A DNA stretch of 64,000 bases from Orenia metallireducens (lineage in GTDB: Bacteria; Bacillota; Halanaerobiia; Halobacteroidales; Halobacteroidaceae): contig NZ_PVNB01000017.1 of the NCBI RefSeq assembly GCF_003001995.1, positions 1-64,000 on the forward strand, written 5' to 3'. Shown piece after piece: positions 1-64,000 of this stretch (position 1 is the first letter of the stretch; the number at the start of each line of letters is the position of its first letter). Under the pieces are notes generated by a model. The model was not told the DNA's origin. It ran no database searches and saw nothing but the letters and a program-made list of their open reading frames with translations. The translations under genes and the position numbers were made by a program.

Positions 1-72
1 GAAAGTAGCAAAATTTATTCTAAAGTTCAGAAAGCTATTAGTTCTTTTCTACGAGATGACAAGATTGCATAG
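1..72 (+). other. Possible C-terminal tail of a gene cut by the window start
   Basis: Frame 1 is open from the first base to a TAG at 70-72 and encodes 23 residues rich in Lys, Ser and Phe. No family can be named from so short a tail. It could be the end of a mobile-element protein that interrupted the PKS gene downstream, but that is only a guess. Confidence 0.2.
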
Positions 73-125
73 TCAAACTTGTAAAGTGGTGTAACAAAGA
101 TGTAGATGATGTTATTTCTTTTAAG

Positions 126-1892
126 ATGAGGAAATCACTTTCTACATTTATCAAGAAATATTCTGTAGCTAAAATGCTACAGGAATGTGGAATTGAGCCA
201 GATAGCATTTATACTCAAGGTGGTGTAGGAGAGTATGTGGCAAGTTGTATTTCTGGTATTTTATCCTTAGAAGATGCACTTGGATTATTAATAGGTGTTA
301 TAAATAACAATGAAATTCTATTAAATAATATTAAATTTAAAGAACCTGAAACAGCATTAATTCCAGAAAGAGATAAGAAGATAGAAAGTCTTTCTTACTG
401 GAAAGAAATTCTTGAGATAAAAAATAATAAGATAGAGAAAAATATCAAGAAAAACTTATCTAATAATGAAGTACTTATCGAAATAGGTTCTAAGAATATT
501 TTAGAGAACATCACTTTTGATAAAGATATATTATCAATAAATTTATTAAAAGAAGAAAGTGAAGGTACAGAGATAGCTAAATTACTCAATTTATTTGGTT
601 CATTATGGACTAAAGGCTTAAAAATTGACTGGGGGAAATTATACAGCGGATTATCTAAAAAACATATATCGCTGCCTACATACCCTTTTGATAAACAAAG
701 ATTTTGGATAGAACCTACTCAAGAAAAGACAGATAAATTGCTAAAGCAACATGATAGTCAGGTAAATGAATTAAATAAATTGGATGTTGAACAGAAAGTG
801 ATCGAGATTTGGGAAGAATTTTTAGGAGAAGAAGATATTAAGGTCAATGATAACTATTTTGATTTAGGTGGAGAATCGTTATCGGCAGTAGAAATTGTTT
901 CCGAGTTACAGAATGTATTTAAAATTGAATTAGCTTTAAATGAATTTATGGATTTGCAAACACCTAAAGTTATAGCAGAATATATAATGAAAAAGATTGA
1001 TTTTAAAAGCAATAATAAACTAATTGGTAATGAAGTAGTAACCAAAATTCAACAAGGTAAATTGTCTATTCCAATTTTCCTTGTTCATCCGGCTGGTGGT
1101 TCTATTTTGTGTTATCATCAATTAAAACGTTACTTGTCCGATAACTTTACTATTTATGGAATTCAATTCCCTGAAAGTAGAATAAAAGAAATTGGAAATT
1201 TAGGTTTAAAAGAGGTTGCAGCAGAGTATGTTAAAGAATTGAAAAAAATAAGACCTGAGGGTCCATATTTAATTGGAGGATATTCATTTGGAGGAAATGC
1301 TGCTTATGAGATGGCATTACAGCTTGAAAAAGCAGGGGATGAAGTGTTTGATATCTTTATGATGGATAGTTTAGCACCTATGTCTTATTACAAAGATAAT
1401 GCAAGTAGGGGGAACTTTGTTAAAGCTTTTCCATTAGTTGTAGATATGTATATTAATCACAATCTAAATTCAGATTTTCAAGTATTGACTGATAAATATT
1501 ATAGAGGTAATGATTTTGGTAAAATGTTTGATGCGATGAAAGAGGAATCTTTTTTTACTATGAATGTTGCAAAGGAAGATATGGAAAAGTTTTTTGAAAT
1601 ATGGGAACATAATCATAGAATATTAGGTGATTCCACAGTTGATAATAAGTTTTCAGGAAATATTGTTATGTTTAATGCTGTGGAGAAGGGAGTAGGATTA
1701 AAAAAACTTTTAGAATTACTTAATACAAGTGATTTACCAAAAGAAAAGTGGCAGACTTATATAAGAGGAAAAATGGAGATAATTGATGTACCAGGTGATC
1801 ATTTTACGTTGTTTGGTAAAGAGACTAATATTAAAGAGTTAGCTACAAAAATAAATAGTAAGTTAAATTTTTTAGTAAAAAAGGATGATTAA
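126..1892 (+). pseudogene. Remnant of a polyketide synthase terminal module (AT fragment - ACP - thioesterase)
   Basis: The product is 588 residues. Residues 1-60 align with the start of an acyltransferase (AT) domain, but the nucleophile motif GHSxGEYVAA reads QGGVGEYVAS, so the catalytic serine is gone. The middle of the AT, roughly 150 residues, is missing. Its C-terminus (VLIEIGSKNIL) and the usual post-AT linker (LPTYPFDKQRFWI) follow at about 110-195. An acyl-carrier protein with the phosphopantetheine site DLGGESLSAV lies at about 220-290. A type I thioesterase (VHPAGG, GYSFGG nucleophile elbow, C-terminal GDHFTLF) lies at about 315-580. The ACP and TE look intact. No ketosynthase precedes it, the frame is open only from about base 60, and no ribosome binding site is seen before ATG 126. 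I read it as the decayed 3' end of a PKS or PKS/NRPS gene. The Sfp-type transferase at 12578 would be its activating partner. Confidence 0.8.
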
Positions 1893-2394
1893 ATGAGTGC
1901 AAAATTTTTAAAGCGACTAATATTAAAGAAGATATTTTAAAAGAAGTTACTATGAGGTAATTAAAATAAAGAAAGATTATGGAGTAGTTCCACAGTTAGC
2001 TATTTTGATGGTTGAAGTAGAGGGAAAGGAGAAAGAGTTACTTACTCGTAATTTATCGCTACATTTTAAATTAGCAGAGAAGTTAGGTTTTGAATCCATG
2101 AGGTTAATTCAAAAGAAACTTCTGAAGGGGGAAGTTACCAGAATTATTGAAAAATATAATCAAGGTGATACTGTATAAGGCATTGTAGTTTTGTTACCTT
2201 TACCTGAGCATATGGATAAAGGTAGGATATTTAGTGCAAGTACTTTTTTAAGAGGAGGGGTAGATTTTGAAAAGATAAAAGAGCTTGCAGGCTGGCTTAC
2301 GTCTGTTCCTGCTGGAATTGGTCCAGTTGTACTTGCTGTACTTATGTGTAATGTTTTATATGCTTTGAAATACTCGCTAAATATTGATTTATAA
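1893..2394 (+). pseudogene. Broken folD (methylenetetrahydrofolate dehydrogenase/cyclohydrolase)
   Basis: FolD segments occur in the right order across frames. They are an N-terminal MSAKFLK start, VVPQLAILMV, then GIVVLLPLPEHMDK (the family's GILVQLPLPxHID motif), and finally a C-terminal GWLTSVPAGIGPVVLAVLM (family: YITPVPGGVGPMTVAMLM). The reading frame changes near 1913 and 1950. A TAA interrupts it just before GIVVLLPLP (about 2176). The NADP-binding part between LPLPEHMDK and VDFEKI has been deleted. The enzyme of one-carbon metabolism cannot be made from this copy. Confidence 0.75.
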
Positions 2395-2417
2395 AGTATT
2401 TATATTAAGGTAAGCTA

Positions 2418-2468
2418 AAATTAGGAATAGAGGATAAAGAAAGCATTATTTATCTTTTATTCCTAACT
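2418..2468 (+). terminator. Imperfect hairpin after folD remnant
   Basis: TTAGGAATA...GATAAA is repeated inverted as TTTATC...TATTCCTAA around a short loop, followed by TTTTAAT. It is compatible with an intrinsic terminator of the folD remnant. Confidence 0.4.
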
Positions 2469-2538
2469 TTTAATATCTACCTTTTTTACAATTTATTATA
2501 AGATAGAAATATTATAATTAGCCAGAGGGAATTAAACA

Positions 2539-2616
2539 ATGAAAACTTTGATTGTGTATATGTCAATTTACCAAGGAAATACAGAGAAATTAGCTATCAG
2601 TCAAAGCTATTTTTAA
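2539..2616 (+). pseudogene. Flavodoxin N-terminal fragment
   Basis: This short ORF encodes MKTLIVYMSIYQGNTEKLA and stops seven codons later. It matches the first beta-strand and FMN phosphate-binding loop of flavodoxins (IVYxSxxGNTEKLA). Nothing recognisable of the remaining ~120 residues follows. It is a truncated relic among other broken genes; 2617-2785 shows no clear gene. Confidence 0.55.
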
Positions 2617-2785
2617 TGGATGATTATTTGCTTTTAATGAAAAAGTATAGTAAAAAAGCTAAGTTATTATTATCTCTATATTATTTATAACATCTAAGTT
2701 GAAGCATTGAAGTCAATTCCTATGTCTTTAGCAAGATCTTTATATGTTTTATTTGATTTAAAATTTAATTTAACAGTATTTAGAG

Positions 2786-3124
2786 ATGGAAGGTAATCTG
2801 GTCTTTAAGTTTTCTGTTAGAATTTTAGGAGAGGCTGTTATAGAGGCTTTGAAGAAGGCAGGATTAACTAGGGATGACATTGATTACTTGATTCCACATC
2901 AGGCTAATATTAGAATCATTGATGCAGCGGCTAAAAGGTTAAAATTAAACAGGGAGCAAATTTATGTCAACCTTGATCAATATGGAAATACTTCTGCAGC
3001 ATCAATTCCTCTAGCTCTAGATGAAGCTGTGAAGCAAGCTAAGGTTAAGAGAGGAGATATAGTTGTCCTTGTTGGCTTTGGAGCAGGACTAACTTGGGGC
3101 ACTACAGTTATTGAATGGGTTTAA
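2786..3124 (+). pseudogene. 3-oxoacyl-ACP synthase III (FabH) C-terminal fragment
   Basis: The 112 residues correspond to the C-terminal third of FabH. They start at the family motif MxGxxVFKFAV and include [13 protein letters not shown] (His of the Cys-His-Asn triad), [10 protein letters not shown] (Asn of the triad) and [10 protein letters not shown]. The N-terminal ~210 residues, including the active-site cysteine, are absent, so it cannot condense acetyl-CoA with malonyl-ACP. It lies 16 bp before an intact fabK, as in a former fatty-acid or polyketide operon. Confidence 0.85.
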
Positions 3125-3140
3125 AGGGAGGTAGATTAAA

Positions 3141-4085
3141 ATGATTAAGACAGAATTATGCAGGTTATTAGATATAGACTATCCAGTGATTCAAGGTGGA
3201 ATGGCTTGGATTGCTACTGGAGAGTTAGCAACGGCAGTCTCTCAAGCTGGAGGTTTAGGTATTATAGGAGCAGGTAATGCCCCTGCTGATCTTGTCAGAG
3301 AAGAGATACAAAAAGTTAAGAAGGTAACAGCTAAACCCTTTGGGGTTAATGTAATGTTATTGTCTCCCTATGTAGATGAAGTCATAGAGGTTGTAATTGA
3401 AGAGAAGGTTCCTGTAGTTACTACAGGGGCTGGCAATCCAGGAAAGTATATAGAAGATTTAAAAGAGGCTGGAATAATGATAATCCCTGTTGTCCCTTCA
3501 GTTGCACTTGCTAAAAGAATGGCCCGTTTGGGTGTTGATGCGATTATTGCAGAAGGAAGTGAAGCAGGAGGTCATATTGGTGAGTTAACTACAATGCCTT
3601 TAATTCCTCAAATTGTTAGGTCAGTTGATTTGCCAGTAATTGCAGCAGGAGGAGTTGCTGATGGTTATGGTTTAGCAGCTGTACTTTCATTAGGTGCAGT
3701 AGGGGTACAGGTTGGTACCCGTTTTATCTGTGCTAAAGAGTGTACAGCCCATGAAAATTACAAGAAGGCTATTTTAAAAGCAAGGGATAGAGATGCGATA
3801 GTTACGGCTCGTTCTACTGGTCATCCAGTTAGAAACCTTAAGAATAAATTAACTCGTCAAATTCAAGCTATAGAGCAAAAAGGAGCCCTGAAAGAAGAGA
3901 TTGAAACGTTAGGTATTGGAAGATTGAGAAGGGCAGTAGTTGATGGAGATGTAATTGAGGGAACCGTTATGGCTGGTCAAGTAGCTGCGATGGTAACAAA
4001 GGTAGAGCCAGCAGAGGATATTATCCTTGATATTGTTGAAGGTGCAGAGAAGGTAATGAAGAAGAATTGTGAATTAATAGTTTGA
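3141..4085 (+). CDS. fabK: Enoyl-ACP reductase II (FabK)
   Basis: This is a full-length 314-residue FMN-dependent enoyl-ACP reductase of the nitronate-monooxygenase fold. It catalyses the last reduction of each fatty-acid elongation round in the cytoplasm. Diagnostic stretches are YPVIQGGMAWIATGELA near the N-terminus, EGSEAGGHIG (FMN phosphate and catalytic His) at about 138-147, and VIAAGGVADG plus VQVGTRF further on. A GGAGG ribosome site sits about 10 bp before ATG 3141. Its partner fabH is truncated just upstream, and the rest of a fab operon is missing. It may be a stranded survivor of a secondary fatty-acid or polyketide locus rather than the housekeeping copy. Confidence 0.93.
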   Translation: MIKTELCRLLDIDYPVIQGGMAWIATGELATAVSQAGGLGIIGAGNAPADLVREEIQKVKKVTAKPFGVNVMLLSPYVDEVIEVVIEEKVPVVTTGAGNPGKYIEDLKEAGIMIIPVVPSVALAKRMARLGVDAIIAEGSEAGGHIGELTTMPLIPQIVRSVDLPVIAAGGVADGYGLAAVLSLGAVGVQVGTRFICAKECTAHENYKKAILKARDRDAIVTARSTGHPVRNLKNKLTRQIQAIEQKGALKEEIETLGIGRLRRAVVDGDVIEGTVMAGQVAAMVTKVEPAEDIILDIVEGAEKVMKKNCELIV

Positions 4086-4094
4086 AAGCAATAA

Positions 4095-4185
4095 CTAGGA
4101 AGAGTAAAATTATTTGGTTTTTAGTTGTAGTATCAATAGGGATTACCTATTAGGGGTATAGTTATTTTTGTTAGCGATTTGTATT
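4095..4185 (+). pseudogene. Fragment homologous to the 3' end of the RND transporter gene
   Basis: The DNA here matches the end of the RND gene at 9140-9230 almost base for base in places, for example TTTTTAGTTGTAGT followed by CAATAGG, then TATTAGGGG, then TTTGTATTA. It encoded FLVVVSIG...LLG before small deletions broke the frame. It is a decayed duplicate of the last transmembrane helix of an MmpL-like protein, cut off on its right side by the IS30 remnant. Confidence 0.6.
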
Positions 4186-4692
4186 AGTTTTAACAGAAAG
4201 ATATAGTAGAAAAGAAATAATTGAGAAAATACTTAATAAGAAATAAGAGGCAGTTATTAATGGATTGGATCGAATAGAAAGAAGGATAGATGTAAAAAAG
4301 CTTAGAGATTTATTTAAGACAATAACAATAGATAATGGTAAAGAATTTTATGATTATGAAGGGGTAGAGACGTCATTTACCAAAAGTAGTATTCCAAGAA
4401 CAAAACAGTATTATGCTGGTTCTTATTGTTCATGACAAAGGGGCAGTAATGAAAATTTAAATAAAATGATTAGAAGGTTCTTTCCAAAAGGAACTAGTTT
4501 TAAAGATATTAGTAGAAACGAAATTAAAAGAATTGAAAGATGGACAAATAATTATCCTAGAGAGATGTTTGGTTTTAAGAGTGCAAATGATATATTTAAA
4601 AAAACAGTTAAAAGCTGCTTAGAGTTTATGTTATATTTGAGGTATAAATATCTTAGAAAAAATCGTGCATTCTATATTGCAGTTCTTACTAC
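4186..4692 (+). pseudogene. Degenerate IS30-family transposase and right end
   Basis: In one frame the sequence encodes the C-terminal DDE half of an IS30 transposase: RKEIIEKI, FKTITIDNGKEF (second catalytic Asp), then RGSNENLNKMIRRFFPKGT (catalytic Glu), then NNYPREMFGFKSAND. Two in-frame stops (TAA near 4245 and TGA at 4433) and loss of the whole N-terminal half make it dead. The AT-rich stretch near 4668-4690 (TGCATTCTATATTGCAGT) resembles the TGCAxTT...ATTGCA ends of IS30 elements. Confidence 0.8.
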
Positions 4693-4749
4693 TTTTTCTA
4701 GAGTTGAAAAAATTTGCGTTATATCCATAATTCGGCTATTCTTATTCAT

Positions 4750-4819
4750 AGGAACACCTCTTTATAGTATTTGTGGTGAATACTATAAAGAGGTGTTCCT
4801 TTCTTTATTTTTTTTATTT
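4750..4819 (+). terminator. 22-bp perfect inverted repeat with T-rich tail
   Basis: Bases 4750-4771 are exactly complementary to 4779-4800 around the 7-nt loop TGTGGTG, and the tail is TTCTTTATTTTTTTTATTT. It works as a strong intrinsic terminator on the plus strand. The unusually long arms could also be the trace of a small palindromic element beside the IS30 remnant. Confidence 0.8.
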
Positions 4820-4926
4820 ACTTTTTAGGGATAACCAACACGCCTGTAAGCATATAGATTTTTTGGAATGCTATTAAAATATAGATAAGTTTTATTGAAT
4901 TAAAAGAATGTTCAGAGGTGATCAAA

Positions 4927-5766
4927 GTGGAGATTAACAAGTTAACAAGAATATATTTTTCACCAACTAAGACAACTCAACAGGTTATTAATCAAATTAC
5001 AAAAAGTATGAAAGTTAAGAATATAAGAACAATAAACTTAACTGAGCCAAATATTCGTAAAAATTTAAACATTAATTTTGATGATAAAGAAGTTTTAATC
5101 ATTGGAGTTCCAGTTTATGGAGCAAGAATACCTGATATTCTTTTACCTTATTTAAAAAAATTAAGAGGGAATAATCAACCAGTTATATTAGTTTCTGTTT
5201 ATGGTAATGTTGAGCCAGGAATAGCTCTCAAACAGTTATATTATCTGTTGAAGAAGAGAAAGTTTAAAATAATAGGGGCTTCTTCTTTTATTGGAGAGCA
5301 TTCATTTTCTTATGAAAAAATAAAATTAGCTATAGGTCGTCCAGATATGTGTGATTTATATAAAGCAAAAGAATTTGGGGAAAAAGTAGTAGAAAAATTA
5401 AAGCAGATAAATGATTTACAAAGTATATCAGAAATAAAGATTACTGAGCAATCTACCTTGTTAGCAAGGTTAATTCCTATTATTGCAAAAGTTTTGCCTA
5501 AAGATGGTGCAAAATTATTTGCTAAAATTCCTGTAATAGATAAAAATAAATGTAATGGATGTAAAAAATGTGTTGAGATTTGTTCTACGAAAGCAATTAA
5601 TGAACAAAAACTGGAAGTAAATAAAAAGATTTGTTTGCGTTGTTATGCTTGTGTGAAATATTGCCCATTAAATGCAAAGGAGATAGAATTTAATATGGAG
5701 TGGCTTGTAAAGAAATTTTTAAATAAAAAAGGGAGAAAGCGTAAAGAACCTAAAATTTATATTTGA
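4927..5766 (+). CDS. EFR1-type flavodoxin-ferredoxin fusion protein
   Basis: The 279-residue protein joins a flavodoxin-like N-terminal domain (YFSPTKTT phosphate loop near residue 10; GVPVYGARIPD at about 58) to two C-terminal 4Fe-4S ferredoxin motifs. These are CNGCKKCVEIC (about 199-209) and CLRCYACVKYCP (about 224-235). Members of this family (EFrodoxin 1) are predicted cytoplasmic electron carriers in anaerobes; the partner here is unknown. GTG 4918 would lie inside the AGAGGTG ribosome site, so I prefer GTG 4927, eight bases after it. It stands alone between two dead insertion sequences and appears intact. Confidence 0.85.
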   Translation: MEINKLTRIYFSPTKTTQQVINQITKSMKVKNIRTINLTEPNIRKNLNINFDDKEVLIIGVPVYGARIPDILLPYLKKLRGNNQPVILVSVYGNVEPGIALKQLYYLLKKRKFKIIGASSFIGEHSFSYEKIKLAIGRPDMCDLYKAKEFGEKVVEKLKQINDLQSISEIKITEQSTLLARLIPIIAKVLPKDGAKLFAKIPVIDKNKCNGCKKCVEICSTKAINEQKLEVNKKICLRCYACVKYCPLNAKEIEFNMEWLVKKFLNKKGRKRKEPKIYI

Positions 5767-5810
5767 AGAGATTTGGTTGCTATACTAGCGTCTATACACT
5801 TTCTTATGGA

Positions 5811-6099
5811 TCACAGACTGAATTCCAAGTTCCTTTTAAGATATTTAATTTCTTCTTCCAATGAGTTGAATTTTGTTTTAGGTCTACCTTTTCTTTTCCC
5901 TCTAAATTTACCTCTTATTTCTTCATTAAAAGCAGATTTGCCTTTTTCATTATAGTGTTTAACCCAAAGATAAACTCTGTTTTTATCAGATGATTCAAGT
6001 ATTTTAGCTATAGTAGGTGCACCAATATTTTCATTCAAATACATATTAACAGCTTTAAGTTTAATTTTTTTTACTGTATATCTTATTAGTTTTTGACAT
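5811..6099 (-). pseudogene. Degenerate IS3-family (IS150-like) OrfA
   Basis: The minus strand encodes a helix-turn-helix protein. It begins MSKTNKIYSKK, shifts frame near 6065, and continues IKLKAVNMYLNENIGAPTIAKIL, VYLWVKHYNEKG and a basic KGRPKTK tail with EEEIKYLK. This order is typical of IS3-family OrfA. The frameshift and the early stop at 5811 before any OrfB leave no functional transposase. CCCCCTATATAGTA near 6105 and TACTATAAGGGG near 6167 form an imperfect inverted pair that may mark the element's end. Confidence 0.65.
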
Positions 6100-6288
6100 A
6101 GAAAAACCCCCTATATAGTAGTCACTGTACCTTTATCATTATAAGGAACTTTTTTTAATGTGTTTACTATAAGGGGATTATACTAAGAAGGGAGTTTTCT
6201 TTTATTTTGTATTAATAATTAAATTTGTTAAAATTTTTATATTATTATTAGGACTATAATTTTTGCCAGAATTCAATGTAAATATTTG

Positions 6289-6317
6289 TTGACAAAAGTT
6301 AATATATGGATTATAAT
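6289..6317 (+). promoter_or_regulatory. Sigma-A type promoter for marR
   Basis: TTGACA at 6289-6294 and TATAAT at 6312-6317 are separated by 17 bases, a consensus match. It lies 60 bp before the marR start. The palindrome-like AGTTCGAAGTTCG and AATATTATTAATATT just downstream could be an autoregulatory MarR operator. Confidence 0.75.
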
Positions 6318-6376
6318 TATGGCAGATAGTTCGAAGTTCGTAATATTATTAATATTTTGATAAGGTGGTTTTAATT

Positions 6377-6805
6377 ATGAATTTAGATGAGAGAATAAAT
6401 ATAGCAGAAAGAATTTTAACAGATTTCGTAGAAATAATTTTTGAACATGTTTCTGAAGTAGATAAAGACTTTAGTATCGAGGAGCATTTTTTAATTGAGT
6501 TAATTGGTCAAAGAGAATCTGCAACTATGTCAGAATTAGCTTCATTTTTCTCTACTCCACCAACTACTATGACAAGTATTGTTAATCGTTTAATTGAAAA
6601 AGGATATCTCAGTCGATGTCGAAGTGAGAAGGATAGACGTGTTGTTTTAATAAGTCTCTCTGCTAAGGGGGAAGAATATTATCGAAATCATAAACAAGAA
6701 TATAAGGGCATATTTAAAAAATATTTATTTAATCTTTCTGAAGAGGAGCTGAAAAAAACTTCTCAATTATTAGCTAAAGTTAAGAAAGCGTTATTAAATA
6801 AATAG
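6377..6805 (+). CDS. MarR-family transcriptional regulator
   Basis: This winged-helix dimer regulator of about 142 residues carries the MarR signature (MSELASFFSTPPTTMTSIVNRLIEKGYLSR followed by the wing SEKDRRVVLISLSAKG). ATG 6377 is chosen over GTG 6365 because GTG 6365 overlaps the AAGGTGG ribosome site at 6362-6368. It stands just upstream of, and co-directional with, the RND/LolA-like/beta-barrel genes and most likely controls them. MarR proteins usually release DNA when they bind small aromatic or lipophilic ligands; the ligand here is unknown. Confidence 0.88.
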   Translation: MNLDERINIAERILTDFVEIIFEHVSEVDKDFSIEEHFLIELIGQRESATMSELASFFSTPPTTMTSIVNRLIEKGYLSRCRSEKDRRVVLISLSAKGEEYYRNHKQEYKGIFKKYLFNLSEEELKKTSQLLAKVKKALLNK

Positions 6806-7003
6806 GAGTCAAGTATTTTTATATTGAAGAGAGTATATTTTTTCTAAATACTGCGAAAAATGAATTATTCCAAAATAGAATTAATTTAGTATAAAAATGG
6901 AAAAAGTTATCATTTTTATTGTTAGTTGATAATGAGTATTAAAATTATTATTTTAATGCTTTAAAATAAATTATAAGTTTATAATAAGGAGATGAGTTGT
7001 TTT

Positions 7004-9307
7004 ATGAACAAAGTATCAAATTTTTCTATTCGCCATCCATGGATAGTTATTAGTTTATTTTTATTAATTACAGTTTGGTTTGCTTTACAAATTCCAAAGG
7101 TGGAGATGGATCCTAGTCTTAAAGGATTGATACCTGAACATATGACTTCGAGAGTAAATCTGGATAAAATTGAAGATGTCTTTGGTGGAACTGATGCGAT
7201 AATGATTATTTTAGAAACAGATGATATCTTAAATGCAAAAACTTTAAATAGAGCGAAAAAGATATCAGATGAGTTAGAAACTTGGGAAGAGATAGATAAA
7301 GTAAATAGTCCTTTTACTGTACAGGATATAAGAGGAGAAGATTATATGCTGATTGTTGAGGATGCTATTGAAACAATACCTCAAAGTGATAAACAAGAAG
7401 AAGTAATAAAAGAAAGAATAAAAAATAATGAGTTGATTTATGGTAGTATAATCTCTAGAGATTTTAAAGCAATGGCAATTATAGGAGTCTTAAAAGATGA
7501 TGTTACAGATGATTTAATATTAACAAAGGTTAATAAACTAATAGAAGATATACCTGGAGATGAAGAAGTTAAGTTAGCTGGGATGCCAATAATCAGAGCA
7601 GAGGTTAGTAAAAATACTCAAAGTGATATGAAGAAGTTGATGCCCTTAGCTTTATTGATTATGTTGGTATTCTTATATCTATGTTTTAGACAGTTTAGGG
7701 GTGTATTATTACCTTTTATGGTAGTAGTGATGTCTATTATTATTTCAATGGGATTAATTCCAATGTTAAATTGGAAGATATATTTGATTACAGTTATTTT
7801 ACCAATGTCTTTAATAGCAATAGCTAATGATTATGGAATCCATATTATTGCTCATTATCAGGAAGAGAATACTTCAAAAGTAAATTTGAGTGAAGAAAAG
7901 TTAGTAGCTAAAGTGGTTTCAAGCTTAGGAGCACCAATTATCGCTGCAGGACTTACTACAATAGCAGGAATGTTATGTTTAATGACACATATTATGGTGC
8001 CTGCCAAGGAACTTGGCATCCTTGCTGCAATAGGGATTGGTTTTGCATTGATAGCTAGTATAACATTTATACCAGCTGTAATGGTTCTTTTACCTAAAGC
8101 TAAGCCAATAGAAACTGCTGTTGGAGAAGGAAAGAAGGGGTTATTAGAAAGATTACTTGATTTTACTGCCAATTTTGTAACAGTTAATCCTAAGAAGATA
8201 ACTATAGTGTTTATTGTAATTGTAGCTTTAATTTCTTTAGGAGTCTTTTATCTGAAGATAGATACTAATCCAGTTAATTATTTTAAAGAGGATTCAAGTG
8301 TTACTAAGGCTACTAATGCAGGTAATAAATATTTTGGAGGAGCTAATACTATCTCAATAATGGCAGAAGGTGATATTACAGACCCTAAAGTAATGGAAAA
8401 AATAAGCAATTTTGAAGAAACGATTATCAAGCATAAAAATGTTGGAGATGTAGGAGCAATTTCTAAGATAATGAGAAAGATGAACAAAGAGCTTCATAGT
8501 GGGGATGAAAGATTTGATACAATTCCTGATAATAAAAATGCTATTCCTCAATATTTTATGTTATACGAAAGTTCTGGTGATCTTAAAAAATTAGTAGATT
8601 TTGAGCGTAAACATGCTTTAATTACTGCTAAGATACCTACTAATAGTACTGGAGATATCCAAGAACTAGTTGGATATATCAGAGATTACATTAAGAAGGA
8701 TAAAGATTCACCATTAAAAATTGTAGGAGGCTTTGGTGATTTACAATCTGAATTAAGTGATGCAGTAGTTAAAGGGCAGTTAATGAGTTTAATTACAGCA
8801 GCTATAGTTGTAGGTATAATTGTAATGTTCTTATTTAGATCACCAGTTGCTGGTGTAATGTCTATAATACCTTTATCTCTAGCTATAGTTAGCTTATTTG
8901 GGTTAATGGGATTTTTTAAGATTGAGTTAAATATAGCAACAGCTTTATTATCGTCTGTAATGGTTGGAGTAGGGGTTGATTATACAATTCATTTCTTATG
9001 GAGATATCGTGAAGAGAAAAAAGTCAGAAATACTGTAGAAGCAATTAGGATTACATTAACAACAACAGGAAGAGGGATAGTTTTTAATGCTTTATCAGTT
9101 GTTATTGGGTTTGTAGCCTTAATGATTTCCGATTTCCTACCAGTGAAGTTCTTTGGATTTTTAGTTGTAGTTTCAATAGGAGCTTGCTTATTAGGGGCAT
9201 TATTGTTTTTACCAGCGCTTTGTATTATCTTTAAACCTAAGTTTCTAGAAACTAAACCCCAAGAGAAGATTAAAGGGGTTGCGGAAAGAGTTGAATATCA
9301 AAACTAA
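7004..9307 (+). CDS. MmpL-like RND superfamily transporter
   Basis: The product of about 767 residues shows the duplicated RND layout. A first membrane helix (about 10-30) is followed by an extracytoplasmic domain (about 35-205) and five helices (about 210-365). A second helix and a second extracytoplasmic domain (about 395-590) are followed by five more helices (about 595-745). Its length and arrangement fit the MMPL/HpnN-type lipid exporters rather than the ~1000-residue drug pumps. ATG 7004 is preferred to ATG 6992, which touches the AAGGAG ribosome site. With the LolA-like protein and the beta-barrel downstream it probably moves a lipid or lipophilic product from the inner membrane towards the outer membrane. 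A broken copy of its 3' end lies at 4095-4185. Confidence 0.88.
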   Translation: MNKVSNFSIRHPWIVISLFLLITVWFALQIPKVEMDPSLKGLIPEHMTSRVNLDKIEDVFGGTDAIMIILETDDILNAKTLNRAKKISDELETWEEIDKVNSPFTVQDIRGEDYMLIVEDAIETIPQSDKQEEVIKERIKNNELIYGSIISRDFKAMAIIGVLKDDVTDDLILTKVNKLIEDIPGDEEVKLAGMPIIRAEVSKNTQSDMKKLMPLALLIMLVFLYLCFRQFRGVLLPFMVVVMSIIISMGLIPMLNWKIYLITVILPMSLIAIANDYGIHIIAHYQEENTSKVNLSEEKLVAKVVSSLGAPIIAAGLTTIAGMLCLMTHIMVPAKELGILAAIGIGFALIASITFIPAVMVLLPKAKPIETAVGEGKKGLLERLLDFTANFVTVNPKKITIVFIVIVALISLGVFYLKIDTNPVNYFKEDSSVTKATNAGNKYFGGANTISIMAEGDITDPKVMEKISNFEETIIKHKNVGDVGAISKIMRKMNKELHSGDERFDTIPDNKNAIPQYFMLYESSGDLKKLVDFERKHALITAKIPTNSTGDIQELVGYIRDYIKKDKDSPLKIVGGFGDLQSELSDAVVKGQLMSLITAAIVVGIIVMFLFRSPVAGVMSIIPLSLAIVSLFGLMGFFKIELNIATALLSSVMVGVGVDYTIHFLWRYREEKKVRNTVEAIRITLTTTGRGIVFNALSVVIGFVALMISDFLPVKFFGFLVVVSIGACLLGALLFLPALCIIFKPKFLETKPQEKIKGVAERVEYQN

Positions 9308-9323
9308 TATAATTATATTAGTT
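9302..9323 (+). terminator. 22-bp perfect palindrome at the RND stop codon
   Basis: AACTAATATAATTATATTAGTT overlaps the end of the RND gene. It is a weak, AT-only hairpin that could attenuate transcription into the next gene. Confidence 0.3.
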
Positions 9324-9341
9324 AGATTTTAATATAGATAA

Positions 9342-9412
9342 TGATGAGTGATGGGTAATGAGTAATAATATCTTCTTGTCATTTGTCACCCATTACTTTT
9401 TACTGTCTTAAT
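9342..9412. repeat. Intergenic heptamer-periodic hairpin repeat
   Basis: GATGAGT-GATGGGT-AATGAGT repeats with a 7-nt period. It is complementary to TCATTTG-TCACCCA-TTACTTT downstream, so the RNA folds into an imperfect hairpin. The same type of repeat recurs at many other intergenic places in this window. Confidence 0.6.
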
Positions 9413-9466
9413 GTCAATTATTTTACTTTAAAATAAAAGAGCAATAAACAAAGGAGGAAATATATA

Positions 9467-10237
9467 ATGAAAAAAATTATTAGTTTGACTACTTTAATAG
9501 TATTGATTTTTAGTTTAACTGTTGTAGCTTCTGCTAAGATGACAGGTGATGATGTATTGAATAAAATGGAAGAAGTTAGAGATGTTCAGACAACTCAGAT
9601 GGAACTCAAACTAGAGTTATATGATTCTTCAGGAAGTAAGAGAGTTAGGACTTTAAGAAATATAAGTAAAAAGATAGAAAGAAAAAAAGCTTTAAGTCGT
9701 TTTTTATCACCATCTGATGTAGAAGGAACAGGATTTTTATCTATAGATAAGCCTGAAATTGATGATGAGGATATGTATTTATATTTGCCTGCTTTAGGAT
9801 CAGTAAGAAAGATTTCTGGAAGCCAAAAAAATGGCAGTTTTGTAGGAACAGACTTTAGCTACAATGATTTGTCGTTAATAGGTGCAGAAAATTATAATGA
9901 TGATTATAAGGCAATAGTTTTGGAAGAGAATGAACAAGAATATACTTTAAAGATAATTCCTACTGATGAAGATATAGATTATAAGTATGGGAAATTAATT
10001 CTAAGTAAGAAGACTTGGTATCCAACTAAAGTTGAATTTTATGATTCTAGAGATAAGCTACAGAAGATTTTGACAAACTACAATGTTAAACAGATTCAAG
10101 GTTATTGGACACCTCAGAAGGTGATAATGGAAGATGTACAAAAAGGAACAAAGACTATACTTTATTTAGAATCAGTTGTTTATAATGATAAGGTAAATGA
10201 CCGTATCTTTAGTCCAAGATATTTAAGAAGATATTAA
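9467..10237 (+). CDS. LolA-like outer-membrane lipoprotein-sorting protein
   Basis: The 256-residue protein has an Sec signal peptide (residues 1-23, cut after ASA) and a periplasmic half-barrel domain of the TP0789/LolA-like type. Family-typical stretches are SRFLSPSDVEGTGFLSI, DDEDMYLYLPALGSVRKI and GSFVGTDFSYNDL. LolA folds carry lipid-modified proteins or lipids across the periplasm. The gene sits between the RND transporter and a beta-barrel gene, the order seen with this family in Gram-negative bacteria. I infer that it ferries the RND substrate. An AAGGAGG site precedes the ATG. Confidence 0.88.
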   Translation: MKKIISLTTLIVLIFSLTVVASAKMTGDDVLNKMEEVRDVQTTQMELKLELYDSSGSKRVRTLRNISKKIERKKALSRFLSPSDVEGTGFLSIDKPEIDDEDMYLYLPALGSVRKISGSQKNGSFVGTDFSYNDLSLIGAENYNDDYKAIVLEENEQEYTLKIIPTDEDIDYKYGKLILSKKTWYPTKVEFYDSRDKLQKILTNYNVKQIQGYWTPQKVIMEDVQKGTKTILYLESVVYNDKVNDRIFSPRYLRRY

Positions 10238-10290
10238 ATTGGTAACAAGTGATAAGTGATGAGTAACTTGTCACTTGTTATTTATTATAG
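10238..10290. repeat. Intergenic heptamer-periodic hairpin repeat
   Basis: TAACAAG-TGATAAG-TGATGAG-TAACTTG-TCACTTG-TTAT has a clear 7-nt period and folds back on itself. It separates the LolA-like and beta-barrel genes. Confidence 0.6.
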
Positions 10291-10315
10291 TTAATATAAA
10301 TAGGAGGAATTAGTA

Positions 10316-11440
10316 ATGCTAAAAAGAAGAAATTTTATTTTACCTATAGTAATATTTTTAATTTGTAGTACAGGAGTTTTTGCTAAAGATAAATTAGAGA
10401 TTTCTGGAACATTAGATAGTAGTATTGAAGGAATTTCTGATGATGGAGAATTGATAGGCCGAGAGAGGTTGGATTTAGAGTTAAAAAAGAATTTTGGTTT
10501 TGATGCAGATATGTATATAGATTTGGCTACTTATTCTATGAAGAATGAAGATGCAGAAATAGAACTTAATGAAGCTTACTTAAATTATTATACAGATAAT
10601 ATTGATTGGCGAATTGGGAAACAGATAATTAATTGGGGAAGCTCTTATAAACTACAACCAACAGATTATTTTAATCCTCATGATTATACAGCCATAAAGC
10701 CTTTAGATGAGAAGCTTGGTGTTAAAGCAGTTAAGGGAATATATTATACTGCCAATGGTTTAGAGATAACAGGAGTAATAACACCATATTTTGAAAGAAA
10801 CAAGTTATCTGAAGAAAAAGAAAATTTGTTAAAGATTAAAGGGGTAACAGGAGTAGAAAATGATATTGAAAATATCCAAGGAGGATTTAAAATAACAAAA
10901 CGTGCTTTCAAGGGGTTTGACTTATCAGCAAGTACTTACCATGGTTTTGATAAGGAATTTATAGAAAATGATAAAGGAAAATTTATTTATCCAGAAGCTA
11001 ATAGAATTGGTTTCGATTTTATTGGAGATTTTGGAGAGATGGGAGTTTGGACAGAAACGGCTTATAGTATTTATGAGGATAATCAATTTGATAATCGTTT
11101 AGAGGCAGCGCTGGGTATAGATTATAAATTTAGTGATGATTTATATTTAGTAGGTCAGTATTATTTTAAAGGTGGTCGTTTAGACAATGAAGATGATATT
11201 AAAATTTTAAATTTCCATGCTGATAGACCGATTTTTCAGTTTCATCAAATAGAATGTAATATTAATTATGAACTGGAAACAGAAACTTTTGTAGTTGAAC
11301 CACAGTTTAATTATTCGTTAGCCAATGCTGTTGAGTTACAGATAGGTGGAACCTATGTTGATAGTGATGATGAAGATGATGCTGTTGTTTCTAAGCTGGG
11401 GAAAGATAGGGTTTATACAAGATTAAAGATAGAGTTTTAG
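10316..11440 (+). CDS. Outer-membrane beta-barrel protein (DUF1302-like)
   Basis: The 374-residue product has a signal peptide ending in VFAKD and then alternating polar/aromatic strands (DADMYIDLATY, DIDWRIGKQIINWGSSY, DLYLVGQYYFKGG, VYTRLKIEF). It ends in Phe, as outer-membrane barrels do. The RIGKQxxxWG...PTDYFNP stretch resembles DUF1302 proteins, which often neighbour an MMPL transporter and a LolA-like protein. It is the presumed outer-membrane exit or acceptor of the system encoded from 6377. The family assignment is from motif and context only. Confidence 0.75.
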   Translation: MLKRRNFILPIVIFLICSTGVFAKDKLEISGTLDSSIEGISDDGELIGRERLDLELKKNFGFDADMYIDLATYSMKNEDAEIELNEAYLNYYTDNIDWRIGKQIINWGSSYKLQPTDYFNPHDYTAIKPLDEKLGVKAVKGIYYTANGLEITGVITPYFERNKLSEEKENLLKIKGVTGVENDIENIQGGFKITKRAFKGFDLSASTYHGFDKEFIENDKGKFIYPEANRIGFDFIGDFGEMGVWTETAYSIYEDNQFDNRLEAALGIDYKFSDDLYLVGQYYFKGGRLDNEDDIKILNFHADRPIFQFHQIECNINYELETETFVVEPQFNYSLANAVELQIGGTYVDSDDEDDAVVSKLGKDRVYTRLKIEF

Positions 11441-11655
11441 GTGCTTAGTGCTTTAATAATAGTAATAGCAGTAAACACTTTATATATCAACATCAGAAAC
11501 AGATAAGATTATTTATTTCTAATATCTGTATAAAGAAGTTGTCTTTAAATGCTAAGGGAGTTGATTTTAGCTGAAATGCTTCAAAAGAATGTTATAAGGT
11601 TAATTTTTTATCTTAATATATAAAATCAAAAGTATATAACTTTGAGGTGAAAAAG

Positions 11656-12447
11656 ATGGTAGAAAGTATAACAGGAGAGTTATTAAAAGATTCTTGGTAC
11701 AGGTGCTATAAAAAGAATATAAATAAAAAATTAAATAAGTTTAACAAATATGTTAGCCAAAATGAATTAAAAAAGATAAAGAATGATAATAACTACTTGG
11801 TTAAATTATTTATGAAACAAATAAAATTATTGACAGCTAAATATGTTAGTGATAAATCTTATTTATTCCTATTAACTGATTCTGATGGGGTACTCATGGC
11901 AAAACATTTTTGTAATTATAATGAGAAGGAAAGTAATTTTCAGCTTAAAGAAGGAGCATATTTTACAGAAGATAGTTGTGGGACTAATGCGATTTCTTTA
12001 GCAATTAATATAAATAATATTGTTCATTTAAAAGGAGATGAACATTATTGTGATTATTTTTATGATTGGGAATCTATAGCAACTCCTATTATAGTTAATA
12101 AGAAGGTAGTTGCTTATCTAAATATGTCGATTTTTGATAGAGAAATTGCAGAAATTGATAACATGTTATTTGAATTATTACTCAGTAAGTTAGTCGCCCA
12201 AATGACAAAGATTATTTTTTTTTCAGGTCAAGAAAAGATAATACTAAATGAATTGACAGAAGAAATATTAAAATTATCAGCTATAGGTCATACAATAAAT
12301 GAAATTAGTGCTATTTTACATATTTCTCATTCTGCTGTAAAATATCATCGAAGTAAAGTCTGTGATTTTTTAGAGGCGAAGAATTTATATCATGCTATCA
12401 CTAAGGCGATAAAATATAGATGTCTTGATTTAAAGAAAATTGAATAA
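11656..12447 (+). CDS. GAF-domain regulator with LuxR-type DNA-binding end
   Basis: The protein of about 263 residues begins with the SWYRC motif and a GAF-like sensory domain (TDSDGVLMAKH, FTEDSCGTNAISLA, GDEHYCDYFYDWESIATPI). These features are typical of AcoR/NtrC-type sigma-54 activators. It lacks any AAA+ domain. Instead it ends in a LuxR/GerE helix-turn-helix (ILKLSAIGHTINEISAIL, SAVKYHRSKVCDFL). ATG 11656 is preferred to GTG 11647, which overlaps GAGGTG. Its neighbours, an Sfp-type transferase and an envelope export system, suggest control of secondary-metabolite or lipid genes. The signal is unknown. Confidence 0.78.
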   Translation: MVESITGELLKDSWYRCYKKNINKKLNKFNKYVSQNELKKIKNDNNYLVKLFMKQIKLLTAKYVSDKSYLFLLTDSDGVLMAKHFCNYNEKESNFQLKEGAYFTEDSCGTNAISLAININNIVHLKGDEHYCDYFYDWESIATPIIVNKKVVAYLNMSIFDREIAEIDNMLFELLLSKLVAQMTKIIFFSGQEKIILNELTEEILKLSAIGHTINEISAILHISHSAVKYHRSKVCDFLEAKNLYHAITKAIKYRCLDLKKIE

Positions 12448-12577
12448 GGAAGCTTAAGTTAATCTGGTAAAAAACATTTAATTTTAGCAGATGAAATTGT
12501 AATATTAGAAGGTTATTTTTGAAATTAATTACTATATTATGATTAATAACTAGTGACTTAAATAAAGGGGATTATTT

Positions 12578-13255
12578 ATGTTGGAAATATTTTCTGTAAA
12601 ATTAGAGGCTTGTATAGATGATTTAAAATTCAAGAAGATGATTTCTTTAGTTTCTCTAGAAAAACAGAAGAGTATTAAAAAATATTTAAAAAAAGAAGAT
12701 GCTTATAGAACAGTATTAGGAGAGCTATTGATTAGGAAAGTAATAAGTCATAGATTGAAGATTGATAATCAAGAAATAGAATTTGAAAATAATAAATATG
12801 GAAAGCCTTTTTTAAAAAAATATTCTAATTTCTATTTTAATATATCTCATTCAGGAGAATGGATAGTATGTGCAGTAGATAATAAGTCTATTGGCATAGA
12901 TATAGAAAGAATAGAACCTATTGATTTAGAAATTGCTAAAAAATTTTTTTCAAAAAAGGAATATATAGATTTAATTTCTCAAAAAAAAGAGAATAAATTA
13001 AGTTGTTTTTATGATTTATGGACATTAAAAGAAAGTTATATTAAAGCAGTAGGTAAAGGTCTATTTTTGCCTTTGGACTCTTTTATAGTAAGAAGAATAG
13101 ATAATCAAAATATAAGCTTAAAAGTATCTAATAATTTAGGTAGATATTTTTTTAGAATGTATGATATAGATACTGAATATAAGTTAGCAGTATGTGCTTG
13201 TAGTAATTATTTTCCTGATAAAATAATTAGAAAAGAGCTACTAGATTTAATCTAG
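12578..13255 (+). CDS. Sfp-type 4'-phosphopantetheinyl transferase
   Basis: The 225-residue enzyme transfers phosphopantetheine from CoA to the serine of carrier domains. Visible motifs are NISHSGEWIVCAV (about 87-99), the Mg-binding SIGIDIERIEP (about 105-115) and WTLKESYIKAVGKGL (about 148-162). The size fits the Sfp/EntD group used for PKS/NRPS carriers rather than the short AcpS. The only carrier domain seen in the window is in the broken PKS at 126-1892. The stop codon lies inside the terminator hairpin that follows. Confidence 0.9.
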   Translation: MLEIFSVKLEACIDDLKFKKMISLVSLEKQKSIKKYLKKEDAYRTVLGELLIRKVISHRLKIDNQEIEFENNKYGKPFLKKYSNFYFNISHSGEWIVCAVDNKSIGIDIERIEPIDLEIAKKFFSKKEYIDLISQKKENKLSCFYDLWTLKESYIKAVGKGLFLPLDSFIVRRIDNQNISLKVSNNLGRYFFRMYDIDTEYKLAVCACSNYFPDKIIRKELLDLI

Positions 13256-13270
13256 TAGCTCTTTTCTTTT
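13231..13270. terminator. Bidirectional terminator between sfp-like gene and PH-domain gene
   Basis: AAAAGAGCTACTAGA (13231-13245) pairs perfectly with 13251-13265 around TTTAA, followed by CTTTT. It contains the stop codon of the upstream gene and serves the convergent minus-strand gene too. Confidence 0.85.
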
Positions 13271-13271
13271 G

Positions 13272-13646
13272 TTACAGTACATACTCAGCTAGAGTCTTTT
13301 GAACCTCGAGAATATTATTACTCTTTCCAAATTGCTTTTGGATTGGCATACTCGCACCTGCAACCCATAGCTTTAATTCTGAGTCTGCATCAAAACTACC
13401 AGCAGTTTCAACACTAAAGTGTCTAATACTTGAATAAGGAATTGAGTGATATTCAATCTTCTTTCCTGTAATCCCTTGTTTATCTACAATAATAAGCCTT
13501 TTGTCAGTAAATACAAAAAAATCTCTTAATACCTTATAGCCTTTGTTCACATTTTCTCCAGTAAGCAATACTTCAGTTAGCTCTTGTTCTACCTCTTTAG
13601 CATTCATCTCAGTAGCATTACCCATCAATCCATCTAAGAATCCCAT
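13272..13646 (-). CDS. Bacterial PH-domain protein (YvbH-like)
   Basis: The 124-residue protein is a single bacterial pleckstrin-homology domain. Typical features are GENVNKGYKVLRDFFVFTDKRLIIVDKQGITGKKIEYHSIPYSSI and a C-terminal helix. The TDKRLIIVD...KKIEYHSIPYSSI pattern is diagnostic. It has no signal peptide or membrane helix, so it is probably cytosolic. No specific role is established. It is a single-gene unit with an AGGTG ribosome site, convergent with the Sfp-type gene. Confidence 0.85.
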   Translation of the reverse strand: MGFLDGLMGNATEMNAKEVEQELTEVLLTGENVNKGYKVLRDFFVFTDKRLIIVDKQGITGKKIEYHSIPYSSIRHFSVETAGSFDADSELKLWVAGASMPIQKQFGKSNNILEVQKTLAEYVL

Positions 13647-13821
13647 AAAACACCTCCATTTTTATAATATATTAGTTTATTATACCATAATTTAGGGGAG
13701 ATATCATCGATTTAGAGAATATTAAAAGAAGAAGATGTTAATATTAATATATAAATAAATTTTCACACAATCAATGTTACTTGCATATTATAATATATAG
13801 ATGGGTTAAGGAGGAATAATT

Positions 13822-14028
13822 ATGAATAAGAATTTATTGACTATCAATCGTTATATAGATTTAGATGATTCTGAGGATACAGATTCATTACATTTAATTG
13901 AGGAGTTACGTGCCTTTATCAAGAAAGCTAAGGAGATAAACCCTAAGCTAAGAGAGTATCATTTATATGATATTGGTTTTATTCCTAAATCAGATTTAAT
14001 CTTAGTTAAGTTATATTTTTGGAATTAA
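13822..14028 (+). CDS. Small hypothetical protein
   Basis: This acidic 68-residue protein is preceded by a strong AAGGAGG site 7 bp before ATG 13822. It has no signal peptide, membrane helix or recognisable motif. Predicted features are an acidic N-terminal stretch (DLDDSEDTDSL), a helix (LIEELRAFIKKAKEI) and a final hydrophobic strand. I do not recognise the family. Confidence 0.6.
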   Translation: MNKNLLTINRYIDLDDSEDTDSLHLIEELRAFIKKAKEINPKLREYHLYDIGFIPKSDLILVKLYFWN

Positions 14029-14378
14029 TAATCAGAGAGATCTCCGATTTTAATAAATCTTAATTTGATTTTGGTCGATTTGACAAAGCAAGGTATATAT
14101 TATAAGATTTATGAGTGGTAACAGTATTAATAAGTACTATCATTAAATAATTTTAAATATATATATTTAAATCTTTGGAATATTCCAAAGATTTTTTGTT
14201 GCAAGTATCTTTTTGTAATATAGAAATAATATATAAGCTGGAAAAAGAGTTATAGCTACAGATATTTGATAAGTTACTTAATTTTGAGATAAGATATTTA
14301 ACTAGATATTACTTTTAAAGGTGTTTATTATGTTGAATATTTGTCAATGAATCAAGAATATTATAGGAGGTTGAATAA
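14029..14378. other. Intergenic region before the Opu operon
   Basis: This 350-bp AT-rich stretch has no convincing ORF. It holds a terminator at 14169-14200. A TTGACA near 14080 has only poorly spaced -10 candidates. The promoter of the Opu operon must lie downstream of the terminator but is not obvious. Confidence 0.5.
14169..14200 (+). terminator. Intrinsic terminator
   Basis: AAATCTTTGGAA is followed by TA and the exact complement TTCCAAAGATTT, then TTTGTTG. It probably ends transcription from the small gene at 13822. Confidence 0.8.
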
Positions 14379-15563
14379 GTGGATAAGATTGAAGTAAATA
14401 ACCTTTATAAGGTTTTTGGTAAGAAACCACAGAAAGCGATTAGATTGTTGGAAAAGGGTTATTCAAAAGAAGAGGTATTTAGAGAGACGGGTTTGACAGT
14501 GGGGGTTAATAACGCAAACTTTGAGATTAATTCCAAAGAAATCTTTGTAATTATGGGATTGTCAGGCAGTGGAAAATCAACTTTATTGAGGTGTCTTAAT
14601 AGATTGGTTGAGCCAACAGCAGGAGAGGTTAGACTAGATGGTGTCAGTCTAACTGATTTGAGTAAAGAGGAGTTAAGAGAGATTAGAAAGGATAAGTTTG
14701 GAATGGTATTTCAAAACTTTGGACTTTTACCAAATAGAACTATATTAGAGAATACGGAATTTGGGCTGGAGATTCAAGATATTCCTAAAGATAAGAGAGT
14801 AGTGATAGCTAAAGATGCTTTAGAGCGTGTAGGATTAGCAGGTTGGGAAGACCAATATCCAGACCAGTTAAGTGGTGGAATGCAACAGAGAGTAGGGTTG
14901 GCACGTGCCTTAGCAATTGATCCTGATATCTTATTGATGGATGAGCCTTTTAGTGCTTTAGACCCATTAATCAAAAGGGATATGCAAGATAGATTATTAG
15001 AGTTATATGAGGAGTTAGACAAGACTATAATATTTATAACTCATGATTTAGATGAAGCTCTAAAATTAGGGGATCGGATCGCTATTATGAAGGATGGTGA
15101 TATTATTCAAATCGGTACTCCCGAAGAGATATTGAATAATGCTGAGAATGATTATATTAGAGAGTTTGTACAGGGTGTAAATCGTTCAAAGGTATTGACT
15201 GCTCAAGATATTATGGTTAAACCCCTAGCTCTACTTTATGAGAATAATGGACCAAAAACTGCTATGCATAAGATGAAGGAAGAGGGGATTTCAAGTATCT
15301 TTGTAGTAGGAGAGCATCGTGAATTTAAAGGGGTTGTAAGAGGGGAAGATGCTTTAAAGGCAGTTAATAATAGCGAGGATAACTTAGCTAATTTGATCAA
15401 GGAAACAAAGGTTGCTAGTCCTGAAGAGAGTATAGATGAATTATTTTCTGATATAGCTGGTTTGAATACTCCATTACCAGTAGTTGATGATAATGATAGA
15501 TTATTAGGGATTATAGTTAAAAGTACAGTGCTGGCTAACTTAGCTGGAGAGGAGATTATATAA
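14379..15563 (+). CDS. opuAA: Glycine betaine ABC transporter, ATP-binding subunit
   Basis: The 394-residue ATPase of a quaternary-amine importer (OpuA/ProU type) has Walker A GLSGSGKST at 60-68, Q-loop FQNFGLLPNR at about 111-120, signature LSGGMQQR at about 164-171 and Walker B ILLMDEP at about 184-190. Two CBS modules follow from about residue 270 and are typical ionic-strength sensors of OpuA. The start is GTG 14379, eight bases after ATAGGAGG. The operon continues with permease and binding protein. Uptake of betaine as compatible solute fits a salt-living cell. Confidence 0.95.
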   Translation: MDKIEVNNLYKVFGKKPQKAIRLLEKGYSKEEVFRETGLTVGVNNANFEINSKEIFVIMGLSGSGKSTLLRCLNRLVEPTAGEVRLDGVSLTDLSKEELREIRKDKFGMVFQNFGLLPNRTILENTEFGLEIQDIPKDKRVVIAKDALERVGLAGWEDQYPDQLSGGMQQRVGLARALAIDPDILLMDEPFSALDPLIKRDMQDRLLELYEELDKTIIFITHDLDEALKLGDRIAIMKDGDIIQIGTPEEILNNAENDYIREFVQGVNRSKVLTAQDIMVKPLALLYENNGPKTAMHKMKEEGISSIFVVGEHREFKGVVRGEDALKAVNNSEDNLANLIKETKVASPEESIDELFSDIAGLNTPLPVVDDNDRLLGIIVKSTVLANLAGEEII

Positions 15564-16397
15564 ATGTATATAAGAATTGGTGCTATTGTAGAGAAGTTTA
15601 TTGATTTATTATTGCTTTATTTTGGTGGTTTTTTTGAGATGGTCTCACAGGTAGTTGGTAATTTTATGGCTCAAACAGAGGAAATATTCTTAGCTTTACC
15701 ACCATTAATAATTATATTATTATTTGTAGGTATAGCTTGGTTCTTGGCAGATAAGAAGGTAGCAACCTTTACTTTAGTAGGCTTATTATTGATATTTAGT
15801 ATGGGATTATGGGTACCTACCATTCAGACTTTTGTGTTAGTTTTTGTAGCTACAGTAATTTCTTTATTGCTAGGGATTCCTATGGGGATTTTAATGAGTA
15901 ATAATGATTTTTTGGATAAATTACTTACGCCAGTCTTGGATTTTATGCAGACTATGCCACCGTTTGTTTACTTGATTCCAGCTGTTATGTTCTTTGGAAT
16001 CGGTAATGTACCAGGGATAATGGCAACAGTTATCTTTTCTATGCCACCTGCGATTAGATTGACCAAATTAGGATTAAGTCAAGTACCAAGTGAATTAGAA
16101 GAGGTTGGTCATTCCTTTGGTTCAAATCCATGGCAGATGCTTTTAAAGATTAAATTGCCCTTAGCACTACCAGCTATTATGACTGGGATTAACCAATCAA
16201 TTATGCTATCTCTATCGATGGTAGTTATTGCTTCAATGATTGGAGCCAGTGGTTTAGGGGCACAAGTGCTTAATGGAATTCAAAGAATGGAGATAGGAGT
16301 TGGTTTTGAGGCTGGTTTAGCTGTAGTAATTCTAGCAATCATCTTAGATAGAGTTACTAGTGGTATCAGTCAGAGCTCTGATAGAGTTAGCTCATAA
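15564..16397 (+). CDS. opuAB: Glycine betaine ABC transporter permease
   Basis: The 277-residue membrane protein starts directly after the stop of the ATPase gene. It has about six helices, and the cytoplasmic coupling loop EVGHSFGSNPWQMLLKIKLPLALPAIMTGINQ (about 172-203) is the EAA motif of ProW/OpuAB permeases. It forms the channel for glycine betaine or related solutes with the ATPase before it and the lipoprotein after it. Confidence 0.95.
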   Translation: MYIRIGAIVEKFIDLLLLYFGGFFEMVSQVVGNFMAQTEEIFLALPPLIIILLFVGIAWFLADKKVATFTLVGLLLIFSMGLWVPTIQTFVLVFVATVISLLLGIPMGILMSNNDFLDKLLTPVLDFMQTMPPFVYLIPAVMFFGIGNVPGIMATVIFSMPPAIRLTKLGLSQVPSELEEVGHSFGSNPWQMLLKIKLPLALPAIMTGINQSIMLSLSMVVIASMIGASGLGAQVLNGIQRMEIGVGFEAGLAVVILAIILDRVTSGISQSSDRVSS

Positions 16398-16433
16398 GGA
16401 AATATAGCGTTTTATGCTAGTAGATAGGTTGAT

Positions 16434-16576
16434 CAAGTGACACTTTAACAAATAATAAATAATAATGAATAGTGAATAAATAAAAAAATTATCTTCCTAG
16501 AAGATCTAATGATTTTTAACTTAACTATTATTTATACTTTATTAATTATCCATTGCTTTATAAAGTGTCGCAATAT
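16434..16576. repeat. Palindromic element between opuAB and opuAC with heptamer repeats
   Basis: The 260-bp gap inside the operon holds an element flanked by GTGACACTTTA and TAAAGTGTCGCAA. Inside is a 7-nt-periodic stretch (TAAATAA-TAATGAA-TAGTGAA-TAAATAA) that can pair with TTTATAC-TTTATTA-ATTATCC-ATTGCTT. It looks like a small non-coding palindromic insertion or an mRNA-processing element that sets the level of the binding protein. Confidence 0.5.
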
Positions 16577-16653
16577 ATCCATAATCTGATATTAAATATC
16601 TTTAAGTTCAACTAGCATAACAGATAAATACAATAAATATATAGGAGGAATTT

Positions 16654-17580
16654 ATTATCTTTAGATTCAAAAATAATTATATCTTTGTATCAGTTTTAGT
16701 TTTAGTAGTATTATCTTTAACAGGGTGTGGTCTGCTGGAAGCACCACAAAGCAGTAAAGGAAGTCAAAGTGATGTAGATAAGAGTAAAGGTAAAGTTAAG
16801 ATTGCCTATGTACAGTGGGCTTCAGCAGAAGCTTCTACCCATATTGTTCAAGAGGTTTTAGAGAGAATAGGCTATGAAGTAGAGACTCCAGTATTACAAG
16901 CAGGGGCAATGTACCAAGGTACTGCTAGAGGTAATATAGATGCTTTTGTCTGTGCCTGGTTACCAGATACAGCTAAGAATTATTGGAAGAAGTTTGGAGA
17001 CCAGCTTGTTGAATTGAATAATAACTATTTATCGGCTCAAATTGGAATTGTAGTACCTGATTATGTTAAAATAGATAGTTTGGCAGAGTTAAAAGACTAT
17101 GCCAACAAGTTTGAACATAGGATAGTGGGAATAGATCCAGGAGCAGCTGAGATGATTATTATTAAGGATAATGTTGTACCTACTTATGGTTTAGAGGATT
17201 GGGATGTGATTGATAGTAGTGGACCAGCTATGACAGCTGAATTGGCTAGAGCTATTAAGAATAAAGAATGGATAGCAGTTGCTGGCTGGAAACCCCATTG
17301 GAAATGGGCAAAATGGGATCTTAAGTTCTTAAAGGATCCTGAATTAGCAATGGGTAGTGGAGAGTATATTAAGAGTATAGGGCGACCTGGTATTAGAGAA
17401 GACTTACCAGAGCTAACTAAGTTTTTGGAAAAATATAGGATTACAACAGAGCAGTTATCTTCTGTAATGTTAAAGATACAAAATGGAATGAAACCAGAGA
17501 AGGCAGCTAAAGAATTTGTAGATAATAACCTAGAGACTGTTAATAGTTGGTTAACAGAAGATAATCAACTTAGTAAATAA
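16654..17580 (+). CDS. opuAC: Glycine betaine-binding lipoprotein (probable ATT start)
   Basis: The protein has a lipoprotein signal peptide with lipobox SLTGC (Cys 25 counting from ATT 16654) followed by an OpuAC-like domain (KIAYVQWASAEASTHIVQEVL; ARGNIDAFVCAWLPDT; WIAVAGWKPHWKWAKWDLKFL). The Trp-rich stretches form the betaine cage. No ATG, GTG or TTG exists upstream of the signal peptide. AGGAGG (16643-16648) is followed by TTT ATT ATC TTT AGA, so translation most likely begins at ATT 16654 or ATC 16657. An automatic call at ATG 16909 would lose the signal peptide and lipobox. Confidence 0.9.
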   Translation: MIFRFKNNYIFVSVLVLVVLSLTGCGLLEAPQSSKGSQSDVDKSKGKVKIAYVQWASAEASTHIVQEVLERIGYEVETPVLQAGAMYQGTARGNIDAFVCAWLPDTAKNYWKKFGDQLVELNNNYLSAQIGIVVPDYVKIDSLAELKDYANKFEHRIVGIDPGAAEMIIIKDNVVPTYGLEDWDVIDSSGPAMTAELARAIKNKEWIAVAGWKPHWKWAKWDLKFLKDPELAMGSGEYIKSIGRPGIREDLPELTKFLEKYRITTEQLSSVMLKIQNGMKPEKAAKEFVDNNLETVNSWLTEDNQLSK

Positions 17581-17594
17581 TCATTTTAAATTTA

Positions 17595-17632
17595 AGATAA
17601 ATAATTTGCTATAAATAGCAAATTATTTATCT
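17595..17632 (+). terminator. Hairpin after opuAC
   Basis: Bases 17595-17611 pair perfectly with 17616-17632 around a 4-nt loop (TAAA). The tail is ATTTATTAAATT, so it is a plausible end of the Opu operon. Confidence 0.75.
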
Positions 17633-17750
17633 ATTTATTAAATTAGCAGAAAAATCATTAAATTTCTTGACAATTATCTATGAATATATTATTATTTAGA
17701 AGTGTCGCAAAGAAAAGCAACATTAGCTAATTAATTTTTTAAGTTTTTTC

Positions 17751-17777
17751 TTGACATTTAGGTATGATTATTATAAC
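17751..17777 (+). promoter_or_regulatory. Probable promoter of the tRNA cluster
   Basis: TTGACA (17751-17756) is followed 15 bases later by TATAAC (17772-17777), about 37 bp before tRNA-Lys. The spacing is short, so the exact -10 is uncertain. AGTGTCGCAA at 17701-17710 lies just upstream and recurs elsewhere. Confidence 0.45.
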
Positions 17778-17813
17778 ATATATAAATGTTGGGGTATTTA
17801 GTAACTAACATAT

Positions 17814-17889
17814 GGGCCATTAGCTCAGTCGGTAGAGCACCTGACTTTTAATCAGGGTGTCGGAGGTTCAAATCCTCCATGGCTCACCA
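17814..17889 (+). tRNA. tRNA-Lys (TTT)
   Basis: The 76-nt cloverleaf has acceptor arms GGGCCAT/ATGGCTC, D-arm TAGCTCAG, anticodon loop CTTTTAA within CCTGA/TCAGG, T-arm GGAGGTTCAAATCCTCC and an encoded CCA end. It is first of four clustered tRNAs. Confidence 0.97.
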
Positions 17890-17895
17890 TTTATT

Positions 17896-17990
17896 TAGCT
17901 ACTAGCTACTAGCTACTGGCTATTAGTTTTTAGCCTGAATCTTTAAAGATTTAAGCCAGAAACCGGCAGCTAACAGCTAGCAACTAATCT
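17896..17990. repeat. Heptamer-periodic repeat between tRNAs
   Basis: TAGCTAC-TAGCTAC-TAGCTAC-TGGCTAT-TAG... repeats with a 7-nt period. It is complementary to the AGCTAACAGCTAGCAACTAATCT-like stretch at its right end, giving a long imperfect hairpin between tRNA-Lys and tRNA-Glu. Confidence 0.6.
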
Positions 17991-17992
17991 AG

Positions 17993-18068
17993 GCCCCCAT
18001 CGTCTAGTGGCCTAGGATACTGGGTTTTCATCCCAGCGACAGGGGTTCGAATCCCCTTGGGGGTACCA
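17993..18068 (+). tRNA. tRNA-Glu (TTC)
   Basis: The acceptor arms are GCCCCCA/TGGGGGT, the anticodon stem-loop is CTGGG-TTTTCAT-CCCAG with anticodon TTC, the T-arm is AGGGGTTCGAATCCCCT, and CCA is encoded. Confidence 0.97.
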
Positions 18069-18150
18069 ATAAAAGCAGTTAATAATAACAAGTGAAGAGT
18101 GAGGAGTTAATATCTGTTAACTGGTTACTCATCACTAATCACTGAAATTA
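18069..18150. repeat. Heptamer-periodic repeat between tRNA-Glu and tRNA-Cys
   Basis: AACAAGT-GAAGAGT-GAGGAGT on the left and the antiparallel GGTTACT-CATCACT-AATCACT on the right form an imperfect hairpin with 7-nt periodicity. Confidence 0.55.
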
Positions 18151-18151
18151 A

Positions 18152-18226
18152 GGCGGCATAGCCAAGTGGTAAGGCAGAGGACTGCAAATCCTTTATTCCC
18201 CAGTTCAAATCTGGGTGCCGCCTCCA
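18152..18226 (+). tRNA. tRNA-Cys (GCA)
   Basis: The 75-nt cloverleaf has acceptor arms GGCGGCA/TGCCGCC, anticodon loop CTGCAAA (anticodon GCA), T-arm CCCAGTTCAAATCTGGG and encoded CCA. Confidence 0.97.
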
Positions 18227-18273
18227 TTTTATTAGCTAATAGCTACTGGCTACTAGCTAACAGCCAAATATAT

Positions 18274-18362
18274 GCCGAGGTGGCGGAATAGGCAGACGCA
18301 CCGGACTTAAAATCCGGTGGGATTTAACTCCCGTGTCGGTTCGAGTCCGACCCTCGGTACCA
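18274..18362 (+). tRNA. tRNA-Leu (TAA)
   Basis: The 89-nt class II tRNA has acceptor arms GCCGAGG/CCTCGGT, a long variable arm (TGGGATTTAACTCCCGT), anticodon loop CTTAAAA (anticodon TAA) and encoded CCA. Confidence 0.97.
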
Positions 18363-18372
18363 CTTTTATTTT

Positions 18373-18402
18373 CTGAGTAAAACTCAGATTTTTTTATTTT
18401 TT
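18373..18402 (+). terminator. Intrinsic terminator of the tRNA cluster
   Basis: CTGAGT and ACTCAG enclose AAA, followed by ATTTTTTTATTTTTT. It is a short stem with a strong T tract right after tRNA-Leu. Confidence 0.88.
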
Positions 18403-18427
18403 GATGATATTTGAATAAAATTAAATA

Positions 18428-18475
18428 CTAAATATAAATAAGCAAGTATCATGATACTTGCTTATTTATATTTAG
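18428..18475. repeat. Perfect 48-bp palindrome
   Basis: Bases 18428-18451 are the exact reverse complement of 18452-18475, with no loop. It has no T tail and lies behind a good terminator, so its role is unclear. Candidates are a back-up bidirectional terminator or a protein-binding site. Confidence 0.8.
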
Positions 18476-18608
18476 AGATAGAAATTAATATATTTTAATT
18501 TTAAAAGGAAATTTATAGGTTATTGAGAATAAAGTAGTTAATATCTGATTGATAAATAAAGAATATAGTTGTCTGCGTTTATATTTTTGCCTAAAGGAGG
18601 TATTTTGG

Positions 18609-19604
18609 GTGTTAAGAAAGTTTATAGAAATAATAAGGTTAATAGTTGCTTTATTTTTTCTCCTTTTAACTATTGGCTTTTGGCAAGGTGGTGGTAGTAC
18701 GATTGCTGGTACAGTATTTATTATTATGGGCTATTTAATTGCTCCAAGAGGAAGATTAAAAGAGATAGATAAGAAAGAAAATGGGGAATTAGATGGAGAA
18801 GAGAAGTTCTTATTATTTATCAGAATAATAGCTGCATTATTTTTTTCATTAATGGTTATAGGTGCTTTAGAATCATTTAAGTTATTTTTAGCATTATTAA
18901 TAGTATTTATTGTTTATTTTATCTTTCCTATCAATTTCTTCTTAAAGAGGTTAGAAGCTAATAGTGATTTAAAGGCGGATGATGAAATAGAAGATATTGT
19001 AGTTGATATAGAGGAGGATATTAAGTACATGAAAGAGATGCACAATAAAATTCAGAGTACAGTTAGAACCTCTGTTGAATTACTAAAAGAGGCTGAGGAT
19101 AAAGAACAAGAAGCCAAGAAGAAGATGAATTACTGCCAAAAAAGAGCCAAGTCTGCTTTGGAAGATAATAATGAAGCAGAGGCAAGAGAGGTTCTAAGGC
19201 ATAAGAAGAGATTTGAGAAGCTCTATCATGAATATAGAGAACAGGTAGAACATAGAAAGGCTAGCCTTGATTCTCATTTATTAAAATTAGATGAATTGAG
19301 TAGAGAGATAGAAGAAGCTGAAAATATGAGAGATGAACTGATTGCAGAGAAGGAGAATGCCAATATTACCACAGAAATTAATACTACCTTAGCTGACATA
19401 GAGGAGATAAATGATGAAAATTTAAAAATAGTAGAAGAGAGAATAGGGAAGTTAAAGATTAAGGCTGAGGCTAGTAATGAATTTTATAATAACGTTGAAA
19501 AGAATGATTTGGAAGAGAAGTTTGAAGAATTAGAGGATAATCAGACTCTAAATGAAGAGTTATTAAAGTTAAAAGAAGAGATAAGTGAAGGATCACAGCT
19601 ATAA
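18609..19604 (+). CDS. Membrane protein with PspA/IM30-like coiled-coil domain
   Basis: GTG 18609 lies eight bases after AAAGGAGG; the longer frame from TTG 18549 has no ribosome site. The product is about 331 residues. The first ~125 residues hold two helical hairpins, i.e. four membrane segments (about 10-28, 30-48, 72-90 and 94-112). The rest is a long charged coiled coil. Its core (QKRAKSALEDNNEAEAREVL, then RHKKRFEKL, then RKASLDSHLLKLDELSREI, then RDELIAEKE) follows the PspA/Vipp1 pattern of alpha2-alpha3 hairpins (AKxALExGNEDLAREAL, RKKxLExQ, ...LxELxxKI...RDxLIAR). PspA proteins are ESCRT-III-like membrane-stress polymers that are normally soluble. A permanently membrane-anchored version would be unusual. 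The similarity is by eye and the function is unknown. Confidence 0.65.
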   Translation: MLRKFIEIIRLIVALFFLLLTIGFWQGGGSTIAGTVFIIMGYLIAPRGRLKEIDKKENGELDGEEKFLLFIRIIAALFFSLMVIGALESFKLFLALLIVFIVYFIFPINFFLKRLEANSDLKADDEIEDIVVDIEEDIKYMKEMHNKIQSTVRTSVELLKEAEDKEQEAKKKMNYCQKRAKSALEDNNEAEAREVLRHKKRFEKLYHEYREQVEHRKASLDSHLLKLDELSREIEEAENMRDELIAEKENANITTEINTTLADIEEINDENLKIVEERIGKLKIKAEASNEFYNNVEKNDLEEKFEELEDNQTLNEELLKLKEEISEGSQL

Positions 19605-19753
19605 TCTATAAAATAAAAATAAATAATATATTATTTTCAAAGAATTATATAAATTTAGAGTTATTAATTTATAGATTAGTAGCTGAGTATAATAAAATCT
19701 AAAAATGATTAAAATTATGATATATAGCCTAAATATTTAGAGAGGAGATTGAT

Positions 19754-20710
19754 ATGAATAAATTACAGGATGCAGCTAGAATAGTTGTTAAAGATTGTTT
19801 GGCAGTAAAAGAAGGAGAGCAAGTCTTAATTATTGTAGATGAGCCTAAAAGGAAGATTGGTGAGCTTATCTTTGCAGCAGCTAAAGAGTTGGGAGCAGAG
19901 GCGATCTTAACTGAAATGATTCCACGTAAAAACCATGGAGAAGAGCCGCCTAAGTTGATTGCTAAGGCGATGAGATATGCTGATGTAGTGATTATGCCTA
20001 CTTCTAAATCTCTATCCCATACTAGAGCCAGAATTGATGCTTGTGATGCTGGAGCAAGGGCTACTACTATGCCAGATGTGACAGAAGAGATGATGAAGCG
20101 AGCTTTAAATGCAGACTATGAGGTGATTAAAGAGAGAGGTTTAAAGGTTGCTGAGAAGTTGACTATGGGTAAAGAGGTTAAAGTTACAGCACCTAATGGA
20201 ACAAATATCAAAATGATGATTGAAGGAAGAGAAGGTCATCCAGATACAGGTATCTATTATAACTCAGGGGAGTTTGGGAATCTGCCTGCTGGAGAAGCTT
20301 ATATAGCCCCTATAGAGGGAAAATCTGAAGGAAAATTTGTAGTCGATGGTTCAATGGCTGAAGCTAAAGTACATACTGAAGAGATTGAGCTGATTGTAGA
20401 AGATGGATATGTCACAGAGATTAAAGGTACAGAGGCAGCTGAAAGGCTAAGAGAGATCATCCAACCCTATGGTAAAGATGCTCGGAATATAGCTGAGTTA
20501 GGGATTGGAACCAATGACAAGGCTCAATTAACAGGGAATATATTGGAGGATGAGAAGGTCTTAGGAACGGTCCATATTGCTATTGGTGATAATGCTGGAA
20601 TGGGAGGAGTGGTTTCAGTTGATAGTCATTTAGATGGGATTATCGAAAAGCCAACAGTTGAGATTGATGGAGAGTTAATTATGAAGGATGGAAAACTATT
20701 AATTAAATAA
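19754..20710 (+). CDS. M29-like aminopeptidase
   Basis: This 318-residue protein resembles the thermophilic aminopeptidase T (M29)/NicX-like metalloenzyme group. It has an N-terminal Rossmann-like half (EGEQVLIIVDEPKRKIGELIFAAAKELGAEAI) and a C-terminal half with acidic and His residues at expected metal positions (GREGHPDTGIYYNSGEFGNLPAGEAYIAP; ELGIGTND; HIAIGDNAGMGG; DSHLDGI). It probably removes N-terminal residues from peptides in the cytoplasm. A GAGAGGAGAT site precedes ATG 19754. It is close to, but probably independent of, glpP downstream. Confidence 0.8.
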   Translation: MNKLQDAARIVVKDCLAVKEGEQVLIIVDEPKRKIGELIFAAAKELGAEAILTEMIPRKNHGEEPPKLIAKAMRYADVVIMPTSKSLSHTRARIDACDAGARATTMPDVTEEMMKRALNADYEVIKERGLKVAEKLTMGKEVKVTAPNGTNIKMMIEGREGHPDTGIYYNSGEFGNLPAGEAYIAPIEGKSEGKFVVDGSMAEAKVHTEEIELIVEDGYVTEIKGTEAAERLREIIQPYGKDARNIAELGIGTNDKAQLTGNILEDEKVLGTVHIAIGDNAGMGGVVSVDSHLDGIIEKPTVEIDGELIMKDGKLLIK

Positions 20711-20773
20711 AAGGTTTCTTTAATAATTATGTTGAAACTATTGTATATGATAAAATTATTAGAGGAGGATATT

Positions 20774-21346
20774 ATGTATATTGAACAATTATTAAAAAAG
20801 AAGCCGATTATAGCTGCTATTAAGGATATAGATGATTTATCGGATATTCCTAAGGATAAAATTGATATTATATTTGTGCTTAGAGGGAAATTATCTAATT
20901 TAAATAATATAGTAAAAAAGGCTGAAGAATTAGATAAGTTAGTATTTTTGCACATAGATATGGTCAAAGGGATTGCTAGTGATAGTGAAGCAATTAAATA
21001 TTTGGCTCAGGAAATAGGTATCGATGGAATAGTAACTACTAAAAGTAGATTGATTAAAGATGCTAAAAAGGAGAACTTAATTACTGTACAAAGATTATTT
21101 TTATTGGATTCAGAATCTTTAAAGACAGGTATTAATATTGTTAAATCTACTAAACCAGATTTTGTAGAAGTATTACCAGGAGCTGTGATTCCCGAATTAA
21201 TTGGTGAATTAAAGCGGGAGTTAGATATCCCTATTATTGCTGGTGGATTAATAAAAGAAAGTTCTCAGGTCAAAGAGTTGTTGAAAGGGGATATTTTAGC
21301 TATCTCTACAAGCCGAAAAGGATTATGGAATTCTGATTTTAATTAA
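20774..21346 (+). CDS. glpP: Glycerol-3-phosphate-responsive antiterminator GlpP
   Basis: The 190-residue TIM-barrel-like RNA-binding protein matches the GlpP family (KKPIIAAIKDIDDL; VFLHIDMVKGIASDSEAIKYL; VEVLPGAVIPELI; PIIAGGLI; AISTSRKGLW). With glycerol-3-phosphate bound it stabilises antiterminators in glp leader mRNAs. ATG 20774 is chosen because AGAGGAGG lies 5-6 bases before it. Two candidate target leaders follow, at 21455 before glpF and at 24210 before the oxidoreductase genes. Confidence 0.93.
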   Translation: MYIEQLLKKKPIIAAIKDIDDLSDIPKDKIDIIFVLRGKLSNLNNIVKKAEELDKLVFLHIDMVKGIASDSEAIKYLAQEIGIDGIVTTKSRLIKDAKKENLITVQRLFLLDSESLKTGINIVKSTKPDFVEVLPGAVIPELIGELKRELDIPIIAGGLIKESSQVKELLKGDILAISTSRKGLWNSDFN

Positions 21347-21382
21347 TTACCAAGATATGGCATTGTTAAATAAATATTTAAT

Positions 21383-21411
21383 TTGCAAAAATGTAATATT
21401 AAGAGTATAAT
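21383..21411 (+). promoter_or_regulatory. Promoter of the glpF-glpK transcript
   Basis: TTGCAA (21383-21388), a 17-base spacer and a perfect TATAAT (21406-21411) lie about 45 bases before the antiterminator hairpin of the glpF leader. Confidence 0.75.
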
Positions 21412-21454
21412 GATAATAAGATATAGATATAAACAAAATTAAACAAAATAAACC

Positions 21455-21552
21455 TAGGGTAGAGAAGAAGAGAACCCCTATTTAATCTTATTAGCATAAT
21501 GCTATGCCTAAAGGGCGTGCTATGTCTAATATTATTAAGTAGGGGTTTTTTA
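21455..21552 (+). promoter_or_regulatory. GlpP-type antiterminator/terminator leader of glpF
   Basis: TAGGG (21455-21459) pairs with CCCTA (21476-21480) around the purine-rich loop TAGAGAAGAAGAGAAC. The same CCCTA belongs to the left arm of a terminator: AACCCCTATTTAAT (21473-21486) pairs with ATTAAGTAGGGGTT (21534-21547) with one G-U, followed by six T. The two structures exclude each other, the layout expected for an antitermination switch. The loop TAGAGA-N2-AAGAGAA recurs in the 24210 leader. Confidence 0.8.
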
Positions 21553-21660
21553 TATCTATATAACTTTAATAAGTAATATAAATTTGTATCAAAATAATTA
21601 TCATTATAAGCTAATTGCATATAATCCTTAATAAGAGAATATAAGTTTATAATAATATAA

Positions 21661-21720
21661 GGCTTCTTTGGGTATATTGGTCTAAATGATTAGATTGAAC
21701 CTAAGAAGTTTTTTTGTTTG
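21661..21720 (+). terminator. Second hairpin terminator in the glpF leader
   Basis: GCTTCTTTGGGT and ACCTAAGAAG enclose a nested GGTCTAA/TTAGATT hairpin, followed by TTTTTTTG. It lacks the TAGAGA loop motif. It lies 145 bp before glpF, so glpF may have a second promoter or regulation point. Confidence 0.6.
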
Positions 21721-21863
21721 GTTACTGCTATCTGAATATTCTGAAAATCACAAAAAACTTATGTATGGTATATTTATCTAGTGGTAGATAGAAACTAAAT
21801 AAACTATTTTATTTAGTTTCTTATCTAATAAATATCAAAATATTGTAAAGAGGGGGAGTTTTA

Positions 21864-24172
<2,309 letters not shown>

Positions 24173-24209
24173 TAAGTAAATAAGTAAATAAACAACTTAA
24201 AATTGATAC

Positions 24210-24292
24210 TGTGGTAGAGACCAAAGAGAAGCCACATTTAAGCACCTAGGGGATAGTATGTCTATAAGGTGGTGTTTAAATGTGGTTTTTAT
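24210..24292 (+). promoter_or_regulatory. GlpP-type antiterminator/terminator leader of the oxidoreductase genes
   Basis: TGTGG (24210-24214) pairs with CCACA (24232-24236) around loop TAGAGACCAAAGAGAAG. CCACA is also the left edge of a terminator: CCACATTTAAGCACC (24232-24246) pairs with GGTGTTTAAATGTGG (24271-24285) with one G-U, followed by TTTTT. Compared with the glpF leader the stems differ in sequence while pairing is kept, and the loop is conserved. Confidence 0.8.
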
Positions 24293-24447
24293 ATATAACG
24301 TGATAATAACAATTGTTCTTATCCAATAAATTATGATTTAGAACGAGATAAAATATATTTGCTTTAAATTTAGAATATATAAGTGATAAATAATCTATAT
24401 TATCAGTCTTAATTATTAAGTTTATTTCCTATAAGGAGGGATTAACA

Positions 24448-25926
24448 TTGACTAATAAAACAGAGGTTTTAATCATAGGCGGTGGAGTAGTAGGTACTTT
24501 TATAGCCCGTGAATTATCAAGGTATAAACTAGATATAACTTTAATAGAAAAAGGAACAGATGTTTGTGTTGGAACTAGTAAATCTAATACTGCTTTAATT
24601 CATGCTGGATTTAATGCAGATTCCAATAAGTTAAAAGGTAAGTTAAATGTGAGAGGTAATGAGCTGTTTCGAACTAAAGTACAAAAGGAGTTAGAAGTCC
24701 CAATTGAGTGGATAGGTGCTTTAGTTGTAGCCCAGGATGAAGCAGGAATACCACAATTAGAAGAAATCTTAGAAAATGGTAAAAGAAATAAGGTGCCAGA
24801 TTTAGAGATTGTGAAAGGAGAAAGGTTATTTGAGTTAGAACCAAATTTAAATAAAAACTCAGTAGCTGCTTTATATGCACCTACTGCAGGGATAGTAAAT
24901 CCTTTTGAACTAACTGTTGCTTTAGCTAATAATGCTGTTAAAAATGGTGCAGAAGTTATTTTAGAAGCTGAAGTAACTGACATAGAAGATAAAGGAGATT
25001 ATAAGTTAGTTAAGACAAGTAAGGGCAATATTGAAGCTAAATTAGTAATTAATGCTGCTGGAGTATATGCTGATAAAATAGCTCAGATGGTAGGAATAAA
25101 GGACTTTAAGATTACCCCACGCAGAGGAGAGTATTATTTATATGATAAGATATTAGATATTAAAGTTAACCATACTATTTTCCAATTACCTAACAAAGTA
25201 AGCAAGGGGATTGTAGTAACCCCTACAGATGAAGATAATTTATTAATAGGGCCTAGTGCTGAAGAAATAGAAGATAAAGATGATTTGTCTAATACTAGAG
25301 AAGGGTTAGATCAAGTAATAGCAGGTGCTAAAAAGACTATTCCTGATTTAACTACTAGAGGGGTTATAAAAGAGTTTGCTGGTTTAAGAGCAGCGATTAA
25401 AGAGACTGGTGACTTTTTAATTGAAGCTAGTGATAAAGTAAAAGGATTTATTAATGTAGCTGGAATACAATCGCCTGGCTTAGCATCATCACCAGCTATT
25501 GCTGAAATGGTAGTTGGGATTGTAAAAGAAGAATTGCCTGGTTTAGAAGAGAAGGATGATTTTGATCCTTATGAACAGGAGATACCTAAATTTAGACATA
25601 TGAGCCATAAGCAGAGAATGAAATTAATTGAAAAGGATTCGAATTATGGTGAGATTATTTGTCGCTGTGAGTCTATTACTAAAGGAGAAATTCTAGATGC
25701 AATTAGACAGCCAGTAGGAGCAAGAACTGTAAATGCAATTAAGAGAAGAGTAAGACCAGGAGCAGGACGCTGTCAAGGAGGTTTTTGTGGACCAAAAGTT
25801 GTAGAAATTTTATCTGAAGAGTTAGGGATTCCTAAAACAGAGGTTAAATTAGAGAAGGATAATTCAAAAATTTTAGTAGAAAAAACTAAAGAATCTTTAC
25901 AGAAAGAGGTGACAGATAATGAATAA
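24448..25926 (+). CDS. FAD-dependent glycerol-3-phosphate dehydrogenase (GlpA-like)
   Basis: The 492-residue protein oxidises glycerol-3-phosphate to dihydroxyacetone phosphate. It has an N-terminal FAD site (IIGGGVVGTFIARELSRY), a DAO-type substrate domain (FAGLRAAIKETGDFLIE) and a C-terminal BFD-like 2Fe-2S region (CRCESITKGEILDAIR ... GAGRCQGGFCGPKVVEIL). This is the GlpA type of the anaerobic GlpABC enzyme. It starts at TTG 24448 after AAGGAGGG, and its last 8 bases overlap the next gene. Confidence 0.92.
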   Translation: MTNKTEVLIIGGGVVGTFIARELSRYKLDITLIEKGTDVCVGTSKSNTALIHAGFNADSNKLKGKLNVRGNELFRTKVQKELEVPIEWIGALVVAQDEAGIPQLEEILENGKRNKVPDLEIVKGERLFELEPNLNKNSVAALYAPTAGIVNPFELTVALANNAVKNGAEVILEAEVTDIEDKGDYKLVKTSKGNIEAKLVINAAGVYADKIAQMVGIKDFKITPRRGEYYLYDKILDIKVNHTIFQLPNKVSKGIVVTPTDEDNLLIGPSAEEIEDKDDLSNTREGLDQVIAGAKKTIPDLTTRGVIKEFAGLRAAIKETGDFLIEASDKVKGFINVAGIQSPGLASSPAIAEMVVGIVKEELPGLEEKDDFDPYEQEIPKFRHMSHKQRMKLIEKDSNYGEIICRCESITKGEILDAIRQPVGARTVNAIKRRVRPGAGRCQGGFCGPKVVEILSEELGIPKTEVKLEKDNSKILVEKTKESLQKEVTDNE

Positions 25927-27193
25927 GCAGTCTTATGATTTGGTTGTTGTAGGTGGAGGACCAGCTGGGTTGGCGGCAGCTCAAGAGGCTTATGATCAAG
26001 GGGTTAGAGATATATTAATTATGGAACGTGATTTCGAATTAGGTGGAATTTTGCAACAATGTATTCATAATGGCTTTGGCTTACATTTCTTTGGTGAAGA
26101 GTTAACAGGTCCAGAGTATGCCCAGAGATTTATGGAGAAAGTAGCTGAACGTGGTATTGATATTAAGTTAGACACAATGGTTTTAGAAGTTACTCCAGAT
26201 AAAAAGGTTTATGCTGTAAACTCTAAAGAAGGAATGTTAGAAATTGATGCTAAGGCTGTAGTGATGGCTATGGGTTGTAGAGAAAGGACAAGAGAAGCAA
26301 TCGGAATTCCAGGAAGTAGAGTAGCTGGGGTATTTAGTGCTGGTACTGCTCAACGTTATATTAATATGGAAGGCTATATGCCAGGAAAGAAGGTTGTAAT
26401 TTTAGGCTCTGGTGATATCGGTTTAATTATGGCTAGAAGAATGCATTTAGAAGGAGCAGAGGTAGAAGCAGTATTAGAACTTTTACCATTTTCAGGAGGG
26501 TTAACCCGTAATATAGTTCAATGTTTGGATGATTTTGATATTCCATTACGGTTAAGCCAAACTGTAACTAGGATTCATGGTAAAGAGAGATTAGAAGGAG
26601 TTAGCGTTGCTAAGGTTGATAAAAATTTAAAACCAATTCCTGGGTCAGAATATTATATTGAGTGTGATACCTTATTATTATCAGTTGGTTTAATTCCAGA
26701 GAATGAATTGTCTGTTGCAGCAGGAATTGAATTAGCTTCTGTAACAGGTGGACCAATTGTGAATGAATGTAGAGAGACTAATATTAATGGTATCTTTGCT
26801 TGTGGAAATGTTCTTCATGTACATGATTTAGTTGATTATGTGACTGAAGAAAGTAAGTTGGCTGGTAAAGCAGCAGCTCTATATTTACAGGATAAAATAG
26901 TTAAAAGAGATAAAGAGATTAATATAATAGCTGGGGATAATATAGGTTATATTGTTCCTCATAAGATAACCGAGAAGATTGAAGAAAGAAAGCGTGTAGA
27001 TCTTTATATGAGAGGTAAAAGACCAATGGAGAATGCTCAAATATTAGTTATGGATGGAGATAAGAAACTATTTGCTAAAAAAGAAAGGTTTGTAAAACCA
27101 GCAGAGATGATTAGTATTCCATTACCTGAAAAGATGATTGAGCAATTAGAAGGTAGTACAGTTGAAGTCAAGATTGTGGAAGGGGGAGAATAG
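25919..27193 (+). CDS. NAD(P)/FAD oxidoreductase of the glycerol operon (GlpB-like role)
   Basis: The 424-residue flavoprotein has an FAD motif (VVVGGGPAGLAAAQEAYDQG), a second dinucleotide site (VVILGSGDIGLIMARRM) and a C-terminal FAD contact (GIFACGNVLHVHDLVDYV). In Firmicute glycerol operons this protein and the DUF1667 protein behind it pair with the GlpA-like enzyme, probably passing electrons from glycerol-3-phosphate oxidation to NAD or another carrier. The exact acceptor cannot be read from the sequence. Confidence 0.9.
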   Translation: MNKQSYDLVVVGGGPAGLAAAQEAYDQGVRDILIMERDFELGGILQQCIHNGFGLHFFGEELTGPEYAQRFMEKVAERGIDIKLDTMVLEVTPDKKVYAVNSKEGMLEIDAKAVVMAMGCRERTREAIGIPGSRVAGVFSAGTAQRYINMEGYMPGKKVVILGSGDIGLIMARRMHLEGAEVEAVLELLPFSGGLTRNIVQCLDDFDIPLRLSQTVTRIHGKERLEGVSVAKVDKNLKPIPGSEYYIECDTLLLSVGLIPENELSVAAGIELASVTGGPIVNECRETNINGIFACGNVLHVHDLVDYVTEESKLAGKAAALYLQDKIVKRDKEINIIAGDNIGYIVPHKITEKIEERKRVDLYMRGKRPMENAQILVMDGDKKLFAKKERFVKPAEMISIPLPEKMIEQLEGSTVEVKIVEGGE

Positions 27194-27195
27194 TA

Positions 27196-27564
27196 ATGGA
27201 AGATAAGGTTATGATTACCTGTGTTAGTTGTCCAATGGGCTGTGATTTAAATGTAGAAGTTATAGATGAAGAGATCAAGAAAGTAGAAGGTAATCGCTGC
27301 CCTAGAGGTGTTGAATATGCTAAAGCTGAATACTTTAATCCAACTAGAGTATTACCTACTACTGCTAAGGTAAAAGGCGGAATATTGCCTCTAGTTCCAG
27401 TTAAGACTGCAAAACCTATTCCTAAAGGTTTATTAGAAAAAGCTATGAGAGAGATAGCTAAAGTTGAATTAGAAGCTCCTGTAAAATTAGGAGACATAGT
27501 TATTAAAAATGTTTTAGACACAGGAGTAGATGTAGTAGCTACTAGAGACTTAGCCAAAAAATAG
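27196..27564 (+). CDS. DUF1667 protein of the glycerol operon
   Basis: The 122-residue protein has an N-terminal CVSCPMGCDLNVEV (CxxCxxxC) and a further Cys in GNRCPRGVEYAKAEYFNPTRVLPTT, as expected of the DUF1667 family. It probably binds an Fe-S cluster. The gene starts 2 bp after the oxidoreductase gene and ends the operon. It is thought to be the electron-transfer subunit of the glycerol-3-phosphate dehydrogenase complex. Confidence 0.92.
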   Translation: MEDKVMITCVSCPMGCDLNVEVIDEEIKKVEGNRCPRGVEYAKAEYFNPTRVLPTTAKVKGGILPLVPVKTAKPIPKGLLEKAMREIAKVELEAPVKLGDIVIKNVLDTGVDVVATRDLAKK

Positions 27565-27603
27565 ACTTGAATTTAAGAATATTACTTTTAATTAGATATA
27601 ATT

Positions 27604-27640
27604 AACCACTCTACTTGCATATATAGAGTGGTTTTTAGTT
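27604..27640 (+). terminator. Terminator of the glp operon
   Basis: AACCACTCTA (27604-27613) pairs with TAGAGTGGTT (27624-27633), followed by TTTT. Confidence 0.85.
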
Positions 27641-28003
27641 TATATATCAATATTTAATAGCTGGTCAGTTTTTAAGAGAAATAGAGTAGATTAATCTTCC
27701 TGTAATCCCTTTATCTAACGCTGAGAAGTAGTATTTCTTTAAGTGGTAATATTTTTTAGGTTAATGACATAAGTATATTATCGCTTAAGGCTAAATATAA
27801 GATGAAATTTTTATTATAATCTGATAGAATATAATAAATACAGAGTTTCAGGAAATTTCATAATTACCTGAGATAGTTATTTAATAAAGAATTCATTTAA
27901 ATTATAAGTATAATAAGATTTTATTAATAATAATGAATTAATTGCTGAAATCATATTTTATGAAATGGACTGATATAAGCTAAATAAAGGAGGGAAAGTG
28001 GGA
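27641..28003. other. Intergenic region before dhaM
   Basis: About 360 bp of AT-rich sequence with stops in all frames. I see no gene, strong hairpin or clear promoter here. Confidence 0.5.
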
Positions 28004-28396
28004 ATGGTTGGAATATTAGTAGTTTCACATAGTAATAAAATTGCCGAGGGAATAGAAGAATTAGTCAAAGAACTTGTTCCCAGAGAGATACCTCTAATTT
28101 CAATTGGTGGCGATGGATATGGAGGAATTGGAACAGATATAGAGGATATAATAGAGGCTGTTGAGGAATTATATACTGATAAGGGTGTTATTATAATCGG
28201 AGACGTAGGTAGTTCTTTAATGAACTCTAAGATGGCTTTAGAGATTTTGGAATTAGAAGGTTATACTAATGTAGTAGTAAGTAGTGCACCTTTAGTAGAA
28301 GGTACAATGGTAGCAGCTATTGAAACAAACTTAGGTAAGGACTTAAATGATATCAAAGGGAAGATAGAGAGCAAGCGATTAATTGAATTAATATAG
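28004..28396 (+). CDS. dhaM: Dihydroxyacetone kinase phosphotransfer subunit DhaM (EIIA-Man type)
   Basis: The ~130-residue protein has the EIIA-Man fold with the phospho-accepting histidine in GILVVSHS and the GGIGTDIEDI, GDVGSSLMNSKMALE and SSAPLVEGTMVAA motifs of DhaM. In the PTS-dependent dihydroxyacetone kinase it passes phosphate from HPr to DhaL, which with DhaK phosphorylates dihydroxyacetone. No dhaK or dhaL is in the window, so it is an orphan next to the glycerol genes. ATG 28004 or GTG 27998 could start it; ATG gives the usual MVGI start. Confidence 0.88.
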   Translation: MVGILVVSHSNKIAEGIEELVKELVPREIPLISIGGDGYGGIGTDIEDIIEAVEELYTDKGVIIIGDVGSSLMNSKMALEILELEGYTNVVVSSAPLVEGTMVAAIETNLGKDLNDIKGKIESKRLIELI

Positions 28397-28397
28397 T

Positions 28398-28432
28398 AAA
28401 AATACCCCTAATTATAGGGGTATTTTTATTTT
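28398..28432. terminator. Bidirectional terminator
   Basis: AAAAATACCCC (28398-28408) pairs with GGGGTATTTTT (28417-28427). It separates convergent dhaM and the DUF421 gene. Confidence 0.85.
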
Positions 28433-28440
28433 AGATATAG

Positions 28441-29040
28441 TTACTGTAAGGGATCCTGTTCTTGTACTTCCTCTACTTGATTAAAGAGGTTAAGTTTATG
28501 ATCATTAATTGATGTAGAGAAATTAACTGATGTATTTAGTTTTGTAGCGATCTGTTTAATAGCCTTCTTTATCTCCTCAATATCTTCTTTAGTCGCATAA
28601 GATTGTTGAGGATTCGCTTCTATACTCAAGTCACCATTGGCTTCAAGTACTGCTGATTTTATCTTTAAGATATTATTGATCTTCTTTATCCTTAACTTCA
28701 TCTTTAATTCATCTACAGTCATCATTGATTTAATTAGGTTCTTCTCTAATATCTCACCATCTTTAATCAGCTCAACAGGTTGACCGATTATCCAGTTCTT
28801 GATTTTAGGGAGATAAATCTCTATAAAAGAGGTTATTATCAGACCACTAACTATTAAAGCACCACCATAGAAAGCCATTAATGGGTCTTCTGATTTGAGT
28901 GGATGGACTAGGACTGTACCGATACCGATCATAATGGCTACCTCTGCTGGTGTTGATTGTGAAATACTCTTCTTTCCTCCAAGTCTTAGTAAGATAATAG
29001 CACCTATAAAATAGATTATTGCCTTTAAGAAATGATACAT
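28441..29040 (-). CDS. DUF421 (YetF-like) membrane protein
   Basis: The 199-residue protein has two to three N-terminal membrane helices (about 5-20, 33-52, 55-75) with RLGGKKSISQSTPAEVAIMIGIGTVLVHPL, the DUF421 signature. A cytoplasmic YetF-type domain follows (GQPVELIKDGEILEKNLIKSMMTVDELKMKLR). The C-terminus is a charged helix. YetF proteins are found in spore-formers and others, but their biochemical role is not established. Confidence 0.85.
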   Translation of the reverse strand: MYHFLKAIIYFIGAIILLRLGGKKSISQSTPAEVAIMIGIGTVLVHPLKSEDPLMAFYGGALIVSGLIITSFIEIYLPKIKNWIIGQPVELIKDGEILEKNLIKSMMTVDELKMKLRIKKINNILKIKSAVLEANGDLSIEANPQQSYATKEDIEEIKKAIKQIATKLNTSVNFSTSINDHKLNLFNQVEEVQEQDPLQ

Positions 29041-29137
29041 AATAGATTCTCCTTTGGTTTATTAGTTACTTCTTAATTATTTTATATAAGAGGCTTAAAA
29101 AAATACGTTTAATTTCAATATGAGGATAAAGCTAGAT

Positions 29138-29164
29138 ATTGCGACACTTAAAAGTGTGGCACTA
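29138..29164. repeat. Inverted copy of the TTGCGACACTT motif
   Basis: TATTGCGACACTT runs straight into AAAAGTGTGGCAC, forming a near-perfect head-to-head pair. The half-site recurs at 16562 and 17701. Confidence 0.5.
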
Positions 29165-29249
29165 TTCCCATATTAAATTACTGTAAAGTTGGATATAGAT
29201 AATAGAGAGTTAACGAAAATTTAACTTTACAAAAATACTAATCAATGCT

Positions 29250-29283
29250 AATATATAAATAGATATAAATATGTTTATATATT
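29250..29283. promoter_or_regulatory. Possible ArsR operator of the ars operon
   Basis: AATATATAAA (29250-29259) and TTTATATATT (29274-29283) form an inverted repeat 35 bp before arsR. AT-rich palindromes of this type are common ArsR sites; the match is by shape only. Confidence 0.4.
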
Positions 29284-29317
29284 AAGTAGAAATTTTAAAT
29301 AGGAGAGGAAGAATAGA

Positions 29318-29632
29318 ATGGATAATATAGCAGATATAGCAGAAGTGTTAAAGGCTCTAGCAGACAATACTCGCTTAGAGATTATCAATCTCTTATCCTG
29401 TGGGAAGATGTGTGTCTGTGACTTGGTTGAAGAGTTAGATTTGAGCCAACCAAATATCTCTCACCATTTAAAGATACTTAAAAATGCTAATTTAATTATT
29501 GCTACTAAGCGAGGTAGATGGGTAGATTATCAGTTAAACCAAGAAGTAGTGGAACAATTACAGAATAATTTAAAATACATCACAACCTATGATGCTCAAA
29601 AATGTGATTTTGAAAGAAGTACTTGTGAATAA
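29318..29632 (+). CDS. arsR: Arsenic-responsive repressor ArsR
   Basis: The 104-residue winged-helix repressor has KALADNTRLEIINLL, the arsenite-binding CVCDLVEEL (vicinal Cys in alpha3) and QPNISHHLKILKNANLI. A further Cys pair near the C-terminus (CDFERSTC) may also bind metalloid. It leads the operon arsR-arsD-arsA1-arsA2-phosphoesterase-CC protein-acr3 and should repress it until As(III) or Sb(III) binds. Confidence 0.95.
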   Translation: MDNIADIAEVLKALADNTRLEIINLLSCGKMCVCDLVEELDLSQPNISHHLKILKNANLIIATKRGRWVDYQLNQEVVEQLQNNLKYITTYDAQKCDFERSTCE

Positions 29633-29660
29633 TAAATAAGTAAAATAAGGAGGAATTTAG

Positions 29661-29984
29661 ATGAGTAAAATTAAGGTTACTATTTATGAGCCACCAATGT
29701 GCTGTCCAACAGGAGCTTGTGGTCCTAATGTTGATGATAAACTTGTTAAATTTAATGAGGCACTTAAGCAATTAAAGAAAGAAGGTATTGAAGTAGAGAG
29801 AAATTCAATGAATAATAATCCTATTGCTTTTCAACAGAATAAAGCTATTTTAGATTTAGTTAATACTCAAGGAACTAAGGATTTACCTGCAACTGCAATT
29901 AATGGTACCTTTATTAAATTAGGAGAATACCCAACTCTAGAAGAGTTAAAAGCTGAGATAGCAAAAGTTAAGGAGGCTAAATAA
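29661..29984 (+). CDS. arsD: Arsenic metallochaperone ArsD
   Basis: The 107-residue protein carries EPPMCCPTGACGP, whose Cys 12, 13 and 18 positions match the As(III) site of ArsD. ArsD hands arsenite to ArsA and is a weak co-repressor. Its stop overlaps the arsA1 start (TAATG), which suggests translational coupling. Confidence 0.96.
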   Translation: MSKIKVTIYEPPMCCPTGACGPNVDDKLVKFNEALKQLKKEGIEVERNSMNNNPIAFQQNKAILDLVNTQGTKDLPATAINGTFIKLGEYPTLEELKAEIAKVKEAK

Positions 29985-30862
29985 TGTCTGAAACTAAATT
30001 TATCTTCTTTTCTGGTAAGGGTGGAGTAGGTAAGACCTCAATGGCATCTACTACTGCTGTCTATTATGCTAGAAAAGGACTTAATACTATTCTAGTAACT
30101 ACAGATCCAGCTGCTAATCTCTCTGATGTCTTTGAACAAAAGATTGGTCATCAGGTTACTAAAATTGCTGGAATCGGTAACCTATCTGCTATGGAGATAG
30201 ACTCTAAAGAAGCAACAGAAGAGTATAAAGAGAAAGCCTTAGCACCAATGAAGGAAATCTTTAATGATGAGATGCTAAAGCTGATTGAAGAACAATTAAA
30301 CTCTCCTTGTACTGAGGAGATGGCATCCTTTGATAGATTTATTGACTTTATGGATGATGACCAATATGACATAGTTATCTTTGACACAGCTCCAACAGGT
30401 CATACCATCAGATTATTAGAATTACCTGTTGATTGGAGTAAACATATCGAAGAGAGTGCCCAAGGTAGTGGTCAAACTTGTATGGGACCTGTGCAGAATA
30501 TTCAAGAGTCAAAGGAGAAGTATGACCGTGCAGTGGAATTATTAAAGGATACTGATCGAACAGAATTTGTTTTTGTGATGCACCCTGAAGGTAGTTCAAT
30601 CAGAGAGACAATCCGTTCTAGTCAAGAATTACAAGAGATTGGAATTAATACCAGCAATATAATTGTTAATGGAATCTTACCTGAAGAGGAGTGTCAAAAC
30701 CCTTTCTTTAAAAAGAGGGGTGAGATGCAGCAAAAGTATTTAACTCAAATAGAAGAAGAAATTGACTTGCCAACTAAGAAGATGTACTTATTAGACCAAG
30801 AGATTAAAGGATTAGAAGTATTAACTAAAGTAGCCGCTATCCTTTATAAGGAGGGAAGATAA
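29984..30862 (+). CDS. arsA1: Arsenite-stimulated ATPase, A1-type half
   Basis: The 292-residue protein has P-loop SGKGGVGKTS at residues 10-19, SPCTEEMASFD, the switch motif DTAPTGHT and GQTCMGP. Well-studied ArsA is a single ~580-residue chain with A1 and A2 halves and metalloid ligands Cys113, Cys172 and Cys422. This protein has the equivalents of the two A1 cysteines (SPCTEE and QTCMG). It energises arsenite export together with arsA2 and Acr3. It ends in a TAATG overlap with arsA2. Confidence 0.94.
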   Translation: MSETKFIFFSGKGGVGKTSMASTTAVYYARKGLNTILVTTDPAANLSDVFEQKIGHQVTKIAGIGNLSAMEIDSKEATEEYKEKALAPMKEIFNDEMLKLIEEQLNSPCTEEMASFDRFIDFMDDDQYDIVIFDTAPTGHTIRLLELPVDWSKHIEESAQGSGQTCMGPVQNIQESKEKYDRAVELLKDTDRTEFVFVMHPEGSSIRETIRSSQELQEIGINTSNIIVNGILPEEECQNPFFKKRGEMQQKYLTQIEEEIDLPTKKMYLLDQEIKGLEVLTKVAAILYKEGR

Positions 30863-31752
30863 TGAGAGATGATGCTCAAGTATTATTACCAACAGCTAAA
30901 GAACCACGCCTAATCTTTTTTGCTGGTAAAGGAGGTGTAGGTAAGACCTCTATCTCTTCAGTGACTGCTGTTTACTTAGCGAGATTAGGTTATAAGACCT
31001 TATTATTAACTACAGATCCTGCCTCCCATTTAGAGGATGTCTTTGAGCAAGAAGTTTCAGGTGAGGTTACTAAGGTAGCTGGAGTGGATAATTTAGATAT
31101 TGTTAAGATTGACCCTAAAGCTGTTGCTGGGGAGTATAAAGAAAAAGTCTTAGCAGATGCTAAAGCGAAGGATTATAGTGAAGAGGTACTAATGGGACTT
31201 AAAGAAGAGTTAGATTCTCCTTGTACTGAGGAGATGGCATCCTTTGATAAATTTGTAGATTATACTGAAGAAGATGACTATCAAATCATTGTCTTTGATA
31301 CAGCTCCAACAGGTCATACTTTAAGATTATTAGAGCTACCAATGAACTGGGAGCAACAATTAGAATTTAAAACATCTATCAATACTAGTACCCAAGCAGA
31401 CTTAGAATCACAGCAGAAGTTTAAGAGGGTAATAGCTAGATTAGAGGATAAAGAGCAGACGACTTTCTCTTTTGTAGTCTATCCTGAAAACACACCTATC
31501 TTAGAGGCACACCGAGCTGTTGAAGAGTTAGAGACAGTTAATGTAAAGACACAACTGGTAGTTGCCAATCAGATTCTGCCAACAGAGTATTGTACTACAC
31601 CATACTTTAAAAAGAGAAGAAAGATGCAAGAAGAACATTTAGCTAATATGGAGAAGAAGTTTAATGCTCCAATTATTCAAATGCCTTTATTTGCAGAAGA
31701 GATTCAAGGTTTAGATACTTTGATTGAAGCTGGTAAAGCACTATATGAATAA
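30862..31752 (+). CDS. arsA2: Arsenite-stimulated ATPase, A2-type half
   Basis: The 296-residue paralogue of the preceding gene has its own P-loop AGKGGVGKTS and DTAPTGHT. It keeps SPCTEEMASFD (the Cys422-like position) but lacks the QTCMG cysteine, as the A2 half of classic ArsA does. I infer a two-chain heterodimer of arsA1 and arsA2. Confidence 0.93.
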   Translation: MRDDAQVLLPTAKEPRLIFFAGKGGVGKTSISSVTAVYLARLGYKTLLLTTDPASHLEDVFEQEVSGEVTKVAGVDNLDIVKIDPKAVAGEYKEKVLADAKAKDYSEEVLMGLKEELDSPCTEEMASFDKFVDYTEEDDYQIIVFDTAPTGHTLRLLELPMNWEQQLEFKTSINTSTQADLESQQKFKRVIARLEDKEQTTFSFVVYPENTPILEAHRAVEELETVNVKTQLVVANQILPTEYCTTPYFKKRRKMQEEHLANMEKKFNAPIIQMPLFAEEIQGLDTLIEAGKALYE

Positions 31753-32012
31753 ACAAATTTACAATGTACAATTTGTAATTGACAATAAAAGCATTTAAAC
31801 ATATAAAAGAAAAAAAGGATTATTAACCACGAATTAACACAAATGAAACACGAATAGAGAGTTAAAAGATTAAATTCTAATAAAATGGTTTTGAATTATT
31901 CGTGTGGATTTGTGTATATTTGTGGTAAAAAAGATTTTGATTTATTTATTCTATTAATAATGATATTTTTAACTATACATTATCAATTATTAACTGCCAA
32001 TTAAAAAGGAGG
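31753..32012. repeat. Nested heptamer-periodic hairpin repeats inside the ars operon
   Basis: The 267-bp gap holds TACAATG-TACAATT-TGTAATT, then CACGAAT-TAACACA-AATGAAA-CACGAAT, with inverted counterparts (ATTCGTG-TGGATTT-GTGTATA-TTTGTGG; ATTATCA-ATTATTA-ACTGCCA-ATT). The whole region can fold into one long imperfect hairpin. It may insulate or process the mRNA between arsA2 and the downstream genes. Confidence 0.6.
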
Positions 32013-32019
32013 GTTTATA

Positions 32020-32733
32020 ATGAGAGTAGCTGTAATTTCAGATGTACATGGTAATATTTTTGCTTTAGAAAGTGTCTTAGAGGATATCAAAGGAAGAGAT
32101 ATAGATGAGATAGTCTGTACTGGAGATTTAGTGGGCTATGGTCCTTTTCCTAATGAGGTAATCGCTATGATTCAAGAGAAAGGGATTAAGACTATTCAAG
32201 GTAATTATGATGATGCTATCGGTAATAGGAGAATTGCTTGTGGCTGTGACTACAAGACGGAGCGTTCTCAAAAGATAGGGATGTCTTCTATGAACTATAC
32301 TGCAATGGAGACTACTGAAGAGAATAAAGAGTTCTTAGCGAATTTACCTTTTAGTTTGACTTTAGAGATAGAGGATAAGACTGCTTTGTTTGTCCATGGT
32401 AGCCCTAGAAAGATTAATGAATACTTATATGAAGATAGTGAAGCAGTAGCAGAGGTCGCAGAGGAGATAGAAGAGGATATCTTGGTCTGTGGGCATACAC
32501 ACCTACCTTACCATAGAATTATCAAGGGTAAGCATATGATGAATGTTGGTAGTATTGGTAAACCAAAGCATGGTAATCCTAATGCTATTTATACAATAAT
32601 TGAAGTCATTGATGGTAAGATAAAGACAGAGTTTATTGAGGTCATCTATCCAGTAGCTAAGTTAACTGCTGCTATTAAAGAGACAGATTTAGCTGAAGAG
32701 TTAGTTGAAGTGTTTGAAAAAGGAAATAGCTAA
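32020..32733 (+). CDS. YfcE/MJ0936-type metallophosphoesterase
   Basis: The 237-residue calcineurin-like phosphoesterase has the metal motifs DVHGN (8-12), GDLVGYG, GNYDDA, VHGSPR and CGHTHLPY in order, ending NVGSIGKPKHGNP. It hydrolyses a phosphoester in the cytoplasm; the substrate is unknown. Its place between arsA2 and acr3 suggests, without proof, a part in the arsenic response. Confidence 0.9.
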   Translation: MRVAVISDVHGNIFALESVLEDIKGRDIDEIVCTGDLVGYGPFPNEVIAMIQEKGIKTIQGNYDDAIGNRRIACGCDYKTERSQKIGMSSMNYTAMETTEENKEFLANLPFSLTLEIEDKTALFVHGSPRKINEYLYEDSEAVAEVAEEIEEDILVCGHTHLPYHRIIKGKHMMNVGSIGKPKHGNPNAIYTIIEVIDGKIKTEFIEVIYPVAKLTAAIKETDLAEELVEVFEKGNS

Positions 32734-32736
32734 TAG

Positions 32737-33051
32737 ATGGAGGTTGTAATTAAGTCAAAGTTAAAGGAGTATGCTAAGGGAAGAAACTTAGTAATTACTA
32801 TTCGTCAGTTAACAGTTAATAGTTGCTGTGGAGGAAAGATAATGCCTGGTGGAATCCGTCAGGCTAAAACCCCTCCCCAAGTAATTGAAGGAAGTCCTAA
32901 GGAAGATAATATAGCAGATTATCAAAAGCTTTTAAAAGATGGAATAACTATTTACTTACATCAAAATTTACTAGCTAGTTATTCCAAACTCAGATTAGAT
33001 ATTAAGAAGTTAGGCTTTATTAAGAGGTTTACCCTTGAAAGCTTTGAATAA
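32737..33051 (+). CDS. Small CC-motif protein of the ars operon (CC/Se motif family-like)
   Basis: The 104-residue protein has a VNSCCGGK motif near residue 30 and the pattern MxVxIKSKLKEYAKGRNLVITI ... DGITIYLHQNLLASYSKLRLDIKKLGFIKRF. This resembles the CC/Se motif family, in which one of two adjacent cysteines is sometimes selenocysteine. The vicinal Cys pair could bind As(III). The gene starts 3 bp after the phosphoesterase gene and 15 bp before acr3. Confidence 0.6.
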   Translation: MEVVIKSKLKEYAKGRNLVITIRQLTVNSCCGGKIMPGGIRQAKTPPQVIEGSPKEDNIADYQKLLKDGITIYLHQNLLASYSKLRLDIKKLGFIKRFTLESFE

Positions 33052-33066
33052 TAAGGAGGATTAATT

Positions 33067-34158
33067 ATGAAGAATCATGAAGTTGAGGAAGATGTAATTG
33101 TTAATGAAGATGGTGGCTTAGGATTTTTTGAAAGATATTTAACACTTTGGGTAGCTATATGTATTGTAATTGGAATTGGAGTGGGACGCTTTTTACCGAT
33201 TATCCCAGAGACCTTAAGCCAATTTGAGTATGCTCAGGTCTCGATTCCAGTAGCGATTTTAATCTGGTTTATGATTTATCCGATGATGGTACAGATTGAT
33301 TTCGGTAGTATCTTAGAGGCAGGAAGAAAACCTAAAGGTTTAGCTTTAACCTTAATAGTTAACTGGTTAATCAAACCTTTTACGATGGCTTTCTTTGCCT
33401 GGTTATTCTTTAAGAATATCTTTGGAGCCTTTATCAATCCAGAGTTAGCAGAGCAGTATATTGCTGGGGCAATTTTATTAGGAGCTGCTCCTTGTACAGC
33501 TATGGTTTTTGTCTGGAGTTATTTAACTGATGGAGATGCTAGTTATACCTTAGTACAGGTAGCTGTTAATGATTTGGTATTAGTTTTTGCCTTCGCACCT
33601 TTAGTTATCTTCTTATTGGGGGTAACAGACTTTGTAGTTCCTTATAATACTATCCTATTATCGGTAGTCTTATATATCTTAGTACCTCTAGTGGCAGGAT
33701 ATTTATCCCGTAAGTATTTAATTAAGAATAAGGGGATTGATTGGTTTGAGAATGTCTATCTTAAGAAATTAAGTAACTTTACAATCATTGGATTATTATT
33801 AACCTTGATTATTCTATTCTCTTTCCAAGGGGATATTATCTTAAATAATCCATTAGATATTGTCTTGATTGCAATACCATTAACAATTCAGACCTTCTTT
33901 ATCTTTATTATTGCTTATGGTGGGGCTAAGTTGCTTAAGCTAGACCATAGTGTAGCAGCCCCTGCAAGTATGATTGGAGCTAGTAACTTCTTTGAGCTAG
34001 CAGTAGCTACAGCTATTTCCTTATTTGGACTTAAATCAGGAGCTGCATTAGCAACTGTAGTGGGAGTCTTAGTAGAAGTTCCTGTGATGTTGGCTTTAGT
34101 GGGGATTGCTAATCGTACTCGCCATTGGTTTCCAAGTAAGAGTAGAGAAGTAAATTAG
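33067..34158 (+). CDS. acr3: Arsenite efflux permease Acr3
   Basis: The 363-residue protein has ten membrane helices and the Acr3 hallmarks: [19 protein letters not shown] with the essential Cys, PMMVQIDFG and [19 protein letters not shown]. It expels As(III) from the cytoplasm, here probably coupled to the ArsA pair. It ends the operon before a 50-bp palindromic terminator. Confidence 0.96.
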
Positions 34159-34190
34159 TCTTTTAACTGTGTTCTAGTAAAAATAAACTC

Positions 34191-34240
34191 AAATAGAAAT
34201 AAGATAGCCCCCTAATTAGGGGGCTATCTTATTTCTATTT
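34191..34240. terminator. Perfect 50-bp palindrome, bidirectional terminator
   Basis: 34191-34215 is the exact reverse complement of 34216-34240, centred on CCCCCTAATTAGGGGG. It lies between convergent acr3 and the FMN-binding lipoprotein gene and has TATTTATTTT after it. Confidence 0.85.
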
Positions 34241-34270
34241 ATTTTCTAGGATAAAGCTAAGGATGAAATA

Positions 34271-35344
34271 TTAAAATCTACCTTTAATAACTTCCTTTTC
34301 TGTGATTATTCCAGCTTTTACTAGAGTTCTTTGATAAGAAGTTGATTCTCTAGACATTCTAACAGTTGCACCTGAGATAGTATCTGCAGAATTTTGTACA
34401 GTTTTAGTTGCACCAGATGTTGTATCAAGTCCAAAGAAGTTATCTTCATTAATATTCTTATTGTAACGAGAATTGCTCCAGTCAACTAAAGAAGTTACTT
34501 TTATTGCATTTTTACCAATTAAATAATCTGCGATAGCTTGATAGTTTCCTTCCCAGCCACCTATACCAGTAAATCCATAGCTTACTTCCATTTCAGCAGG
34601 TCTATTTCCTTCAAAGCTTACACCAACTCGTTGTAAAAATTCTTTTATACTAGATTTTTTAGTAAGTCCTTCAAAAACACCTTGACCTGTTAGAACATAA
34701 GGGTCTTTATAGAAGCTTAAAACATTATAATCAGCATATTCATCCCAACTCTTAGGTTTTATATTTCCGGATTTTGATGTTCTAACTGTTGGTACAACTA
34801 GACCATTTCCAATAGTCATATCCTTCATCTTTGTGTTATATTCAAAATCCTTATCCATCTTAAATTCAAATTGATATCTTGTATATGGTTCTACAATAAC
34901 TAAAGCTACAGTTCCATTTTTATCTACTGCTACAGCGTAGAATGCCATCATATCTGCAGTTTTAACACTAAACATAGACTCTCCTGCAGCATAATCTTGG
35001 TTATCAGATGCTAAAGTAGCGATAGTAGGTGTTTTAGAAAAGTCAACATTTACTTCAGCTTTAGTATCTTGTCTTGTATACCAATTTCCTTCTTTATCTT
35101 TTTTGAAGAAAAGCATACTAGCGTCAGTAATAATTCCTTTAGAGTCGATAGTAAGTTTTGTTTCTATCTTTTGAGCTGCATCTTCTAGTAACACCTCTTT
35201 TGACTCACCTTTCCATGAATAACCTACATAAGTACCAGAATAATCTTTTTGTACAGCAGTCTCCTCAGTATTTTGTCCAGAGCATGCCGATAGAGAGAAG
35301 AGTGCAATAATTAGAGCAATTAATAAATTGTATTTCTTTAACAT
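34271..35344 (-). CDS. FMN-binding-domain lipoprotein with two SGAT motifs
   Basis: The 357-residue protein has a lipoprotein signal (LFSLSAC, Cys 21). Near its end are two flavinylation-type motifs, DTTSGAT (about 307-313) and DTISGAT (about 321-327). FMN can be linked covalently to the last Thr of such motifs by ApbE. It is exported and membrane-anchored, so it may take part in extracytoplasmic electron transfer, for example metal reduction. No apbE is in the window. A Fur-box-like sequence lies upstream at 35568. Confidence 0.8.
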   Translation of the reverse strand: MLKKYNLLIALIIALFSLSACSGQNTEETAVQKDYSGTYVGYSWKGESKEVLLEDAAQKIETKLTIDSKGIITDASMLFFKKDKEGNWYTRQDTKAEVNVDFSKTPTIATLASDNQDYAAGESMFSVKTADMMAFYAVAVDKNGTVALVIVEPYTRYQFEFKMDKDFEYNTKMKDMTIGNGLVVPTVRTSKSGNIKPKSWDEYADYNVLSFYKDPYVLTGQGVFEGLTKKSSIKEFLQRVGVSFEGNRPAEMEVSYGFTGIGGWEGNYQAIADYLIGKNAIKVTSLVDWSNSRYNKNINEDNFFGLDTTSGATKTVQNSADTISGATVRMSRESTSYQRTLVKAGIITEKEVIKGRF

Positions 35345-35567
35345 AATAAGTCCTCCTTTGAATAAAGTTCCTTAATTATCAAATAAGTAATTATTTAAAG
35401 TTCATTATCTTCTATAATCTTATAAATAAAAGGTTTATTTATTATTCCTTCATCTTATATGTATTAAAATTAACACTATCGTTGATAGATTACCCTCCTT
35501 TTACTGCGCTAGCATAGTAGCTATAGATGTTGAAAGAACTCATGTAGTCTTCTATTTAGATTTGCCC

Positions 35568-35586
35568 GATAATGATAATCAACATC
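35568..35586. promoter_or_regulatory. Fur-box-like iron operator
   Basis: GATAATGATAATCAACATC matches 17 of 19 positions of the classic Fur consensus GATAATGATAATCATTATC. It may control the FMN-binding lipoprotein on the minus strand; it is about 220 bp upstream of that start. Confidence 0.6.
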
Positions 35587-35731
35587 AATTATTTTAATTT
35601 ATATTATCTGTTTTGTCAATATTTTAAGAAAGTTTTTTGTATTTTTCTTTAATAAACAATTATTGCTAATTTTCGGTATTAATCTTTATTTATTCACTTT
35701 ATTTGATATTCCTATTATAAGAAAAATACTA

Positions 35732-35782
35732 TTGAGAATAATAGATTATTATGATATGATAATGTCGTAGTCCGATATCGGA
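35732..35782 (+). promoter_or_regulatory. padR-fetAB promoter with palindromic operator
   Basis: TTGAGA (35732-35737), a 17-base spacer and TATGAT (35755-35760) form a promoter. The perfect 12-bp palindrome TCCGATATCGGA (35771-35782) follows where a repressor would block initiation, so PadR autoregulation is likely. Confidence 0.6.
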
Positions 35783-35812
35783 TGTGGATATATATAAATC
35801 ATATATTTAGAG

Positions 35813-36130
35813 GTGAGTATAATTAAAGACAAAATTTTAAGAAAATTTTTTCTAGGTTTTATCCAAATCCATATGCTTCACCATGCCAAACAGAAGCCTT
35901 TTTATGGTTCGTGGATGATAGAAGAGCTTGGTGAGCATGGCTATAATATCAGTCCTGGAACATTATATCCTATGCTGCATAGCATGGAGTCTAAGGGTCT
36001 TTTAGAGCAAGAAGAGAGAACTGTAGAGGGGAGAGTTAGAAAATATTACAAGATAACTGAACTAGGGGATGAAGTTTTAGAAGAGGCTAGAAAGAAGGCT
36101 TATGAATTATTTAAAGAGATAAAAGAATAA
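35813..36130 (+). CDS. PadR-family regulator of the metal exporter
   Basis: The ~100-residue winged-helix protein has FLGFIQIHMLHHAKQKPFYGSWMIEELGEHGYNISPGTLYPMLHSMESKGLL and RVRKYYKIT, which mark PadR. GTG 35813 sits inside the only ribosome-site-like sequence (AGAGGTGA). Translation may instead start at ATT 35822, giving the IKDKILRKFF start seen in relatives. It is followed after a few bases by the ABC genes and probably represses them. Confidence 0.85.
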   Translation: MSIIKDKILRKFFLGFIQIHMLHHAKQKPFYGSWMIEELGEHGYNISPGTLYPMLHSMESKGLLEQEERTVEGRVRKYYKITELGDEVLEEARKKAYELFKEIKE

Positions 36131-36148
36131 TTAATGAGGGGGCAGACC

Positions 36149-36787
36149 ATGTTTACACTTAAAAAGGTAAAGTATAAGGATGTTCTTAATATTGAAGCTC
36201 TTACTATTAAAAAGCACAAAGTTACTTGTATTGTAGGGCAGAGTGGGAGTGGAAAGACGACATTATTAAGGCTCTTAAATAAATTAATCAGTTGTGATAG
36301 TGGAAAAATAACTTACAAGAATCAAGCTCTAAAAGAGATAGATTCTGTAGAGTTAAGAAGAGATCTTGTAATGCTTCCCCAAGCACCTGCTATCTTTAGT
36401 GGTAGTATCAAAGATAATCTATTAATAGGACTTAAATTCTCTGAAAAACCACTGGTTGCAGATGAGAAGCTTTTGGAAGTGTTAAAATTAGTGAGACTGA
36501 AGAAAGAACTATCAGAAGATGCTGAAAAATTATCTGGTGGAGAGAAGCAGAGGTTAGCCCTAGGGAGGGTAATGTTAATGGAGCCAGAGGTTTTATTATT
36601 AGACGAACCATCTTCGGCACTAGATGAGGATACAGAACATATGATTATTGAAGCATTGGTCAATTATTCTAAAGAGAATAACAAGACTTTAATTATGGTT
36701 ACTCATTCTAAAAAGATAGCAGAGCAATTTTCTGATGAGATTATTGAAATTAAAGATGGTAGGGTACTAAATCAGAAGGAGGTGTAA
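36149..36787 (+). CDS. fetA: FetA-like ABC transporter ATP-binding protein
   Basis: The product of about 212 residues is a small ABC ATPase with Walker A GQSGSGKTT, Q-loop LPQAPAIFSGSI, signature LSGGEKQR and Walker B VLLLDEPSSAL. Together with the UPF0014 permease behind it (4-bp gap) it matches the FetAB exporter, which lowers cytoplasmic iron. ATG 36149 follows GAGGGGG by six bases and is preferred to ATG 36134. A truncated second copy is at 42554. Confidence 0.85.
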   Translation: MFTLKKVKYKDVLNIEALTIKKHKVTCIVGQSGSGKTTLLRLLNKLISCDSGKITYKNQALKEIDSVELRRDLVMLPQAPAIFSGSIKDNLLIGLKFSEKPLVADEKLLEVLKLVRLKKELSEDAEKLSGGEKQRLALGRVMLMEPEVLLLDEPSSALDEDTEHMIIEALVNYSKENNKTLIMVTHSKKIAEQFSDEIIEIKDGRVLNQKEV

Positions 36788-36790
36788 AGT

Positions 36791-37576
36791 ATGGATGGTG
36801 TAATCAATCTTCAGCTATGGCAAATGGCAGCTGCTTATATTTTTGTTCTGATATTATTATTTATTGTTAGGGCAAGGGGTATCTCTAGAGAGAAGGAGAT
36901 TATTGTTTCTTCGCTAAGAATGACACTACAGCTGATATTAACAGGATATATTCTTGTTTATCTATTTAATAATATAAATCCGCTATATACGATTATTGTA
37001 ATAGCAATTATGGAGGTCTTTGCTATTTATAATATCTTTAAAAGGGTCAAAAGTAAGCTTTCAAAATCCCTTAAGAGAATTATTGCTATTTCTATGTTAT
37101 GTGGGACTTTATCAAGTCTTATTTACTTCTTACTTGTTGTGATTAATATCTCTCCTTGGTATGATCCTCGCTATTTTATCCCTATTGCAGGGATGTTAAT
37201 TGGTAATTCAATGACAGGAATCTCCCTGGGGGTCACAAGACTTGTCGATGGAATGCACTCTCAAAAGCACCTTGTTGAAGCAGCCTTAATGCTTGGTGCC
37301 ACTCCTAAGATGGCTGCCAAAGAGATTGTAGATAATTCCTTTGATTCTGCTATATTGCCAACTATCAATTCTATGGTAGGAATGGGGATTGTCTTCTTAC
37401 CAGGAATGATGACAGGACAAATCTTATCTGGGACCTCTCCTGTAACAGCGATTGAATATCAGATAGCCATAATGCTTGGTATACTAGGAAGTGTTGCCTT
37501 AACTGTTATCTTATTTGTTCAATTAGGGTATAAGACTTTTTTTAATGAAGAGAGCCAATTAATGATAGATGGTTAG
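36791..37576 (+). CDS. fetB: FetB-like (UPF0014) export permease
   Basis: The 261-residue membrane protein has about seven helices and the UPF0014/YbbM signature IPIAGMLIGNSMTGISLGVTRL, EAALMLGATPKMA and VFLPGMMTGQILSG. It forms the membrane part of an ABC exporter with the preceding ATPase. The E. coli homologue exports iron; a different metal cannot be excluded here given the arsenic-rich neighbourhood. Confidence 0.9.
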   Translation: MDGVINLQLWQMAAAYIFVLILLFIVRARGISREKEIIVSSLRMTLQLILTGYILVYLFNNINPLYTIIVIAIMEVFAIYNIFKRVKSKLSKSLKRIIAISMLCGTLSSLIYFLLVVINISPWYDPRYFIPIAGMLIGNSMTGISLGVTRLVDGMHSQKHLVEAALMLGATPKMAAKEIVDNSFDSAILPTINSMVGMGIVFLPGMMTGQILSGTSPVTAIEYQIAIMLGILGSVALTVILFVQLGYKTFFNEESQLMIDG

Positions 37577-37594
37577 AAAAGTCATACTTAAATT

Positions 37595-37641
37595 AAAAAT
37601 CAAGTTTATATACTAAAATTTAGTATATAAACTTGATTTTT
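37595..37641 (+). terminator. Terminator with 23-bp perfect arms
   Basis: 37595-37617 is the exact reverse complement of 37619-37641 around a single A, and the right arm ends in a run of T. It ends the padR-fetAB unit. Confidence 0.85.
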
Positions 37642-37654
37642 TCCTTATCACTCA

Positions 37655-37860
37655 CTATTGTTCTAAAGTTGACTCTGCCTTAAAAAGCCCCTTATAATGT
37701 AATGCCTTAGATTTATGAAAATATTCTAGCTCAGCATATTTGTAATATTTTTGTGAATTAGCTGCTGTCGCCATCTTTAATCGTGCATAATGCTCTGAAA
37801 AAGCAGCATGTTCTAGAAACTTTTGTTGATAGTAGCTTTCATTTATAAGTAGAAATTTTC
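37655..37860 (-). pseudogene. Unrecognised small ORF without a normal start
   Basis: On the minus strand a frame of about 65 codons ends at 37655 and reads ...YYQQKFLEHAAFSEHYARL, KMATAANSQKYYKYAELEYF ending TLEQ. Its amphipathic, codon-like composition suggests real coding history. No ATG, GTG or TTG start exists before an internal ATG, and no ribosome site is seen. It could be a gene fragment or use a rare start. I cannot name the family. Confidence 0.35.
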
Positions 37861-37894
37861 AAGTAAAATTGATATTTAAATTTAATAGCTCATC

Positions 37895-38125
37895 TTATTC
37901 AAACCAAGCTCTAATCTCAGTTTTAGATGGGACTTTGCCATCACATTTTTTCTCACCATTGACAAACACAGCAGGAGTTTTCATTACCCCTCTAGAGACA
38001 ATCTCTGCTAAATCAGTAATGTGTTTAACCTCAGCCTCGACTCCTATTTCTTTAATTATCTCTTCAATCAGCTTAGTAGCCTTACTACACTTCCCACAAC
38101 CAGTTCCTAAAATCTCAATCTTCAT
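37895..38125 (-). CDS. Small thioredoxin-fold protein (TM0996/MTH895 family)
   Basis: The 76-residue glutaredoxin-like protein has active site TGCGKCSKA near residue 10 and cis-Pro motif GVMKTPAVFVNG. It is the last gene of a minus-strand operon with an ArsR regulator, CcdA and a thioredoxin fusion. It probably takes electrons from CcdA-linked pathways. A paralogue at 41680 accompanies the ArsP-like permease. Confidence 0.88.
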   Translation of the reverse strand: MKIEILGTGCGKCSKATKLIEEIIKEIGVEAEVKHITDLAEIVSRGVMKTPAVFVNGEKKCDGKVPSKTEIRAWFE

Positions 38126-38128
38126 GAT

Positions 38129-38485
38129 TTATTCCCCCTTAGTTATATTAGAAAGATCCTTTAATTCTTTCTGCCTTCTCTTTAAATCCTTAGCCAACAC
38201 TCGATCTAAGCAGTCAAAAAAGTCAACTACACAAGGAGTCTCTAAAGAATAAAAGACCTTCAAGCCCTCTTTTCTAAAACTAACAATTCCCACCTCCTTT
38301 AAAACTGCCAGATGCTTAGAGATACTCGCCTGACTTAAATCTATTAATTCAGTTAGAGTACAGACACAAAGCTCTTCCTGCTCAGCCAAAATATCAACTA
38401 TCATCATTCTAGCCCAATGGGCTAATGCTTTAGCAACTTTAGCTCGTGATTTGTAATATTTCTGTTTTTTCTTAATTTTGACCAA
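38129..38485 (-). CDS. ArsR-family regulator
   Basis: The 118-residue winged-helix protein has KALAHWARMMIVDIL, ELCVCTLTELIDLSQASISKHLAVLKEVGIV and a CVVDFFDC pair near residue 95. CVC in alpha3 is the arsenite-binding arrangement. It lies 3 bp before the small thioredoxin gene and probably controls this operon, and perhaps the divergent permease genes whose own arsR is broken. Confidence 0.88.
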   Translation of the reverse strand: MVKIKKKQKYYKSRAKVAKALAHWARMMIVDILAEQEELCVCTLTELIDLSQASISKHLAVLKEVGIVSFRKEGLKVFYSLETPCVVDFFDCLDRVLAKDLKRRQKELKDLSNITKGE

Positions 38486-38516
38486 CTCCTTTAATTAGTA
38501 CATTTAAATACATTAT

Positions 38517-39215
38517 TTAAGCTGTATAAATTAGATAAATTACTCCAAGCAACAATAAAACTCCACAAACCCTCTTCACTATCCTTGAAAACTTAGATTC
38601 TCCTACCCAATCTAAATAACTCTGTACCCATTCAACTAGAGTTCCTGCAACCACTATAACCAAGGCATAGCCGACTAGATAGCTTCCCATCAAAAAAATA
38701 GCATAAACTAGATTACTAGTAGAGAGATTAAAAACTACCCCCAGTGCAGGGGCAAGATAAGCAAAGGTACAAGGACCTAAAGCCACTCCCAGAACTAACC
38801 CTAATAGCAAAGCACCTAGATAACCCTTACTTTTAACAACTTTACTACTATTATCATCCCAATCAAAGGAGATAATCTCTAAAAAATTCAGTCCCATAAT
38901 AAAGAAGACTCCTGCTACCAAGTAATTACCCCAGCTACCTAAGTCACCGATTAATCTCCCTAACAAAGCAGTAACTACTCCAATTATAAAGAGGCTTATT
39001 ATCATTCCTAGAGTAAATAACAGAGATAATTTAAAAGCCCGTTTAGTGGATAATTTTTCTTGACCATTGATATATCCTACAATTAAGGGGATACTACTTA
39101 GGTGGCAAGGACTGAGTAACACACTTAACATCCCCCAGATAAAAGCTGCTAATAAAGCAATACTAGCACTTGCAGTTAAAGAGTTAGTAACCCAAGTAAA
39201 TAGCTCTCTAATCAT
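38517..39215 (-). CDS. CcdA-like thiol-disulfide electron carrier
   Basis: The 232-residue protein has six helices and the paired CcdA motifs LSPCHLSSIPLIVGYI (about 34-49) and LGPCTFAYLAPAL (about 150-162), with one redox Cys in each half. It moves reducing equivalents from cytoplasmic thioredoxin to the extracytoplasmic side. Its start overlaps the end of the thioredoxin-fusion gene by 8 bp, so the two are translationally coupled and very likely functional partners. Confidence 0.92.
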   Translation of the reverse strand: MIRELFTWVTNSLTASASIALLAAFIWGMLSVLLSPCHLSSIPLIVGYINGQEKLSTKRAFKLSLLFTLGMIISLFIIGVVTALLGRLIGDLGSWGNYLVAGVFFIMGLNFLEIISFDWDDNSSKVVKSKGYLGALLLGLVLGVALGPCTFAYLAPALGVVFNLSTSNLVYAIFLMGSYLVGYALVIVVAGTLVEWVQSYLDWVGESKFSRIVKRVCGVLLLLGVIYLIYTA

Positions 39216-40089
39216 TCTTCTTCACCCCAAGCTCCACTAACTTCTCTACAATCTTCTCCTTAGCCAAAAATCCTTCATGGCGCCAGACCTCTTGCCCCTT
39301 CTTATCAAAGAAAATCTGAGTAGGTATAACCTTAATTTGATATTTATAAGCTACATCCTGCTCTATCGCTATATCCGCCAAGATAATATTGGCTTGATCT
39401 TGATACTCTTCTTCTAATTCTGCAAAGATTGGCTTCATCATCTTACAAGGAACACAGCTAGAAGAACCTAAATCTAATACTGTTGGCTTACCATTCTTTA
39501 ATAAAGCTGTAATTGGATGTTCTAATTCTTTATTTTTTTCTGCTTTAAGCCACTTTTGATTCTTAATAATTTTAGCTTTAGATTTTAAATTATATAAATA
39601 ATCTCTAATAGCTAAATCCTTCTTCTGATTAATAAGATAAGCTTCTAGCTTTTGAGCAAGATCCTGATACTCTGTTTTCTTTAACTTGGGATTATCAGAG
39701 TATAGCTCTGCTACCTCTGCTTGACTGACTTTAATATCTTTAGTTATGTACTTAACTACCTCTTGAGCATAAGCATCTTTAATTTTAGTTTGATTTTTAT
39801 CCTTTACCTCCAACCCTAACTCTTTTGCCTGCTGATATAATAGCTCTTGTATAATTAAGCTATCTAATAAATCCTCTTTATTATACTTAAACCTCTGTTG
39901 ATATTCTGTAGGCAAACTTTGAAATTCCTCTTCTAAATTCTCCTTAGTAATCTCATTTCCATTGACAGTAGCTAACACATTCTGATCTAAAATACTTTTA
40001 GCATCCTCTTTATAAAAAGAGATTAATGCTATTGCTATACCAAAGATCAATGAGATAATCAATAAGGGCTTGACTTTAATTTTGATCAC
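39208..40089 (-). CDS. Exported SurA_N-thioredoxin fusion protein
   Basis: The 293-residue protein begins with an uncleaved-type signal anchor (about 7-24). A SurA/PpiC-like N-terminal chaperone domain follows (NVLATVNGNEITKENLEEEF, LLDSLIIQELLYQQAKELGL), then, after about residue 180, a thioredoxin domain with active site SSCVPCKMM and cis-Pro VIPTQIFFD. It should face the space outside the inner membrane and receive electrons from CcdA. SurA_N domains bind unfolded outer-membrane proteins, so the fusion could reduce or guard client proteins. Confidence 0.82.
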   Translation of the reverse strand: MIKIKVKPLLIISLIFGIAIALISFYKEDAKSILDQNVLATVNGNEITKENLEEEFQSLPTEYQQRFKYNKEDLLDSLIIQELLYQQAKELGLEVKDKNQTKIKDAYAQEVVKYITKDIKVSQAEVAELYSDNPKLKKTEYQDLAQKLEAYLINQKKDLAIRDYLYNLKSKAKIIKNQKWLKAEKNKELEHPITALLKNGKPTVLDLGSSSCVPCKMMKPIFAELEEEYQDQANIILADIAIEQDVAYKYQIKVIPTQIFFDKKGQEVWRHEGFLAKEKIVEKLVELGVKKND

Positions 40090-40138
40090 TAAACCCGCTC
40101 CTTTTCTTTTTAAAGTAATTAATTCCTATATCTTCCTC

Positions 40139-40168
40139 CAACTATATTACTATATCGGAATATAGTTG
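40139..40168. promoter_or_regulatory. Palindromic operator upstream of the redox operon
   Basis: CAACTATATT (40139-40148) and AATATAGTTG (40159-40168) form a 10-bp inverted repeat 50 bp before the minus-strand operon, suitable for an ArsR-family dimer. Confidence 0.55.
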
Positions 40169-40258
40169 TCAATTTCTCTTGACAAAGATTAATACTAGTA
40201 TTATAATCTATATTAGAAAAACGTAATATACTAAACTATATTTTTTAACACATACATT

Positions 40259-40276
40259 AGTATATTCTAATATACT
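40259..40276. promoter_or_regulatory. Palindromic operator before the broken arsR
   Basis: AGTATATT-CT-AATATACT is a perfect 8-2-8 inverted repeat 22 bp before ATG 40298. A related AATATACTAAACTATATT occurs at about 40226-40243. Confidence 0.55.
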
Positions 40277-40297
40277 GTTAAAAGGAAAGAGCAACCT

Positions 40298-40608
40298 ATG
40301 TTAGTCAAACTAAAAAGTAACTTATTCAAAGGATTAGCCCATCCAATTAGAATTCAGATCTAGAGCTATTAAAAGATGGGGAACTATGTGTCTGTACTAT
40401 CTATGAAGAGCTAGATCAGAGCCAGTCTAATATCTCTCAACATTTAAGTAAGCTCAAAACAGCTAACCTAGTTGAAAGTAGAAAGGATGGCTTACAGGTT
40501 TATTATAATTTAAAAAGTGATAATATTAGAGAGCTTTTAAAACTATCTAAGGAGATTTTATTAGATCAGTTAGATGAGACTAGACAAAGTTTAACAAGGG
40601 AGGAATAA
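40298..40608 (+). pseudogene. ArsR-family regulator with a one-base deletion
   Basis: ATG 40298 starts MLVKLKSNLFKGLAHPIRIQI and then hits TAG. In the next frame the protein continues LELLKDGELCVCTIYEELDQSQSNISQHLSKLKTANLV to TAA 40608. Adding one T near 40352 (ATC TTA GAG CTA) would restore the normal LAHPIRIQILELLKDGELCVC sequence. It is either a recent frameshift or a sequencing error, since the rest is perfectly kept. It directly precedes the ArsP-like permease gene. Confidence 0.85.
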
Positions 40609-40611
40609 CAG

Positions 40612-41583
40612 ATGATTAAATGGTTTGCAGATTTAGTAATTTATGATTGGTTAGGTTTTGATGGAGCGACTCGCTTAGGTGAGTCAGTTCACTTCTTCTT
40701 TTACGATACTATCAAAATCTTATTCCTATTGAGTGTGATGATCTTCTTTATCTCCATTTTAAGAAGCTTCTTTTCACCAGAGAAGACTAAGAAGTTATTG
40801 AGCCATAGGAAAAAATATGTTGGTAATGTATTGGCTTCGATTTTAGGGGTAGTAACTCCTTTCTGTTCCTGTTCATCAGTTCCAATTTTTATTGGTTTTA
40901 TTGAGTCAGGAGTACCTTTAGGAATTACATTCTCCTTTTTGATTACCTCTCCAATCGTTAATGAGATAGCTTTGGTAATGTTATACTCATTATTTGGCTG
41001 GAAGATAGGCACACTATATTTAATTAGTGGAGTAGTAGTTGGAGTTGTTGGTGGAATTATTATTGGAGCTTTAGGCTTAGAAGATGAAGTGGAAGAGTAT
41101 GTTTATCAGATTCAAATCAATGATGAAGATCAAGGTGAAGCTCTTGCTCAAGAAAGTAAGAAGGAAATGTGGCGAAGAAAGATTGAATTTGCTAAAGGTG
41201 AGGTTAAAGAGATAGTTGGGCGTGTTTGGAAGTATGTCTTTATTGGAATAGGAATTGGTGCTTTAATTCATGGTTATGCCCCTGCTAGTTTATTAGCTAA
41301 ATATGCAGGAGAAGGAAATCCTTTTGCAGTTATTTTAGCAGTTCTATTTGGAATTCCATTATACTCTAATGCTGTTGGTACAATTCCAATTGTGCAAGCT
41401 CTAATGAGTAAAGGAGTAGCAACAGGAACAGCATTAAGCTTTATGATGGCTGTTACTGCATTATCTTTACCAGCAATGATTATTCTAAGAAAGGTAATTA
41501 AGCCTAAGTTAATCACTATATTTGTTACTGTAGTAGGTTTATCAATTATAGGGATAGGTTATTTATTTAATTTTGTGATGTAG
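40612..41583 (+). CDS. ArsP-like permease (DUF318/PF03773)
   Basis: The 323-residue protein has about eight membrane helices. It shows the family signature GVVTPFCSCSSVPIFIGFIESGVPLG with a vicinal Cys pair, and the second repeat VLFGIPLYSNAVGTIPIVQALMSKG. ArsP members export methylated or aromatic trivalent arsenicals. The arsR immediately upstream and the nearby ars genes support a metalloid role, but the substrate is not proven by sequence. Confidence 0.85.
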   Translation: MIKWFADLVIYDWLGFDGATRLGESVHFFFYDTIKILFLLSVMIFFISILRSFFSPEKTKKLLSHRKKYVGNVLASILGVVTPFCSCSSVPIFIGFIESGVPLGITFSFLITSPIVNEIALVMLYSLFGWKIGTLYLISGVVVGVVGGIIIGALGLEDEVEEYVYQIQINDEDQGEALAQESKKEMWRRKIEFAKGEVKEIVGRVWKYVFIGIGIGALIHGYAPASLLAKYAGEGNPFAVILAVLFGIPLYSNAVGTIPIVQALMSKGVATGTALSFMMAVTALSLPAMIILRKVIKPKLITIFVTVVGLSIIGIGYLFNFVM

Positions 41584-41663
41584 ATATTAGTGATTGGTAA
41601 TTAGTCATTTGTAATTAGTAAATTCTTTAACCAATCACCAATTACTAGTTACTAATTACTAAA
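41583..41663. repeat. Heptamer-periodic hairpin repeat
   Basis: TGATTGG-TAATTAG-TCATTTG-TAATTAG and the antiparallel CCAATCA-CCAATTA-CTAGTTA-CTAATTA-CT fold together between the permease and thioredoxin genes. Confidence 0.6.
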
Positions 41664-41679
41664 ATAAGGAGGTGTTAAG

Positions 41680-41910
41680 ATGAAGATTACAGTTTATGGT
41701 CCAGGTTGTACTAACTGTGTTACTTTGGCTGATCATGCTCAAGCTGCTGCTAAAGAGCTAGGTCTTGATGTAGAGATTGAGAAGGTAGAGGACTTTGCTG
41801 AGATTGCTAAAGCAGGGATTATGAACACTCCAGGCTTAGCGATTGATGGTCAGGTTAAGGTCAAAGGAAGAGTACCTAGTATAGAAAAGATTAAAGAATT
41901 ACTTAAATAA
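41680..41910 (+). CDS. Small thioredoxin-fold protein (TM0996/MTH895 family)
   Basis: The 76-residue glutaredoxin-like protein has active site GPGCTNCVTLA near residue 10 and cis-Pro motif GIMNTPGLAIDG. It follows the ArsP-like permease, a pairing common for this family. It may deliver reduced substrate or keep the permease cysteines reduced. It has a strong AAGGAGG site. Confidence 0.88.
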   Translation: MKITVYGPGCTNCVTLADHAQAAAKELGLDVEIEKVEDFAEIAKAGIMNTPGLAIDGQVKVKGRVPSIEKIKELLK

Positions 41911-41912
41911 AA

Positions 41913-41954
41913 AAAACAGGTCACAGGGGATAATTATCCCCTGTGACCTGTTTT
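41913..41954. terminator. Perfect 42-bp palindrome, bidirectional terminator
   Basis: 41913-41933 is the exact reverse complement of 41934-41954 (arms begin AAAACAGGTCACAGGGG). It separates the convergent thioredoxin and arsC genes. Confidence 0.9.
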
Positions 41955-41961
41955 AATAATC

Positions 41962-42378
41962 TTACTCAGCTAACCACTTTTTAATCTGCTCTTCAATTTT
42001 ATCTCTTACTTCTCTAAACTTATTTAACTTCTCTTCCTCATTACCTTCAAAAGCTACTGGGTCTTCAAAAGCCCAATGCAACCTTTTAGTTACTCCAGGA
42101 AAGGTTGGGCAGTTTTCTTCAGCATCTGCACATACTGTAATTAAATATCCAAAGTGTTTTTTACCTAAATAATCTTTAAGTGGAGTAGACGCTTGCTTGC
42201 TGATATCTATTCCTATTTCATCCATTACTTTAATAGTATAAGGATTTATCCCTTTAGCATCTAAACCACCACTATACACTTCAAATTTTTCTCTGGCATA
42301 TTTTCTTAAAAATGCTTCTGCCATTTGACTACGGGCAGAATTACCTGTACAAAGAAATAATACTTTAGTTTTATTCAT
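41962..42378 (-). CDS. arsC: Arsenate reductase ArsC (low-MW phosphatase type)
   Basis: The 138-residue protein has the P-loop LCTGNSARSQMAE (Cys 10) and CADAEENCPTFPG, giving the Cys10-Cys82-Cys89-like triad of thioredoxin-coupled ArsC. It reduces arsenate to arsenite, the substrate of Acr3. It is a single-gene unit on the minus strand preceded by GAGGAGGG. Confidence 0.94.
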   Translation of the reverse strand: MNKTKVLFLCTGNSARSQMAEAFLRKYAREKFEVYSGGLDAKGINPYTIKVMDEIGIDISKQASTPLKDYLGKKHFGYLITVCADAEENCPTFPGVTKRLHWAFEDPVAFEGNEEEKLNKFREVRDKIEEQIKKWLAE

Positions 42379-42553
42379 CTCAAGCCCTCCTCATAAATAA
42401 TAATGAAATTTAGTATTTTTAATAATTTCAAGATCAATTAGTTAATAACCTGTTTGTTCTCTGTTAATATTATGTTAAATTAAAGATTGGGTATAATATT
42501 AAATAGGAATATGAATATTTTTATAGAATAAAAGTAATCTAGAGGTAAATTTA

Positions 42554-42814
42554 ATGTTTAATCTAGAAAAGGTTAGGTTTAAGAATATCCTAGAGCTTGA
42601 TAGCTTAGGATTTCCAGATAATAAGATAACTACAATCATTGGTCCTAGTGGAGCAGGTAAGTCAACCTTACTAAAATTGTTGAATAATATGATCAGTATA
42701 GATTCAGGAACTCTTTTATATAAGGGTCAAGATATTAATCAACTCAATCCAGTTGAGTTGAGAAGAGAAGTGATTATGTTAGCTCAGAACGCTATTATAG
42801 ATAAACAAATCTAG
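42554..42814 (+). pseudogene. Truncated FetA-like ATPase
   Basis: The 86-residue product aligns with the start of FetA at 36149 (MFNLEKVRFKNILELDSLGF, GPSGAGKSTLLKLLNNMISIDSG, VELRREVIMLAQ). It stops right after the Q-loop, so the signature and Walker B motifs are missing. REP-like repeats begin at the break. It is a dead partial duplicate with no permease behind it. Confidence 0.85.
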
Positions 42815-42825
42815 AATGTAATTTT

Positions 42826-42952
42826 CCCCTCTCTTGAGAGAGTAATACGGAGAGTCTCATTTAAGACTCGTAGGGAAGAGAGGGGTTAGGGGTGAGTTTG
42901 AGTTCTTAAAATCTCACAACGCCCCCAGCCCCTCTTAATCTTAAGAGGGGAG
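42826..42952. repeat. REP-like C-rich/G-rich palindromic repeats
   Basis: CCCCTCTCTTGAGAG pairs with AAGAGAGGGG (42877-42885 region), which is followed by TTAGGGGTGAGTTT. A second unit CTCACAACGCCCCCAGCCCCTC...TTAAGAGGGGAG (42913-42952) follows in opposite sense. Such AGAGGGGTTAGGGGTGAG-like repeats are scattered in many bacterial genomes. Their GC content is far above the neighbourhood. Confidence 0.6.
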
Positions 42953-43313
42953 TAAAAAATAAATTTCTTTTTAAGGTTGTTTATCTATATAAAGGTACTA
43001 TATTATGGGAGTTATATAATACTAGTGAGATTAGATAATAAAATTTAAGAAATATGAATACCTTTTAGGATAATCCTGAGAGGTGTTTTTTTATTTATCA
43101 ATTTTTTGATTTTGATTATAATTTTGTGGATAGTATTTTGATTTATCTCTAAGTATTTTCTACCTGAGATAAATCAGTGATATAATCAATTGTAAAATAG
43201 TGAGGTGATAAGTATAAAGAGGTTACAACAAGCGTCTTAGTAGGTGGTTCCCTTGTAGATAAGACTATACCATTAATTATTGGACTCTAGTAGGTTAAAG
43301 CTTAATTAAAAAC

Positions 43314-43370
43314 TTGACAATTGAATTTATATTTCTTATAATTAACATATAATTTTATTGGTATATACCA
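43314..43370 (+). promoter_or_regulatory. Consensus promoter with GntR-type operator
   Basis: TTGACA (43314-43319), a 17-base spacer and TATAAT (43337-43342) are a full consensus promoter. The perfect palindrome TGGTATATACCA (43359-43370) overlaps the start site, the form of GntR/HutC-family operators. No cognate GntR gene is in the window. Confidence 0.7.
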
Positions 43371-43470
43371 CTACTAAAGCTTTGAGGATATAAGAACCAT
43401 ATAAGAAGTTTAAGAACTATCAGGAATTATTTCAAAATAAATAGATAAAAGAAAATTTTTTATTATCAAT

Positions 43471-43498
43471 CTTGGTATAGACCAAGGTATAAATACCT
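43471..43498 (+). promoter_or_regulatory. Overlapping palindromes in the bglA leader
   Basis: CTTGGT-ATAG-ACCAAG (43471-43486) shares its end with AGGTAT-AA-ATACCT (43485-43498). They may be further operator copies or RNA hairpins. Confidence 0.45.
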
Positions 43499-43548
43499 AC
43501 TTGTTAATTGAAAGAAGAGGTTATATTATTGATTATAAATACTTTTAG

Positions 43549-45024
<1,476 letters not shown>

Positions 45025-45094
45025 TATCATTATTTAGCAATAAAATAATATAATATCAATTTCATTTAGAGGTCATAAAAGTATAGTAGTAGAT

Positions 45095-45155
45095 AAAAGA
45101 GTCCAGGATTAATACCTATTTGTAAGTGTATTTAGCATTGGCTCTTTTTTCTAAT
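45095..45155 (+). terminator. Terminator after the GH1 gene
   Basis: AAAAGAGTC (45095-45103) pairs with GGCTCTTTT (45140-45148), followed by TTCT. The large loop makes it moderate. Confidence 0.55.
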
Positions 45156-45222
45156 TGTTTTAAATTTTTGAAGTTAGAGATATAATTAAAGATAACTTAT
45201 ATTAGAATAAGAAGGTGAAAAA

Positions 45223-45765
45223 ATGACAGAAAAAGAGAAGATGTTAGCTGGAGAGTTGTATAATGCTGCTGATGAGCAATTGGTCTTAGAAAGAATTAAT
45301 GCTAGAAAAATGACACGACTTTTTAATGAATCAACAGATAAGAACAGACATGATATTCTTAAAGAGCTCTTTGCTAGTACTGGGGAGCGATTTTATATTG
45401 AGCCAAACTTTCGCTGTGATTATGGTAGTAATATTTATCTTGAAGATAACTTCTATGCCAATTTTGATTGTATTATCTTAGATGTCTGTAAAGTTACTAT
45501 AGGTAAGAACTGTATGTTAGGACCAAGAGTATCTATTTATACTGCTACCCACCCATTAGATGCTAAGTTAAGGGTTTCAGGAGCAGAATATGGTAAGCCA
45601 GTAACAATTGGTGATAATGTTTGGATTGGGGGCAGTGCTGTAATTAATCCAGGTGTTACTATTGGTGATAATGTTGTAGTAGCTTCTGGTGCTGTTGTTA
45701 TTAAGGATGTACCTGATAATGTAGTTGTAGGAGGAAATCCTGCTAAAATCATTAAGGAGCTTTAG
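45223..45765 (+). CDS. Maltose/galactoside O-acetyltransferase (left-handed beta-helix)
   Basis: The 180-residue protein has the Maa domain ([25 protein letters not shown]) and hexapeptide repeats with the acetyl-CoA site His in TATHPLDAK and [31 protein letters not shown]. It acetylates free sugars in the cytoplasm, usually regarded as detoxification of excess sugar. A GAAGGTG site precedes it. Confidence 0.93.
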
Positions 45766-45810
45766 TATTATAATCAATTAATAAAATTAATATCTAGGAG
45801 GATAAAGACG

Positions 45811-46200
45811 ATGAGAATAGAACATATCGCAATTTGGACTGATAATCTTGAAAGATTAAAGGAATTTTATAGTACATACTTTAATGCTACAGCAGGAGAT
45901 AAATATATTAATGAGTCTAAAAACTTTGAATCATATTTTTTATCTTTTGATCAAGGGTGTCGCTTAGAGATTATGCATAAGCCATCAATACCTAAAAACC
46001 TAAATAATACTGCTGATCAGTGTCTAGGATTAATTCATTTTGCAATCTCAGTTGGGAGTAAGAACAAAGTTTTAGCTCTTACAGAGAGGTTAGAAGAAGA
46101 TGGTTATGAGGTTATAGGTGAGCCTCGAATGACCGGTGATGGATATTTTGAAAGTGTAATTCTAGACCCAGATGGAAATAGAATTGAAATAACTACTTAA
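45811..46200 (+). CDS. VOC-family (glyoxalase-like) protein
   Basis: The 129-residue protein has two beta-alpha-beta-beta-beta modules. Possible metal ligands are His 5 (MRIEHIAIW), the Glu in LEIMHK, the His in LIHFAISVG and the Glu near the end (NRIEITT). It resembles small lactoylglutathione-lyase-like proteins. The substrate is unknown; methylglyoxal made by MgsA (62775) is a tempting but unproven candidate. Confidence 0.85.
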   Translation: MRIEHIAIWTDNLERLKEFYSTYFNATAGDKYINESKNFESYFLSFDQGCRLEIMHKPSIPKNLNNTADQCLGLIHFAISVGSKNKVLALTERLEEDGYEVIGEPRMTGDGYFESVILDPDGNRIEITT

Positions 46201-46283
46201 AAAGATAGATTTAAAACTTCTAAATAATATTTTAGATTAATTTATGAATTAGGATTTATTTGAGGTTAAAAGGAGGCTTTTAG

Positions 46284-47069
46284 ATGTTGGCTGATTATCA
46301 TATGCATACAAATTTCAGCAATGACTCTACTTATGAGATGGAGGATGTAATTAAAAAAGCAATATCATTAGAAATTGATGAGATCTGCTTTACTGAGCAT
46401 GTGGATTATGAAGTAAAGGGAGATTTAAATTGTGATTATACTGCTTATATCAAAGAGTTTCAAAGATGTAAAGAAAAATATAAGAATCAAATTACTATCA
46501 AGCTTGGAATTGAATTTGGGATGCAGGTACATACAATCAATCAGTTTCAAAAGGATTTTGATCGATATGACTTTGATTTTGTTATTCTTTCTTGCCATCA
46601 AGTAAATAATCAGGAGTTCTGGTCACAAAATTTTCAAAAGGGAAAGACACAGCAGGAATATAATCGAAAATACTATGAAGAGATATTAAAGGTGATAAGA
46701 GAGTATGATGATTATAGTGTTTTGGGGCATTTAGATATGATTACAAGGTATGATAAACTAGGAAAATATCCTTTTGCAGAGATAAAAGATATTGTGACTG
46801 AAATTTTAACTCAGGTAATTAAGCAGGGAAAAGGAATTGAGGTTAATACCTCTAGCTTCCGCTATGGTTTAGAAGATTTAACACCTTCCAAAGAAATATT
46901 AAAGTTATATCGAGAATTAGGTGGGGAAATTATTACAATAGGCTCAGATACTCATCAAGAAGAGGATGTAGGTCATAAGATTGTCTATGTAAAAGAAGAG
47001 CTTAAAAGACTAGGCTACAAAGAATTTTGTACCTTTGAAAAGATGAAGCCTATTTTTCATAAGTTATAA
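46284..47069 (+). CDS. PHP-domain histidinol-phosphatase-like protein
   Basis: The 261-residue PHP phosphatase has DYHMHTNFSNDS (metal His-x-His), CFTEHVDYE, GIEFGMQ, VLGHLDMITRY and GSDTHQEEDVG in the family order. It resembles HisJ-type histidinol phosphatase. No other his genes are nearby, so it may act on another phosphoester. Confidence 0.85.
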   Translation: MLADYHMHTNFSNDSTYEMEDVIKKAISLEIDEICFTEHVDYEVKGDLNCDYTAYIKEFQRCKEKYKNQITIKLGIEFGMQVHTINQFQKDFDRYDFDFVILSCHQVNNQEFWSQNFQKGKTQQEYNRKYYEEILKVIREYDDYSVLGHLDMITRYDKLGKYPFAEIKDIVTEILTQVIKQGKGIEVNTSSFRYGLEDLTPSKEILKLYRELGGEIITIGSDTHQEEDVGHKIVYVKEELKRLGYKEFCTFEKMKPIFHKL

Positions 47070-47128
47070 TCATTGTTATAAACGTATCTACAAGATACTA
47101 ATATAAATTAAAAAGGAGTGATTGGTAA

Positions 47129-49456
47129 ATGTTCAATATCTTTAAAATTAGTTTAGTTCTATTATTAGTTTTTAGCATATTTATCTTAAATGAAGAAAGA
47201 GCTTTAGCAGAAGCTCAATTAACAGATGAGGAATCTATTGATAGGGTTGTTGCTGAGATGTCCTTAGAAGAGAAAGTATCAATCTTGGTTGGTCCAGGGA
47301 TGTCAGGAGAATCCTTGGTTGGTTTAACTGATGCAGGTGTGCCAGGAGCAGCAGGAAATATCAATGGAGTTCCTCGTTTTGGAATACCAGCTATTGTATT
47401 AGCAGATGGTCCTGCAGGGCTTAGAATCAATTCTACTAGAGAGGGAACAGAGGAGACTTTCTATGCTACAGCCTTTCCTGTAGCAACAGCGATTGCATCT
47501 AGCTGGAATACTGATTTAGCTAAGGAAGTAGGAGATGCAGTAGGCGAGGAGATCAAAGAGTATGGTGTAGATATCTGGTTAGCACCAGCCTTGAATATCC
47601 ACAGAAACCCCTTAACAGGAAGAAACTTTGAATATTATTCTGAAGACCCATTAATCTCAGGTAAGATGGCTGCAGCAGTGGTCAATGGTGTTGAAGATAA
47701 TGGAGTAGGGACAACTATCAAGCATTTTGTAGCAAATAATCAGGAGACTAATAGATTAAGTGTTGATGCAATAATCTCACAAAGAGCTTTAAGGGAGATA
47801 TATCTACGTGGTTTTGAAATAGCAGTAAAGGATGCACAGCCTTGGTCAGTAATGAGCTCTTATAATAGATTAAATGGGAGTTATACATCAGCAAATCAGG
47901 AATTATTAACGACGATTTTACGTGATGAATGGGGATTTAAAGGTTTTGTGATGACAGATTGGTTTGGGGGTTATGAGAGTCTTAAAGTAATCTTTGAGGA
48001 AGGAAACAGTGTATCTGATGTGGTTGCTCAAATGCAAGCAGGGAATGACCTATTGATGCCTGGTACCCCTAATCAAACCCAAGCTTTAATAGATGCTGTA
48101 AAGAGTGGAAAGTTAGATGAAAAAATCCTAGATAAAAACCTTAAAAATATTCTTAAAATGGTACTTCAAACTCCCAGATTTAAAGAGTACAGATACTCTA
48201 ATAAACCAAAGCTTAAGACCAATGCAGAGATATCACGCCAAGTAGCAACAGAAGGGATGGTACTTTTAAAGAATAAGCAGAAAGTATTGCCTTTAAATTC
48301 TGATGCAAAGATAGGTCTGTTTGGTAATGGACAGATTGAAACTATCAAGGGTGGAACAGGTAGTGGTGATGTAAATACAGCCTATACTATCTCTATTGCC
48401 AAAGGATTAGATGAGAATTTTGAATTAGATCAAGATTTATTAGCTAGATATGCTACTTATGTTAGCACATTAAGAGGATTAAAAGAGTATCAAAAACCAC
48501 CTCATAGTTTCTTTGAACAGAAGCCCCAAATTCCAGAAAAGCCCCTAAGAGATAATGAAATTTCAGCAGTAGTTGAAAAGACAGATATAGGAGTAATTGT
48601 AATAGTAAGAAATTCTGGAGAGGGTGGCGATAGAAAGAATGAGAAAGGTGATTTTCTCTTAACAGATGAAGAACAGAAGATGATAGAGAGAGTCTCCAAT
48701 GCGTATCATAAGGTAGGTAAGCAGGTAGTAGTAGTTCTTAATATAGGTGGAGTAATCGAGGTAGCTAGTTGGAGGGATAAAGTAGATGGAATCTTATTAT
48801 CTTGGCAGCCTGGGCAAGAGGCAGGTTATGCTATAGCAGATGTATTATCAGGAAGAGCAAATCCATCTGGAAAATTAGCAACGACCTTCCCTATGGATTA
48901 TGGTGATGTGCCATCAGCAGCTAATTTCCCGGGAGATGATCCAGTAGACCCAAGTAAAGTAGTTTATGAAGAGGGAATTTATGTAGGGTACCGCTACTAT
49001 GATAAGTTTGATATTAAGCCAGCTTATGAATTTGGTTACGGTCTATCCTATACTAGTTTTGAATATAGTAACCTAAAACTTAACTCAAATATCTTTAAGG
49101 ATAAGATAAGAGTAACAGTTGATATAACAAATACTGGTAAGGTAGCAGGGAAAGAGGTAGTAGAGTTATACTTGAATGCACCAGCTAATAAACTAGATAA
49201 ACCTATCCAAGAATTAAAAGGTTTTGCTAAGACGAAATTATTACAGCCAGCAGAGACCCAAACTATTAGCTTTGAAATTGATGCTAGGACATTGGCATCC
49301 TTTGATGAAAATAAGTCAGCTTGGCTAGCAGAAGCAGGTAAGTATGAATTAAGGGTCGGTGCTTCATCAAGAGATATTAGAAGAAGAGCTTTCTTTAAGC
49401 TAAAAAAAGATTTAATAGTAGAAGAGGTTAATGATCTTTTAGAGCCTACAAATTAA
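47129..49456 (+). CDS. Secreted GH3 beta-glucosidase
   Basis: The 775-residue protein has a signal peptide (about 1-27, ending ALAEA). The GH3 N-terminal barrel carries the nucleophile Asp in GFVMTDWFGG (about residue 276) and the conserved KHFVANNQETNR. The GH3 C-terminal domain follows, then a fibronectin-III-like end (KVAGKEVVELYLNAP). It probably cleaves beta-glucosides outside the inner membrane to feed the GH1 enzyme and other sugar genes. It stands alone, followed by a heptamer hairpin repeat. Confidence 0.93.
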   Translation: MFNIFKISLVLLLVFSIFILNEERALAEAQLTDEESIDRVVAEMSLEEKVSILVGPGMSGESLVGLTDAGVPGAAGNINGVPRFGIPAIVLADGPAGLRINSTREGTEETFYATAFPVATAIASSWNTDLAKEVGDAVGEEIKEYGVDIWLAPALNIHRNPLTGRNFEYYSEDPLISGKMAAAVVNGVEDNGVGTTIKHFVANNQETNRLSVDAIISQRALREIYLRGFEIAVKDAQPWSVMSSYNRLNGSYTSANQELLTTILRDEWGFKGFVMTDWFGGYESLKVIFEEGNSVSDVVAQMQAGNDLLMPGTPNQTQALIDAVKSGKLDEKILDKNLKNILKMVLQTPRFKEYRYSNKPKLKTNAEISRQVATEGMVLLKNKQKVLPLNSDAKIGLFGNGQIETIKGGTGSGDVNTAYTISIAKGLDENFELDQDLLARYATYVSTLRGLKEYQKPPHSFFEQKPQIPEKPLRDNEISAVVEKTDIGVIVIVRNSGEGGDRKNEKGDFLLTDEEQKMIERVSNAYHKVGKQVVVVLNIGGVIEVASWRDKVDGILLSWQPGQEAGYAIADVLSGRANPSGKLATTFPMDYGDVPSAANFPGDDPVDPSKVVYEEGIYVGYRYYDKFDIKPAYEFGYGLSYTSFEYSNLKLNSNIFKDKIRVTVDITNTGKVAGKEVVELYLNAPANKLDKPIQELKGFAKTKLLQPAETQTISFEIDARTLASFDENKSAWLAEAGKYELRVGASSRDIRRRAFFKLKKDLIVEEVNDLLEPTN

Positions 49457-49465
49457 ATTGATTTA

Positions 49466-49538
49466 CAGAAGTGATAATAAGTAATGAGTGGTAGACAACA
49501 ATTATTCAGATAGTTGTTAGCTGCTTATTACTTATAGA
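49466..49538. repeat. Heptamer-periodic hairpin repeat
   Basis: TAATAAG-TAATGAG-TGGTAGA on the left and GCTGCTT-ATTACTT-ATAG on the right pair around ACAACTATC-type inner arms (ACAACAATTATTCAGATAGTTGT). Confidence 0.5.
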
Positions 49539-49636
49539 TTAAATGTAGTTTTGAAATTAGATATTATGATATCATCAATTTAATAAATCTTTATGATAAA
49601 TATATAGAGTATGAAGCAGGAACTGTAATATTTTTC

Positions 49637-49692
49637 ATGGGTTCCAGCATTACAGAATCAAGAGATGATTGATTGGTTATTTGAGTAGGAAA
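49637..49692 (+). pseudogene. Possible esterase C-terminal relic
   Basis: One frame reads YFSWVPALQNQEMIDWLFE and stops. Carboxylesterases of the alpha/beta-hydrolase fold often end in HxSWxxAYQNxELYDWLLxQ. Nothing recognisable remains upstream. Weak, by motif only. Confidence 0.35.
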
Positions 49693-49729
49693 GTAATAAT
49701 AGACTTAGTTATTAGATAAAATTATATTT

Positions 49730-49763
49730 AGAAGAACTTAGACTTTAAAGTCTAAGTTCTTCT
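49730..49763. terminator. Perfect 34-bp palindrome
   Basis: AGAAGAACTTAGACTTT and its exact reverse complement abut with no loop, 25 bp before the HAD gene. There is little T tail. Confidence 0.65.
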
Positions 49764-49787
49764 ACTTGTATATAGGAGATGATAGGG

Positions 49788-50675
49788 ATGTTTAATGATA
49801 AAATAGAGATGGTCTTGTTAGATATGGATGGAACTTTATTAAATTCACAATCTGAGGTCTCACCAAAGAATAAAGAAATATTAAAGCAATTGATTTCAAA
49901 GGGTTATAAGGTTGCTATTGCTACTGGGAGAAATTATCATGAAGCTAGAAGTGTAGTCAAGGATATTGCAGGTTTAGCTTATATCACCAATAATGGTAGT
50001 CATATTACAGACTTTAATGGCGAGATTATCTTTAATCGAACTATTGGTCAAGAAGATACTATCTCTTTACTTAAAATAATAGAAAGTTACCCTTCACTTA
50101 ATTATTCATTAGCTGCTCCAGAAGAGATCTATATGAAGAGTAAATTAAAGTTTATTAAGATGGTTTTATCTCACAAGGGAGTATTTAAGAATAAATTGAA
50201 TCTCTTTAAAAGCTTTGCCTTAATAAAGCGGTTAATCAGATTATTTAATTCACGAAAGACCTCAGATAATATTTATGAGGTGCTAAAAAATAGTTCTTTA
50301 GCCGTGCAAAAGATAGATGTAATGGGTAAAATAGATGAAATGGAATCCTTTAAAAAAAGAATTGTAGAAAGCTTTGGAGAGAAATTTAAACTAAGCAGTT
50401 CTTCTAAAGACAATTTAGAGATAAATCCCCTCAATATATCTAAGGGAACAGGACTAGTATATTTAGCAGATAAACTAGGAATTGATGTTAAGAACTGTAT
50501 TGCTTTTGGAGATGGGGGAAATGATTTAGAACTCTTTGATATTGTAGGAACCTCGGTAGCAATGTCAAACTCTGAATTTAGTGAGTTGAAGAAGAAAGCA
50601 GATATCATAGCTGAAAGTAATGATGATGATGGGGTAGCAAAAATATTGACTAGGTTATTAGTAGTTAAAGCTTAG
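49788..50675 (+). CDS. Cof-type HAD-IIB sugar-phosphate phosphatase
   Basis: The ~295-residue HAD phosphatase has motif I LLDMDGTLLNSQ, motif II AIATGRN and motif IV IAFGDGGNDLELF, with a long C2 cap between. Such enzymes dephosphorylate sugar phosphates or pyridoxal phosphate. ATG 49788 is chosen because AGGAG ends directly at ATG 49779. It is convergent with the DeoR gene. Confidence 0.9.
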   Translation: MFNDKIEMVLLDMDGTLLNSQSEVSPKNKEILKQLISKGYKVAIATGRNYHEARSVVKDIAGLAYITNNGSHITDFNGEIIFNRTIGQEDTISLLKIIESYPSLNYSLAAPEEIYMKSKLKFIKMVLSHKGVFKNKLNLFKSFALIKRLIRLFNSRKTSDNIYEVLKNSSLAVQKIDVMGKIDEMESFKKRIVESFGEKFKLSSSSKDNLEINPLNISKGTGLVYLADKLGIDVKNCIAFGDGGNDLELFDIVGTSVAMSNSEFSELKKKADIIAESNDDDGVAKILTRLLVVKA

Positions 50676-50683
50676 TTAAAATA

Positions 50684-50719
50684 AAAGATAAAGGCTAATT
50701 AAAATTAGCCTTTATCTTT
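50684..50719. terminator. Bidirectional terminator
   Basis: AAAGATAAAGGCTAATT (50684-50700) pairs perfectly with 50703-50719 around AA, between convergent genes. Confidence 0.88.
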
Positions 50720-50741
50720 GGAAATTAGTTGATTATTGGTA

Positions 50742-51503
50742 TTATCTTTTGATAATCTCTTTATTTAATTGACCAAATTTCTGAATAATCTCCTCTTCAA
50801 TTGAGCTATCAGTAATAATTTTATCTATCTCATCTAAAGTAGCAAACTGCGAAAGTCCAATCTCATTAAAAGCAGTATGGTTGGCTAAAATTATTACTTC
50901 ATTAGCTCTTTTAACCATATTAGATTTTGTTTCAGTCTCCAATTCATTAATCTCTGTGGCCCCACGCTCAACTGAGATCCCTTTACAGGATAAGAAAGCC
51001 TTATTAGCATAGTAATTGTTGATATTCTTATTGGCTAAAGGTCCTACAAATGAAAGAGAGCTCCTTCTTAATAGACCACCTGTAGAGATAACAGAAATAT
51101 TCTCATTTTTAGATAACTCATAAACTATTCTATTGGAATTAGTTATAATATTGATATTCTGCTCAAAATCAATCAATTCCTTAGCTAGATAAAGGCAGGT
51201 AGTGCTGGCATCCATAAAGATTGTATCACCAGGGTTAATGAATTGACAAGCCCTTTTAGCAATCTCTTTCTTCTCTTTTTTATATTTATTCTCTCTTATA
51301 TGAAAAGATAATTCACTGTTTGTATCTATAGCAATTGCCCCGCCATGAGTCCTTTTAAGTAAATTCTCTTCCTCTAATTTATTTAAATCTGATCTAATAG
51401 TCTCATCAGTCACTTTAAAGGCTTTACTTAAATCTTTAACTTTAACAGCATTCTCTTCATTTATTATTTTAATGATTTCTTTTCTTCTTTCCTCAGCAAT
51501 CAT
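50742..51503 (-). CDS. DeoR-family regulator, probably of rhamnose genes (RhaR-like)
   Basis: The 253-residue repressor has the DeoR helix-turn-helix (ERRKEIIKIINEENAVKVKDLSKAFKVTDETIRSDLNKLEEENLLKRTHGG) and the sugar-phosphate-sensing DeoRC domain (DTIFMDASTTCLYLAKEL). Several Firmicutes control L-rhamnose use through DeoR-type RhaR. This gene is divergent from the porin and next to rhaBAD. Similar A/C-rich tracts precede it, the porin and rhaB, so I infer that it regulates all three. Confidence 0.85.
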   Translation of the reverse strand: MIAEERRKEIIKIINEENAVKVKDLSKAFKVTDETIRSDLNKLEEENLLKRTHGGAIAIDTNSELSFHIRENKYKKEKKEIAKRACQFINPGDTIFMDASTTCLYLAKELIDFEQNINIITNSNRIVYELSKNENISVISTGGLLRRSSLSFVGPLANKNINNYYANKAFLSCKGISVERGATEINELETETKSNMVKRANEVIILANHTAFNEIGLSQFATLDEIDKIITDSSIEEEIIQKFGQLNKEIIKR

Positions 51504-51779
51504 AATTAAAACTCTCCTTTAAATTTATATTTTATCCTGTGGTTATTTTTATAAGCTAATTATAACATATTTATGAAATAACTAAAAGAAGATATTTGGT
51601 TTCAAAGCGGTTTTAGTCTAAAAATAAAAAAAATCAAAATAAAAACAAAATCAAAATAATGTTTCGTAATTTTATTTAAATGAGATTAATAAGATGAATA
51701 TTACCTTAAATTTATAGTAATAATCTATCTGTGATTGATAAAAAATATGATAAAAAGTTAAGTTATTATAAATTAAGCC

Positions 51780-51866
51780 TTGACTTTCTTTTGCATTGAT
51801 ATTAAAATAAAAATATAACAAAATAAATAACGAAACAACAAAACAAAAACAAGAATAAAACAAAAT
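51780..51866 (+). promoter_or_regulatory. Porin promoter and DeoR-type operator tract
   Basis: TTGACT (51780-51785), 17 bases and TAAAAT (51803-51808) are followed by a tract of repeated ACAAAAT/AACAAAAC units (51811-51866). The same promoter and tract occur before rhaB, which points to one shared regulator. Confidence 0.75.
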
Positions 51867-51902
51867 ATGATTTTTATCAACTATTGGGTAACAAGTTTAA
51901 GT

Positions 51903-52015
51903 TAATGGATATAAGTCTATAAAATAAGTATTAATATGAGAGTCCGTTACTATCTTTGGTCTGACGTAAATCTTTTAGGTTTATACAGAGAAGATATAAT
52001 GGGCTCTATTTTATA
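51903..52015 (+). ncRNA. Structured leader RNA of the porin gene (conserved with rhaB leader)
   Basis: A conserved stretch (TTAATGGATATAAGTCTATA...) leads into AGAGTCCGTTA (51939-51949), which pairs over 11 bp with TAATGGGCTCT (51997-52007) and is followed by ATTTTATA. Inside the loop TCTG...CAGA and GTAAATC...GGTTTATAC can pair. The same architecture with changed but still pairing bases lies before rhaB. It is likely an attenuator or ligand- or protein-controlled terminator. Confidence 0.6.
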
Positions 52016-52192
52016 TTGAATATGATAATAAATCCAAATAACTTAATTAATATAAGCAATAAAAATTAAAATGTTATAGTTTTACTTTAAAATTGAAAGG
52101 GGGTGATAGAAGGAAACAAGAAATTGCCATTCTTATAATATTCAAAAGCTATTAAAATCTTAGATAGCTTTAAGTACTCAACAAAAGGGGGG

Positions 52193-52290
52193 ATTACGAA
52201 AAAGTTTCTTGGTTACTTAATTTACTATGGTTATAGTTTCACCAGCATTTGCAGTAGAGAATAATATTAGAAATACTAAGTATTAAAGAG
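52193..52290 (+). pseudogene. Relic of a small secreted or outer-membrane protein
   Basis: After a GGGGGG ribosome-like site the sequence ACG AAA AAG TTT resembles a mutated start. A frame-shifted tail reads FTMVIVSPAFAVENNIRNTKY, a typical signal-peptide end. It looks like a decayed gene start, with no body. Confidence 0.4.
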
Positions 52291-52458
52291 ATATAGCCTG
52301 ATTCATTCTTTTTTGATAACTTATATACTCTTTATAAATAAGACCAATAACTTAATAACCGCTATCAGTAAATTTTAAAAATATCACCTATATCAGTTAG
52401 TAGGGTGAATGTTATTGAAAAGATTTAATATTAAAATAAATAGAAAGAAGGGATAAAA

Positions 52459-53508
52459 ATGAAAAAGAAATTGTTAATAATGAGTTTGATGTTTGTTCTG
52501 ATAATTGGTACTGCTAACTCTGCTTTTGCGATAGGTGGAGAGAAAGTAAAGTTCTCTGGTTATTTAGGTTTTAGATATGACTATGGGGATGATAGTAATG
52601 GTGCGGCTAGAGATAGAGGAGTATTGAAAAATGCGATTAATGCAGATATTACTGCTAGCTATCTGATTGATGACAGAACAGCGGTTCATTTCCATACAAA
52701 TAACTATCAGGAGATGAGATACACTGGAAATTATACTACTGATACTGTTGACACATATGTAACAACTTCACTTGGTGATTATAACCTTAGAGTTGGTAAC
52801 TTTGGTGCAGATTCTGTCGGTTATGGGTTGGTTAAAGGTGGTGGCGGTTATAATACCAACGTCAGAGGGGTAGAATTAGCTCATAATTTTAATGATAAGC
52901 TTAAAGCTACAGTATTTTCTGGTTCATTAGAAGGTAAGGGTAATGATGAGTATCCAAATCAATATTATTATGATATTTATGGTGACGAGCATGGTGGTAA
53001 ATATGACTTTGTAGAGCTTGCTTACAAGTTATCTGATAAGACTAATATTAAAGGAGTTTATCATCAGAATCGTGACTATGATAATCAGTATTATGAGGTT
53101 GGTTTTGATACCAAGTTACCACATCATTTTTCTGCTACTGTAGCAGGTGCCACAGCCAGTTTAGATACAGCTACTATAAATACAGATGATACTAGTTATA
53201 TGGCTCGATTAAAGTATGGTGAGGCTGCTTTTTGGGCACCAGGTCATTCTTGGGATCTTTTTGCCACATATCATAAAAATCCTGCTAATGCTACTCTTGA
53301 TGGAGGTCTTGACAATGATTTTTATGGGGCTCATATCGATAATTTTAAAGGAGTTGTCTTGGGTGGACATTATGTTATTAGAAGAGGTATTTTGCTTACT
53401 GGATTTGTTATGAATGGAGAAAGAATTTCAACAGATAAATGGCATACTAGAGAAGCAGGCGATGATTTTACAGCAGCTCGTATGCAGGTTGATTTTATAA
53501 TTTTTTAA
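52459..53508 (+). CDS. Outer-membrane porin-like beta-barrel
   Basis: The 349-residue protein has a signal peptide (cut after SAFA, about residue 24) and then strand-turn repeats rich in Tyr, Gly and Asp (KVKFSGYLGFRYDYGDD, TAVHFHTNNY, YNLRVGNFGADSVGYG, TNIKGVYHQNRDYDNQYYEVGF). It ends ARMQVDFIIF, with the terminal Phe that BAM-assembled barrels carry. It probably lets rhamnose or rhamnosides through the outer membrane, given its promoter shared with rhaB. The substrate is inferred. Confidence 0.82.
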   Translation: MKKKLLIMSLMFVLIIGTANSAFAIGGEKVKFSGYLGFRYDYGDDSNGAARDRGVLKNAINADITASYLIDDRTAVHFHTNNYQEMRYTGNYTTDTVDTYVTTSLGDYNLRVGNFGADSVGYGLVKGGGGYNTNVRGVELAHNFNDKLKATVFSGSLEGKGNDEYPNQYYYDIYGDEHGGKYDFVELAYKLSDKTNIKGVYHQNRDYDNQYYEVGFDTKLPHHFSATVAGATASLDTATINTDDTSYMARLKYGEAAFWAPGHSWDLFATYHKNPANATLDGGLDNDFYGAHIDNFKGVVLGGHYVIRRGILLTGFVMNGERISTDKWHTREAGDDFTAARMQVDFIIF

Positions 53509-53625
53509 AGAATAAAAAGTACTATTTGATTGAAATAGAGTAAAAAATATAACTCTATGTTATGAGTTAAGTTTTAGAACAGTCTTAGAATAAAACCCCT
53601 TATATTCTTCTTTATAAAACTGTTA

Positions 53626-53708
53626 GGTATTTCCAATATTTCTGCTGTAAAGCTTGTCTGTTAGCTTTATTTTATAGAAATGCTGGGAATACCTTATTTG
53701 TTTTTATG
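53626..53708 (+). terminator. Large hairpin terminator after the porin
   Basis: AGGTATTTCCAATATTTCT pairs with AGAAATGCTGGGAATACCT with minor bulges, around a nested AAGCT/AGCTT hairpin, then TATTTGTTTTTAT. Confidence 0.7.
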
Positions 53709-53788
53709 GGGATAATATAATCTATATGTAATTAAAGGCATCTATTCTAATCTACTTGTTTATTAACTTGAAATTCAAACAATTAATT

Positions 53789-53866
53789 CTTGACTTTCTT
53801 TTTGCAATATATTAAAATAAAAATACAACAAAAGAAAACCAAAAAAACAAAAATGGTAAAACAGAA
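53789..53866 (+). promoter_or_regulatory. rhaB promoter and DeoR-type operator tract
   Basis: TTGACT, a 17-base spacer (TTCTTTTTGCAATATAT) and TAAAAT repeat the porin promoter nearly base for base. An A/C-rich tract (ACAACAAAAGAAAACC...AACAAAAATGG) follows, as before the porin. Confidence 0.75.
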
Positions 53867-53910
53867 TTTTATCAGTTGTTTCTGGTTATAATAGTACATT
53901 ATAGTAATTA

Positions 53911-54022
53911 TAATGAATATAAGTTTATAAGATTATTATTTTAATATAAGAGTTCATTAATATGTATAACCTGACTAGATATGATCAATTTTAGTTAGGG
54001 ATTTAATGGACTCTATTTTTAT
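53911..54022 (+). ncRNA. Structured leader RNA of rhaB (conserved with porin leader)
   Basis: TAATGAATATAAGTTTATAAGAT leads into AGAGTTCATTAA (53949-53960), pairing over 12 bp with TTAATGGACTCT (54003-54014), followed by ATTTTTAT. Inside, CCTGACTA pairs with TAGTTAGGG. Compared with the porin leader three stem positions differ but still pair (T-G/T-A, C-G/T-G, G-T/A-T), which supports selection on RNA structure. Confidence 0.6.
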
Positions 54023-54108
54023 GTTAATTTAGTGAAGTAATCGAAAATTAAATAAATAAAAATATTGAAATTTATAAATTAGTTTTACAGATGCTAGGAG
54101 GAGGTAAC

Positions 54109-55581
54109 ATGGAGATAAGATCTTTGGCTATAGATATTGGTGCTTCTAGTGGACGACTTATTCAAGGGACATTAGAAGATGATATGATAAGCCTAGAAGA
54201 GATACACAGATTTAAAAACCAAATAACAAACAAAAGGGATCAAAAAGGAAATGAACATGCTTGTTGGGAGCTTGATAAGCTTTATAATGAAATTTTAGTA
54301 GGAATTAAGAAGAGCAAAAGTAATGATATAGAAAGCATTGGCATTGATACTTGGGCAGTAGATTTTGTATTACTTAATTCAGCTAATGAAGTTATAGGTG
54401 ATACAGTATCTTATCGCTGCCATAGAACTGATAGGGTAATGGAAGAGGTCTTTGATATTATTTCTAAAGAAGAGATTTATAATAAGACAGGCATACAGTT
54501 CTTGCAATTTAATACAATTTATCAGCTCTATGCTGTCAAGAAATCAGACCCTGAATATTTAGAAGAAGCCAAGTCTTTTCTAATGGTTCCTGATTACTTT
54601 AATTATCTATTGACAGGAAAGAAGAGTAATGAATATACAAATGCTACTAGCACTCAATTATTTAATGTTAGTACTAAAAGTTGGGATCAAGAGATTTTAA
54701 AGCAACTAGATATTCCTAGCAGTATATTTAATGATCCAGTCAAGCCTGGGACAGTAATTGGAGAGATTAAAGATGAATTAAAAGAGTCTTTAGATATAGA
54801 AGAGTTGAAGGTGATTGCTCCTGCTACTCATGATACTGGTTCATCAATTGTAGCAGTTCCGACCAATTCAGCAGATTATGCTTATATCAGCTCTGGAACC
54901 TGGTCTTTAATGGGGGTAGAGACTAAGAAGCCAATTTGTACTAAAAAGGCATTAGAATATAACTTTACCAATGAAGGTGGAGCTTATGAAACTAATAGAT
55001 TTTTAAAGAACATCATGGGATTATGGTTGATTCAAGAGGTTAAGAAAGAGCTTAATGATCAATATGACTTTGGTGAGTTAGTAGAGTTAGCAAAAGAAGA
55101 GCAGGCTTTTAACTCTTTAATCAACCCTAATGATAGTAGGTTCTTAAATCCTGAGAGTATGATTGCAGAGATTAAAAAATATTGTCAAGAAACAGAGCAA
55201 GTAGTACCTCAAAAACCTGGTGAGCTGGCTAGATGTATCTTTGAAAGTTTGGCTTTCCAATATAAGCAAGTACTAGAAGAGTTAACAGAGGTAACTACTA
55301 AAGAGATTAATAAGATTCATATCATTGGTGGAGGGGTTCAAAATGAGTTCTTAAACCAATTAACTGCTGATATTACTGGTTTAGAGGTATATGCAGGTCC
55401 GATAGAAGCAACAGCAATAGGAAATTTATTGGTGCAATATATTGCTTTAGGGTATATTGATTCATTAGAAGAAGCAAGAGAGATAGTCAGTAATTCATTT
55501 ACAATCAAAAATTATACGCCTAATCTTTCCTTAGAAGAGGTAGAGAATAATTGGATAAAATTCAAAGAGCTACAAAATTAG
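54109..55581 (+). CDS. rhaB: Rhamnulokinase
   Basis: The 490-residue FGGY kinase phosphorylates L-rhamnulose. It has LAIDIGASSGRLIQG, IDTWAVDFVLL, APATHDTGSSIVAVP and ISSGTWSLMG, which separate RhaB from glycerol and xylulose kinases. ATG 54109 follows AGGAGGAGG and is preferred to ATG 54091 inside that site. rhaA follows after 14 bp. Confidence 0.94.
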   Translation: MEIRSLAIDIGASSGRLIQGTLEDDMISLEEIHRFKNQITNKRDQKGNEHACWELDKLYNEILVGIKKSKSNDIESIGIDTWAVDFVLLNSANEVIGDTVSYRCHRTDRVMEEVFDIISKEEIYNKTGIQFLQFNTIYQLYAVKKSDPEYLEEAKSFLMVPDYFNYLLTGKKSNEYTNATSTQLFNVSTKSWDQEILKQLDIPSSIFNDPVKPGTVIGEIKDELKESLDIEELKVIAPATHDTGSSIVAVPTNSADYAYISSGTWSLMGVETKKPICTKKALEYNFTNEGGAYETNRFLKNIMGLWLIQEVKKELNDQYDFGELVELAKEEQAFNSLINPNDSRFLNPESMIAEIKKYCQETEQVVPQKPGELARCIFESLAFQYKQVLEELTEVTTKEINKIHIIGGGVQNEFLNQLTADITGLEVYAGPIEATAIGNLLVQYIALGYIDSLEEAREIVSNSFTIKNYTPNLSLEEVENNWIKFKELQN

Positions 55582-55595
55582 AAGGAGGAGCTATT

Positions 55596-56864
55596 ATGAC
55601 AGAAGTAAAGAATGAAAGAATTAAAAGAGCCTATCAATTGGCTAAAGAACAATATGGAGAAATTGGAGTAGATACAGATGCTGCTATTAATGAGCTTAAT
55701 GAGATTTCAATCTCAATGCACTGCTGGCAGGGAGATGATGTAGCAGGTTTTGAAGATAATACAGAGCTGTCTGGAGGAATTCAGGCAACAGGAAATTATC
55801 CAGGTAGAGCAAGAAATCCTGAAGAATTAATGGCAGATATTGATAAGGCTTTAAGTCTTATTCCAGGTATTCATAGAATCAATCTACATGCAAACTATGC
55901 AATCTTTAAAGATGGTGCTAAGGTTGATAGAAATAAACTTGAACCTAAACACTTTAAAAAATGGGTGGAATTTGCGAAAGAAAGAGGATTAGGCTTAGAT
56001 TTCAACCCAACTTTCTTCTCTCATCCTAAAGCTGCAGATGCAACTTTATCTAGTGAAGATGAAGAGATTCGTAAGTTTTGGATCGAGCATGGTCAAGCTT
56101 GTTTGCGTATCTCAGAATACTTTGCTACAGAGCTTGGAAAGAACTGTACTATGAATATTTGGATACCAGATGGTTTTAAAGATGTACCAGCAGATAGACT
56201 GGCACCAAGGGCAAGATTAAAAGACTCGTTAGATCAGATTCTAGCTGTTGATTATGATAAGAGTAAGGTTGATGTAGCAGTAGAATCTAAGGTCTTTGGA
56301 ATCGGTGTTGAAAGTTATACCGTTGGCTCTCATGAATTTTATATGAATTATGCAGCTAAAAATGATCTACTTTGCTTATTAGATAACGGTCATTATCACC
56401 CAACAGAATCTGTTGCAGATAAAATCTCCTCAATGTTATTATTCTCTGATAAGGTGGCACTCCATGTAACCAGACCAGTTCGTTGGGATAGCGACCATGT
56501 AGTCTTATTCGATGATGAGACCAAAGAAATCGCTAAGGAGATTATTGTTAATGGTTCAGAGAAAGTTATCTTAGCACTTGATTTCTTTGATGCCAGTATT
56601 AACAGAATTTCTGCTTGGGTAGTAGGTATGAGAAATATGCAAAAAGCATTACTTAGTGCACTTTTACTTCCAAAGGATAAATTAGCTCAGCTTCAAAATT
56701 CAAGACAACTTAGTGAACTGATGATGCTCCAAGAAGAATTAAAGTTATATCCTGTAGGTGCTGTCTGGAACTATTTCTGTGAAATAAATGATGTTCCAGC
56801 AAAAGAAGACTGGTTTGAAGAGATAAGAGAATACGAGCAAGAAGTTTTAATTAAAAGAGACTAA
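55596..56864 (+). CDS. rhaA: L-rhamnose isomerase
   Basis: The 422-residue TIM-barrel enzyme converts L-rhamnose to L-rhamnulose. It shows SMHCWQGDDVAGFE, INLHANYAI, DFNPTFFSHPKA, GVESYTVGSHEFYMNYA and LLDNGHYHPTE, with the metal-binding Glu, Asp and His residues expected. ATG 55596 follows GAAGGAGG. Confidence 0.96.
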   Translation: MTEVKNERIKRAYQLAKEQYGEIGVDTDAAINELNEISISMHCWQGDDVAGFEDNTELSGGIQATGNYPGRARNPEELMADIDKALSLIPGIHRINLHANYAIFKDGAKVDRNKLEPKHFKKWVEFAKERGLGLDFNPTFFSHPKAADATLSSEDEEIRKFWIEHGQACLRISEYFATELGKNCTMNIWIPDGFKDVPADRLAPRARLKDSLDQILAVDYDKSKVDVAVESKVFGIGVESYTVGSHEFYMNYAAKNDLLCLLDNGHYHPTESVADKISSMLLFSDKVALHVTRPVRWDSDHVVLFDDETKEIAKEIIVNGSEKVILALDFFDASINRISAWVVGMRNMQKALLSALLLPKDKLAQLQNSRQLSELMMLQEELKLYPVGAVWNYFCEINDVPAKEDWFEEIREYEQEVLIKRD

Positions 56865-56890
56865 TCATTGAAAGAAGGTGAGGTTTGAAG

Positions 56891-57718
56891 ATGAAGGTAT
56901 TAGAAGCAGAATTTGTGCAAGGTTTTATCCGGATGGCAAATGACGGATGGGAACAGGGCTGGCATGAAAGAAATGGTGGAAATTTAACCTATAGAATCAA
57001 GCCCGAAGAGATTGAAGCAGCTGCTGATGATTTAAATAAAGGTGGGCAATGGCGGGAGATTGGTACCAGTGTACCTCAGTTAGCAGGAGAATATTTCTTG
57101 GTAACAGGTAGTGGAAAGTACTTTAGAAATATCAGTATTAAACCTGATGATTCTATTGCAATAGTTGAATTAGATGAAAATGGTGAAAATTATCGAATCT
57201 GTTGGGGGCTTGTCAATGGTGGACGTCCAACAAGTGAACTTCCATCTCATTTGATGAATCATGAGGTAAAGAAAATTGCATCTAAGGGTAAGCACAGAGT
57301 AATCTATCATGCCCATACAACAAATGTAATTGCTCTTAGCTTTGTACTACCATTAAAAGATGAGATCTTTACCCGCGAATTATGGGAGATGGCTACAGAA
57401 TGTCCAGTAGTATTTCCTGATGGAGTAGGTGTGGTAGATTGGATGGTGCCTGGAGGACGTGAGATAGCAGTGGCTACCAGTGAATTGATGAAGAAATATG
57501 ATGTTGCAATTTGGGCTCATCATGGTATCTTCTGTTCTGGTGAGGATTTTGATCTTACATTTGGGTTAATGCACACAGTAGAAAAGTCTGCTGAAATTCT
57601 AGTAAAAACTTTATCGATGAGACCAGATAAATTACAGACGATTACTGCCCAGAATTTCAGAGATTTAGCAGTAGATTTTGAGGTGACACTTCCAGAAGAG
57701 TTTTTATATGAGAAATAA
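56891..57718 (+). CDS. rhaD: Rhamnulose-1-phosphate aldolase
   Basis: The ~275-residue class II aldolase splits L-rhamnulose-1-phosphate to dihydroxyacetone phosphate and L-lactaldehyde. It shows ERNGGNLTYRI, VTGSGKYFRN, the zinc ligands in YHAHTTNVIALS and WAHHGIFCSG. ATG 56891 follows AAGGTGAGG. It is third in the rhaBAD-fucO order. Confidence 0.95.
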   Translation: MKVLEAEFVQGFIRMANDGWEQGWHERNGGNLTYRIKPEEIEAAADDLNKGGQWREIGTSVPQLAGEYFLVTGSGKYFRNISIKPDDSIAIVELDENGENYRICWGLVNGGRPTSELPSHLMNHEVKKIASKGKHRVIYHAHTTNVIALSFVLPLKDEIFTRELWEMATECPVVFPDGVGVVDWMVPGGREIAVATSELMKKYDVAIWAHHGIFCSGEDFDLTFGLMHTVEKSAEILVKTLSMRPDKLQTITAQNFRDLAVDFEVTLPEEFLYEK

Positions 57719-57767
57719 ATTTTTAAGTACATTATACTTATAAGAAATTAAAAAGGAGAGGATTGTT

Positions 57768-58916
57768 ATGGCAAACCGGTTTATTTTAAATGAGACTTCT
57801 TATCATGGAGCAGGAGCAATTAATAATATTGCAGATGAGGTCAAAGCTAGAGGTTTTAAAAAGGCTTTTATCTGTTCAGACCCTGATCTTGTTGAGTTTG
57901 GCGTAACTCAAAAGGTCTTAGATGTGCTTGAAAGCAATGGCTTAAGCTATGAGCTTTATTCAGATATCAAGGCAAATCCAACAATAAAAAATGTACAAAA
58001 TGGTGTTGAAGCTTATAAAGCTGCTAAAGCAGATTATATTATTGCTGTTGGTGGAGGTTCCTCGATAGATGCTGCTAAAGCTATTGGAATTATCATCAAT
58101 AATCCAGAGTTTGAAGATGTAAGAAGTCTAGAGGGTGTTGCACCTACTAAAAATAAATCAGTACCTATTATAGCTATTCCAACTACGGCTGGTACTGCAG
58201 CAGAGGTTACAATTAATTATGTTATTACTGATGTAGAGAAGAATCGTAAGATGGTATGTGTAGATCCTCATGATATTCCGGTTGTTGCTATCATTGATCC
58301 AGAGATAATGTCAACTATGCCTAAGAGTTTAACTGCTGCAACTGGAATGGATGCCTTGACCCATGCTATTGAAGGATACATTACAGCTGGGGCATGGGAA
58401 TTATCAGATATGTTTCATTTAAAAGCAATTGAGCTTATTGCTCGTTCTTTAAGAGGTGCTGTTGACAATACACCAGAAGGTAGAGACGGAATGGCTTTAG
58501 GGCAATATATAGCAGGAATGGGATTCTCTAATGTTGGTTTAGGTATTGTTCATTCAATGGCACATCCCCTCGGAGCTCTTTATGATACACCCCATGGGAT
58601 TGCAAATGCAATTATCTTACCTACAGTTATGGAGTATAATGCAGAAGCAACTGGTGATAAATATAAGTATATTGCAAAGGCTATGGGTGTTGAAGGAACA
58701 GAAGAGATGACTGTTGAGGAATATAGAACAGCAGCTATAGGTGCTGTTAAAAAGTTATCAGCTGATATTGGTATTCCTACAGACCTAAAAGAGATTGTAA
58801 AAAAAGAAGATATACCCTTCTTAGCCCAGTCTGCTTATGATGATGCCTGTAGACCAGGTAATCCAAAGGATACTAGTGTTGAAGATATTACTAAATTGTA
58901 TGAATCTTTAATTTAG
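57768..58916 (+). CDS. fucO: Lactaldehyde reductase
   Basis: The 382-residue iron-dependent alcohol dehydrogenase has the NAD site GGGSSIDAAKAIGI and metal ligands in MDALTHAIEGY and HSMAHPLGALYDTPHGIANA. It reduces lactaldehyde from RhaD to 1,2-propanediol and regenerates NAD under anaerobiosis. No propanediol-using genes or microcompartment are visible, so propanediol is probably excreted. Confidence 0.94.
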   Translation: MANRFILNETSYHGAGAINNIADEVKARGFKKAFICSDPDLVEFGVTQKVLDVLESNGLSYELYSDIKANPTIKNVQNGVEAYKAAKADYIIAVGGGSSIDAAKAIGIIINNPEFEDVRSLEGVAPTKNKSVPIIAIPTTAGTAAEVTINYVITDVEKNRKMVCVDPHDIPVVAIIDPEIMSTMPKSLTAATGMDALTHAIEGYITAGAWELSDMFHLKAIELIARSLRGAVDNTPEGRDGMALGQYIAGMGFSNVGLGIVHSMAHPLGALYDTPHGIANAIILPTVMEYNAEATGDKYKYIAKAMGVEGTEEMTVEEYRTAAIGAVKKLSADIGIPTDLKEIVKKEDIPFLAQSAYDDACRPGNPKDTSVEDITKLYESLI

Positions 58917-59193
58917 CAATGATTCTGAAGAGCAGTTGTTAACGAGTTGAATTTGAAGTTTATCAACTACTTTAAGTTCATTGGATTTTTAATATAAAAA
59001 ATTAATCAATGCAATATAAGGGTAGAAGATTAATTTAAGAAAAATATTTTACTGATTTGTAATTAAATAAAATAGTGGAAATTTACATTTGCTATTTATT
59101 GATAAAACTAAATAAGTTACCACAAACCTATAATAAGACTATAAGATTTATAAGAATATAGAGTTATAGCTTATAAATTAAAGGAGGATTTAT

Positions 59194-60570
59194 ATGGAAG
59201 CTAGAGTAAGTGATGGGACAATAGAAAAGACAGATGTTCAAAAAATAGGTTTGGGAGAAAAGGTATCTTATGGACTGGGTAATACAGCAGCTAATTTGCT
59301 ACTAACAACTGCTAATATGTTTATTGCTTTCTTTTATACTGAGATTGGTGGAATAGCAGCAGCAACTGTAGGAACGATCCTGTTAGCAGCCCGTTTACTC
59401 GATGGAGCTAGTGATATAGCCATGGGTATTATAGTGGATAAGACTAGTTCAAAGCATGGTAAAGCCAGACCTTGGCTTTTATGGTTAGCAATACCCTTTG
59501 GAATAGCTATAGCACTTCTTTTTACATCTCCTGATATTGGTATGACTGGAAAGATAGTTTATGCTTTTATCACATACACTATAGCTCTTGCTATTATCTA
59601 TACAGCAATTACTGTTCCTTATAATTCTTTGATTGGTCTAATAACTCAAGATCAAGACGAGAGAGTTCAGTTAAGTGCTTTTAGAACCATCTTTGGAATG
59701 GCAGGAGGAGTACTAGTTACTATAGTTACTATGCCTATAGTTAATTATTTTGGTGGAGGTAAACATGGTTGGCAGATGTTGAGTATTATCTATGGTATAG
59801 CTGCTGTTATATTGTATTTAATCTGCTTTAAGAATACTGAAGAGAGGTCTATTGTAGAGATTGGGGCTGAGTCCAAAGTTCCTGTTAAAAAAGGGCTAAA
59901 AGTATTATTTAAGAATAAATATTGGCTAATTACCATTAGTACTATTTTAATATCCTTTGTAGCTTCAGGATTGGCAGGAATAAATGTTTACTATGCTAAG
60001 TATATACTAGGTAATCCAGCATATATGGGTATGATTGGACCTGCTACTTTTGTACCAATCATAGTGGGGGTATTATTAGTAACACCTCTTATTCAAAAAT
60101 TTGGTAAGAGAAATCTTGCTATAGGTGGATCAGTCTTATCGGTGCTTGGCTCAATAATAATGATAATTAATTCTACAAATATTAATATGATATTAGTAGG
60201 TATGGTTCTTAGATCATTAGGGATTGCTCCAGTAGCAGTAGCAAGCTTTGCTATGCTTGGTGATACCGTTGAGTATGGAGAATGGAAGAGTGGTCTACGT
60301 ATAGAAGGATTAACTTTCAGCGCAGGAACCTTTGGAGAGAAAGTAGGTACAGGAATAGGAGGAGTAATTTTAGGTGCTATTCTACAGTTAGGTGGGTATG
60401 TTGGCGGTCAGGCAGCACAGAGTGATTCGGCTTTACTTGCTATTAAGTTTACATTCATTCATCTACCAATTATATTATTCATTGGGCAGATAGTATTATT
60501 ATACTTCTATAAGTTAGATAGTGAGTATCCACAGATAGTTGAAGAATTAAAAAATCGTAAAGAAGATTAA
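59194..60570 (+). CDS. GPH-family sugar:cation symporter (probable rhamnose transporter)
   Basis: The 458-residue protein has twelve helices and the MelB/GPH motifs LAARLLDGASDIAMGIIVDKTSSKHGKARPWLLW and YTAITVPYNSLIGLITQD. It imports a sugar or glycoside with Na+ or H+. Its place after rhaBAD-fucO suggests L-rhamnose or a rhamnoside. In a salt-living anaerobe Na+ coupling is likely. Confidence 0.88.
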   Translation: MEARVSDGTIEKTDVQKIGLGEKVSYGLGNTAANLLLTTANMFIAFFYTEIGGIAAATVGTILLAARLLDGASDIAMGIIVDKTSSKHGKARPWLLWLAIPFGIAIALLFTSPDIGMTGKIVYAFITYTIALAIIYTAITVPYNSLIGLITQDQDERVQLSAFRTIFGMAGGVLVTIVTMPIVNYFGGGKHGWQMLSIIYGIAAVILYLICFKNTEERSIVEIGAESKVPVKKGLKVLFKNKYWLITISTILISFVASGLAGINVYYAKYILGNPAYMGMIGPATFVPIIVGVLLVTPLIQKFGKRNLAIGGSVLSVLGSIIMIINSTNINMILVGMVLRSLGIAPVAVASFAMLGDTVEYGEWKSGLRIEGLTFSAGTFGEKVGTGIGGVILGAILQLGGYVGGQAAQSDSALLAIKFTFIHLPIILFIGQIVLLYFYKLDSEYPQIVEELKNRKED

Positions 60571-60617
60571 TTAAAAGATAATATCAGACTAGGTTGATTA
60601 AGTATATCATAATCAAA

Positions 60618-60654
60618 AATAAGAACTAACTTATATTATAAGTTAGTTCTTATT
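60618..60654 (+). terminator. Terminator of the rha operon
   Basis: AATAAGAACTAACTTATA (60618-60635) and its exact complement (60637-60654) surround one T. Confidence 0.8.
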
Positions 60655-60813
60655 AATTCCAAACAGAATAGGAAGATGAAATAAATTGATAATCTGCTAG
60701 GTTTTAGATAATGCCTAGCTTGTGACTAGTTATAATCATCTTGACTTTAAGCGCTACTATAGAGATTTAGTTTTAATCTATTCCGATAAAGTCCTGGAGG
60801 AGATGTGTAGATA

Positions 60814-62682
60814 ATGATATTTTTATTCATTATATTGGCTATAATGGGTACATTTCACTTTATATATATAATGTTAAAAAATAGATATAAGAAGGACTTT
60901 AACATTATCAAAAGGGAACTGAATGATTTAATTCAAGCAACTGAGGTAATAGATATAAATTTTAATGAAAGTAATGAGAGAATTAAGGAAATTTCTGAGG
61001 CTTCAAAATCTATCGCAGCTGGAGCAGATGAACAAGCCGAAGGTGCTGAAGATATTCTTTTGCTAACCAGAGAGCTCCAAGATAAAATTAATGGACTAAT
61101 GGAGAAGAGTTATCATCTATCTTGTAAAGCAGATAATGCAAGAAATCTTAATGAACAACGAGAAGAAGATGTAAGAGAACTTTTAGTAATTGAACAAGAA
61201 ACAAAGAAGTTAATTAGAGAATTAGTAGAGAACATAGCACAATTAAATAAGATGGCAGGAAATATCGAGGAAATTACTACTACAATTACTAATATAGCTA
61301 AACAAACCAATTTATTATCCTTAAATGCAGCAATAGAAGCAGCTAGAGCGGGTGCAGCAGGTCAGGGCTTTCATGTTATAACTGAAGAGATAAGAAATTT
61401 AGCTAATCAGACTCATAATGCCAGCAGTGAAATAGCAACTATTATTAACACTATTTCTAGCCAGATTAATACAGCAATGGAGGTAACAGCTACAGTCAGT
61501 AGCCATTTTCAACAGCGAAATGATGTTATTGAAGGTGTTACCACTTCTTTTGGAGAGATAAGCGCATCATTAAAAGAATTGATTAGTGGTGAAGCTGAGA
61601 TTCATAATGAAGTTAAGTCTATCAATCAATTTAATAAAAATATTATGAACTCTATTTCTGATGTAGCAACAATTGCTGAGGAATCTGCAGCAGTAACTCA
61701 GGAAGTTACTTCATTAATTTTCAATCAAGAAAACCTTCAAGAAGGTGCTTTATCTTCAATTTTAACTTTAAAAAATAGCAATCAAGGTATAAATAGAGTA
61801 TTGAGTAATTATCAACTTGATGATATTGTCACCAATAAGATCACTATAGGTCTATCATTGTTAGAAAAAAGTAAATTTATGAATACTATTGAAGCAGAAG
61901 CAATCAAAGAAGCAGAAAAACTTGGAGTAAATTTAATAATAACAACACCTGAAAAATATAGTGCTGATCAACATTGTCGTTCTGTTAGGCAGTTGATAGA
62001 GAGTAACGTGACGGGGTTTGCTATATTTCCATTAGCTAAAGAGAAGTTAAAACCTTTAGTTAATCAGGCTGCTCAAAAGGGGATTAATATAGTTACAATA
62101 GATAATGATATTTCTGATAGTAGCCGTTTGGCTCATATAGGCACTGATTATCTTAAGATGGGGCAGGCTGCTGGTGAAGCAGCAGTTAATCATCTAAATG
62201 GTAAGGGGAATATAATCGTCTTACTCTGTGGAGCAAATATTTCTAGTATTAAAAGCAGATATGAAGGATTTAAAGAGATTATTGATAGTAATCAGGAGAT
62301 GAAGATTGTAGGATTATCTAAGATGGAAGGTACAGATGCTAAAGAGACTGAAAAAGAGCTAGAAGCTTTGATTGAGGAAAATCCAAATTTCGATCTGTTG
62401 TATGTGGTAACTGACGAAAGTTCTTTAATAGCTGCTGAGTTATATAAGAGAAAGAAATTAAAGAAAAAGCTAGTCTGTATTGCAAATAGTAATGAAGTTA
62501 TGGACTATGTAAAAGCAGGAGTAGTCTCATCACAATTTTGTATGAGAAATAAATTGTGGGGGGCATTACTTGTACGAAGGCTACTAGAAGCTGCCAAAGG
62601 TAAAGGTATACCAGAGATTGAAGATACCGGTTATTATGAAATCAACCAAAGAAATGTAAGTGTTTTCTTAAAAACTGGCTAA
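60814..62682 (+). CDS. Chemoreceptor-like protein fused to a sugar-binding domain
   Basis: The 622-residue protein has one N-terminal membrane helix (about 1-22) and a methyl-accepting signalling domain with the conserved hairpin tip [20 protein letters not shown] (about 167-186). From about residue 340 a periplasmic-binding-protein-like domain follows ([76 protein letters not shown]). With no second membrane helix, signalling and sugar-binding parts lie on the same, probably cytoplasmic, side. It probably reports internal sugar to the chemotaxis kinase. Its place after the rha genes suggests rhamnose or a related sugar. Confidence 0.85.
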
Positions 62683-62774
62683 AGATATTAGTTAGATACT
62701 TTAAAGAATAGGTCTGTTGAGAGTACTGTTTCTGGTTTTTAATTTAATAATTAGGACAAAGGGGTGCTAATAGA

Positions 62775-63152
62775 ATGAAGAAGAGAGTAGCCTTAATTGC
62801 TCATGATAAGAAGAAAGAAGATTTAATCCAATTTGCTAAAAGAAATGAAGAGATTTTAAAGCATTTTGAATTGATTGCAACTGGAACAACCGGGAAGAGA
62901 TTAAATGAGCAGACAAACCTTGAAGTTATTAGGATGGCTTCAGGACCTTTAGGTGGAGATCAACAGATTGGAGCTCAAGTCAGTAATAATAAGTTAGCAG
63001 CAGTTATCTTCTTAAGAGATCCCTTGACTGCTCAACCCCATGAACCTGATGTTAGTGCTTTGCTTAGAGTTTGTGATGTTCATAATGTACCTTTAGCAAC
63101 TAACTTGAGAACTGCTGAGATGATTTTATCATCTTTTAAATCTCAGTTATAG
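62775..63152 (+). CDS. mgsA: Methylglyoxal synthase
   Basis: The 125-residue enzyme turns dihydroxyacetone phosphate into methylglyoxal and phosphate. It shows [20 protein letters not shown] (phosphate site), [14 protein letters not shown] (catalytic Asp) and [15 protein letters not shown] (Asp and His). It lies behind the rhamnose genes, whose aldolase makes its substrate, so it probably relieves triose-phosphate build-up. Confidence 0.96.
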
Positions 63153-63213
63153 AATTAGATTTGATATGATGGGAATAGTAAAATGGAATAATACAATAAG
63201 AGAAGGTGATAAA

Positions 63214-64000
63214 ATGAATAAATTACGTGAAAAACCATTTTATTTATCAGATGATGAGATAAAATGGGCAGAAAATATATATGAGAAGATGACAATAGAA
63301 GAAAAGATAGGTCAACTTTTTTGTCCAATTTCCTTTAGCAATGATGAAAAGGAATTAAAAGACTTGGTTCAATCTAAACATATCGGTGGGGTTCTTTATA
63401 GAGAAGGGGAAGCTAAAGAGATCCAAAATAATCATAGAGTATTACAGGATGCTGCCAAGATACCTCTATTAATTGCTTCTAATCTAGAGTATGGTGGGAC
63501 TGGTTCTGCTATAGAAGGAACCTTTTTTGGCAGACAAATGTTAGTAGCAGCAACAGCTGATGTGAATAAAGCTTACCAATTAGGTAAAGTATCTTGTAAA
63601 GAAGGCAGTTCTGTAGGTGTTAACTGGTCCTTTGCTCCTGTTGTCGATATCGATTATAATTTTAGAAATCCAATAACTAATGTAAGAACTTATGGAGATA
63701 ATCCAGAGATCGTTCTTGAAATGGGAAAAGCCTATATGAAAGCAGCTAAGGAAGAAGAGGTGGCAGTTGCTATTAAACATTTTCCAGGTGATGGGGTAGA
63801 CGAAAGAGATCAACACCTATTAACCAGTGTAAATACCATGGATTGTGAAGAATGGGATTCCACCTTTGGAAAGGTTTATCAAGGCTTAATTGATGAAGGA
63901 GCCTTAACAGTTATGGCGGGACATATTGCCTTGCCAGCTTATGAAGAAGCCTATGATGGAAAGGTGTGTGAAGAGGTCATACCAGCAACTCTTTCTAAGA
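63214..64000 (+). CDS. GH3 family glycosidase, NagZ-like (cut by window end)
   Basis: An open frame from ATG 63214, seven bases after GAAGGTG, runs past the window end. It shows GH3 N-domain features: EKMTIEEKIGQLFCP, IGGVLYR, SVGVNWSFAPVVDID, AIKHFPGDGVDERDQH (the His/Asp loop of NagZ-type N-acetyl-hexosaminidases) and VMAGHIALPAY. No signal peptide is seen. It may cut N-acetylglucosaminides or related glycosides in the cytoplasm. The catalytic Asp lies beyond the window. Confidence 0.85.
   Translation, partial: MNKLREKPFYLSDDEIKWAENIYEKMTIEEKIGQLFCPISFSNDEKELKDLVQSKHIGGVLYREGEAKEIQNNHRVLQDAAKIPLLIASNLEYGGTGSAIEGTFFGRQMLVAATADVNKAYQLGKVSCKEGSSVGVNWSFAPVVDIDYNFRNPITNVRTYGDNPEIVLEMGKAYMKAAKEEEVAVAIKHFPGDGVDERDQHLLTSVNTMDCEEWDSTFGKVYQGLIDEGALTVMAGHIALPAYEEAYDGKVCEEVIPATLSK

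Follow-up and report, generated by a model that had tools for sequence, protein, structure and literature searches.

The window analyzed here covers 64 kb of contig C17 in the Orenia metallireducens genome (4.1 Mb) and contains a rhamnose locus. The locus is composed of a DeoR-family regulator gene, a porin-like gene, and the series rhaB-rhaA-aldolase-alcohol dehydrogenase, followed by genes for an MFS_2 transporter, a chemoreceptor, and an MGS-like protein. The regulator gene (positions 50742 to 51503, minus strand; Pfam DeoRC, 1.4e-50; HTH_DeoR, 7.1e-18) probably encodes the RhaR repressor and is divergent to the first of two paralogous promoter-operator-leader cassettes (51780 to 52012 and 53790 to 54020), which, like the genes behind them, are on the plus strand. 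Cassette 1 precedes the porin-like outer membrane protein gene (52459 to 53508), and cassette 2 precedes rhaB (rhamnulokinase, Pfam; 54109 to 55581). Downstream of rhaB, Pfam searches identified rhaA, a class II aldolase gene (rhaD), and an Fe-dependent alcohol dehydrogenase gene (rhaO-like). The chemoreceptor, which has a periplasmic sugar-binding domain, and the MGS-like (methylglyoxal synthase) gene are located after the rhamnose genes, at positions 60814 to 63152.

Each cassette starts with the same promoter pattern, TTGACT-17-TAAAAT (51780 to 51808 and 53790 to 53818), which recurs in four genomes at a total of five rha promoters. Overlapping promoter 1 is an A/C-rich tract of roughly 11-bp repeats (51803 to 51862), the core of which (TAAAATAAAAATAYAAC) is conserved in three class genomes (G027, G032, and G046). 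A second tract with a match to this core occupies positions 53813 to 53862. The core matched at these two places only in the window (0.18 matches expected). Known sites of DeoR-type RhaR regulators are direct repeats of 10 to 11 bp (PMC3870299), and we infer that the first tract is probably a DeoR/RhaR operator that is bound by the adjacent gene product. DeoR-family genes also adjoin rhaB divergently in G027, G032, and G046. A DeoR-family gene next to the rha genes and an operator of tandem-repeat character common to their promoters are the features by which the locus resembles, and would be assigned to, the described DeoR-type RhaR regulons. Those regulons are controlled at the DNA level, and a text search of the paper describing them found neither attenuation nor terminators nor Halanaerobiales (PMC3870299).

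Behind each operator is a leader with a 5' block (segments a and a'), a linker, and an 11- to 12-bp stem that encloses a second hairpin and is followed by a T-rich tail. In leader 1, these elements are segment a (TAATGGAT; 51903 to 51910), segment a' (AGTCTAT; 51914 to 51920), the 5' arm of the stem (AGAGTCCGTTA; 51939 to 51949), the inner hairpin (51950 to 51996; z score, -2.7), the 3' arm (TAATGGGCTCT; 51997 to 52007), and the tail (ATTTTATATT; 52008 to 52017; 5 T's in the first 8 positions). The corresponding elements of leader 2 are segment a (TAATGAAT; 53911 to 53918), segment a' (AGTTTAT; 53922 to 53928), the 5' arm (AGAGTTCATTA; 53949 to 53959), the inner hairpin (53960 to 54003; z score, -3.1), the 3' arm (TAATGGACTCT; 54004 to 54014), and the tail (ATTTTTATGT; 54015 to 54024; 6 T's in the first 8 positions); its stem has one A-U pair beyond the 11 bp. 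The inner hairpins differ in sequence, and both fold. The initial annotation had described two homologous structured leaders behind near-identical promoters and operator tracts, and its sequences, coordinates, stems, inner hairpins, and T-rich tails were all reproduced here.

The whole hairpins are more stable than expected from their composition, with z scores of -5.68 (leader 1) and -5.17 (leader 2), and none of 200 dinucleotide shuffles was as stable. The 11-bp helix common to both leaders was not reached in any of 300 column-shuffled alignments, in which the longest helix had 9 bp. The window contains many intergenic hairpins of this size, and stability by itself is therefore no rarity here. 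The tails are of moderate quality rather than strong U-tracts; in a comparison confined to the window, they match the tail of the terminator-like hairpin that follows deoR (50684 to 50719), with 5 and 6 T's in 8 positions.

Identity between the two cassettes is unevenly distributed. The promoter-operator region is identical at 40 of 51 positions without gaps, and the stretch from the operator to the 5' block is identical at 24 of 48. Within the leaders, the 5' block (51903 to 51920 in leader 1) is identical at 16 of 18 positions, the linker at 14 of 18, the stem arms at 9 and 10 of 11, and the inner loop at 22 of 44; identity is low after the tail. Block, linker, and arms together (49/58) differ from the inner loop and upstream stretch (46/92) with a Fisher P value of 2e-5, which is descriptive, the region boundaries having been set on the viewed alignment. 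Conserved arms around a diverged but still folding loop fit the mark expected of selection on an RNA stem. A recent simple duplication, which the initial annotation had named as a finding that would speak against its proposal, is argued against because the nonstructural parts have diverged to about 50% identity.

The leader stems had also been described as covarying. Three stem positions do differ and still pair, as claimed; however, all three differences are one-sided changes via G-U, with no double change. In simulations with the same number of transitions, the main stem stayed paired in 29% of cases, and the term covarying is therefore an overstatement; all four possible helices remained intact in 7%. 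RNAalifold predicted the stem plus a hairpin formed by a and a' (P0), 17 pairs in total, and the sole double change lies in P0. The significant covariation called for by the initial annotation is thus absent from the stem, for which stability and conservation, rather than covariation, provide good support.

A systematic listing of helices common to both leaders placed the 11-bp stem first and an 8-bp helix between the 5' block and the 5' arm second (a:b'; 51903 to 51910 with 51942 to 51949 in leader 1). This helix is present in both leaders, with one G-C pair replaced by A-U in full compensation, and the same compensation occurs in P0. Segment a' can alternatively form 7 bp with the 3' arm. 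The pairings of the block with itself, with the 5' arm, and with the 3' arm compete, which is suggestive of a classical terminator/antiterminator pair that can be drawn for both leaders. Support for a:b' varies with the null model from a P value of 0.0004 to about 0.1, for two sequences: shuffling the upstream alignment columns gave 0.0004 to 0.001 for a shared helix of this length that involves the 5' arm, single-sequence nulls gave 0.07 and 0.11, and whole-alignment shuffles contained a common helix of at least 8 bp anywhere in 26 of 300 cases (about 9%). The a:b' helix (-4.4 and -2.3 kcal/mol in leaders 1 and 2, respectively) is far weaker than the terminator (-28.2 and -23.5 kcal/mol) and would therefore need a protein or ligand to stabilize it, if functional. 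Before the 3' arm is transcribed, a:b' is part of the predicted minimum-energy fold of leader 2, whereas a different upstream pairing is predicted for leader 1.

Further copies of the leaders were not found. Rfam 15 contains no family matching either leader at gathering or permissive thresholds, and a DNA search of the O. metallireducens genome detected no additional copies. A covariance model of the two leaders (R1) recovered only its two founders from that genome, 59 genomes of the class, and a phylum sample of about 115 to 119 genomes, with the qualification that the large searches used stricter filters and that a two-sequence model would miss relatives retaining only the shape. The same model detected no leader at the rhaB loci of relatives. 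All other hits were weak. The best outside match, in G102 (E value, 0.011), was rejected; it lies at the 5' end of an unrelated ORF and has one pair broken. A match in G038 overlapping a phosphatase-like ORF was likewise rejected.

The promoter-operator pattern is more widespread, occurring at five sites in 4 of the 59 class genomes (control pattern, none): in front of rhaB in G000, G027, G032, and G046 and in front of the porin-like gene of G000. In G032 and G046, a ribosome-binding site follows the operator almost directly, leaving no room for a leader, and in the rha leader of G027 the best hairpin was no better than shuffles (z scores, 1.0 and 0.7). Because rha operons with the same operator have either no leader or no significant hairpin, the element is dispensable for rhamnose control, and these loci indicate that control by RNA does not extend to the rhamnose regulon in general. 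In two genomes belonging to the same genus, rhaB had no match. The rha operon of G032 additionally carries a transposase-like gene between the aldolase and alcohol dehydrogenase genes (L050, 6915 to 7865). Of the RNA-level control of a rhamnose regulon proposed in the initial annotation, the structured leaders behind a common rha promoter-operator hold up, and the mutually exclusive pairings listed here, which could make an attenuator, lend additional support; the expected spread upstream of sugar genes does not, as no second genome has the leader.

From the computed paralogy, stems, conservation pattern, and alternative pairings, we infer how termination, antitermination, and any rhamnose-linked signal might operate. 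Both leaders would be copies of one old cassette, in which RNA polymerase would initiate transcription from a sigma-A promoter that a DeoR-type (RhaR) operator overlaps. The leader stem and its T-rich tail would then act as a premature intrinsic terminator. When the 5' block folds on itself as P0, the 5' arm would be free and the terminator could form; when the block pairs with the 5' arm, the terminator would be blocked, and the leader could in principle serve as an attenuator. Our confidence is evenly balanced on the general reading, namely, that the leaders are an old, lineage-specific, locally duplicated leader terminator that may work as a regulated attenuator downstream of DeoR-type repression. 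Taken singly, termination by the stem has about an even chance on these predicted structures, and regulated attenuation is a tentative, rather unlikely extension of it. Still more doubtful is a lineage-specific, rhamnose-linked, duplicated RNA switch, by which the porin-like gene and the rhamnose operon would carry the same terminator/antiterminator leader atop DeoR repression.

The main rival is a constitutive structured leader, whose hairpin would stabilize or process the mRNA (as a 5' stability hairpin or RNase site) or space the promoter from the genes, and no termination switch would exist; complementarity between a and b' would be a by-product of a repeated TAATGG motif. We consider this explanation quite plausible, if short of even probability. 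The thermodynamic weakness of a:b' and its marginal standing against single-sequence nulls agree with it, as do the relatives having the same operator and no leader and the abundance of long intergenic hairpins here. However, the a-a' block lies outside the hairpin and is nevertheless among the best conserved parts, and its one base change is accompanied by matching changes in a' and the 5' arm. An improbable second explanation is that a DNA-binding regulator recognizes a, a', b', and b as half-sites (consensus TAATGGACTCT) and that the RNA fold is incidental. Each of the four segments does resemble a single half-site, read directly or inverted, but the motif shows no enrichment in the window (31 occurrences versus 28.4 expected), and the arms are 47 nucleotides apart, enclosing a hairpin of which the fold and not the sequence is conserved. 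The arms also contain G-U pairs (two in leader 1 and one in leader 2) that would be mismatches in DNA, which argues for RNA over DNA pairing. Ribosome-mediated attenuation by a tiny peptide encoded in the 5' block (ATG GAT ATA AGT CTA TAA, MDISL; ATG AAT ATA AGT TTA TAA, MNISL) is highly improbable: the start, length, and stop of the frame are retained in both copies, but AT-rich DNA of this kind often contains five-codon frames, the codons have no rhamnose-relevant logic, and neither ATG is preceded by a Shine-Dalgarno sequence, whereas rhaB has AGGAGG.

Leaders of the BglG/LicT RAT type control sugar operons by antitermination; in them, an alternative upstream pairing overlaps the terminator. 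The Orenia leaders share the sugar operon context and have a possible pairing of this kind, but a RAT consensus was not recognized in them in a comparison by eye, no Rfam family matched, and no BglG-type gene is among the annotated genes beside the rhamnose operon. Should the leaders be regulated attenuators, they would provide an RNA-level link between outer membrane uptake and catabolism of rhamnose in a diderm relative of Gram-positive bacteria, and they would exemplify a cis-regulatory RNA that has spread by duplication inside a single regulon. As simple terminators or stability hairpins, they would be no more than an ordinary local feature. To our knowledge, RNA-level control has not been described for any rhamnose regulon, and a rhamnose-linked switch of this kind would be the first; consistent with the initial annotation, no rhamnose leader RNA was found in the literature. 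Attenuator leaders as a functional class are well known (PMC2965389), and the Orenia leaders would be a new, apparently private member. Like the catalogued premature terminators, they have a terminator-like hairpin in the 5' untranslated region and a drawable antiterminator, located between promoter and operon genes; in each Orenia leader, the hairpin is stable and is followed by a U-rich tract of moderate quality. The catalogued families were accepted on recurrence across species, whereas only a single genome has the Orenia leader, and searching the text of the catalogue gave no mention of rhamnose, sugar, or porin (PMC2965389).

The gene behind leader 1 is called porin-like on the basis of its sequence character, as an ORF with a signal peptide; its product had no Pfam match, no PDB match by sequence, and no relative among the class genomes. 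Between leader 1 and this gene (52134 to 52254) is the relic of a porin-type gene start, with a ribosome-binding site and a broken signal peptide ending in SPAFAVE, which is 69% identical to the upstream and start region of an intact outer-membrane-protein-like gene on contig C1 of the same genome. The present gene may be a replacement of, or an insertion behind, an older porin-type gene. Behind it (53616 to 53704) is a strong compound hairpin (-32.5 kcal/mol) that resembles the leader architecture in its outer stem, inner hairpin, and T-rich 3' side and is probably the porin terminator.
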